DNA of 41,818 nucleotides from Martensiomyces pterosporus (taxonomy: Eukaryota > Kickxellomycota > Kickxellomycetes > Kickxellales > Kickxellaceae), in the NCBI GenBank assembly GCA_025201845.1, contig MU604028.1:10998-52815 (forward strand), in the 5' to 3' direction. The position numbers were made by a program, and so were the translations under genes. The notes below the pieces were generated by a model that was not told the origin of the DNA, did not search any database, and worked only from the letters and a program-made list of their open reading frames with translations. Shown here one piece after another: positions 1-41,818 of this stretch. How positions within the stretch are numbered: position 1 is the first letter of the stretch; each line of letters begins with the position of its first letter.

Positions 1-441
1 CAGGTTTGTGGCAACGCGTCCTTGTAGGCTCTTTTCTAACCTTTGTCTGCTGGCTGATGCCTCTTTCTGGTAATTCTCGAGACTCTTCATTCCTGCAGGC
101 AGATCAGCATCGCTATCACTGTCAGAATCAGCGTCTGAACTAGAGTCCGAGTCCGAGTCCGAGTCCGAGTCCGAGTCCGAGTCCGAGCTTGAGCTTGAGC
201 TTGAGCTGGAGCTGGAGCTGGAGCTGGAAGAGCTGGAGCTGGAGCTGGAGGTGCCACTCTTTGTCGACTCTGCGTCTGATGCATTTTCCTCCGATTCGGA
301 TAAAGAAGAGTTGCTTTCTGAATCAGAAGATGAAGATGATGAGCTGCTGGTGCTGTCGCTGCGTTTGCGCTTCGACTCCTTTGTGCTCGACGAATCTGTC
401 GCCTTTTGGCCCCTGCCTTTGCTCGATGCCTTTCTGGCCAT
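1..441 (-). CDS. Serine/aspartate-rich low-complexity protein, C-terminus beyond the window edge
   Basis: The reading frame starts at an ATG at 441 on the minus strand and stays open to the window edge (147 codons), so the C-terminal end is missing. The first 30 residues are basic and Ser/Lys-rich (MARKASSKGRGQ, then a KESKRKR nuclear-localisation-like cluster). Long Ser runs follow, then alternating Ser-Asp repeats. The last visible part is less biased (a segment around SLENYQKEASASRQRLEKSL that could be helical). Ser/Asp tracts with basic clusters are typical of nucleolar Nopp140/SRP40-type proteins and other CK2-substrate scaffolds, but no family-specific motif is visible, so no function is assigned. 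The gene is divergent from the KXD1-like gene, with 249 bp between the two start codons. The repetitive DNA also keeps frames open on the other strand. I prefer this frame for its good start and the structured segment after the repeat. Confidence 0.6.
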   Translation of the reverse strand, partial: MARKASSKGRGQKATDSSSTKESKRKRSDSTSSSSSSSSDSESNSSLSESEENASDAESTKSGTSSSSSSSSSSSSSSSSSSSSSSDSDSDSDSDSDSDSSSDADSDSDSDADLPAGMKSLENYQKEASASRQRLEKSLQGRVATNL

Positions 442-690
442 TTTCAAGATATGAATTGAGGACGAATACAACGAATTTGTAGAGAAGCAAAGAGGCAAGA
501 AAGAGCTGCTCGAAAGAAACTCTGGCCGCTACATATATTTTCTCTCCAGATCTTTTAATCCACGCGTGATTTAGCCACCCAGCCAAGCAAACAAAGCAGG
601 CCACCTGCCTCGCCCTCTGCTCAGGCGCTTCCTGCTTTCGCCTTTTTAGTTTTCGCCACCCGCTCCTCCTTCTTTTGTTGCAAGATAAGC

Positions 691-1107
691 ATGAATGCAA
701 CACCAACCTCGTCAGCACCAGAAGGTCCTCAGAACGGACAAACCACAGCTGGCGGAGCCTCGCTATCTGCAGCCATGCCCGGCCTGCCAGCACTCAATTT
801 AGAACACACGCTTGGCAGCCAAAGAGAGCAGCTGGAGGTATACCAGCAGCTGTTGGAGACGCTGGCGTCATCCGAGCAAGAGTCAGCAGCGGTATTCCCC
901 GAGCTATCCAAGATGCTTATGACGCACATGAATACGCTGACGCAGCTGAAGGGCGACCTGCACGACATATTTACGCGGATACGTGGGCTCAAGATGCACT
1001 TCCAGGCGCAGTACCCCAAGGTGTTTGACTATGTGCAGACGCTGCATGCTGATGCGCAGGGTAGCGAGGAAGACGACGACGAGGCATACCATATAGTGGA
1101 CAGATGA
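691..1107 (+). CDS. KXD1: KXDL-motif protein (KXD1, BLOC-1/BORC-type subunit)
   Basis: Complete 138-residue intronless protein. Residues 1-35 are a low-complexity Ser/Thr/Pro/Ala leader. Residues 40-118 form a predicted helical/coiled-coil region. It carries the family signature K-x-D-L at 87-90 (LKGDL), followed by HDIFTRIRGLK and a YP...F motif, which closely matches the human KXD1 pattern (K-R-D-L, D-S-I-F-R-R-I-R-x-L-K). The tail is acidic (EEDDDE). KXD1 proteins belong to BLOC-1 and BORC, which govern lysosome/vacuole and endosome positioning and Rab recycling. In fungi a reduced BLOC-1 acts at endosomes. The start is the first in-frame ATG after a pyrimidine-rich leader without a TATA element. 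It is convergent with the secreted Ser-rich gene (193 bp between stop codons). The family call is strong; which complex it serves is inferred. Confidence 0.82.
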   Translation: MNATPTSSAPEGPQNGQTTAGGASLSAAMPGLPALNLEHTLGSQREQLEVYQQLLETLASSEQESAAVFPELSKMLMTHMNTLTQLKGDLHDIFTRIRGLKMHFQAQYPKVFDYVQTLHADAQGSEEDDDEAYHIVDR

Positions 1108-1300
1108 GGCATCTTGGGCGGCCCTTTGTGCCTCTCCTATTGTACCATTAATCTACGCCAGCAAACGTGTTCTCAAAATGCATGTGTATAAATTGTTTAT
1201 TTGTAGCCAGAGGAATGTCTCACATAAGAAATGGTTGTGCTGACTTGTGGAGCTGGGTGACGGTGTGTGGTGCGCCAGCGGCTGAAGAAGCAGGGCGAGG

Positions 1301-2065
1301 TCATTGCAATGGCACCAGCAGCCGTCTATTGGCCGTTACTGCTCCTAGGCATAGTGGAAACATCCAGCTCAAGCTAGTAGGAAACAGATGGCTGGCTGGA
1401 GACTTTTTCTTTGTAGAAGAGCTGCTGCTGCTACTGCTGCCTCGTCTTTTTTTGTTGCTGATGCTGGCTTCGTCTTCGGAGTCGGATTCGGAGCCAGAGT
1501 CGTCTGTGTATGAGTTTGGCTCAGCAGAAGCTACATCTGAGACACTGGCCTCGTCGCCGGATGAAGAGTCTGGCGCGCTGCTTTCGTCTCTGCTGCTGCT
1601 CTGAGCGGCATCTACCGACCCTGCATTCTCTGTGCTGGATTGAGAATTTTCACCGCTGCTACTGGCTGCATCTGCTGACTGAGCTGGCTGGTGGCTGGAT
1701 TCAGCTGCATTGCCCTCTCCGCTACCTGCATCGGCATCTGATGGCGTAAGTAAAGCAGAAGACGGCGCATCAGTGGCCTCTAATGTCTTGGAGTCCTCAT
1801 TGGCTGTCAATGCAGTGCTGCTAATGTCTCCAGTAGTGCCCTGTACCAAGAGACTGGCTGCAATAGGTGTGGCAGCGCCTTTGTTCGAGTGTTCAGCGTC
1901 TGGGATGATATATGGGATTATCTGGCCATCTGACGCAGAGGCTAGCGATATGACCAGGGTTTTCGTTCCACCATGATCAGACAGCCCCGAGACTGCAAGC
2001 GGGATGCAGAGTGCAGCGACGGTGAGCCCAAGAGATGTGTACAGCCTGGTTGATTGCATTGTCAT
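1301..2065 (-). CDS. Secreted Ser-rich acidic protein of unknown function
   Basis: 254 residues. I chose the ATG at 2065 because it places a classic signal peptide at the N-terminus (short basic start, then a hydrophobic core LGLTVAALCIPLAVSG), while upstream codons of this frame lie in promoter-like sequence. The mature part begins with about 70 residues of mixed composition. Then come about 120 residues rich in Ser, Ala, Asp and Glu with no Cys, an acidic SDSEDE cluster, a KKRR cluster and a poly-Ser run. The C-terminus is moderately hydrophobic (LSWMFPLCLGAVTANRRLLVPL). A GPI anchor is possible but the tail is a poor fit because of the RR. The composition resembles heavily O-mannosylated fungal wall or surface proteins. 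No catalytic domain is visible and function is unknown. Its intergenic region with the permease holds a TATA-like element. Confidence 0.6.
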   Translation of the reverse strand: MTMQSTRLYTSLGLTVAALCIPLAVSGLSDHGGTKTLVISLASASDGQIIPYIIPDAEHSNKGAATPIAASLLVQGTTGDISSTALTANEDSKTLEATDAPSSALLTPSDADAGSGEGNAAESSHQPAQSADAASSSGENSQSSTENAGSVDAAQSSSRDESSAPDSSSGDEASVSDVASAEPNSYTDDSGSESDSEDEASISNKKRRGSSSSSSSSTKKKSPASHLFPTSLSWMFPLCLGAVTANRRLLVPLQ

Positions 2066-2409
2066 ACATATAATAATGATAGCAACGGTGTAAGGGAAGC
2101 AAAAACACGAGCAGGTGCTAGGAAAGAATAAGGGGAAAGTGCAGTGGTTCATATAGGGCAGCGGGAGAGAGACGCATGCTGCGGCACATACCAATATGTT
2201 CATATTGGGCATTACTGCTAATTATGATGGCATTCGCCGTACATGGTAGGTGCCGCCCTCTCCTCAAACCCCTTTCACAGCCAGCACATAGACCTCACTC
2301 TACTTCCTCGCCCAACCTCGTCTGGGTGGTACATGTAACAGGGGGGGTGCATAGAGAATACAAATGGAGGAATATGACAAAATAAACAGCCCCACAGACC
2401 ATACCTGGC
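2066..2409. other. Intergenic: promoter of the Ser-rich gene and 3' flank of the permease
   Basis: 344 bases without a supportable gene. It holds the TATA-like element at 2150-2156 and AT-rich stretches. Both flanking genes read leftward, so this is the upstream region of one and the terminator region of the other. Confidence 0.6.
2150..2156 (-). promoter_or_regulatory. TATA-like element of the secreted Ser-rich gene
   Basis: CTATATG on the minus strand, 85-91 bases upstream of the ATG at 2065. The spacing is close to that seen at the permease, the polyQ gene and the cysteine-rich gene in this window. Motif match only. Confidence 0.35.
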
Positions 2410-4029
2410 TCAGCTGCCGAGTCGGCGCACATCGTCCTGAGTCATTCTCAGAACCTCCTGCTCTTCCTCGTCAATCCAGCTCAGCAGCTGGATCCCAGTC
2501 CTGTCAGCATACCACCACATCCTCAAGTACCACGGGACAACACACAGGGCCATGAACACCACGCCCAGCAATGGGGCCAAGTAATACGGCACCTTGGGTT
2601 TCGCCTTCCCCGGTATTTCGGCAGGCGGATAGAACTGGAGCAGCCCAAGCGCGAACGACAGCGCACCAAACAAAAAGCTCAGCACCAGCGGGGACTTGAA
2701 CCTCCTCAGCGGGTAGTTGGGCAGCCGGCGTCTAAGCAGAATGGCGCCAAACGCCGTCAGTGCGTAAAAATACCACATTCCTTCCTGCACCAGCTCCACC
2801 AGGAGGTCAAAGGCCTCGCCGGGCGGCGGCGCGAAGAGAAACACCAGCGACAGAGCCCAGATAATCGCCATGGCATATATGGGTGTCCCGAATCTCGGGT
2901 GGATCGCGCCCAAGACCGCCCCATATGGAACAAACCCCGTCCTGCCAGCGGCGTACATCAGCCGGCCGCCGCCGAATAGCTCGGACATGACGACGCCCAG
3001 AATCGAGAGGCCGATGCAGATGGGCAGGAGGACCTGGCCCATGGCCTTGCCGAACACCTTGTCCATGAACTGGGCCGCCAACAGGGTGCCGTTGTCGATG
3101 TCCTCCAGGGGGATGACGCTGAAGTAGGCGACATTGGCCAGCATGTAGAGGACGGCGATGGAGCTCATGGCTAGGGAGAGGGAGAGGGGGAGGTTGCGCT
3201 TGACGTTCTTCACCTCGCCCACGACGTACCCGACGTTGCTCCAGCCCTCCCATGACCAGAAAAGGCGGGTCATTGCGGAGGCAAACGACTGGGCATCAAA
3301 CTTGGTGCCCTTGAACCCCCTTTGCCAGTTGGTTCCCGGCGTGCGCTTGACAATGCCCACGAGCAGGAGGAGCCCTGTGAAGCTGACAATCAGCAAGGTC
3401 ACCATCTTGACCACCGCAAACACATTCAGCAAGCGCAGGGACCAGCGGACCGAGACCATATTCAGAAGCATCAGCAGGGTCATCACTGCAGCACCGATGC
3501 CGCGCAGCAGGTAGTCCCTTGATTCGATGTAGTCGTGCTTGCCAGCGGCAAAGAAGAAGTACTGCGAGAAGATGGCCACGTTGGCCGCAATGGCTGCTGG
3601 GCGGCAGAAGAATGTGACGGAGTACGCCATGATGGTGGCAATGAGGGCGCGCGGACGCCGGTATGCGTGGGCGAGGTATCGGATCATGCCGCCGTTCTGC
3701 GGGAACATCGTGCCCAGCTCAGCGCTGGCGAGGGCGCCGCCCAGAGAGAACAGGCCGGAGACAAACCACAGGATGAGGGCCATCGACGGTGTGCCGCAAA
3801 GGAAGACTACGGAGGCGGGGGTGGAGAAGATGCCAGACCCGATTACTTGCCCGATGATGATGGACGAGGCTGAGAAGAGCCCGATTTCCTTGCGCAGGCC
3901 CTCGTCGGACACCTCCGCGGGCTTCACCGGGCTGACGTCGTCTGCTAAGGAGCTTGGCCTGCTGAGACTGACGTCGTCCAGGGGCGACTGTGGCTCTGCG
4001 ACGTCCACTGGAACATACACGTTTGCCAT
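2410..4029 (-). CDS. APC-superfamily amino acid permease (LAT / methionine-permease-like)
   Basis: 539 residues from the ATG at 4029. The frame is open further upstream, but that part overlaps TATA-box DNA and reads like non-coding sequence. The first 45 residues are hydrophilic and cytosolic. The APC signature IGSGIF lies at 63-68 within the first membrane helix. About twelve hydrophobic segments follow through residue ~520, the usual number for this superfamily. The sequence around LASAELGTMFPQNGGMIRYLAHAYRRP matches the conserved helix 3 / loop region of L-type amino acid transporters and fungal high-affinity methionine permeases (MUP1-like). The expected role is plasma-membrane or vacuolar uptake of neutral amino acids; the exact substrate cannot be read from sequence. 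It is divergent from the kexin gene. A TATA box and a CACGTG motif lie upstream. The arrestin adaptor encoded at 12.4 kb is of the type that regulates such permeases. Confidence 0.85.
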   Translation of the reverse strand: MANVYVPVDVAEPQSPLDDVSLSRPSSLADDVSPVKPAEVSDEGLRKEIGLFSASSIIIGQVIGSGIFSTPASVVFLCGTPSMALILWFVSGLFSLGGALASAELGTMFPQNGGMIRYLAHAYRRPRALIATIMAYSVTFFCRPAAIAANVAIFSQYFFFAAGKHDYIESRDYLLRGIGAAVMTLLMLLNMVSVRWSLRLLNVFAVVKMVTLLIVSFTGLLLLVGIVKRTPGTNWQRGFKGTKFDAQSFASAMTRLFWSWEGWSNVGYVVGEVKNVKRNLPLSLSLAMSSIAVLYMLANVAYFSVIPLEDIDNGTLLAAQFMDKVFGKAMGQVLLPICIGLSILGVVMSELFGGGRLMYAAGRTGFVPYGAVLGAIHPRFGTPIYAMAIIWALSLVFLFAPPPGEAFDLLVELVQEGMWYFYALTAFGAILLRRRLPNYPLRRFKSPLVLSFLFGALSFALGLLQFYPPAEIPGKAKPKVPYYLAPLLGVVFMALCVVPWYLRMWWYADRTGIQLLSWIDEEEQEVLRMTQDDVRRLGS

Positions 4030-4532
4030 TATATGTCTGGGCTGGGGGTGGCTAGAGCGAGGCGTGCAGAGTGGGGTGTAGGCAGGAATTTGTGTATATA
4101 CTTGTTTATTTATAGAATAAAGAGATGGGAGGCACAAAGAGCGGGTGGAGAGGGGAGAGGGGAGAGAGCAATGAAGCGCTTGCACGTGTGCCCGCAAGGA
4201 GGGCCAAGCCATCTGCTGATCCCCAAGCATGGCCCCTTCATTTGCGGTGTGCCTTATTTGCACTCTTTCTCTTCTCTCACCCACTCCGCGCGCTCTACTT
4301 CCCACCAGCACTTCGTATTAAAAACACAGCAGCCAAATTGCCTTCTCATCGCCAGTCTCTGTCTCTTGCCTTCAGAATTCCTCCTTCAGCCTCTCTCTTC
4401 CCTGCTCCGCCACCCTGGCTACCCCTTTGCCGCTCCTTTTAATCTACAATAGAAAACAGGGAGCGCTCAGAAAGGCAGCCGCAAACACACCATACACCTC
4501 GCCCTCCCCCTTCGTGCCTCGGAAAAGATAGA
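4030..4532. promoter_or_regulatory. Divergent promoter region, permease / kexin
   Basis: 503 bases between two start codons that point away from each other. It holds the permease TATA box (4107-4114), a GGGGAGA repeat (about 4150-4166), a palindromic CACGTG at 4183-4188 and pyrimidine-rich DNA ahead of the kexin ATG. CACGTG is the core bound by Cbf1-type bHLH factors that control sulphur amino acid genes in yeasts. That would suit a methionine-type permease, but a single hexamer is weak evidence. Confidence 0.45.
4107..4114 (-). promoter_or_regulatory. TATA box of the permease gene
   Basis: TATAAATA on the minus strand, 78-85 bases upstream of the permease ATG. It is a full consensus match inside an AT-rich pocket of an otherwise GC/CT-rich region. 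Confidence 0.5.
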
Positions 4533-7155
4533 ATGAAAGTGAGAATACTCGAGCTGGCAGCCCTCTGCCTGCACCTAAGCCATGCGCTAGGCAGCAGCGA
4601 TTCTGCGAACAGGCGCGCGCTAATGGTCCGCTCGTGGCAGCAGCTCTCAGCCCAGGACACGGACCAGCCCGTCCCGCTCGCTCAGTCCGACCCCTCCTAT
4701 GACTACACGGCAGTGAAGTTCGCGTCGCCATCGGAGCAGCACATCGACACGCTGGCCGGTAGGTACGCACAGCTGACGGGCTGGGAGCATGTGGGCCCTT
4801 TGGGCTCGCTGCCCAGGTACCGGGTGTTCCGGCAAAAGAAAAACACGCCTGCCAAAAGGCGCCTGACCAAGAGACACCAGGGCAGCATAGAGGAGCTGGG
4901 CCTGGAGGCTGTTGCTCCGCTGAAGACGCGCAAGAGGCTGTACAAGCGCGCTCTTGTGGCGGACAGGAGGGGACCTCCGGGCTTTGGCGACGGCTCCCGG
5001 AGAGATAATGTGACGGAGTGGCGAGATATCAGCGACCCGATGTTTAAGCAGCAGTGGCATCTGGTCAATTCGATTGAGCTTGGCCACGATATCAACGTTA
5101 CTGGGGTCTGGCACCAAGGTAAGGATGCAGCCGCTTGTCAATGTAGACTGCCTGCCGGCTGCTATTGCGCCAATTGAAGGCTGCTTGTGGTTCTTACGAG
5201 AGTACAGCGAATGGCTTATCTCCCCTCCACACACAATGCGCACTTCTCACCTGCTGTGCTGTCGAATAATAGGCATTACTGGGGCCGGTGTCACGGTGGC
5301 CCTCATTGACGATGGCCTGGACTACACCAGCGAAGACCTGCTCGACAACTTCGACTTCATCGGCTCCTACGACTTCAACGACAAGACCAAGCTGCCCACG
5401 CCCCGCCTAAACGACGACTACCACGGGACAAGGTGCGCGGGACAGATCGCGGCGGCGCGCAACAACGTCTGTGGCGTCGGGGTGGCGTACAACGCCAAAG
5501 TCGCAGGCATCCGGATGCTCTCTGGGGACGTAAGCGACCAGGACGAAATCGCCGCGCTGAACTATGCGATGGACACGAACTGGATCTACTCCTGCTCGTG
5601 GGGCCCCAACGACGACGGACGCACGGTGCAGGGCCCCGACAAGCCCATCCACGACGCCTTCCTCAACGGCGTGCAAAACGGAAGAGGCAAGCTGGGCTCT
5701 GTCTTTGTCTTTGCCACGGGCAATGGCGGCGGTGCGGGAGACAACTGCAACTTTGACGGGTACACAAATTCGATTTATACGATATCGATTGGAGCCATTG
5801 ACCACTTGGACAGGCACCCCTATTATAGCGAGATGTGTAGCGCGCAGCTGGCTGTCACCTACAGTAATGGCGATAATAGAGGCATTGCCACAACGGACCT
5901 GGGAGTGAGGTCGTGCACCACCAAGCACGGAGGCACGTCGGCGGCAGCTCCGCTCGCAGCAGGCATATTTGCCCTCGCACTGTCGGTTCGCCCGGACATG
6001 ACGTGGCGGGACGTGCAGCACCTGGCCGTGAGGACGGCTGTTCCAGTGGACACCACGGACAGCGACTGGGCGGATGTGTCGATGGGCCGCAAGTACAACC
6101 ACAAGTACGGATTCGGCAAGATGGACGCCGGGCGCATTGTGGACGGCGCACGGACGTTTGTAAACGTCGGAAGGCAAACCAGCATTACGCTTCCCAGAGA
6201 CAGCACTGAGGCGAAGATTCCTGTGCTGAAGGACAAGAACGGGCACAGCGACTCGGTTGTCCGCTCGGTGGAAGTCACAAAGGAGCATGTTGGCGGGGCA
6301 AAGATGAAGGGAGTGGAGCACGTCACTGTGGAGGTTGATCTAGAGCACGAGTACAGGGGCAACGTGGAGGTGTGGCTGGAGTCGCCGCATGGAATCAAGT
6401 CGCAGCTGGCGGCCGTCAGGCCGCATGATGACAGCAAGAAGGGGCTGAAGGCGTGGAAGTTCATGAGCGTCAAGCACTGGGACGAGGACCCGGTGGGCAA
6501 GTGGACCCTCCGCGTGCGCAATGCGTATTTGCCCAACCTCGCTGGCACGCTGAAGTCGTGGCAGCTGACGGTGTTTGGCGAGAGCACGGAGAAGGAGCCA
6601 AAGCATAAGGTGCCGGAGGTCCACAACGGCGCTCCGCCGGTGTCGGTGCCTCCTCGCCCCGCACAGCCTACGCAGCCGGTGCCTCCAGCCACAGACAATG
6701 CGACCGACAGCAGCGGGAAGGAAATAGTAGAGGCCTCCCCAGCGGCTGACAGACAGAGCGGCCAGGAGACGGTGCGCAAGGGCGTGATGGCCCTGGTGTC
6801 TGGCGGCTTCTTTATTCTGGGCGGCGTGGTGAGTGCCCTCACCGTGCTTGCGCTTATGAGGCGGCGCGAGCGCAAGCTGGCGTCGATGCGGTGGACTCAG
6901 CTGGACTCGCTCGACGGCAACGGCGAGGAGTTTGTTGATGGCCGCGCAGCTCCCAATCAGCTGCCCGAGGATGCGGAGGATGGCGACGTGTTTGAGTTCA
7001 CCGACCTGAGCGCGGGCGCCCCCTCGCATAGCGAGGACACGGGGTTTAAGCACAGCGGGAACGACAGCGAGGACGAGGCGCTGACGGACGACAGGACTCA
7101 TGGCAACTCGAGCAAGGGCTCGGCCGAGGCCGACGAGAGCGACAGGCTGGTGTGA
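4533..7155 (+). CDS. KEX2: Kexin-type proprotein convertase (subtilisin family S8B)
   Basis: Two exons, 4533-5118 and 5273-7155 (intron 154 bases, GTAAGG...AATAG, splitting a Gly codon), giving 822 residues. Order: signal peptide 1-19; propeptide ending at a dibasic YKR site (138-139) where such enzymes self-cleave; an FKQQWHLVN-type entry to the catalytic domain; catalytic Asp208 (in DDGLDY), His246 (in YHGTRCAG), oxyanion Asn346 (in ATGNGG) and Ser418 (in GGTSAAAP); then a P domain at about 465-600. A Pro-rich linker, one membrane helix (about 699-724) and an acidic cytosolic tail follow. The spacing of the catalytic residues (38, 100, 72) is nearly that of yeast Kex2. It should cleave secretory precursors after Lys-Arg or Arg-Arg in the late Golgi. 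Acidic clusters in the tail fit Golgi retrieval. Splicing is supported because it joins NVTGVWHQ to GITGAGVTVAL exactly where the family is continuous. Confidence 0.95.
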
Positions 7156-8297
7156 GCCAAGCCGCTTCTTAGTAGCATTCATTCGGCCGTTTTGCTATAT
7201 ACAAAAGACGAGCCCCGGCACTAATACATGCACGGGCTTTTTGCTCTGAACGCACAGCCAATTGGCCTGCCTGCTGCCTCAGCTGCCTTTGCCTGGACAT
7301 GCACAAATCACACGCCACCACACCTGGGCAGGAGGCTGCAGATGCTGAGGCTGGGAAAGGAGGCGGGTGTGACAATGGGCAAAAGGACGTAAAATGAGTG
7401 GGTGTGGGTGTGTGGCGGATGGGCTTTGAATGGGCAGCATGCCGCAAGTGTACGCGGTCAATTCGTTCCTCTGTTCAGTGGCACAATTGCAACAGGTACC
7501 ACCGCTAGGTACTCCTGGCCGGCGCGTTTGCAGGCTCATTAAGGCGCCTTCCGTTCATTTTGCGCTGCAAGAGAATCGGCCATGAAAGGGCGATGTTGGG
7601 GTATCCCAGCAGTATCCCGCACACCCTCGGCGCCTTGAGCGCTGGCCGCCCAGGAAAACAGCGGATTGCCCCTCTGGAGAATATGCTACAGGGGAATCCC
7701 CAGCACGCATTTTCCAGCGAGCCGAGATGTCTCCTCTATTGTGTCTGCCTGCTGCACGCTTGCTCTGCTGTTTTTCACTCGATGAGTGCGCCTCTCTCCG
7801 CTTTCCTTTTCTCCTGCCTTTTTCTCGCCATGGTACACGTCCTTTATTTCCTATATACATTTATCCACCCCTACTATTATACTTTTATTCCTTTTTAATT
7901 GCCACATAGGTGCGCACTCCAGCTATTACGAATTAGACGCATATACTCCCGCCCTGCCCGGCCTTTATACAAACCCAGCGGCGTCGGCACCTGCACTGGC
8001 ACACCGCACAAACCAGCACCCCCTTCCACCTAATTTGACGACAGCAGCAGCTATTCGCCTTTCGCCTGAAGCACTCTGTGACTCTACACTGCCACATACA
8101 CACCCCCGTCTGAACTCGGCCTTCGGGAGCGCATACAGCCTTGCATTAGACGCATATTTCAGTTCGCCGATAGAGCCGCAGAATAAGAGGGAAAACGTGT
8201 GCTCGCGTGGTTTTTCGCACCTGGTTCCGCAGCCAAGGTAGCCAACATCACAGACAGCAGCACCAAAGGAACACAGCACACACACACAGCAGCTTAT
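7156..8297. other. Intergenic region, kexin 3' flank and RasGAP upstream region
   Basis: About 1.1 kb with no supportable gene. Short open frames on both strands lack start context and family motifs. The second half is AT/CT-rich and likely promoter plus 5' leader of the RasGAP gene, with a CA-rich stretch just before its ATG (8274-8290). No tRNA boxes seen. Confidence 0.55.
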
Positions 8298-10467
8298 ATG
8301 AGCAGGAAAGGGCGCCGACGTCGCAATCAGCCCGAGTCCACTAGCTATGCAACTGAAATGGCGATCAACAAAGATGAAGCCGCGGTAGCCCAACCAGACG
8401 CAGATGGACACGACAAGCACCAGCAGCCGGAACCGATCAATACGAAGGAAGGGAGTGCACAGGGCGGCGGCTGGTTCGAAAGAATGTGGTGTGGCATCCG
8501 GCGACAGCGGGGCTCCAGCAACGGCACCAGGTCTTCTGCAAGGAACTCCGTGGCTGGGCTGGAGAGCGGGTCGGTGGTTGTGGGCAGCGTGAGGGATCCC
8601 GGCATGGTGATTCCAGCCGACATTATGTTCAGCCAGCAGCGCGCCAAGCTGTATGGCAACATGATCAAGCTGCTGGTGAAGAACCCGTACTACTTTAGCC
8701 GCATCGTGAGCCAAATTAAGTACCACGAATGCGATGCCCTCCTGTCAATTATCTTGGACTCGGTGTTTAGCGGCCCCGTACACGAGCCCTCGCTGACTGC
8801 CTTGTTCACAGTAAGTACAGCACTCACGCACACACCCTGTTCCTCGGCTGGCCCTCAGCTGTGCTGCCAGGTACACGGGAAAAGCAATCCCGACGTGTGC
8901 ATATGGATCTGCAAACCACTGCCTGCGCCCCAAGTATTACCGATCTGCATGTTTACATGTTTGCAGCTGCTCCTTGGTTGGACTCATGTGCTGAATCTGC
9001 AGCCTCAACTGCATGGTGCATTTGGTGTAGGAGATCATCGAGCTGGAGGTCGACCGCACCACGTCCATCGACACCGTCATGCGCAACGACGCGCCCAGCG
9101 TGCACATGCTCTCCGCATACCTCAAGACCCCTCGCTGCCTCGACTACCTGCGCATCGCCGTCGGCCCCACCATCGAAACAATAGTCGCGCTGGGCACCGA
9201 CAGCCTCGACTCCGACCTGGCCTCCGTGTACCAGGACTGGATACGCACGCAAACCAACAAAAGGCTGCCGCCCGTGGTCGGCGCCGTCGAGGCAGCAGGC
9301 TACACGGAGGTGCAGAACCTGAGTCGCCGGCGACACCGGCACCTGGTGTATGTGGCCACGCACTGCCTGCACGACATCATCAACGCACGGCCGCACGTCC
9401 CACCCGGTCTCCTGGCCATCTGCTCGAGCACCCTGCGGGCCACCAAGCGGCGGTTCCCGCATGTGGACCAGGCTAAGGCGTATTCGCTGGTGGGCGGAAT
9501 ATTCTTTCTCCGATTCGTCAATGCTGCCCTGGCCACGCCCAACCAGTACGGGCTGTTGAATGCCAGCCCGTGTGGGCAGATGAAGACCAACTTGAAGCTT
9601 GTGGCGAGGCTTGTGCAGAGGCTGTCGAACTACTCGGCGAAGCCGCCCGAGGAGTGGCCGGTGGACGCGAAGTCGTTTATGAAGGCCAATGTCAGTCGGT
9701 TCCACGCGTTCTTGGCGTCGCTGACGGATAACAATGGGAATGCGCATGCTCGGCTGTCGATGGACGAGTACGATGAGGAGAGCGAGCACCAAGCGGCAGG
9801 ACTGGTCCCAGACGCTGGGTGGGAGCCTGCTGCATCAGCGCCGCCCGCAAACCCGAGCACAAATAGACTGAAGCCTCCGCCAGGCGTGGCTACTGCAGGC
9901 CACGGAGCGCATGCTCTAAGCATATCCTCGTTGGCCACGCCGAAGAACAACAGCAGCCACACTGTGGTCTCGCATGTCAAATCGTGCCACCACCCAGTGC
10001 CGCCCCCACTGCCACCAAAGGCAGCTGAGATCACGCTGATCCCCACAGACTCGACCAACACCACGTCGTCCGTGATCACAGAAGCCACAAAAGCACCGGC
10101 GACCGCTACAGCAAGCAGCAACAACCCATCGCGCCGCGGTGTCTGGAGCAATACAAACCCGCAGCCCAGCCCCGAGGCATGTCGGAAGTCTGAGCTGAAG
10201 GATCGCAGACGAAAGCGGAGGAGCCAGGGCTCGTTTTACGACGTGGTTCTGCCCCTCAACGACCTGTACTTGCTGCAGAAGTACCTGGAGCTGTACGAGG
10301 ACTCGTGGGCGCCTGGCGAGCCACAGCATGCGCTCCAGTGGATGGCGACGGATGGAAGTAGCAGCCAGGCGGTGGTGTCCATGCAGGCGTGCTTGGCGGC
10401 GCTGGGCCCGGCGCCGTCACTTCTCAAGGCATCAAACAACCACAAAACGCGCATCCCGCTCGTATGA
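8298..10467 (+). CDS. Ras GTPase-activating protein (RasGAP domain)
   Basis: Exons 8298-8810 and 9031-10467 (intron 220 bases, GTAAGT...TGTAG, phase 0), 649 residues. I use the ATG at 8298. The frame extends upstream only to a non-ATG codon at 8199. Residues 1-100 are basic then Ser/Gly-rich and disordered. The RasGAP domain runs from about residue 105 to 400. The likely arginine finger is Arg189 in MRNDAPS. The diagnostic motif FLRFVNAALATP has Phe330, Leu331 and Arg332. These proteins speed GTP hydrolysis by Ras and so switch off nutrient- or polarity-linked Ras signalling. Downstream is a disordered Ser/Thr/Pro region with an SH3-ligand-like PPPLPPK (about 495-501) and a basic cluster KDRRRKRR. 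A more conserved-looking C-terminal segment near residues 570-610 follows (SFYDVVLPLNDLYLLQKYLELYE shape). No IQ or calponin domain is present, so it is Gap1-like rather than IQGAP. The intron joins LFT to EIIELE, a natural RasGAP continuity. Confidence 0.88.
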
Positions 10468-11712
10468 GAGCGTTTGCCGGCTGGTTTCAACTTGCTATGG
10501 AGCACGTATATTTTAATACCTCTTGTCCATTTTTAGTTCACAGCCTCTCTTTAGTTCTTTTCTGCCTGCTTTGTTTATGTATCACAACCCATTCCCCCCG
10601 CTTCCCGCGCTCTCACTCCTTCTGGCGGATACCGGGAGCTTGCAAAGATGGAAGTGCGGGATCTGGAGGGGCGAGTCACGGAAATGAGGGGACCTGGTCA
10701 AGGTTGTGTAGCCAATGAAGGCGGAATCAGCACCCATTTTGTGAGTGGCAGCGGAAGACAGCATCCACGCGCACTACGGCAGCGCAAGGCATCCGGGAGT
10801 GCGGGCATATCGGGCAAACACCAGAGGCGAGCAAAGCTACCCAGAGGAGAAAAAGCGCTGTCTCAACAAACGGACCACAGCAACAGGGAGTGCTGCTGGG
10901 CACACAGACGAGGTCCACAGGCACAGGCTACCTCATCGATCGCCAGGAGCAAGCAAGCAGCGAGAGCTGCCGGGTAGCAGCAGAGGAGGGCATGGTGTGC
11001 CTTCCTGCATGAACTGTGGCCAGCGGGTCTAGCAGCCGGAGGGGGCGGCGTGTGTTTCTCTTTGCCCAATGCCATCAATGCAGTTTGCATCCATTGACCG
11101 CTAGGTGTCTGCGCATGAAGCGAGCACACACGCTACGCCTCGCTGTGGGCGAGCAGCGCATTGCTGACCAAAGCGCCTCGCACCACGGCCACCAGTCATG
11201 CCAAAAGTTTCATAGAATTCCAGCTCAGGACACACGGCCAGCATGTCCTTTATGCAAGAGAGAATAAGCGCCGGCATTTCGGGCACATGTATACACCAAG
11301 CAACACAGCTTTGGAGGCAGCTACTTTGAGAGAGAGTGCTGTAGTTTCAGCTGCCCGTATTACCCTTGCCCTGTGCAAGATGTGGGAGACCCAATAAATA
11401 CGGCGCACCCGGAGGTCCTTTCGTGCGGACAAGCTCTCCCCACCCTCGGACACAGTCGCACGCCTGCATGAAATAACAATCGAACGAAGAGAAAATCTAC
11501 CAGCCCAGGCACTCCTCTACTCGCCCTTGCATCCTCCGTCCGTGTCACCCGCCTCCTTGCGCTTGAGTATCTTCCACCCCTCTCATTAAAGCAGCCTCCG
11601 CACGCCATCGCGTTTTTTTTCGATTAGGAACAGCTGCTACTACTCTCCACACTCCTGTGATAGGACCTCCTCCCTGGTGCGCAGCAAGCTAGTCAGCGCA
11701 AGTGGTGCTCTT

Positions 11713-11915
11713 CTCTGTGGAGGAAAGCAGCAAGGTAAGTGGGCACTGTGCCTTAGGCGCGTTTGCGCAGTGATCGGCTTGGGACAATGAGGCTAAGCCG
11801 GCAGCCACCGTGCTCAGCTAAAAGGAAACCTCGCCACCCGCCTCCACCTAAACGGCACCTTCGTCTCACGGGTTGAAAGGTTCCTTTTTTTAACTGCCTT
11901 GCTTCCTTGCTTCTC
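11713..11915 (+). repeat. 203-bp direct repeat, copy 1 (left of the gap)
   Basis: Identical by eye to 11926-12128 at an offset of 213 bases, ending exactly where the Ns begin. Most likely an unmerged contig end rather than biology. Confidence 0.9.
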
Positions 11916-11925
11916 NNNNNNNNNN
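11916..11925. other. Assembly gap (10 Ns)
   Basis: Ten unknown bases placed between two identical 203-bp blocks. The fixed round size and flanking identity suggest a placeholder inserted by a scaffolder. Confidence 0.97.
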
Positions 11926-12128
11926 CTCTGTGGAGGAAAGCAGCAAGGTAAGTGGGCACTGTGCCTTAGGCGCGTTTGCGCAGTGATCGGCTTGGGACAA
12001 TGAGGCTAAGCCGGCAGCCACCGTGCTCAGCTAAAAGGAAACCTCGCCACCCGCCTCCACCTAAACGGCACCTTCGTCTCACGGGTTGAAAGGTTCCTTT
12101 TTTTAACTGCCTTGCTTCCTTGCTTCTC
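11926..12128 (+). repeat. 203-bp direct repeat, copy 2 (right of the gap)
   Basis: Second copy of the block. It starts at the first base after the Ns with CTCTGTGG and ends in CTTGCTTCTC. Confidence 0.9.
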
Positions 12129-12228
12129 TTTCTTCTTTGCTTTGCCTGCTGTTGTTGCTTTCCTTCCTTCCTTCCTTCCTTCTTCCTTCCTTCTTCCTTC
12201 TACTGTACTCTTTGTTTATCAAAAACAG
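11948..12228 (+). other. Candidate 5' UTR intron of the arrestin gene
   Basis: A strong donor (CAAG then GTAAGTGG at 11948, duplicated at 11735 in copy 1) is followed by a TTTTTAAC branch-like site and a long pyrimidine tract. It ends in AAAACAG at 12222-12228, 194 bases before the arrestin ATG. The arrangement fits a leader intron, but there is no coding frame to confirm it. Confidence 0.3.
12160..12201 (+). repeat. (TTCC)n-type pyrimidine microsatellite
   Basis: About 42 bases of TTCC/TTC units immediately after the duplicated block, upstream of the arrestin gene. Such tracts are common in fungal leaders and also cause assembly breaks. Confidence 0.85.
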
Positions 12229-12422
12229 CAGCTCCCTGGCTCCCTTGCTGTATTCCCTCCCATCCACCGCCAGCCACACATTGTACCCTTTATTGCTGAT
12301 TATCACCAAAACTTGTCTCTGTATTGTAGCAATCGTTATCAGGCATCAGCAGCCATACTGGCAGCCAGACAAAAGCACGCACTCGGCGCCATATTATTTC
12401 CACACATACACAGCAACAAACG

Positions 12423-14630
12423 ATGCGCTCAGGTCCCTCGCTCGAAATCGTTCTCGACAAGCCCGAGCTCCTCGTCCGCGGGTCGTTCGACGAAGCCACG
12501 CCAGCCCTCCTCAGCGGGAAGCTAGTCGTGCATTTGCACGAGTCCATCCGTGTCCGCTCCCTCAAAATGGTATTCACTGGCCGCGTCGATCTCTTCCTCA
12601 ACCAGGGCCTGGTGGGCAGTAACGTGAGCAAGGACGAGCACCGAAACATCCTGACTCACGAGTGGCAGTTCCTTGAGCCGCAGAAGCCCTCGATTCTGTG
12701 GGGTCCCGAGGACAAGGAATTCCGCTTCGATCTCCTCGTGCAGGGCGACAACCCCGAGACCATCCTCACAGCACTGGGCAAAATCAGATACCAGTTGCAG
12801 GCCACGCTCGAGCGCACGTCGTTCCACGTCAACCTGGTGACTGCCATAGACGTGCCGCTCAAGCGCGGGCCCATGCCAGGCGCACCCTGGGCCCTCGCGC
12901 TGATGGAGAGCATCGAGGCGGCGGGAGAGTGGGACCAGCAGCTGGACTACCGCGTGTCGGTGCCTACCCGGTCGCTAAAGGATGGCGAGCTGTTCCACAC
13001 CCGGTTTGAGCTCGAGCCGCGCGTCAAGGGCATGAAGCTAGTTGCCGTCGGCGTGCTGGTCAAGGAGTACATTCGGTATTATAGCTCGACCGGCCAGCCC
13101 CTGCACAAGTTTTCGCGCGTGGTGGCGCGCAACGAGAATTACCTGGATCGCAACGGCACGTGCAGCACGGCTCCAAGGAAAGCCGACGAGTGCCTTGATA
13201 TGATGGATGCTACAAGCGTGCAGATTCCGCTGGCCGTGCCCGAGGCGTATGGCGGGACGCAATATGATGTGATAACGGATTTGATCGAGATCAGGCACCG
13301 CATAAAGTTCCTTATCAAGATCCGCGACCCCTTCATGCTCGTCCACAGCATCTTCATCGCCGTGCCGGTGTCCATCATGCCCGTCACTGCTCGCGATGAC
13401 ACGAGCATCTTGCCGCTGTATGAGACTGCCCTGCTTAATCCGGGGACGGTCATCATGCGGTCTGGCACGCAGCCGCCAGCCTACGACGCTATTTCGCAGG
13501 CGAGCGGGATGCAAGAAACTGGCAACGATGTGTCTGCTGCTGCGCCAGTGAGCCCTGCTGGTTCATCCCGTGTCGCACGTCCACCTAGCGGCAACTCTCC
13601 GGAATACCTTGCGGTTGAGCCAGGTACCGTGGTCAATGGGTTCCCAGGGCCCTTGCATCGCACTGGGTCGCAGTTCTATCTTGCCTCGCCGGACAGCTCG
13701 CCGTCAATGCGCCCGATTGACTCTGCTGCCCGTGGCTCTCTGAATGACGGCCCCAGAAACAGCATACACCAGAATTCGGCGAGCAGCAGCACGGCTGTGA
13801 CAGCCATCGATGACGGCGACGACGTCGTGGCCGGTGGAATCAGACAATCATCGAGGTCTGCCTCTGCCTCTCGGTCAACTGCTGCATTGTCCCCCAGTGG
13901 CGGCAGCGACACCGATTTGACGGTGCCTGTCCTAGCCTCATCGCCTGGTCAGATGGGGGCCACTCGAGAGCTGCTGCCACAAGCGCTGCCTGCGGAATAC
14001 GAGAGGAACCCGTCCTTCGGCATGCAGAAGATCGGAGGCGATCCGTGCTCCGACTCCTCCAATGCAACTCTCACTAGTTCCTCGCTACCTACACATGGCA
14101 GCATACTGGACATTACCGAAGCAGTGCCACAGCAGGCGCATGGCGGCCCTGATGCTGGCGCAGACTCGACAGCGACGGCGCCTTCAGCGACGGCAAATGG
14201 GATTAAAAGACCGCAGAGCCGCGCCAGTCTGTCGTCCAACAAGAGCACGTCGCTGCACGATAGATTGGCGGGAAGCAAGATCTCAGAGAAGATGCGGTCA
14301 ATCTTCCACTCCCGCACATCCTCGAACGCCACGGCTGATGACCCAGCATCACACGCGAACGGCTCCATGACTCCGCCACCCATGGGCACCATCCCCATCG
14401 TCGACTGCGATGCCACTGCCGGGAGAGGCAGCGTGTCTGCCGTGGCGCCGCCTATGCCTGTGCATGTGGCTCCAACGAGGCATCGCAACACCAATAGCCT
14501 GTCGTTGCTTGGCGGGCTAGGGCAGCTGCACTTGCAGAGCAGGAGAAGCAGCTTGGGGAATGTAAACCCGCCGGACTCATCGCCTAGTCGCGGTCATGCT
14601 ACGCCCTCATCGCCCTTGGTGCTCCAATAA
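12423..14630 (+). CDS. Arrestin-related trafficking adaptor (ART/alpha-arrestin)
   Basis: Single-exon 735-residue protein. Residues about 8-160 form an arrestin N domain (LEIVLDKPELLVRG start, LSGKLVVHLHESIRVRSLKMVFTGRVD strand pattern, a W-containing loop near 100). Residues about 175-330 form an arrestin C domain (VSVPTRSLKDGELFHTRFELEPR, then IEIRHRIKFLIKIRDP). Right after the fold lies a PPAY motif at 351-354, the type of PPxY that binds WW domains of Rsp5/NEDD4 ubiquitin ligases. The remaining ~380 residues are disordered and Ser/Pro-rich with many likely phosphosites. Such adaptors recruit the ligase to plasma-membrane transporters and trigger their endocytosis. The permease at 2.4 kb is the kind of client expected, although a link is inference. 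The AATAAA at 14626-14631 overlaps the stop codon, so polyadenylation may occur very close to the coding end. It is convergent with the hexokinase-like gene. Confidence 0.87.
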   Translation: MRSGPSLEIVLDKPELLVRGSFDEATPALLSGKLVVHLHESIRVRSLKMVFTGRVDLFLNQGLVGSNVSKDEHRNILTHEWQFLEPQKPSILWGPEDKEFRFDLLVQGDNPETILTALGKIRYQLQATLERTSFHVNLVTAIDVPLKRGPMPGAPWALALMESIEAAGEWDQQLDYRVSVPTRSLKDGELFHTRFELEPRVKGMKLVAVGVLVKEYIRYYSSTGQPLHKFSRVVARNENYLDRNGTCSTAPRKADECLDMMDATSVQIPLAVPEAYGGTQYDVITDLIEIRHRIKFLIKIRDPFMLVHSIFIAVPVSIMPVTARDDTSILPLYETALLNPGTVIMRSGTQPPAYDAISQASGMQETGNDVSAAAPVSPAGSSRVARPPSGNSPEYLAVEPGTVVNGFPGPLHRTGSQFYLASPDSSPSMRPIDSAARGSLNDGPRNSIHQNSASSSTAVTAIDDGDDVVAGGIRQSSRSASASRSTAALSPSGGSDTDLTVPVLASSPGQMGATRELLPQALPAEYERNPSFGMQKIGGDPCSDSSNATLTSSSLPTHGSILDITEAVPQQAHGGPDAGADSTATAPSATANGIKRPQSRASLSSNKSTSLHDRLAGSKISEKMRSIFHSRTSSNATADDPASHANGSMTPPPMGTIPIVDCDATAGRGSVSAVAPPMPVHVAPTRHRNTNSLSLLGGLGQLHLQSRRSSLGNVNPPDSSPSRGHATPSSPLVLQ

Positions 14631-15076
14631 AATCTCTGTGTGGATGTGTATTGCTATTTTTCCCGTCGCCTTGCCCTGGTGCATTATTTCCCTCTCATTC
14701 TATAATTTATTTTGGAACTAGCCATTTAACGTGCCATAGATCATAGACATGCTTCCTCCCCACAGTCGCCTGGGACGAATAATGCCATGCACTAAAGCCC
14801 CGCTGGGGCAGGGTTGCTTCCAGCCTCACCCAGAGCAGCCGCCCAGACGATTTGGTGGCAGCGGGGATATTTGCACTGGTGTGTCTTGGGTGCTGATACA
14901 GTAGATTGCAGAGTGCGCTGGTAAGAGAGCCGCTATGTCTCAGCATCTGAGTGAGTCCCGTGGAGTGCAATGTGCGATTCTGTATTAGAGCGTGGAGTGC
15001 AATGTGCGATTCTGTATTAGAGTATTAGATAGAGAAAGTGACTACTATGAACATGAACAATGGAGAAGGCATATTT
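14631..15076. other. 3' intergenic region between convergent genes
   Basis: 446 bases downstream of both the arrestin gene and the hexokinase-like gene. It holds AT-rich likely polyadenylation sequence (14690-14715) and a perfect 32-bp tandem duplication. No gene seen. Confidence 0.55.
14959..15022 (+). repeat. Two perfect tandem copies of a 32-bp unit
   Basis: Unit CGTGGAGTGCAATGTGCGAT plus 12 more bases, at 14959-14990 and 14991-15022. Identical copies suggest a recent slippage event in a 3' flank. Confidence 0.9.
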
Positions 15077-16492
15077 TTAAAGAGACACGGCATTGACAGC
15101 AGCCCCGATGAGATCAGAATTGCGACGCTGGTAGATAACCTTTGCCTGGCCAGCCTCCGCCTTGATGAGCTGCTCCTGCAGGGTGGCGATGGTGTCTTCG
15201 TAAACCTTGCGGTTCATATCGAACAAGGCGCCACTGAGGGTAACCAAGGCAGAGCTGGCGCTGGTGTTGCTCTTCAGAACGAGAGCAGCAAGGGCAGCTC
15301 CCGAGAGACGCGATGCACGGGCAGCAACGATTTCGCACAGCGCACGGATGATCTGGCGGTCGCCAAGCGTAGTGGCGATTCCAAACTCAGCAGCAAAAAT
15401 GGCGCTGACTGCAGCAAGATCCTGCGACTCATCCTCCATGATAGAGCCCATGTATGCGGTGTAGAACGAGTAGTTGCTGCTGATCTTCTCAGCCGGGCAG
15501 TTGACAGTGAACAGAAGATGGCTGTCCATGAAGTCGGTGAGCAGGTTGCGCACAATCTCGCCCAGGTACTGGTCAGCAACGAGCTTCTCGAACGCCTGGC
15601 GGCCGGGGTTGCGCGACTCGCGGTCAATGCGGCGGTCCCACATGTTGAGTGGCAGTGAGCCAGTGGATGAGCCGAAGCGGCCAAGCTCGGTGTTGATAGC
15701 CACCTCGTCGGTGTCTTGTGCGTTTCTGGCAGGGTTGATCTTCTCGACGTTGTTGAGCTTCTCGTAGTACGCGGCGTTGACGCCGTGGTTGAATGATGCA
15801 GCGACGCGAGTTGCTTTGTCCTTGTGCTGGGCAGCGATTAGGGCGCTGACAACGTTGTTCGTGACAGATGTGACACGCACGGGGAGGCGGTTGCAGCGGA
15901 TGGCATCGCACAGCTTGCGAGCCACGTCGCTGCCACCGAGGTCAAGCGAGTCCTCCTTGGTCAGCTCCGACACATGGCACTCGATGCGCTTTTGCGTGGC
16001 GCTGCTGGTAGTGCTGCAGTCACTGACAGGAAAGCCCAGCGTGAATCCCAGAGGGAGGTGCTCCTCCAGGGCAGCGCGCTCGAGGTCGTGGGTGTGGATG
16101 AACTCGCGGATGCAGTAGGCAACAAAGTCAAAGAAACGAGGAACCGACTTCGTGTTCGCTGCAGGAGTGACAAAGACCTGGGTCTCAGACCTGGCAACCG
16201 AGGCATCCGCGCCAAATGTCACGCTGCTGATGCGAATGCGCCTCCCAGAGGACTCAATGGCCATGCTGAGGGCAGTGCTGTTGGGTGTCGAGTGGGTGTG
16301 GACAAAGGATGGGTTCATGTACAGGTCGCTCTTGTGGCCGTGCTTCAGACCCAGCGCGAGTTCGGTGCTCAGCTGCGAGATGATGGTGCTGAGCTGCTCG
16401 TCCGAGACGGCGAAGGCTGTGGAGACCTGGGCGAGGAACTTGAGCTGATTGCTGGAAAGAGCAGAGACAGAGGAGGTAAATGAAGAAGCCAT
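15077..16492 (-). CDS. Hexokinase-fold protein with degenerate active site (probable pseudoenzyme)
   Basis: 471 residues, near the usual ~480 of fungal hexokinases, no intron, ATG at 16492. The fold is recognisable. LGFTLGFP is at 148-155, where hexokinases have LGFTFSFP. NTELGRFG is at 267-274 and keeps Glu269. IDRESRNPGRQAFEKLV is at 289-305 and keeps Glu302. YLGEIVRNLL is at 309-318. Catalytic sites are lost. The sugar-phosphorylation Asp of NDTVGT is Asn213 (TNNVVSA). The first phosphate loop DLGGTNFR is replaced by a segment around ESSGRRIR (80-87). The GTG of the second phosphate loop reads NHG (235-237). The DGS adenosine motif near 418-422 is absent. Glucose phosphorylation is therefore unlikely. 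Non-catalytic hexokinase relatives such as Aspergillus XprF/HxkC act in regulation of carbon response and extracellular proteases, and a similar sensing or scaffold role is my inference. A strong TATA element lies upstream. Confidence 0.85.
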   Translation of the reverse strand: MASSFTSSVSALSSNQLKFLAQVSTAFAVSDEQLSTIISQLSTELALGLKHGHKSDLYMNPSFVHTHSTPNSTALSMAIESSGRRIRISSVTFGADASVARSETQVFVTPAANTKSVPRFFDFVAYCIREFIHTHDLERAALEEHLPLGFTLGFPVSDCSTTSSATQKRIECHVSELTKEDSLDLGGSDVARKLCDAIRCNRLPVRVTSVTNNVVSALIAAQHKDKATRVAASFNHGVNAAYYEKLNNVEKINPARNAQDTDEVAINTELGRFGSSTGSLPLNMWDRRIDRESRNPGRQAFEKLVADQYLGEIVRNLLTDFMDSHLLFTVNCPAEKISSNYSFYTAYMGSIMEDESQDLAAVSAIFAAEFGIATTLGDRQIIRALCEIVAARASRLSGAALAALVLKSNTSASSALVTLSGALFDMNRKVYEDTIATLQEQLIKAEAGQAKVIYQRRNSDLIGAAVNAVSL

Positions 16493-16713
16493 GGCGACTG
16501 TCTTTTTTTTTTTTTTGGCAGATGCGTTTATAAACAGGGGTTAACGTGGATGTTGGTGTGCTGGAAAGAATGCGGCTTTCCAAAGAGAAGGCTATAGACA
16601 AGTAGGGGGGAAGAAATGAAAGGGTATGTGCAAGCGAGCGGAGCCACTCTATGTACTGAGGACAATGTAGCTGACGACGGTAAAGGCTTTCTGGCTGGGC
16701 TCTCTGCACGGCG

Positions 16714-16723
16714 CTTTTATATA
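16714..16723 (-). promoter_or_regulatory. TATA box upstream of the hexokinase-like gene
   Basis: TATATAAAAG on the minus strand, a strong consensus, 222-231 bases from the ATG. A second, weaker TTTATAAAC lies about 36 bases from the ATG (16527-16535). The distance suggests a long leader or a leader intron. Confidence 0.45.
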
Positions 16724-16812
16724 CCAGCAGCGGATGACTGTTTTTTTTCCGTGCAAAGCGAGGGGACCGTGTAACAAGCACAGCTCAAACATGAAGCTTT
16801 ACAGCAGCCCCC

Positions 16813-16862
16813 TTCTCTCCCCCTTCCTTCTCTCCCCCTTCCTTCTCTCCCCCTTCCTTCTC
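16813..16862 (+). repeat. 15-bp pyrimidine tandem repeat, three copies plus a partial copy
   Basis: Unit TTCTCTCCCCCTTCC repeated from 16813 to 16857, followed by TTCTC. Located upstream of the hexokinase-like gene TATA box. Confidence 0.85.
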
Positions 16863-18060
16863 CGTCCCCAACCCTTCAAGCGGGGATGGTTTTGCTGTTA
16901 TGACTAAACTGCTCCCAGAATGGCAGCTGCACCATCGCCACTGCTGCTAGCACGTAGGTCGTCCTCACAAGCGATACGCGCTCCCTGGAAGAGCGATGCA
17001 AGCTATGGCGCTGGATGCGGGAGTCTCCTCGATCACCTCCTCGAACCCCCGACAAGTTTACCCCCATCTCCCCAAACGCTGATATCTCTAGCCATCGATT
17101 AGCTATCGGTGCAGGTCTATTGGCAGCTATAGACCGCAACCCGATCCCAAAAACAGTGCTGGAAGATCCATTTTGGCCAAGGGGCCTCGCTGCTGCTCCT
17201 GGCTGTTCAATTGGCTCCTAATTGCCTTGGGCCGCTATAGCCCATTATCCGTGTATGGCAGCTCGGCCATGGATGTCACAGTTGCTACCGCACAGCACCC
17301 GTGCCGAGCTTCGTCGGCCTTGCGATTCGGCATAGCTGCTAAAAAGAGCTCTAGAGCCGTGCCTTGACGCAGGACGTGCTCGCATGTGCTGGCAGCGAGT
17401 GCATACATTGCTGTCCAGAGATGCGCCACCACGCTGTCTTTGCGCCCTCCTCAGCTGTGCACTCGTGCATCCACCGCTGCCTCTATGTCCATGCATCACA
17501 GTCTAGAAACATAGTCACTCGTTGGGGGGTGTGGTACTGGGGGAGGGCATTTGTGCTAATATCCGCAGGACTCGCTCTCGCTGTCGGCTTTGAGCACCAG
17601 CAATTTGCTGTTTATTTTTGGGGCGCGCTTTGGGGGCGGTGCTGGAGAGAAACAGGGCTGGAGCTGGTGGAGCTGGAGCGGCATGTTGTCTTTTGGTTGT
17701 GCCTGTTCCGCAATTATCCGAGGGTAGGAGTTGGCCCACCCCTTGGCTGCTTCCCTGCCGCAAGCAGGCACAGTGATTCTGTGCTTGCTGTATCTGTGGC
17801 AGTTGGTTAGAAAGTGCCATAGGCAGAGACCCCTGCATGGATTCACTATGGCATTGTAACACACCTCTGCAGCCACTCCAGACGGCAATGTGCATCAGTG
17901 CTGGGTCACTTGAATTGAAAGCAGCTTGAACAAAAAAAAACCTAAATGCTTCTGACTGGCATCTTTCTCCAGCAAACTGATGGACTAGAGCATAATCGAT
18001 TACCACTCGATTAGACCCAGCTTCTTTATAGAGGCCGCCTGCGTACCACGGCCAGGCTGC

Positions 18061-18564
18061 CTATATGCCAAGAGCGTATTTGAGGATTAGAGGGAGCAGC
18101 GAGGTAACTGCATCAGCAGCCGACTTGACAAACTGCTTCAGTGGACCCTTTGGCACGGCACTGAGAACCAGATTGGTGAGATCCTTCATTGCCGGCGAAA
18201 TAGACTTGACCACCTGGTTGATTATTTTGGTCGTTGGGTCTTCGTCAAAGTCGTCATCGTCCTTGGCTCTGGTCTGTCCTTTGACTGAGTTTTGTTCCGA
18301 GATAGTATGCAGCGAGTATATGCCGTCGATAATATCTTTGCTGAGCTGTGCGGCGCGTTCCCTGGCTTCTGCCTGTGTGAGCTCGGTGTACTGATGCTGG
18401 TCTGACAAGGCGACTGCAGACTGCTGCTGCTGCTGCTGCTGTTGTTGTTGCTGTTGTTGCTGTTGTTGCTGTTGCTGTTGCTGCTGGTCTCCAGTGACCA
18501 TTGCAGCTATCAGAACAGCGAATATCACGAGCAGTGTAAGCACAGTGCGTTGTATATGTCTCAT
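18061..18564 (-). CDS. Small signal-peptide protein with a 22-residue polyglutamine tract
   Basis: 167 residues from the ATG at 18564. The frame is open much further upstream, but that part crosses TATA-like promoter DNA and this Met starts a clean signal peptide or membrane anchor (residues 8-24, TVLTLLVIFAVLIAAMV). Gln27-48 form an uninterrupted polyQ run encoded by mixed CAG and CAA codons. The rest is predicted helical: an Ala/Glu-rich segment with RERAAQLSKDI, an acidic KDDDDFDED cluster and an amphipathic C-terminus ending in LLPLILKYALGI. There are no Cys residues and no known domain. Mixed Gln codons suggest selection on the protein tract rather than simple CAG expansion. Possible fates are secretion or an ER/vacuole lumen; function unknown. 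Confidence 0.6.
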   Translation of the reverse strand: MRHIQRTVLTLLVIFAVLIAAMVTGDQQQQQQQQQQQQQQQQQQQQQQSAVALSDQHQYTELTQAEARERAAQLSKDIIDGIYSLHTISEQNSVKGQTRAKDDDDFDEDPTTKIINQVVKSISPAMKDLTNLVLSAVPKGPLKQFVKSAADAVTSLLPLILKYALGI

Positions 18565-19836
18565 GGCGTTCGTTAATCTCAGCCAAAGTGATGCAACATA
18601 GATGTCAAGCTGTGCAGAGATGCTGGCAATCCAGGATGACGACACATTCGCGCTATATAACATACTACACACACTCTCCTCGTCCTCAATGACCGGGCTG
18701 TCTGGAATTGCACCGCAAATATAGCTGGCCGCTGCCACTATGCAAAGCAAACATGTGTAGCAGTAAGATCCAATATTCACAACTCCACAGATGGGCGTCC
18801 AGAAAAAGAAGGCGTTTTGCCAATGTTGCTCTAGATGCGTGGAAGAGTGCGAGCGCGCTAGGGCGGTTTTGCTCATCGAACCACAGTCGCACAGCGGCAC
18901 AATGCTCGGCGCTCGACGTGCATTTCTTAGCGCGGCCTTGCTAAAAGAGCAGCCCAGAAAGTTGGGGAAGAAAGGGGTGTTGGAGGGACACGCTGGACAC
19001 TGGGGTGCGAGCTAAATAGGGGAAAGACGTCAAGGGGAGGCGATCATTGCAGTGCTGTGCTCGCACTACTAGCACGCTAGAAAAATTTAGCGTTCTCTAT
19101 TTTGACTCGGTGGACCCGCATAGTCCTAGATGCTCTTGGCTTCTTGTTGGGCAGCAGGGGTTCTGAATGCACCTTGGTACGTGTGTTTTCCAAGGAGGTA
19201 CGTTGCAGCACTGCAGCACTGGCCGACCGAGAAGCGCATCAGGCTCCTGCCGAGCAGAAGCCCTGGCGCTAGTGGTCCTCGACAATATCTCACCCGCCTC
19301 ACAGAGCTGGCAAGGGGGTCTGTGCTTCAGGCATGCTTCCCTGCCGAGCTGCCTCTTGAGTGGCCGACAGGGCACAGAGTGAGACGACACACTTGACCGC
19401 GCCTGATTGGCCCCCCACCCCAAAAAAATACCACGCAATGCGCAGGTGTCGGCACCGCGAGAAAAAAAATTTTATTTGCGAAATCACAATGCTACTCTGA
19501 GAGGGTACCGAAAGCTCCCAAAGCATAAAAGGGCATCCAAACACGCCATCACACACCCTTGCTCTCTTTCCGGCCCCACTCCCTTTTGCTTTCTACTTTT
19601 CGCTTGTGAGCAGAGACGCTTCTATTCCATATTCTTCTTCCAATTCACACCTCTCCCTCTACTTGCTAACGCCACGAACACCAACAGCACCTTTTCTTTT
19701 GTACGATAAACGCACACTGTATAGCATCTATTTATTCTTCTCTGGAGCGCTTACCCAACCACGCCTTTTACGCCCGTGACATTTCGCTACTCTACTTGCC
19801 ATTTGCCGGAAACCACCAACCTAAGCGAGGGCTGAC
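18565..19836. other. Divergent intergenic region, polyQ gene / BED-methyltransferase gene
   Basis: About 1.27 kb with no supportable gene. It includes the polyQ TATA-like element, A-rich runs at 19424-19430 and 19463-19470 and a CT-rich leader before the BED-finger ATG. Confidence 0.5.
18653..18660 (-). promoter_or_regulatory. TATA-like element of the polyQ gene
   Basis: TTATATAG on the minus strand, 89-96 bases upstream of the chosen ATG. It supports that start over the longer open frame. Confidence 0.4.
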
Positions 19837-22800
19837 ATGGCGCCTAAACACTTTGCGCCAGTATGGCAGCACTACGAGCGACACGAGCCAACCGGGCGGT
19901 CCAAGCACCACAGGGCCATCTGCAAGTTCTGCGGCTACGAGCTGTCGGGACAGCCTGAGCGCATGAAGACGCACCTGCAGCGCTGCTCCAACTGCCCGCA
20001 GGCCATAAAGGACGAGTTTTCAGTAGACGAAGCAGGTGCGCAGCAGCATCCTTCGGGCACTGGAAACCACTCAAACGGGTTCAACACCCCCTATGGAGGC
20101 CAAAACAACTTTGCCGTGTCTACGTCGGGCACAGAGCTTGAGAGAGCTGAGGACAATACGCCCACGCCGGGCATGCCTGGCGGTATGATGATGACTGGCG
20201 GCGACCAGGTGTCTGGGTTGCCGCCGATGAAGCGGAGAAGGTCGATGGAGATCGGAAGTGGCGCTGAGGGCCTTGCGGGGCTCCCGTGGGCTCCTACCGC
20301 CAACGCCAGCGCTATTGTGCCAACGCGTAAGTACCGCCTGCTCCCTTGCCGTGCTTGTTTTATTTGCAGCCTTTGTGTGCTTGCCACGGGACGTTGACAG
20401 AGCTGCTGTGTGCACTCCCACGCACTACTACACGTATACGCATGCATGGTTGCTGTGCGGACGATGGATATTGATAATTATCGATACCCGCTGCATGCCC
20501 TGTGGCCGCTGCTAGCCTTTTCTCTATCGCGCACTTGATGATACCGCTGTCGCAGTCGCTGTCGCAGCCACTGTCGCTGGTGGCGACATGGCAGGGTGAT
20601 AAGCGGCGACCAAAAGCAGGAGTTCCGTTTTGTCTTGCGCCTTCATTATGCCATGCACGCCATATCTTGCATTTGATTGGTATTGCAAGCAGGAGGGCGA
20701 GCAGGAAGGCGAGCAGGAGGGCGAGCAGGAGCGGTCGAGGCTGTGTTTTTGCACCCGCCCCAAAGTGCCTGTTCTTAGCAAACGGAGCAACCAAATGCAC
20801 CCTTTCCCAGCACGCATGCATTCTGCACACGCATTTGGCAGTGCTTCTTTCTTATCGCCATCTCCCTGAGCCACTGCATGCCTTGTTTGTTTTCTACCTC
20901 GCACGGCCTTGATAACAAGATGGAGCTCGGTGATTGTAACACAGCCCGCACGGAGATTTTCCTTAGGACTTGCAGAGAAAAACAGTGATCTGCAGAAACT
21001 TGCATGTCATGCACTAATCGGGCGTGCCTCTAATCCTTGCTGCTTCCTCTTTCTCTCGGTGTGTACTTAGCGCCAGCTATCCCGCCGGCGTTTCAGCAGC
21101 CCTACGCACAGGTGGCGGCCGTAGCAGTGGCACCGTCGGTTACCAACAAGCCCATCCCCACTGCGGGTGGGTCCAGTCGGCACGAGTCGATGATGGGCGT
21201 GTATGAGAATGTTCGCGGGTACTACTCGCGGATATCGTCAATGAGCAAGATGCAGACATCCATCGGCCCAACCATTTCCCCACACCCGATCATCCGCGAA
21301 GCCATTGCAAATGTGCCCAAGCCCGTGCGCGACCGCTTCTTTGGATGCGGCATGCCCCTGCCCACAGGCATCGAGGGCCTCAGAGTCCTTGACCTTGGCT
21401 GCGGTGCGGGCCGCGACTGCTACGTGGCTGCCAAACTGGTCGGTCCCTCGGGCGAGGTCATTGGCGTGGATATGACTGACGAGCAGCTGCGTGTGGCCCA
21501 GGAGTTTATCCCAGAGTATGCGAGGACGCTGGGGTACCAGCCGCACCTGAAGTTCCTCAAGGGCTACATTGAGTTTCTGTCGCAGGAGCCAGCACTTTAT
21601 CCGGGGTCCATTGACCTGTGTATATCGAACAATGCGGTCAATCTGTCACCCAACAAGGAGCTGGTCCTGCAGAGCGTGTTTGATATACTGAAGGAAGGCG
21701 GCGAGTTCCAGTTTAGCGATATATACGCCGACAGGCGGCTGCCCAACCACGTTAGGTCGCATCCGGTGCTCATGGGCGAGTGCCTTGGCGGTGCTCTGTA
21801 TACCGAGGACTTTAAGCGGCTGTGTCAGCGCGTGGGCTTTGTGGATGCCAGACAGGTCAGCGCACCGGCGCCTGTGAGAATTGAGTCGCCCGAGCTGCGT
21901 GATCTGGTGGGTGCTACGCAGTTCTACAGCATCACCTTCAGGCTGTTCAAGTTTGCGCGACCGGCGGCAGTGCTGGAACCCACACGGGAGGACTATGGAC
22001 AGGTGGCGATCTACCGCGGCACTATTGAGGGCCAGAGGGCCAGAGTTAGGTTTGACAACCAGTGGGCGTTTGAGGCGCAGAGGCCGGTTCTGGTGGATGG
22101 AAACACGGCCATTATGCTGGGCGAGTCCTGGCTGAGGAGGCACTTTGAGGTCAGGGGCGATAGGTCCAGGCACTTTGGCAAGTTCACGGCCAGTCCGCCC
22201 GAAGTGCAGTACGAGCCCTGGGAGGTCGCCCACGAGGTTGAAGAATATGTCGGTGCAGGTGGCCAGGACGAGACACAGATCCGTAGGCGTGGAATTCTAC
22301 CATTGCCCACGCCGTTCTTCATCAATGGACTGCGTCAGCAGCAGCAGCAACAGCAGCAACAGCAACAGCAGCAGCCCTCGATGTATATGGCTGGCGATAT
22401 CAACTCGCAGCCGGGATCCAGAATGTCCTCGCCTGTGCACGACCAGCCATCGCCTAGCAGCAGGACTTTGCCGAGTATTGGGACCAGCCCGCAGATGAGC
22501 AACCAGTCGAACCACCGGAGCACACTGAGAGACCACTCGACGTCGTTTCCACGGCTAGCTTCGTTCTCAATCAGCCAGAGCAATGTGCGGTCAGAAGTAA
22601 CATCTGTCAGCGGTGGTGGTGCGAATAATGCGCGAGGCGGCAGCGGCTCCTCGGTTGGCGGTGTTCAGCAGGACGGCATGGTGTCAAAGCACGCTGCATC
22701 TAGCCCGCGGTTCATTCTCCCTGTGAGCCGTGTTTCGTCCACATTCAAGGTGGCTGGAGCAGGAGCAGCGGGTACAGTGCCTATGCCGATTGCGCCTCGG

Positions 22801-23169
22801 TTCGTGGCAGCTCCCCAGCCACCACCTGCCCCAGCTGCACCATCGTCTACTGTTTCGGCGCAACCGGCACCGACAGCGGCTGGTGAGCAGCAACCCACTG
22901 CTGTCCAGCAGCAGCAGCAGATCGCTACACCTCCTCCGCCTCACCAGCACCACGCTGGTGGGCTGAACCCAAAGCAGGCGATGAGCAGCAGCTCGTCTGC
23001 CATGGCGCGATCGCCGGTGGCAGCAGGGCTGAACCCAAAGCAGGCGATGAGCAGCAGCTCGTCTGCCATGGCGCGATCGCCGGTGGCAGCAATAATCATG
23101 GGCGCGCCGTCGCCTCGTCAGCATTCGCCTGTGTCGGCTGCTACTGCCGCTGCCGCACCCATCTCTTAG
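19837..23169 (+). CDS. BED zinc finger fused to an AS3MT-like methyltransferase, with long disordered tail
   Basis: Exons 19837-20326 and 21071-23169 (intron 744 bases, C then GTAAGT ... GTGTACTTAG, with CTAAT branch-like sites), 862 residues. Residues 5-55 form a BED-type finger: Trp10, Cys29-x2-Cys32, His46, Cys50. A disordered linker with KRRR follows. Residues about 193-430 match arsenite methyltransferases: RFFGCG with Cys256, SAM motif I LDLGCGAGRDC (270-280), GVDMT, FSDIYADRRLP, GECLGGALY. The AS3MT C-terminal domain follows, about 430-515. The arsenic-binding cysteines are missing: the position of human Cys156 is Asn351 (SNNAVNL), that of Cys206 is Val421 (VGFVDA), and no Cys lies where Cys32 should be. 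SAM binding thus looks intact while arsenite methylation looks lost. The tail has a polyQ run, Ser/Pro/Ala-rich sequence and a perfectly duplicated 22-residue unit. Nuclear DNA binding is inferred from the finger. The exons could in principle be two genes, but the linker reads through and no good ATG precedes exon 2. Confidence 0.78.
20689..20730 (+). repeat. 12-bp tandem repeat inside the long intron of the BED-methyltransferase gene
   Basis: Units GCAGGAGGGCGA, GCAGGAAGGCGA, GCAGGAGGGCGA and a partial GCAGGA. A CGCTGTCG-rich segment lies nearby at 20544-20580. This intron is about twice as long as the next longest in the window. Confidence 0.8.
22960..23091 (+). repeat. Perfect 66-bp tandem duplication in coding sequence
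   Basis: 22960-23025 and 23026-23091 are identical and in frame. Each encodes a 22-residue unit starting GLNPKQAMSSSSS and ending RSPVAA. With no synonymous differences it is recent or length-polymorphic. Confidence 0.92.
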
Positions 23170-24096
23170 ACTAGCGAACCACCCTCATCTCCATGTAATT
23201 TTCTTCTTGCTACCCATGTCCGTCTTTACTGTTTATTCACCCATCCCCTCCCTTCCCTTTTTCTTTTCTTCAAAATAGCATTCCATTATTGCGTCCAGCA
23301 TCCCTAGGCAGCTGTCGATTGCCGGATCGCTTTTGCTGGTGATGACGCCAGCAGCTCCAAATGCAAGCAAGCAGAGGATGCATGGAAGGCGTGCAGCAGG
23401 TGTTCTTGATGCAGCCCTGGCGGCGGCTTTTCTATGGTAGCATGCAGACCCCTGTTGCCTGGCGTTGTTTATTGCACTCGATAGCATTCTCTGGCTCCAC
23501 AGCAGGGCCCCACACACAACATACACAGGACACATCCTTGGAGGCGGGCAGTAGCGCCAGCCATGTGTGCGAGCGCGCAGGGGAATTTTTTGCCCACTGC
23601 CAGAAGGGTAGTAGAAAGAGAGGCCTGCCCTGAGCCTGGCGGCAGACCCTGCATTTTGCTCTCTCTCCTTCTACTGAGCCGCCGTTCTCTGTCCTGTAGC
23701 AAAATGCGCAGATGCACTGCCTACCCTCCTCCGTTTTATCAAACGCCCGCTGTCCATATCGTTCTGCTGCTCCTTAGTCACTTGGCCTGTAGCGCTCACC
23801 ATCCACCGTTTTATTCTCACAAGCCCTCTTTCCGCCCCCGCCCCTCCTTTCTTCTCTTCTCTGCTCTGTTGAACACCTAAAACACCCGAGCTGCCTATAT
23901 TATTATTACATTTATTTCCTCTGTACTATTTCTCGCCGGCTTTACTCTTGCTTGCACTCACATATAAACCAGCAGCTTTGCATTCGAGGTCCCCTCAAAG
24001 CAACGCCGCTTATTATTGCTTCTAGAATACTTTGCATTTCCTGCCACCTCTTCATTTCTCCTCGGCCTAACAGCACATATACTCGTTACTAAGTAA
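23170..24096. other. Intergenic region upstream of the LisH-CTLH-CRA gene
   Basis: 927 bases with no supportable gene. The first part is 3' flank of the methyltransferase gene. The last ~400 bases are CT-rich and look like promoter/leader of the next gene. Confidence 0.5.
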
Positions 24097-25990
24097 ATGG
24101 CAAAGTCTGACGAGCGAATTCTGGCAGCAAAGGGCGCCAGCACAGAGGCTTCTGTCGATGCCAGCAGCCTGCATCTGCTTGTATACTCGTACCTGCTCCA
24201 CAACAACTGTGGGCGGACAGCCAAGGCCTTTGCTCGCACATGCGGCCTGGCCACCTCTGGCAGACTGACCAACTCTTCCACACCCGAGTACCTCTCGTCG
24301 TTGTTCAACTCGGTTGACGATGAAGAAGAGGAAGAGGAAGAGGAAGAGGACGAAGAGGAGGATGTTGATATTGACGGAGCTGTGATGGCTGATGCCTCTT
24401 GTAAGGGTAAGCAGGGCGACGCCGCTATGGCTTCGGGAACCAAGAATGTGGGGAAAAGGGTGAGCAAGAGGCAGTCGGTCTCGGACATGGCTGTTGATTC
24501 GGAATCGTCAAGCGGCAGTTTTGCCAGCAGTGGGAGCAGCGCAACGAGGAGCAGTGCTGGGAGGAAGGACTCGGGTGTCGTGAGCCGCCAGTGCCATGGC
24601 GCTCTGCCGACAGCTGAGCAGGAGCGCCAGAGCGTGGAGACCGAGCGTGCGAATGAGCTTATTGACCACCACATCGAGTACCTGCATATACGGCAAAGTA
24701 AGTCCTTGTCTCTTTCTTTCCTGGCTGCTTGTATGCCTGGCTGCTTGTATGCCTGGCTGCCTGTATGCCTGGCTGCCTGTATGCCTGGCTGCCTGTGTGA
24801 CTCTTTGCTGTTGTAGCTGTCCTGAAGTAACCCCCGCTCTGATTGTGCGGATGGCGTGAGGGATTTCCGTAATGAACCTGGTCATATTATCGATGACAGT
24901 GCAAAATGTGTGATTGCGCCTTTGTCAGCAGGACAGCTGCCAAGTGGAGGGATTGGAGTCGTTGCTGCCATGGCGCCATCTTTTATTGTGCAAATCTGGA
25001 GTCTCCCCGTTTATTGCCCTTTCCTATTATTAATTAACGACGTGCTCTTGTACACGGCGTGTAGGCATTTGCTCCAGTATCGAGGCCGGAGAGCCCGAGG
25101 TTGCACTGGATCTGCTGTCGACGTACTTTAGGGCTGTCCTTATTCCGCCGCCATCGGAGCAGCTGCTTGTGAGCTCGCTTCCCCTGCGCAGAGAGTTCAA
25201 TGCCACGCTGCTGAGGTTCCGCCTTGACACACAGTACTACGTGGAGCTGGTTGCCAACCACCAGGAGCTGGATGCACTGAGGTTTGGGCAGAGAACGCTC
25301 TGGCGCTATCCTGACATATTCGACACGTGGCTAAACAACTCACTTGGGTTTGGAACACAGGCCGGCAGCATGCTCAATGCGTACCAGCAGCAGAATAGCG
25401 CCAGCAGCAGGGGTGCGGGCGGTGGAGCGTTTGGTCGTGCGGATGCTGGCGCTGCGCGTGCGAGCAGCACACGCGGTGGAGCTGTAGACAGCCGCAAGCA
25501 TGGCCCCTTGTCGGCAGCCACCTCCAACGGCGACAGGGACGCAGGGAGCAGACCCCGGCAACTGCAGCAGCAAGGCTGTCGTGCCAGCAAGGACCCACGT
25601 GAGTGTGGCGGTTTGTATGACGAAATTGTGCCCCGCGAGGAGCTCAAGCAGCAAAGGGCCGAGATTATGCAGCATATCACCAACGTCGCCGCCCTTGTCG
25701 CATACCCAGACCCTCACAAGAGCCCCCTGGCTGACCTCCTAAGCCAGGACAGGCGCAGAGAACTGGCGATTTCCGTCAACACGGCCATTCTGCAGAGCAT
25801 GCACTTTCCAAAGGAGCCCGCGCTGGTCACTCTGGTGCGCCAGCTGGCCACTACCAGTGCCTACCTTGTTGGGTACCGCTCATCTACGCGCAGCAGCGCG
25901 ATTAGTGGCGATGGCTCGGCGGATGGCAGGAAGCCCTGGGTCCTGGATACGTTTATGAACTCGGACACTGACACGGATTTGTATGCCTAG
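24097..25990 (+). CDS. LisH-CTLH-CRA protein (RanBPM / GID-CTLH complex type)
   Basis: Exons 24097-24697 and 25065-25990 (intron 367 bases, GTAAGT...TGTAG, splitting a Ser codon), 508 residues. LisH motif at about 24-55 (LHLLVYSYLLHNNCGRTAKAFAR). A Glu/Asp run follows at about 75-92, then a Ser-rich disordered insert. The CTLH region, from residue ~185, crosses the splice junction (LIDHHIEYLHIRQ joined to SICSSIEAGEPEVALDLL). The CRA domain comes in two blocks: QYYVELVANHQELDALRFGQ, and after another insert, YPDPHKSPLADLLSQDRRRELAISVNTAIL. This domain order is that of RanBPM/Gid1 and Gid8, scaffold subunits of the GID/CTLH ubiquitin ligase that degrades gluconeogenic enzymes. No SPRY domain precedes LisH, which argues for a Gid8-like or SPRY-less RanBPM paralogue. 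The junction restores the CTLH consensus, so the gene model is good. Confidence 0.82.
24721..24799 (+). repeat. 16-bp minisatellite in the intron of the LisH-CTLH-CRA gene
   Basis: Five tandem units of TGGCTGCTTGTATGCC / TGGCTGCCTGTATGCC, the last incomplete, starting 23 bases after the donor site. Confidence 0.9.
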
Positions 25991-26387
25991 CTTGAGCAGC
26001 TCCCGCTGTTCTGTTCTGTTTCACTTCTACCTTTAGCATGTCCTTTCTCCACTCACCTTCAACGGTACTTTAACATATACAGCATCCAACGCAGAGTACG
26101 TGAAGCTGGATCATGGAGCGACCAGGATTGGTAAGCGGCAGGCAATTAGAACTCTGCCGCAGGTCCGGATCCAGCCAAAGGCTGCGGTACGCGCGCGGCG
26201 TTCTGGTCTGGGTGCTCGAGGATCGAGTCCCCGGAGGAGCAACAGGAGTCACCTGCACGTGACTGCCGAGCAGATTTTGTGCCGCGATGATTACACCATT
26301 TCCGAATGATCGTACGAAATGATATTATCCGTTAAACATTAAGACTACAACGGTATATGAGCGCACGTCTTTTTTTGCGCCCCTCCT
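25991..26387. other. 3' intergenic region between convergent genes, with a possible orphan exon
   Basis: 397 bases. A GT...ACAG interval ends at 26082 and is followed by an open plus-strand frame to a stop at 26307-26309. It reads SNAEYVKLDHGATRIGKRQ at its start and AEQILCRDDYTISE at its end. It has no ATG, and no in-phase splice to the preceding gene was found. It could be an alternative last exon, a relic or chance. Confidence 0.3.
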
Positions 26388-27338
26388 TCATTCTGCCGCA
26401 GGCTGTGTTTCCATCCATGTGCGGATTCGTTGCTGCAGAGCGAGGTTGGGCTTCACGTCGTCGTAGTTTAGCGGCAGCCCGGTGAATGGGTCCGTTTTGT
26501 GGTTCTGCAGATGGCGGACAATGGTCGATCGGTCGCAGATGGCTTTGCTTGGGAGCACTACTGGGTCGCGCATAATGCTCTGCGTTATGACATCGACGAA
26601 CTCGGGCGGACAGCTGGCTGCAGAAGAGCTGGAGGCGGGCACTGGGTCCTCACCTGCCTTGCTGTCTTGGCGCAGCATCTTTTGGGCCGTGGACCAGATC
26701 TGTGCGCGTTGCTGTTGCGGCAGCCGGCGTGATGGCTGTGCCCAAATCTCCACGCCTCCAAGCCCCAGGATATGCGCTCCATGCATCGACGATATCCTTA
26801 GCTTGACTCGACGCACCGAATGCAGCACTCCAGGAGGCTTCTCAATCGGCATCCACGACCCAGCACGCATGGAACTGCAGATCGACCCTGGGCACCTCGA
26901 AGCAGCATTTTGGACTATCTGGGGGTTGAGCTCCTTGTTGCACATGGCTAAGGGCCGTGCATCCTCTGGGTCGGGCCAGATCATCCTCCCGGCCATCTCC
27001 CAGCGCTCCCATCCGCCTTCCACGTACACCGTGATGACCTTGGCTGTGTGCATGCGGACACGCGGATTGAGAGCTATTGCAGCCAGCGAGAGCTCGTAGG
27101 GGAAGGCGAGGATGAGCTCGACTGGCGGCTTGACGAACGATTCGGCCATGAATCCCCGGGACGCTGCGGCTAGCGAGTGCAAAAGGTGCTGGCTAGTGCT
27201 GTGGCGGTGCTCGGCTATGAGGTTTTCTATTTCAAAGTTGGTTGTGCTCGGGTAGTCGCAGGATATCTGGGTACCTAGCCGCGAGTCGGCATAGTCAAGC
27301 AGCTCTACATCGCTGGTACTCCCGTTTACCGACGCCAT
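26388..27338 (-). CDS. UBOX5: U-box E3 ubiquitin ligase, UBOX5/RNF37-like
   Basis: 316 residues from the ATG at 27338 (good context CCATGGCG). The frame extends upstream only to a GTG. The N-terminal half matches the RNF37/UBOX5 N-terminal domain: NFEIENLIAEHR, then GFMAESFVKPPVELILAFP near residues 62-81, and LGLGGVEIWAQPSR around 191-204. The C-terminal U-box spans about 244-312 (PPEFVDVITQSIMRDPVVLPSK, CDRSTIVRHL, DPFTGLPL). A U-box is a RING-like fold without zinc that recruits an E2 enzyme. Human UBOX5 works with UBE2-class enzymes in the nucleus and binds VCP. An intervening low-complexity Ser/Ala stretch joins the domains. Family assignment rests on both ends matching in order. It lies 221 bp downstream of HSP78 in the same orientation. 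Confidence 0.85.
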   Translation of the reverse strand: MASVNGSTSDVELLDYADSRLGTQISCDYPSTTNFEIENLIAEHRHSTSQHLLHSLAAASRGFMAESFVKPPVELILAFPYELSLAAIALNPRVRMHTAKVITVYVEGGWERWEMAGRMIWPDPEDARPLAMCNKELNPQIVQNAASRCPGSICSSMRAGSWMPIEKPPGVLHSVRRVKLRISSMHGAHILGLGGVEIWAQPSRRLPQQQRAQIWSTAQKMLRQDSKAGEDPVPASSSSAASCPPEFVDVITQSIMRDPVVLPSKAICDRSTIVRHLQNHKTDPFTGLPLNYDDVKPNLALQQRIRTWMETQPAAE

Positions 27339-27559
27339 GGAGGTCTGCTGGGGCAATAGCACACAAAGAAAGAACGCCAGATGCTAGAGCGGGACGTGCA
27401 TATGCCAAAAACTGGAAATGCCACAAAACCCAGAGCGTCTGGCTTCTTGTTCTATGGGAAAGGTAGCCAGTATAGTTTTTTTGTTCTGCAATCCAATAAA
27501 AGCGGTATAGAACCTTACTAACAGAAACCCTAGATGAAAAGAAGCAGCCCAGTCAATGC

Positions 27560-29699
27560 CTAGTCCTTTTTGGGAATGTCAAAGAACTCGGCGTCAACAG
27601 ATCCATCATCGCTCTCTCCTGGCTCATTGGCGCTGTCCGCGTTCGGCTCATGGTTTCTCACAATGGCCAGCTCACGGGCGCTGCCCTCGCCCTCCACATG
27701 CACCCTGACAGTCTCCGAGTTCCTCACACTGCCATCAATGAGGCACCGGGCCAGTGGGTTGAGCAGGCGCTTGTGAATGACCCTGTTCAGCGGGCGAGCA
27801 CCATACACTGGGTCGTAGCCGCGATCAGCGAGCCAGTCCTTTGCCTCGCCGCTAACCTCCATGGCGATTCTCCGGTCATCCAGATGCTTCTGGACCTCGC
27901 CCAGCCGCACATCCACAATCTCGCGAATGGCACGGCGCGAAAGGCGGTTGAACACAATCAGCTCGTCGATGCGGTTGGCAAACTCCGGGCTAAAGTGATG
28001 GGCAATCATGTTCTTGATTTGCAGCTGAATCGCAGGGCTCACCGTGTTGTCCTTAGCCCCCGGGTCAGCCGCCGGGTCAGAGGCAAGTAGGTCGGAGCCT
28101 AGGTTGCTCGTGCACACGATGATCGTCTGCCTAAAGTCGATTTTACGCCCCTGGGAGTCAGTCAAGTGGCCCTCATCAAGCACCTGCAGAAGGAGGTTGG
28201 CCACGTCCCTGTGCGCCTTTTCAATCTCATCAAAGAGGACGACAGAGTAGGGCTTGCGCCTGACAGCCTCTGTCAGCTCACCGCCGTTTTCCGACCCGAC
28301 GTAGCCTGGGGGAGCACCGATGAGGCGCGAGACCGAGAACCGCTCCATGTACTCGCTCATGTCAATCCGGACGATGGATGACTCGGTGTCAAAGAGGAAC
28401 TCCGCCAAAGCCTTGCAAAGCTCGGTCTTTCCCGTGCCGGTGCCGCCGGCAAAGATGAACGAGGCAATCGGGCGGTGGTCGCTCTGCAGCCCCGAGCGGC
28501 TCAGCCTCACAGCCTCAGCGACAGCCGAGATGGCCTCATCCTGGCCAACCACGCGCTTCTTCAGCGCATCCTCCATGTGCAGGAGCTTTGCCTTCTCACT
28601 CTGCTGCAGCGAGGTAACGGGGATTCCAGTGGCCCGCGAGACGGTTTGCGCAATCGAGTCTGAGGTGACACGGTCGCTGAGCAGGGTGTCGTGCTTGGCC
28701 TTCTCCTTGTTTGCTGCCAGCTCCTGCTGCAGCTTGGGAATGGTGCCGTACTGGAGCTCTGAGGCCCTGGTGAAGTTGCCCGCCCTCTGCGCCTGCTCGA
28801 GCTCATTCTGCACCACGTCCAGGCGCTTGCGGATGGCCTTGATGCGGTCGAGCTCGTTGCGCTCCTCGTCCCACTGCTCGGTGAGTCTCTTGCACTCTCC
28901 CTGCTTGGCCTTCAGATCCCTCTCCAAGCGGGCCCTGCGCTCCTTGCTAGCCTCGTCCTGCTCCTTCTTCAGGCTCTCAAGCTCGATCTGCAGGGTCATT
29001 ATTGCGCGGTCCAGCTGCTCGATGGGCTCAGGCTTGCTCTCTTGCTGCGTGCGCAGCATGCTACACGCCTCATCGACCAGATCAATTGCTGAATCGGGCA
29101 GATGTCTTGTGGTGATGTAGCGGTGCGCCAGAGTAGCTGCGCTGACTAGCGCAGTGTCGGCGATCTGCACGCCATGGAACACCTCATACTTTGGCTTGAG
29201 TCCGCGCAAAATCGAGATCGTATCGGCGACGCTCGGCTCATCGACTAGCACTGGCTGGAAACGCCTGGCGAGTGCAGCGTCCTTCTCGATGTACTTCCTG
29301 TACTCATCCAGCGTAGTCGCTCCCAGACAGTGCAGGGTGCCGCGTGCAAGGGCGGGCTTGAGCAGGTTGGCGCCATCCATGCCGCCCTCCGTCTTGCCCA
29401 GACCCAGCAGCATGTGCAGCTCGTCGATGAACACAATGACGTCCGGTGCGTCCTCAATGTCCTTGAGCACAGCCTTCAGCCTCTCCTCAAACTCGCCACG
29501 GAACTTGGTGCCAGCAATCAGAGCACCAAGGTCTAGGGCAATCAGACGCTTTTCCTTCATGCTCTCGGGAACCTCGCCCTTGACAATGCGCTGAGCGAGG
29601 CCCTCGGCGATTGCCGTCTTTCCTGCGCCAGCCACACCCGTGAGGACAGGCGAGTTCTTGGTCCGGCGGGAGAGGATCTGGATCGTGCGGCGGATGACG

Positions 29700-29733
<34 letters not shown>

Positions 29734-30100
29734 TTTGCGCCAGCTCGGTCATGTCGACTCCGTACTGCTTTAGGGCCTCGCCTGGCTCAGGTGCTGCAGG
29801 TTGCTGTGCCATGCGAAATCCCTGCGGGCCCATCGCATATCCGCGCTGCTGTTTCTGCTTTCTGAGGGTGATTGCCGAGTGCAAGGATGGGAGCTTGGTA
29901 TTCTGCCTCTGAATCCGTGCAAAGACGGACGGCGGGGTGCACGTCGTCGACAGCGGGCGGGTGCCACTGACCAGAGAGGCTGCCTGGGCTGCTGCTAGCG
30001 GTAAGCGGATATTTGTGCGCGAGGCGGCAGCAGCTACTGCTGCCCTAGGTGCTGCTGCGTGTGACAGCACGTGTGGCAGGGTTGCCGAGGCGCGGATCAT
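27560..30100 (-). CDS. HSP78: Mitochondrial ClpB-type disaggregase HSP78
   Basis: 846 residues, single exon, ATG at 30100. The N-terminus (about 1-85) is rich in Ala, Arg and Ser without acidic residues, a mitochondrial presequence. The ClpN domain is missing, as expected for HSP78 versus cytosolic HSP104. NBD1: Walker A GVAGAGKT (155-162), Walker B IVFIDE (222-227), pore loop KFRGEFE (199-205). A coiled-coil middle domain spans about 345-470 (the ClpB/HSP104 propeller). NBD2: Walker A GGTGTGKT (552-559), pore loop GYVG (599-602), Walker B VVLFDE (620-625). Both ATPase sites look intact. Minor deviations from the common GEPGVGKT and GPTGVGKT are tolerated positions. It should extract and refold aggregated matrix proteins with mitochondrial Hsp70. 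The C-terminus is acidic. It is head to head with the USP7 gene, and a TATA box lies upstream, which fits stress induction. Confidence 0.95.
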
Positions 30101-30774
30101 GTTTGCTGGTACCAGTGGAAAGCAGGAAACAGCGTGTAAATTTTGATTTGGTTCGGGAGGTGCGTGTGGAGGCAGGAAAGGTCGCTAAAAGTTCGCCAGG
30201 CTTCTTTCGAGCGTGCATCCCATTTTATACGCCGCGTCCAGGATGCGGGGAGAGCGATGACGTTTTGATTTCGCCAGCGCACGTGATATTGCCAGAGCAG
30301 CCAGTGAGAATGCGCGGCTCGCGTCGCATTGGCTTGCTGCTTGGCAGGCGTGATGCTGTTCCCTTGCTCTTTTCTCTGCAATATCCCGCAACGCAGCCTG
30401 TGCTCAAGTTCTCTTCTACATCTTTTCTTCTTTCCCAGCTCTACTTTTGCGAAATAGACTTTTAGCGTGAGCAGCAGCAGCAGCACCTACAGTTCTGTAT
30501 TCGCAGGCCTACTCCCCTCTTGTATCCTGTTTTAATAGCAAAGGCGGGCGTATAAGCACAAGGAAGCAGGGCCTGAACGTCTAATCCATTCGCTCCCTGC
30601 CAGGTCCAAAAGGCAAGTTTTTTTTTCCACACAAGCTGCACCTGGAAAACGCAGCACCGCGCCAAGTCTCCGCCTTGTTTTCCTGCGCCTTGCTCCAACT
30701 AAATTCTTGTTTTCCCTCGTCTACTTCACTTCTCTCTGCTGCTCGCTGAACTTTATTCCGTTTAGATTGCAAAG
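30101..30774. promoter_or_regulatory. Divergent promoter region, HSP78 / USP7
   Basis: 674 bases between start codons. On the HSP78 side there is a TATAAAA box, a TGACGT (30258-30263, ATF/CREB-like core) and a CACGTG (30280-30285). On the USP7 side no TATA is seen, only CT-rich leader sequence ending in TTTAGATTGCAAAG before the ATG. I found no perfect inverted GAA/TTC heat-shock element. An A/T homopolymer sits at 30619-30627. Confidence 0.45.
30223..30229 (-). promoter_or_regulatory. TATA box of HSP78
   Basis: TATAAAA on the minus strand, 123-129 bases upstream of the HSP78 ATG. Stress genes commonly use TATA promoters. Confidence 0.5.
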
Positions 30775-33700
30775 ATGGGTCAAATTTCGGAGGCTGACAA
30801 TGATGTGCTGGCGCAGCCGGCCAGCGAGAGCGACACGGTTCATAACAGCAGCAACGAAACCCCCCCTCCTCCCCCCTCTGCCAGCGCAAATCTCGACGCT
30901 TCTGCGGATTCGCTGAAGAGCAGCACAGAAGAGCCGAATGTGCTGGCAACAACTAACGGTAGGTGTCAATTATGCATGTGTGCTCCTGTGCGGTGGCGGC
31001 TTGGGAATGTGGGCAGAATAACACAGGGTGCTGCTGCTCCGCCCATCCCCCACTCGTCGAGGATGTTTTCGGTTGTTGTCCTGCATGTTATCTCGCTTGC
31101 AAATGCCACTTTTGCAGTCTGGCCAACTGCATAAATACACACACACACACACACGCTAAGGCTGGTGAGCATCTAATATACACCCCTCGCTGTGTAGAGG
31201 AGAGCTTTATGAGCGCAAACCTGCCGCCGCCTGTAAAGCACGAGGAGGAGGGACACGGGTACTTTCACTGGGTGATTGACGACTTTACGCAGCTCCCAGA
31301 CCGGGTGACCAGCACAACATTCACAGTTGCCGGGCACGACTGGGACGTTCTCCTGTTCCCGCGCGGGAACCAGGTCGAGGACATGTCGTCGCTCTACATC
31401 GAGTACAAGCCCAGGGACGATGCGAAGGAGGGGTGGCACGCATGCGCAATGTTCTGCCTGGCCATGTCGAACATTGACGACCCGGCGCTGTTCACACACA
31501 ACGTTGCGCAGCACCGCTTCAACGCGGAGGAGTCTGACTGGGGATTCACGCGCTTTATCGAGCTCAGGCGGCTGATGTCTCCGCTCGACGCCGACTCTCG
31601 GCCCCTTCTTGAGAACCGCCGCGTGCGCATCAGCGCGTACGTGCGGGTGATCAAGGACCCCACGGGCGTGCTGTGGCACAACTTCCACAACTACGACTCG
31701 CGCAAGCAGACGGGATACGTGGGCCTGCGGAACCAGGGGGCCACGTGCTACATGAACTCGCTGCTGCAGTCGCTGTACTTTACCAACGAGTTCAGAAACG
31801 CCGTCTACCAGATCCCCACAGAGAACGACGACCCGAAAAAGTCGGTGGCCCTGGCGCTGCAGCGCGTGTTCTACAATCTGCAGGTCAACCCAGAGCCTGT
31901 CGACACGACCGAGCTGACCAAGTCCTTTGGATGGGACTCGCTCGAGTCGTTCATGCAGCACGACGTGCAGGAGTTCAACCGCGTCCTGCAGGACAACCTG
32001 GAGACGAAGATGAAGGGCACGGCGGCCGACGGCGCCATTGCGCGGCTGTTTGAGGGCAAGATGAAGAGCTACATCCGCTGCGTCAACGTGGAGTACGAGT
32101 CCTCGCGCGTGGAGAACTACTACGACATCTCGCTCAACGTCAAGGGCTGCGCGACGCTGCGCGACTCGTTTGCCAACTACTGCGAAGTCGAGATGCTCGA
32201 TGGCGAGAACAAGTACCAGGCTGAGGGATACGGCTTGCAGGATGCGCGCAAGGGCGTGATATTCGAGAGCTTCCCGCCGGTCCTGCAGCTCCAGCTCAAG
32301 CGCTTCGAGTACGACTTTATGCGCGACGCCATGGTCAAGATCAACGACCGCCACGAGTTCCCGCCGACCATCGACCTGGGCGAGTTCCTCTCGGACGACG
32401 CTGACCGCAGCATGTCGTGGAACTATGTTCTGCACGGAGTCCTGGTCCATAGCGGCGACCTGCATGGCGGGCACTACTTTGGGCTCTTGCGTCCGACTGT
32501 CGATGACAAGTGGTACCGCTTCGACGACGACCGCGTAGTTCCGGTCACGCGCGAGGAGGTGTTTGAGGAGTACTATGGCGGCGAGTTCCCGCAGGCGCAG
32601 GCGCAGGGCCCGCGTGCCCGGATGCAGGGCAAGCGGTTCACCAACGCCTACATGCTTGTGTATATCCGCGAGGCTCTGCGCGACCAGGTCCTGTGCTCTG
32701 GCGATGCTCCTGTGCCCGAGCACCTGCTGCGGCGCATCCAGGAAGCGAAGGACGAGGAGGTTCGCAAGCAGCGCGAAAAGGTCGAGATGGCAAACACCAT
32801 TGCAGTCAAGGTCGTTGGCGATGCGCAGTTTGCCAAGCACCAGGGCTTTGACCTGTGCTACTTTGACGACCGCCAGCCAACTAGCAACGCACTGTTCAAC
32901 GAGCGCATGGCAAAGAGCATGACCCTGCTCGAGTTCAAGAAGCTCTACGGCAAGCAGATTGGCCTTAGCCCCAGCGACTTCCGCTTCTGGTCGATGGTGG
33001 GGCGCGTCAACAAGACTACGCGTTGCGACTTCCCGCTTGTCTCGCCATCGTCCGAGCTCACCCTTGCGCAGGTCAAGGAGGGCCGTGCGCTCAAGTGGCC
33101 CGACCTGCGGTTCTACTGCGAGGTGCGCGACGAGAGCTCGCCTGCCGACTTTGCGACCGTCGCGCCGCTGCCTGGAACAAGCCTGCTCCACGCAAAGTTC
33201 TACGACCCAGAGACTGGCAGCATGTCGGGTGTGGGCCATCTGTACATCCGCGCCGAGCAGCGCGTCGGCGAGGTCATTCCAAAGCTGTGCGAGCTTGCGC
33301 ACTTGCCGGAAGACACGCCCCTGCGCCTGTATGAGGAGATCAAGCCGTCTCTGATCGAGGAGATGGACGTCAACCTCACCTTCCACAACGCTGAGATCCA
33401 GACAGGCGATATTGTGTGCTTCCAGGTCGCGCGCGACTCTGAAGCCACAAAGCACCCGGCCACTGTTCCCGAGTTCTTTGACGATGTGCAGCACCGCGTG
33501 CGTGTGCGCTTCATTCCGAGACCTGGCCGCAACGACGTCGACGAGTTTGGCGCCAATGATAGCCCTGGATCAGATGCTGGTGCCAGCGAGAAGCCATCTG
33601 CGGTTGTCATTGCCAGCTCCAAGCTGTCGTACGACAAGGTTTCGGTCCTGGTGGCCAACGAGCTCAAGATGCGCGACCCGCTCAAGCTCCGCTTCTACAC

Positions 33701-34811
33701 CGTCAGTCCGACCGGACAGCCGCGCCAGCCTGTGCGGCGATCGGCCACTACGACGCTCAACGATATGCTGCCCAACATGCTCTATGGACAGCAGCCGGTC
33801 ACTGTCGATGGGCTGCCGGAGTATGCGGTCATGTACGAGCGCATTGAGGTCAACATCGACCAGATCGACAACATGCGCAGCATTCGCGTGACGTATGTGG
33901 GCAAGACAATGAAGGAGGAGCACCAGTTCGAGGTCCTTGTGCCCAAGGCGGGCAAGTCGCAGCAGCTCATCGAGGCCACGTATGCGAAGGTCGAGCAGGC
34001 GCTGCGCAACGCCATGCGATCGCCTAGCGAGGGCGCGGCGCCAAAGCCGTTCTCCCTGTCGTTCTACGAGGTTAACAAAAGCCGGATCAGCCGCATGCTG
34101 GATGGCTCCGAGCCCCTGTCACAGCTGGGCAGCCCCGGGCTCAGCGACGTTGTTGCCGCACGCCAGATGACTGAGCATGCGGAAGCTGTGGCTGAGCAGG
34201 ACGAGTCGAAGATGGACACGGATGCAGAGCCTGCAAGCAAGCCTCGCGTGATTGAGGTGTACCACTTCTATCGCGACCTCTTGCGTGCCCACAGCGTGCC
34301 CTTCCTGTTCGAGGTGTATCCAGGAGAGATGTGGCCTGACACATGGGCGCGGCTGGAGCGCAAGCTGGGGCTGGGCGAGAAGGAGCTGAAGAATCTTGGC
34401 GTCCTGTATGGGCCGCAGGGCGCCCACGATCTGAAGCGCTGCCGCTTGATTCAGGGCAAGGTCGGCATCGATGGCGGCGCGGCCACGTCGCCGAGCACCG
34501 GCCAGCACACACCCGCAGCCACCCCGCCGCCTGTGGACGCGGAGGCAGCGGCGGATAGGGCGGCCAAGAGTGTGTCGCAGGCGGCTGCGGCGCTGAGCAA
34601 CGGCGGAAGCAGCCCTGACTCTGTGGCGGAGGCTAACGCGAATCTGTGCCTGTGGGACATCATCCAACAGGCGGTCGAGGACGGCCAGGAGATGGATGAC
34701 GGTGCGGTGTCGGCGGTCGCGCCATTTGGATTCATCGCGCTCAACCACATTGACCGCGCGTCGCGCCATCGCGGGGCGCACCACGAGAGAGCGATTAGGA
34801 TTCTCAACTGA
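30775..34811 (+). CDS. UBP15: Ubiquitin-specific protease USP7/Ubp15 (MATH-USP-UBL)
   Basis: Exons 30775-30958 and 31198-34811 (intron 239 bases, GTAGGT...TGTAG, splitting a Glu codon), 1265 residues. Residues 1-75 are disordered and Pro/Ser-rich. A MATH/TRAF-like domain (about 80-215) begins with GYFHWVIDDF and holds HDWDVLLFPRGN. The USP catalytic domain has Cys245 in GATCYMNSLLQ, His487 in HGGHYFGLL and Asp504 in the YRFDDDRV strand, with Cys-to-His spacing of 242, close to the 241 of human USP7. About 650 residues of ubiquitin-like folds follow (the HUBL region that activates the enzyme). Then come an Ala/Ser-rich insert and a short C-terminal segment ending in HHERAIRILN. It removes ubiquitin from nuclear and endosomal substrates; yeast Ubp15 and fission yeast Ubp21/22 are the fungal counterparts. 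All three catalytic residues are present, so it should be active. Intron carries an (AC)9 run at 31137-31154. Confidence 0.95.
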
Positions 34812-35050
34812 GCCAGCTATTGCTTTTTAGTTGTCCGCTGCTTCACAACCACCACGCCCCTCCCCTCCCCCTTTTCCTTCTTTCTTTCTTTCTGGCTTTT
34901 TTCCAACTACTCTTTTGTTCTGTTTTGTTGTGTCACTCTTTCTTTCTACATATTTCCAACAAAAAGAGGAGAAATCCATGTTATCATCTGGAGCGTTCTT
35001 GCAACAAGGTGTGCTGAGGGACCAAACCACTTGCTGCAAACCAAATGCGT

Positions 35051-35326
35051 CTAGGGGCACACGATCTCGCACTGGCAGATCGCAAGGCACGGCGACTTCT
35101 TGCACGGCTTGCAGCGGCGAGTGCACTTGGCAGGCGGGGCCTTGCTGCAGTCCCAGGGGCAGGCAGTGACGACTTGGGCGATTGCAGGGCAGGGTGCTCC
35201 GGGATCGCAGTTGGGCGAGACCTAGTCGGTGTAGCAGCCCTTGGGCCTGCACTTGGGGTTCGCAGATGCCTGGTGGGAGGCGAGGGCGAGGAGGAGGATG
35301 AGGACTGAGGTGGAGAGCAGCTTCAT
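35051..35326 (-). pseudogene. Small cysteine-rich secreted protein gene interrupted by an in-frame TAG
   Basis: From the ATG at 35326 the frame encodes a signal peptide (KLLSTSVLILLLALASHQASA), then a mature start with two Cys. A TAG follows as codon 35 (35222-35224). The same frame then continues for 56 residues with eleven more Cys (segments such as CPWDCSKAPPAKC and CTRRCKPCKKSPC) to a second stop at 35051-35053. Cysteine density well above chance on both sides of the stop, in one frame, shows the unit was a single small secreted Cys-rich protein of about 91 residues. No matching family is recognised; such proteins in fungi include wall proteins and effector-like peptides. The TAG may be a disabling mutation, an allele, a sequencing error or, less likely, readthrough. 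A 37-base GTGCAG...CTAG interval would remove it but is very short for an intron and would delete the first two Cys. A TATA element remains upstream. Confidence 0.65.
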
Positions 35327-35829
35327 CTTGCACGGAGGTGTCGAGGGAAAAATGGAAAATGCATAGCTTCGCTTGTTCCTTGCTCCAAACCCCCAGAACA
35401 GGTGGGAGCGTGGGCTGTCTTATACGAGATTGCTGTGGCATATGGAGTCGGAGAGATGTCGAGGCAGTGGCCGGATGTTGGAATGCGAGGTGCACGCCAA
35501 TTTGCCATATGCAGCGCTTCAATATAGACGCGACGGGGCGAGGAGCTCCTTGCTGCTGCCCCTTCCGCACCCTTTGGCATCTATTTTAAGACTGGAGTGA
35601 TCCGTGGCCACTCTTCGCTTTTCTTCGCCTCCTTTCGCTGCTTTATGATGGCGCGCACGCAGGTTGCGATGATTTCTCCACCTCCTTTCCAGACCTGCAG
35701 AAATATGTTTCTTTTGGAAGTTTTCACAGGGGCACGAGGCTGTCATTCAACAGTATGCTCCCACTCTTGGTCATGCGCGTTGGCATGCTCAGGCTGTGCC
35801 CTGGCGGCCTCTCTGCGTTGCATGAGCGC
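35327..35829. other. Intergenic: FANCD2 3' flank and promoter of the cysteine-rich gene
   Basis: 503 bases, no additional gene seen. Contains the TATA-like element at 35419-35424. Short frames on either strand lack domain signatures. Confidence 0.5.
35419..35424 (-). promoter_or_regulatory. TATA-like element of the cysteine-rich gene
   Basis: TATAAG on the minus strand, 93-98 bases upstream of the ATG, in line with the other predicted secreted genes here. Its retention suggests the locus is or recently was transcribed. Confidence 0.4.
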
Positions 35830-38800
35830 CTATCTGCGCTGCACACGCTCCTTTTGCTTGCTAGCAGCTGTCGGGAGCGGTGGTGGCCGCCCGCTTGTCC
35901 CGCTGCGGCTGCCCCTGCCGCGCTTAGCACGGCTGGCTGCCTGTGGCTGTGGCGGCGCATCCTCCTCTCCCTCCTCCTCTCCCTCCTCTGCGCCGCTTCC
36001 AGCGTAGGCCAGTTCGATATCTATGCCAAGACCAGATCCGTCTTCGTCTTCCTCGTCTTCTTGCTCTTCCTGAGATAGCGGGATCTGGGAGCTGACGATC
36101 TGGCCACGCAGATCGCGGTGCTTCAGGTTGCCCAAGTTGATGGCGCCCATGCAGTCGTTGTGCTCCATCAGCGCAATTACTTGGAAGATGAGGGACTCCA
36201 GCTTGCGCTTCATCTGCGGCACAGCTGCCTGCAGCTTGGTGTCCTTTGCCACCTTGGAGTGGTTGCAGATGTTCTGCAGAATCCGGGTCGACTTCTGCAC
36301 GCGGTTGAACACAACGAGGATTTCGTTGCGGTGAATCAGGAAGTAGTTGTCCAGAAGCGGGAGAATCGTCTTTGTGAAGAGGTCCACGAGCATGTAGCCG
36401 CCGCGCAGGGCGATCAGGAGAATGCTGCGCTGCACTGTGCCGTCCATCTTTTGCGTGATCTTGGTCAGCGCCAGCCAGCTCTCTGCGACCATGGTTGAGA
36501 ATCTGAGGATGTCGCGCCCGTTCATCTCGCCCAGATGCGCGTCTCTGATGGTTTGCGCCAGGATCTGTGTCACCGCCTTGTAGTACGTAGCAAACGTCGA
36601 GTTGCGCAGCGACGAGTGGCCTGCCTCTGCGCTAGAATCAGCGCTGCCGCTGGCGAATCCAGTGAGGATCTGGGTGGCGTACTCGTGCGTGAGCTCAACG
36701 CGGCTGTGAGGGTAGCGCATAATGTGCTGCGTTATTATGTATTCCAGGTCTGTGGGCTTCGTCTCGCCCATGCCGGACCACTCCGATGCGAGGATGCGGC
36801 GTGCAAGCGTGCTGATCATGCCATCCATCGTGCTCTCGCGCTGCTCCGTTGTCATACACTGCAGCTCTTCGCCAGGCTTGGAGTGCCGTGCAAAGCTGCG
36901 GATGGACACAAGCATCCGTAGTATGGAAATGACCCGGCTTGTGATTGCCACCATGTCGGCAAATCCCATCAAGCAGTCGAATGCTCGGCGCACCAATACG
37001 TCGGTGTCCAGGTCTGCCAGCTCGCCGTGGTCTGTGTGCGACCCTTGCTCGGCGAGTGCCCCTAGAACGGACACCATGATGCTGTTCCTGCCGATATTGC
37101 TAGCACGCTGCCCTGGGGCTTGGCCACCCGCTTCCACAGGCGCCCTACCTGAGCTGCCTTGCAGCCCATCCCACTGCAGCACCGTGGAGAGTATTTGCAG
37201 TAGCGTGTCAATGCACTGTTCGATGACAACAATGTCGTCCAGCGTGTCTACCCCCGAAATGATTCGCAGCTCTGTGTCGGCGTGACCGGCAATGTCAACA
37301 TCGTTGCGGAACCGCGCGCGAATGGCCAAGCAGCATGTGAGATACTTCAGCAACGAGGGAAGGATGTGCAGGAGGCGCTTGGCAATGTCGTCGGCCGAGC
37401 TGCTGGCAATATTCGAGCTAAACGTAGCGAGCGAGCCACCACCACCGCTCTGCTGTCTGTGCCATGGGGAGCGGCGCTCGGGGTGCCTTGCCAGCTTTGC
37501 GTTCACCATGCAGCCTAGCTCTCGGAGCAAAAGGTCCAGCCCGCGCGCGCTGATTAGCGGCTGCTGCCCATCGCTATCGTCCTCAGCGTTAGCGACCAGG
37601 ATGTCAAAGGCAGAGAGGCTTAGTTCGCGCAAGAACTGGTGCGGTGCCTTGGCAAAGTCATCAGCGGCCGAGCTAGCACTGTTAGCTGCGCCATCCTTTC
37701 TCTTTCTCCCGCGCCTCCTGGTGCTGGATGCAGGGCCGTCAGTCTCGAACGACTCGTCAACAAACCTGCGCGTATCGTCCTGGGAGAGGAGCAAGCCGTC
37801 AATGTCCACAAAATACGCTGCTGCCTGTTCCTCGCGTGTCTGTGCGCCCGAGTCTTGGTCGCCTTGTGTGCCATGTTCATCTGCGTTTGCGCTGCCCTTG
37901 CCTATTCTTGGCACGGGCCCCCCTATTGTCCGGACTGCGGCGGTGTCGGTGACTTCGGGGACAAGTCCAGCCGCCAGAGGGTTGAATTCGCTGGGCGTGC
38001 TGCTCAGCGTGCTTGCCAGGGACTCCAGATCGCCTTCTATCTGCGAAAGCTGGTTGACTCGCTGCACCACCTTGCCGCGCACTTCCAGAGTGGGCTGGCC
38101 GGCAAACGCATTGATGATCTCGCGGATCCAGCTGGATGCCGCGTAAAGCGAGGTGCACAGGATGCGACGCAGCTCTGGCTGCCACGTGCGTATTTTGCTC
38201 AGAAGTTCGGCACGACTGTCTTCATTGACGCCTACCAAAGAGTCTCCTGCAATTAGCAGCGAAGAGTCATTGCAGCCATCATCGCCTGCCACCAATGTGT
38301 ACTGTGGGGCTGTTTGCGAATCGCTAGATCCAGCAGCAGCGGCATCGGCTCCACCACCGCTGCCAGCAGTGGATGGGTCGACTGGCGGCAGGAGATACAT
38401 CCCACATACGAGCAGGGCGTCTATCTCGGTGAGCGAGCCATCGCTCAGCGCCTTCTCGCACACTTGGATGAGTCGCAGCAAAGACGGGAGGCAGGACAAC
38501 AAGCACCCGCGTAGCTTTGGGCTCTTGCCAGTGCCACCCTCGCCATCCATGCTGCCACCTCCGCCACTGCGCTTGGCAGCTCTATGCAGCCCCAAGTCAG
38601 CAGCATCCTTGTTGTGGTTGAGGATGTCCAGGATGGTTGGCTCCTCATCGTCAAGCGACAGCGCTATCGATGGCCTGCCCGGTAGGGAGTAGCGTTCAGC
38701 GAGAAGCTCGGCGTCCCCCAGGAAATGCGTGGCAAACTTTGAGGAGACATTCTCGTGCAGCCACGTCAAGAGCTGTGGATGCAGCCCCTTGGTCTCGACA

Positions 38801-40656
38801 ACGTGCGCTAGCTCATCATACGCCATCGAGATGAACGCCCACGACTGGTGGCGGCCAGTGTCCATCAGCATCTCTAGAAGCTGCACCGCACGCCTTAGCG
38901 CCTGAATGTTGACGCTAGGTGCCTGCGACGACCCACCACCGCCGGCAGTGCTTGGATCAAGACTAGCCGCGTGTCGCGCATGCACTGTGTTGTCCTTCGT
39001 ACCCAGCTGGCGCAGCAGGGAGACAGTGCCAACGATCCCAATGCGGTTGTACTTGGGGTACACACTCGACAGCTGCTTGCGCACAAAGATATACAGGTCG
39101 CTGAACATGCTGTCATCGCCCCCCGACGTGCTGAGCGTCGACAAAATACCCAGAGTGTCAAAGATCAAGCGCATGTGCTCAGCTGACAGATTATCGACAT
39201 AGTCCAGCAGCCCCTTGATGAATATCGCAAACGGCCTCAGCTCAAGCGGATATCGCTGCGCCAATTGCAGGCAGATGCGCGAGGCCGTGTCAATTTCGTT
39301 GGCATTGCCGCTGCCAATGTGCACTGCCAGCTCGCCGGAAATCTCCTGGCGCTGGAACATGCCCATTGACCCAAAGGCAGCAGCAACCATTGACGCTGCA
39401 ACGCGGCTGGCTTGGCTGCCCAGAGGGGACGTGCGAATGAGCCAGCTCGATACGGACAGGAGCGCAGGGAATTGGGCGGAGAAGACCGCTGGGAACTTGG
39501 CAATCGTGGACTCCATCACCTCGGGCGTGTATGCGACGGGGTGTGTGGAGACGGCGTTGATTTTGCTCTTCAATATCGCCTCGACTCGCTTCGTCTGCGT
39601 CGTTACTTGGTGCAGGATCAGCAGCACCACGATGTCCAAGGTGGTGTGCGAGCCGACCTCAGCTGTGTCCGCGGATATGGTCTTGAGCCACGCGTCGCGC
39701 AGGTGCTTGTGGCAGCGGAGGCAGGTGGAGATGACATCGAAGATGAGCACATCCGGTGTCTGGTCATCTGCCGAGTTGGACACCTGGCGTGAGGCTATGA
39801 CGACAGAGTCCAGATCGAGGCGCCGTCTGATCCGCTGGATAGTGGGTGCTGCGGTTTCGGGAGTGACTGACTGAAGCAAGAACTTGACCATAACCGGGAG
39901 GTCAGCCGGTTCGGCAGACAGCAAGTGCACGACCACCGAGTTGCGGCACTCCTGCAGGAGGTTGATTGTACACTCCAGACTGCCCAGAGTTTCCAAGATC
40001 GGGAGCATAAGGCCAGGCGTGTCTGTCAGCATCGCTGCCAGCGCCTTGGATACCTCCGCATGGTCGGAGTCGGAGATGATATCTGGAAGCGCGCAGATAA
40101 TCTCGCTCTGCATCTCGGGCGGCACAAAGCTCAGCGTGTCGAGCAGCCTCTCCGTCAGCCCAGCAGAGTCGACGACATAGTCGAGCCACCGCAGCTGCCG
40201 CAAGATCTTGACCGAAGTCTTGGTGCCGCCTGGATCGGTGCTGCTTTGGTCGTCTTCGTCGCCAATGAACTCGGGGAACTTTTCCAGAAGAGTGCCAATT
40301 AGGCGAGGCTGGAGTGCATCGATGCCTAGCATTAATCGAACAATGCTCTCGGACTGGGGAGCACCAGGCTGTGCGTGCTGGCGATGCGCATTGGCAGCTG
40401 CGTCGCCCTCCTCATCGCCGCCCTCGCTGCTTGGCACCTCAACTGGGTCCAGATAAGCGGTGATATTGCTGTGGTTCGATAGGAGCGTGTCCACATGGTC
40501 GCCGATCGCCTGCGCAATGGTAGAGTCGTTCCGAACAGCCTCCCCCAGCCTGTACTTGAACATCATCGCTGATGTGTGCAGAATCGGCGGCTTGTTGTCC
40601 GCGAGTTCCACTCCGCAGCTGCGCAGAATATCCTTGCAGCGCTGCTCGTCGTTCAT
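35830..40656 (-). CDS. FANCD2: Fanconi anaemia group D2 protein (FANCD2)
   Basis: 1608 residues in one exon, ATG at 40656; human FANCD2 is about 1450. It is built of helical repeats. Family landmarks in order: RLMLGIDALQPRLIGTLLEKFPE and LRQLRWLDYVVDSAGLTERLL in the N-terminal part; EIICALPDIISDSDHAEV; DLPVMVKFLLQSVTPETA; then FAIFIKGLLDYVDNLS, whose Lys481 appears to be the monoubiquitinated lysine equivalent to human Lys561. IFVRKQLSSVYPKYNRIGIVGTVSLL follows, then EIDALLVCGMYLLPP. Gly/Ser- and Asp/Glu-rich inserts explain the extra length. The C-terminus is acidic and then basic (SRAKRGRGSRSG), likely nuclear and DNA-contacting. With FANCI it clamps DNA after ubiquitination during interstrand crosslink repair and fork protection. 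FANCI is not in this window. Yeasts lack the gene, so its presence points to an early-diverging fungus. It is divergent from CENP-C. Confidence 0.93.
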   Translation of the reverse strand: MNDEQRCKDILRSCGVELADNKPPILHTSAMMFKYRLGEAVRNDSTIAQAIGDHVDTLLSNHSNITAYLDPVEVPSSEGGDEEGDAAANAHRQHAQPGAPQSESIVRLMLGIDALQPRLIGTLLEKFPEFIGDEDDQSSTDPGGTKTSVKILRQLRWLDYVVDSAGLTERLLDTLSFVPPEMQSEIICALPDIISDSDHAEVSKALAAMLTDTPGLMLPILETLGSLECTINLLQECRNSVVVHLLSAEPADLPVMVKFLLQSVTPETAAPTIQRIRRRLDLDSVVIASRQVSNSADDQTPDVLIFDVISTCLRCHKHLRDAWLKTISADTAEVGSHTTLDIVVLLILHQVTTQTKRVEAILKSKINAVSTHPVAYTPEVMESTIAKFPAVFSAQFPALLSVSSWLIRTSPLGSQASRVAASMVAAAFGSMGMFQRQEISGELAVHIGSGNANEIDTASRICLQLAQRYPLELRPFAIFIKGLLDYVDNLSAEHMRLIFDTLGILSTLSTSGGDDSMFSDLYIFVRKQLSSVYPKYNRIGIVGTVSLLRQLGTKDNTVHARHAASLDPSTAGGGGSSQAPSVNIQALRRAVQLLEMLMDTGRHQSWAFISMAYDELAHVVETKGLHPQLLTWLHENVSSKFATHFLGDAELLAERYSLPGRPSIALSLDDEEPTILDILNHNKDAADLGLHRAAKRSGGGGSMDGEGGTGKSPKLRGCLLSCLPSLLRLIQVCEKALSDGSLTEIDALLVCGMYLLPPVDPSTAGSGGGADAAAAGSSDSQTAPQYTLVAGDDGCNDSSLLIAGDSLVGVNEDSRAELLSKIRTWQPELRRILCTSLYAASSWIREIINAFAGQPTLEVRGKVVQRVNQLSQIEGDLESLASTLSSTPSEFNPLAAGLVPEVTDTAAVRTIGGPVPRIGKGSANADEHGTQGDQDSGAQTREEQAAAYFVDIDGLLLSQDDTRRFVDESFETDGPASSTRRRGRKRKDGAANSASSAADDFAKAPHQFLRELSLSAFDILVANAEDDSDGQQPLISARGLDLLLRELGCMVNAKLARHPERRSPWHRQQSGGGGSLATFSSNIASSSADDIAKRLLHILPSLLKYLTCCLAIRARFRNDVDIAGHADTELRIISGVDTLDDIVVIEQCIDTLLQILSTVLQWDGLQGSSGRAPVEAGGQAPGQRASNIGRNSIMVSVLGALAEQGSHTDHGELADLDTDVLVRRAFDCLMGFADMVAITSRVISILRMLVSIRSFARHSKPGEELQCMTTEQRESTMDGMISTLARRILASEWSGMGETKPTDLEYIITQHIMRYPHSRVELTHEYATQILTGFASGSADSSAEAGHSSLRNSTFATYYKAVTQILAQTIRDAHLGEMNGRDILRFSTMVAESWLALTKITQKMDGTVQRSILLIALRGGYMLVDLFTKTILPLLDNYFLIHRNEILVVFNRVQKSTRILQNICNHSKVAKDTKLQAAVPQMKRKLESLIFQVIALMEHNDCMGAINLGNLKHRDLRGQIVSSQIPLSQEEQEDEEDEDGSGLGIDIELAYAGSGAEEGEEEGEEDAPPQPQAASRAKRGRGSRSGTSGRPPPLPTAASKQKERVQRR

Positions 40657-40912
40657 CCTTCAGACTTTCGGCAACGGTGGGTGTGGTGGTTGCTGAAAGA
40701 GTGTACAGTAGCTCTGCGAAGAGAAAGAAAGCGGGGCGGGTAAAAGTAAGTGGATTTGCCTGAATTCGGCAGCTGAAGCGAGAGGGGCGCCAGAAGCCAA
40801 AGGCGAAAAGAGTGCTTCTCGTTCTCTGCAGAAACGTGGGGCTGCGCAGAACAGCGATCACGTGCAGAGGACCATTCTCATAGGCTGAGGTGTGGGGGAG
40901 AGGAAGGTGGAG

Positions 40913-40920
40913 GCGCCAAA
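40913..40920 (-). promoter_or_regulatory. E2F-like site (TTTGGCGC)
   Basis: Exact match to TTTSGCGC on the minus strand, about 257 bases upstream of the FANCD2 start. Confidence 0.4.
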
Positions 40921-40962
40921 GTGACAACAGCCAAAAGTAAACAACGCACACAAAATAGTGAA

Positions 40963-40968
40963 ACGCGT
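40963..40968 (+). promoter_or_regulatory. MCB element (ACGCGT)
   Basis: Palindromic MluI cell-cycle box, 307 bases from the FANCD2 ATG and 184 bases from the CENP-C ATG. A forkhead-like GTAAACA lies 19 bases to its left (40937-40943). Confidence 0.4.
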
Positions 40969-41151
40969 TCAAAGGGACAACCAGTACGCCTTTTGTCTTC
41001 CCTGCACCCTTCTTACTCTTTTTTTGCGCACTTACTCGCGAAGCAGAATTCCGAATCAAAAAGGCATTCCAGCCTTCGCTTTTACTGGTTTAAACTTTTT
41101 TTTTTCGCCAATAGCGAGCTATTTTTCTCCCTGGGAAGCTAATCACAGCTA

Positions 41152-41818
41152 ATGAGCAATCGAGTAGCAAAGCGGGCAAAGTCGCCAGCCACCCGCAACA
41201 AGTTTAACGACATTGGCGTGACTGGAAGGTAAGGCCAGGGGATAGACATGCAGAAATAACTGATATCAAGACATGTGAAGATGCGGTGAACTGGGCTCGC
41301 AACTAACAATGACACCTATTTGTGAGTGCGTCTAGAAAGACCGGCGTACGCGTTGCGGGAAGCGTCGGTGTCGATGCTGACGGATTGGAAAACATTGAGG
41401 AATTCTACAAGAAGACATCGCCAGTCCAGGAGAAAGCCGACGATGCTAGCAAGGCTGGGCCATCGACACAGACGCTGCACCAGATAGTCAGCCCGACGCC
41501 GGTTCGCAGCTCCAATGCCTACGACACCCTCATCGGGGCATTGGAAATGCCTGCAGAAGCCGACAGTGCCACATCGCCCACCAGATTGAGTGCAGAAGGT
41601 GTAGATGAAGCAACGGTTACTCCAACACTAGTTCGTACTATCCGCGCGCAGTCCAGCACTGGGTCCAGGACTGCAGAGGGTCCCAAAAAGGTCCCTCCAC
41701 CCAATGCTTTGCTCGTTAGACCAGGAAACAGGCGCAACACAATTGCTCCTTCTAGGCAGGCTCCCAATGAGCCTAGATGGGTGCGCTCACCGCAGGCGGG
41801 CCGCAGAGCCACAATGGC
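41152..41818 (+). CDS. MIF2: CENP-C/Mif2 kinetochore protein, N-terminal part (runs off the right edge)
   Basis: Exons 41152-41228 and 41336 to the window end (intron 107 bases, GTAAGG...TCTAG with a CTAAC branch site, splitting Arg26). The visible 186 residues start with a basic segment followed by the fungal Mif2 N-terminal signature: FNDIGVTGRKTGVRV (18-32), then ADGLENIEEFYKK. In Mif2/CENP-C this block binds the Mis12 (MIND) complex and so links centromeric nucleosomes to the outer kinetochore. The rest is Ser/Pro/Thr-rich and disordered, as expected before the CENP-C motif and cupin domain, which lie outside the window. The splice junction falls inside the GRKTG motif and restores it exactly, which strongly supports the model. 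It shares its promoter with FANCD2. Confidence 0.8.

What the first reader, a model, noticed from the sequence alone, without database searches (positions are those of the whole stretch)
19837..23169. BED zinc finger spliced to an arsenite-methyltransferase fold that has lost its arsenic-binding cysteines
Seen: exon 1 encodes a complete BED finger (Cys29, Cys32, His46, Cys50). Exon 2 encodes an AS3MT-type SAM domain with intact LDLGCGAGRDC and GECLGGALY, plus the AS3MT C-terminal domain. Known: AS3MT chemistry needs conserved cysteines (human Cys32, Cys61, Cys156, Cys206). Here only the Cys61 equivalent (Cys256) remains; Asn351 and Val421 occupy the Cys156 and Cys206 positions. Inference: a small-molecule detoxification enzyme has been rebuilt into a DNA-targeted methyltransferase or SAM-sensing regulator. 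I know of no described protein with this architecture.
Basis: partly seen in the sequence, partly recalled or inferred. Interest (0 to 1): 0.88.

Follow-up and report, generated by a model that had tools for sequence, protein, structure and literature searches.

The report
Arsenic-enzyme fold carrying a DNA-binding finger
A fungal gene joins a DNA-binding type of zinc finger to the body of an arsenic-detoxifying enzyme that has lost part of its arsenic-holding site, and a similar union arose separately in water moulds, which suggests that a detoxification enzyme was reused as a gene regulator.

Summary
The fusion is real. The spliced 862-aa product (19837-20326 + 21071-23169) has a BED finger over Pfam's cut-off and a complete AS3MT domain. 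25 of 32 listed Kickxellomycotina homologues begin with the same finger and, where compared, match across the proposed splice junction. Lost are the Cys32 and Cys156 equivalents. Cys156 is present in 268 of 268 relatives without a recognised finger and in 0 of 35 Kickxellomycotina sequences (N, S or K). SAM motifs stay conserved. BED and methyltransferase domains are each about 70% identical to three Harpellales homologues; linker and tail 20-24%. A separate AS3MT with three of the four cysteines lies elsewhere in the genome. Finger-AS3MT proteins also occur in the oomycete lineage (six seen; five with damaged arsenic sites, one perhaps intact); a common origin with the fungal ones is rejected (p 0.0016). 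Best reading: a DNA-binding protein whose AS3MT-like domain still binds SAM, as sensor or regulator, or as methyltransferase with a new substrate. DNA binding, SAM binding and nuclear location are inferred. My searches found no description of this architecture.

The parts
19837..20326 (+). exon 1: BED finger plus start of the disordered linker
   Evidence: open frame 19825-20397; spliced product
19858..19986 (+). BED zinc finger, residues 8-50 (Cys29, Cys32, His46, Cys50)
   Evidence: Pfam PF02892 27.5 bits, cut-off 20.6; N-terminal PKHFA and finger in 25 of 32 Kickxellomycotina models
20230..20244 (+). KRRRS, nuclear-localisation-like basic run
   Evidence: a basic-run pattern, searched anywhere in the protein, in 26 of 35 Kickxellomycotina sequences, fragments included; function inferred
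20260..20295 (+). conserved linear motif GAEGLAGLPWAP in the linker
   Evidence: pattern GL.G[LFI][PS]W in 22 of 35, in Kickxellales and Harpellales; the 13 misses are fragments or short models and a Coemansia subclade
20327..21070 (+). 744-base intron (GTAAGT...TTAG); branch-point-like ACTAAT at about 21013 noted by eye
   Evidence: sequence; homologues match across the junction
21071..23169 (+). exon 2: rest of linker, AS3MT-type domain, disordered tail, stop
21211..22185 (+). AS3MT-type SAM domain with its C-terminal domain, residues about 211-535
21346..21348 (+). Cys256 = human Cys61 / CmArsM Cys72 (kept)
   Evidence: 34 of 35 Kickxellomycotina
21388..21420 (+). SAM motif LDLGCGAGRDC
   Evidence: D271 G273 G275 G277 D279 among 77 columns conserved in both groups
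21631..21633 (+). Asn351 at human Cys156 / CmArsM Cys174 (arsenic ligand lost)
   Evidence: N 27, S 7, K 1 of 35; C in 268 of 268 relatives without a recognised finger
21781..21783 (+). Cys401 = human Cys206 / CmArsM Cys224 (kept here)
   Evidence: C 26, S 7, N 2 of 35
22546..22590 (+). conserved tail motif FPRLASFSISQSNVR
   Evidence: FPRL form in 26 of 35 (absent from Harpellales), looser F.I(S/K) form in 32 of 35
22708..22740 (+). conserved tail motif RFILPVSRVSS
   Evidence: 23 of 35; not in Mycoemilia or Harpellales

Best explanation
A DNA-binding regulatory protein of Kickxellomycotina made by joining a BED finger to an AS3MT paralogue. Shown by sequence: the finger, the complete AS3MT-type domain, retained SAM motifs, no Cys156 equivalent in 35 of 35 sequences and no Cys32 equivalent in the 33 that cover that loop, a less acidic domain, and strong constraint on both domains. 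Inferred: the finger places the protein on DNA; the domain binds SAM (or SAH) but cannot methylate arsenite; the SAM-bound state changes how the protein or its disordered tail motifs act on transcription, so it reads the cell's methyl-donor state. Whether it also transfers methyl groups to a protein or nucleic acid is left open as the main rival.
Against: No direct evidence of SAM binding, DNA binding or nuclear location. Nothing computed here separates a sensor from an active enzyme. Cys61 and Cys206 equivalents remain in most members (34 and 26 of 35), which a mere SAM sensor would not need. BED fingers can also mediate protein contacts (recalled). The charge groups overlap: 12 of 267 others reach -2 or more, and several fungal and oomycete-clade relatives lie at -5 to -7. 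The basic run and linker motif are not found in all members. In the oomycete lineage P0035 has the finger and may keep all four cysteines, so a finger does not by itself mean loss.
Confidence: 0.48

Rival explanations
1. Active methyltransferase with a new macromolecular substrate (chromatin protein, DNA or RNA), brought to DNA by the finger.
For: SAM motifs nearly invariant; substrate pocket changed (Cys156 to N, S or K; next residue V to A); eight of 36 newly constrained columns are Arg; structures listed below the AS3MTs include protein N-terminal methyltransferases, but at a level shared by many class I enzymes.
Against: No (D/N)PP(Y/F/W) amino-methyltransferase motif at the SNNAVNLSP position (motif recalled); no substrate known; conservation of the SAM motif fits a sensor equally.
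Confidence: 0.32
2. Scaffold that no longer uses SAM: the AS3MT fold serves only as a protein-protein module on a DNA-binding protein.
For: Enzyme folds are often reused this way (recalled); tail and linker carry conserved short motifs.
Against: SAM-motif columns are conserved at 90% or more in both groups, which a pure scaffold would not require.
Confidence: 0.1
3. Still a metalloid enzyme or arsenic sensor working through Cys256 and Cys401.
For: Both cysteines are kept in the window; an ArsM needing only two cysteines is known (review passage).
Against: That enzyme needs positions 145 and 195, which I take to be the 174 and 224 equivalents (my mapping, not tested); 174 is lost here in 35 of 35. 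Cys401 is replaced by S or N in 9 of 35 and Cys256 by F in 1 of 35. A separate AS3MT exists in the genome.
Confidence: 0.07
4. Gene-model artefact: two neighbouring genes, finger and methyltransferase.
For: A 744-base intron; a Met inside exon 2 could start a free AS3MT; the Kickxella model P0019 has no finger.
Against: Homologues in two orders are annotated as one protein, with the junction matched residue by residue in P0005 and others; most of those models are themselves predictions.
Confidence: 0.02

Closest known systems
AS3MT / ArsM, arsenite S-adenosylmethionine methyltransferase (CrArsM 5evj, CmArsM 4fr0, human 8xt7)
   Same: Whole domain and SAM motifs; 53% identity to CrArsM over 300 residues in the model of P0012.
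   Different: Cys44/32 and Cys174/156 equivalents lost; N-terminal BED finger, long disordered linker and tail; less acidic.
Oomycete-lineage finger-AS3MT proteins P0034 (metagenome), P0035 (Pythium insidiosum), P0237 (P. oligandrum); P0241, P0252, P0285 (metagenome)
   Same: N-terminal finger or finger-like segment before an AS3MT domain; arsenic cysteines damaged in five of the six.
   Different: Separate origin from the fungal family (p 0.0016 for the BED-like three). P0035 keeps the 61, 156 and 206 equivalents and has a Cys in the 32 loop that the alignment places off-column. The BED-like finger scores under Pfam's cut-off; the segment of P0241, P0252 and P0285 is seen only as a C..C / H...H pattern and has no Pfam match.
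LaeA-type nuclear methyltransferase-like regulators of fungi (abstract openings in the search listing)
   Same: SAM-binding-site protein acting as a regulator; substrate debated (recalled).
   Different: Other methyltransferase family; no own DNA-binding finger (recalled).
Human AS3MT d2d3 isoform (passages of PMC9546433)
   Same: AS3MT domain reported not to methylate arsenic, with another role inferred.
   Different: Splice form, not a separate gene; no finger (recalled).
BED fingers of transposase-derived proteins such as DAYSLEEPER (search listing only)
   Same: BED finger in a domesticated host gene.
   Different: Partner here is AS3MT, not a transposase remnant.

Membership tests
AS3MT / ArsM enzyme | class I SAM fold plus AS3MT C-terminal domain | tested here: met
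   sequence; model is of homologue P0012, not of the window protein
AS3MT / ArsM enzyme | SAM motif DLGxGxGRD and GVDMT | tested here: met
AS3MT / ArsM enzyme | Cys at human 61 / CmArsM 72 | tested here: met
   Cys256
AS3MT / ArsM enzyme | Cys at human 156 / CmArsM 174 (arsenic ligand) | tested here: not met
   Asn351
AS3MT / ArsM enzyme | Cys at human 206 / CmArsM 224 (arsenic ligand) | tested here: met
   Cys401; lost in 9 of 35 family members
AS3MT / ArsM enzyme | Cys at human 32 / CmArsM 44 | tested here: not met
   TSIGPTI in place of TSAC; no Cys in this loop in 33 of 33 family rows that cover it, two fragments lack it
AS3MT / ArsM enzyme | arsenite methylation | not testable with these tools
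   needs protein
BED zinc finger protein | C-x2-C ... H-x3-C finger over the Pfam cut-off | tested here: met
   27.5 bits against 20.6
BED zinc finger protein | DNA binding | not testable with these tools
   needs binding assay
DNA/RNA amino-methyltransferase | (D/N)PP(Y/F/W) motif IV (recalled) | tested here: not met
   SNNAVNLSP at the corresponding place, by eye
LaeA-like regulator | sequence relation to LaeA | not tested
   LaeA was not compared

The most novel reading that the evidence does not exclude
Arsenite methyltransferase has been a repeated raw material for DNA-bound regulators: in fungi and, independently, in the oomycete lineage (once or twice), a zinc finger was joined to an AS3MT copy, its arsenic cysteines were then lost step by step (P0035 may show the fused state before loss) while the SAM site was kept, and the product became a SAM-reading or methylating DNA regulator.
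Probability: 0.4. Interest if true: 0.86.

Novelty: new variant of a known kind. Interest (0 to 1): 0.7.

Why it matters
It would be a clean natural experiment in how a detoxification enzyme becomes a regulator: same fold, same cofactor site, chemistry removed, DNA-binding part added, and repeated in two distant lineages. It would also give a candidate direct link between methyl-donor level and transcription in fungi, and a model for the non-arsenic role proposed for the human AS3MT d2d3 isoform. An earlier ArsM survey that demanded at least three of four cysteines could not see the fungal class.

Tried and rejected
Two separate genes: rejected on homologues that match across the junction. Pseudogene: rejected, because both domains are conserved across two orders. 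Arsenic enzyme with two cysteines: unlikely, because the retained pair is not the required one and Cys401 is itself lost in 9 of 35. Fusion alone as the cause of cysteine loss: 87 relatives of 480 aa or more without a recognised finger, many with other partner domains in the listing, keep Cys61, Cys156 and Cys206 in 87 of 87. One single origin of all finger-AS3MT proteins: fungal plus oomycete BED-like rows together rejected, p 0.0016 (the group was defined by the finger, but I had seen the tree). The two oomycete-lineage groups together are NOT rejected as one clade (p 0.289), so I claim at least two origins, although the tree's minimum is three changes. Their two fingers show no profile similarity. 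The BED-like oomycete finger and the fungal BED align (hhalign probability 92, E 6e-7, one comparison). BED sequences of the same genome as donor: weak similarity only (L001 probability 26, L002 26). Literature searches with no hit: 'arsenite methyltransferase' + 'BED zinc finger', zf-BED + methyltransferase + fungi + domain architecture, 'arsenic methyltransferase' + pseudoenzyme. Broader searches returned papers of which I saw listings, and passages of a few, and no title on such a fusion: 9 papers; 15 of 951 listed; 13; 10. The library holds open-licence papers only. No dN/dS: nucleotide sequences of the relatives were not available.

Limits of the comparison set: its 268 rows are hits listed best first by three searches (at most 120 each), not a random sample; they hold near-copies, the own-genome AS3MT, and P0122, a tandem protein. 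'Without a recognised finger' means: a first pattern scan covered 285 of 307 proteins; a broader scan outside the methyltransferase part of 267 rows found a loose pattern in five (P0033, P0069, P0088, P0103, P0269), which I judged by eye not to be fingers, P0269 with least certainty. The first scan missed P0241, P0252 and P0285, which I found by eye.

Motif counts are now stated as pattern searches over the whole protein.

Full report
What is there. The window lies on a contig of a 17.4 Mb genome with ordinary eukaryotic genes around it by Pfam: amino acid permease, subtilase with P-domain, hexokinase, ClpB-type ATPase, USP7, FANCD2. The gene has two exons, 19837-20326 and 21071-23169, giving 862 aa. 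The closest listed proteins are from Coemansia (P0001 90% identical over 344 domain columns), so the organism is most likely a Kickxellales fungus (inference).

The fusion is real. The search scored 216 homologues and listed the best 120; 32 of these (P0001-P0032) are from Kickxellomycotina: Coemansia, Kickxella, Mycoemilia, Furculomyces, Smittium. In 25 of the 32 the model begins with PKHFA and the same finger. The other seven are P0015, P0016, P0018, P0020 and P0021 (annotated partial), P0024 (starts inside the finger) and P0019 of Kickxella, whose model starts after it. The finger positions that are covered read C, C, H, C without exception. The splice junction is matched by homologues. P0008 runs on into a CTLH domain; in the window a CTLH frame lies just downstream, so gene order looks conserved there too.

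The cysteine map. By the printed alignments to human AS3MT and CmArsM, human Cys61, Cys156 and Cys206 correspond to Cys256, Asn351 and Cys401. The Cys32 loop reads TSIGPTI in place of TSAC. I audited 309 domain sequences: 307 proteins from three searches, the window, and the own-genome AS3MT. Without a recognised finger, 268: Cys32 265 (3 gaps), Cys61 267 (1 gap), Cys156 268, Cys206 265 (3 Gly). Kickxellomycotina, 35: Cys32 0 (33 cover the loop), Cys61 34, Cys156 0, Cys206 26. Oomycete-lineage finger proteins, 6: Cys32 0 by column, Cys61 5, Cys156 2, Cys206 3. Of those six, P0035 keeps 61, 156 and 206 and has a Cys in the 32 loop off-column, so it may have an intact site. The own-genome AS3MT (L004) keeps 32, 61 and 156 and has Gly at 206, so it is not a perfect four-cysteine enzyme; P0251 and P0276 share that Gly.

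More than one origin. In a maximum-likelihood tree of 68 chosen rows (18 of the 35 fungal finger rows) the fungal family is one clade (100/100) beside fungal AS3MTs (96/85). The oomycete BED-like rows group with the AS3MT of Pythium oligandrum and two metagenome rows (98/88), the third finger type with that of Nothophytophthora (99/89). A fungal plus oomycete BED-like clade is rejected (p 0.0016); one origin for both oomycete-lineage groups is not (p 0.289). The third finger type comes from metagenome contigs only and its finger is unproven; that it belongs to oomycetes rests on the tree.

What it most likely does. The arsenic chemistry described for CmArsM needs Cys72, 174 and 224 for the first step and 174 and 224 for the second (PMC6950371, passages); with 174 gone in all 35 it should not run. 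The kept SAM site and the finger argue for a DNA-bound protein that uses SAM as a signal or as a donor for another substrate. I put the sensor or regulator reading at 0.48 and the new-substrate enzyme at 0.32; both rest on inference beyond the sequence.

Known or new. The parts are known families. I found the combination in no paper of the held library under the searches. Of two evolutionary surveys of AS3MT I saw passages only: in PMC5398495 the words zinc, fusion, fused and Kickxell do not occur in the main text; PMC5552862 mentions a fusion with SelD in Naegleria and states that only sequences with at least three of four cysteines were analysed. I file the protein as a derived paralogue of AS3MT, not as an AS3MT enzyme.

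Noticed in passing
L012:446-3142 and 3216-3992 (own genome, contig C155): A frame with a BED finger runs open into what looks like the first exon of a DUF34/NIF3 gene (PF01784 168 bits in the next frame, lacking only the first profile positions): a possible second BED-enzyme fusion in the same genome, unless NIF3 starts at the internal Met.
   Followed up: partly
P0241, P0252, P0285 (metagenome proteins): AS3MT domains behind a finger-like C..C / H...H segment with KRKRTTR, no Pfam match; Cys156 replaced by Gly and Cys206 by Trp in P0252 and P0285.
   Followed up: partly
P0035 (Pythium insidiosum): BED-like finger joined to an AS3MT domain that may keep all four arsenic cysteines, possibly the fused state before cysteine loss.
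   Followed up: partly
L004:985-2316 (own genome, contig C132): Own AS3MT has Gly at the human Cys206 position (GEGLAGALY), as do P0251 and P0276: a rare three-cysteine form (3 of 268).
   Followed up: partly
P0122 (Plasmodiophora brassicae): 587-aa protein with two tandem AS3MT domains, the second with GEG in place of GEC.
   Followed up: no
window 22960-23091: Direct repeat of 22 residues (GLNPKQAMSSSSSAMARSPVAA twice), and a run of 13 glutamines at about 22336-22374, in the disordered tail; seen by eye.
   Followed up: no
L001 (own genome, contig C12): BED finger in a long open frame with no other Pfam domain (868 residues to the end of the locus).
   Followed up: no
window 24097-25990: CTLH-type gene directly downstream; a CTLH domain is annotated in one protein with BED-AS3MT in Coemansia sp. 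Benny D115 (P0008), probably a merged model that shows conserved gene order.
   Followed up: partly
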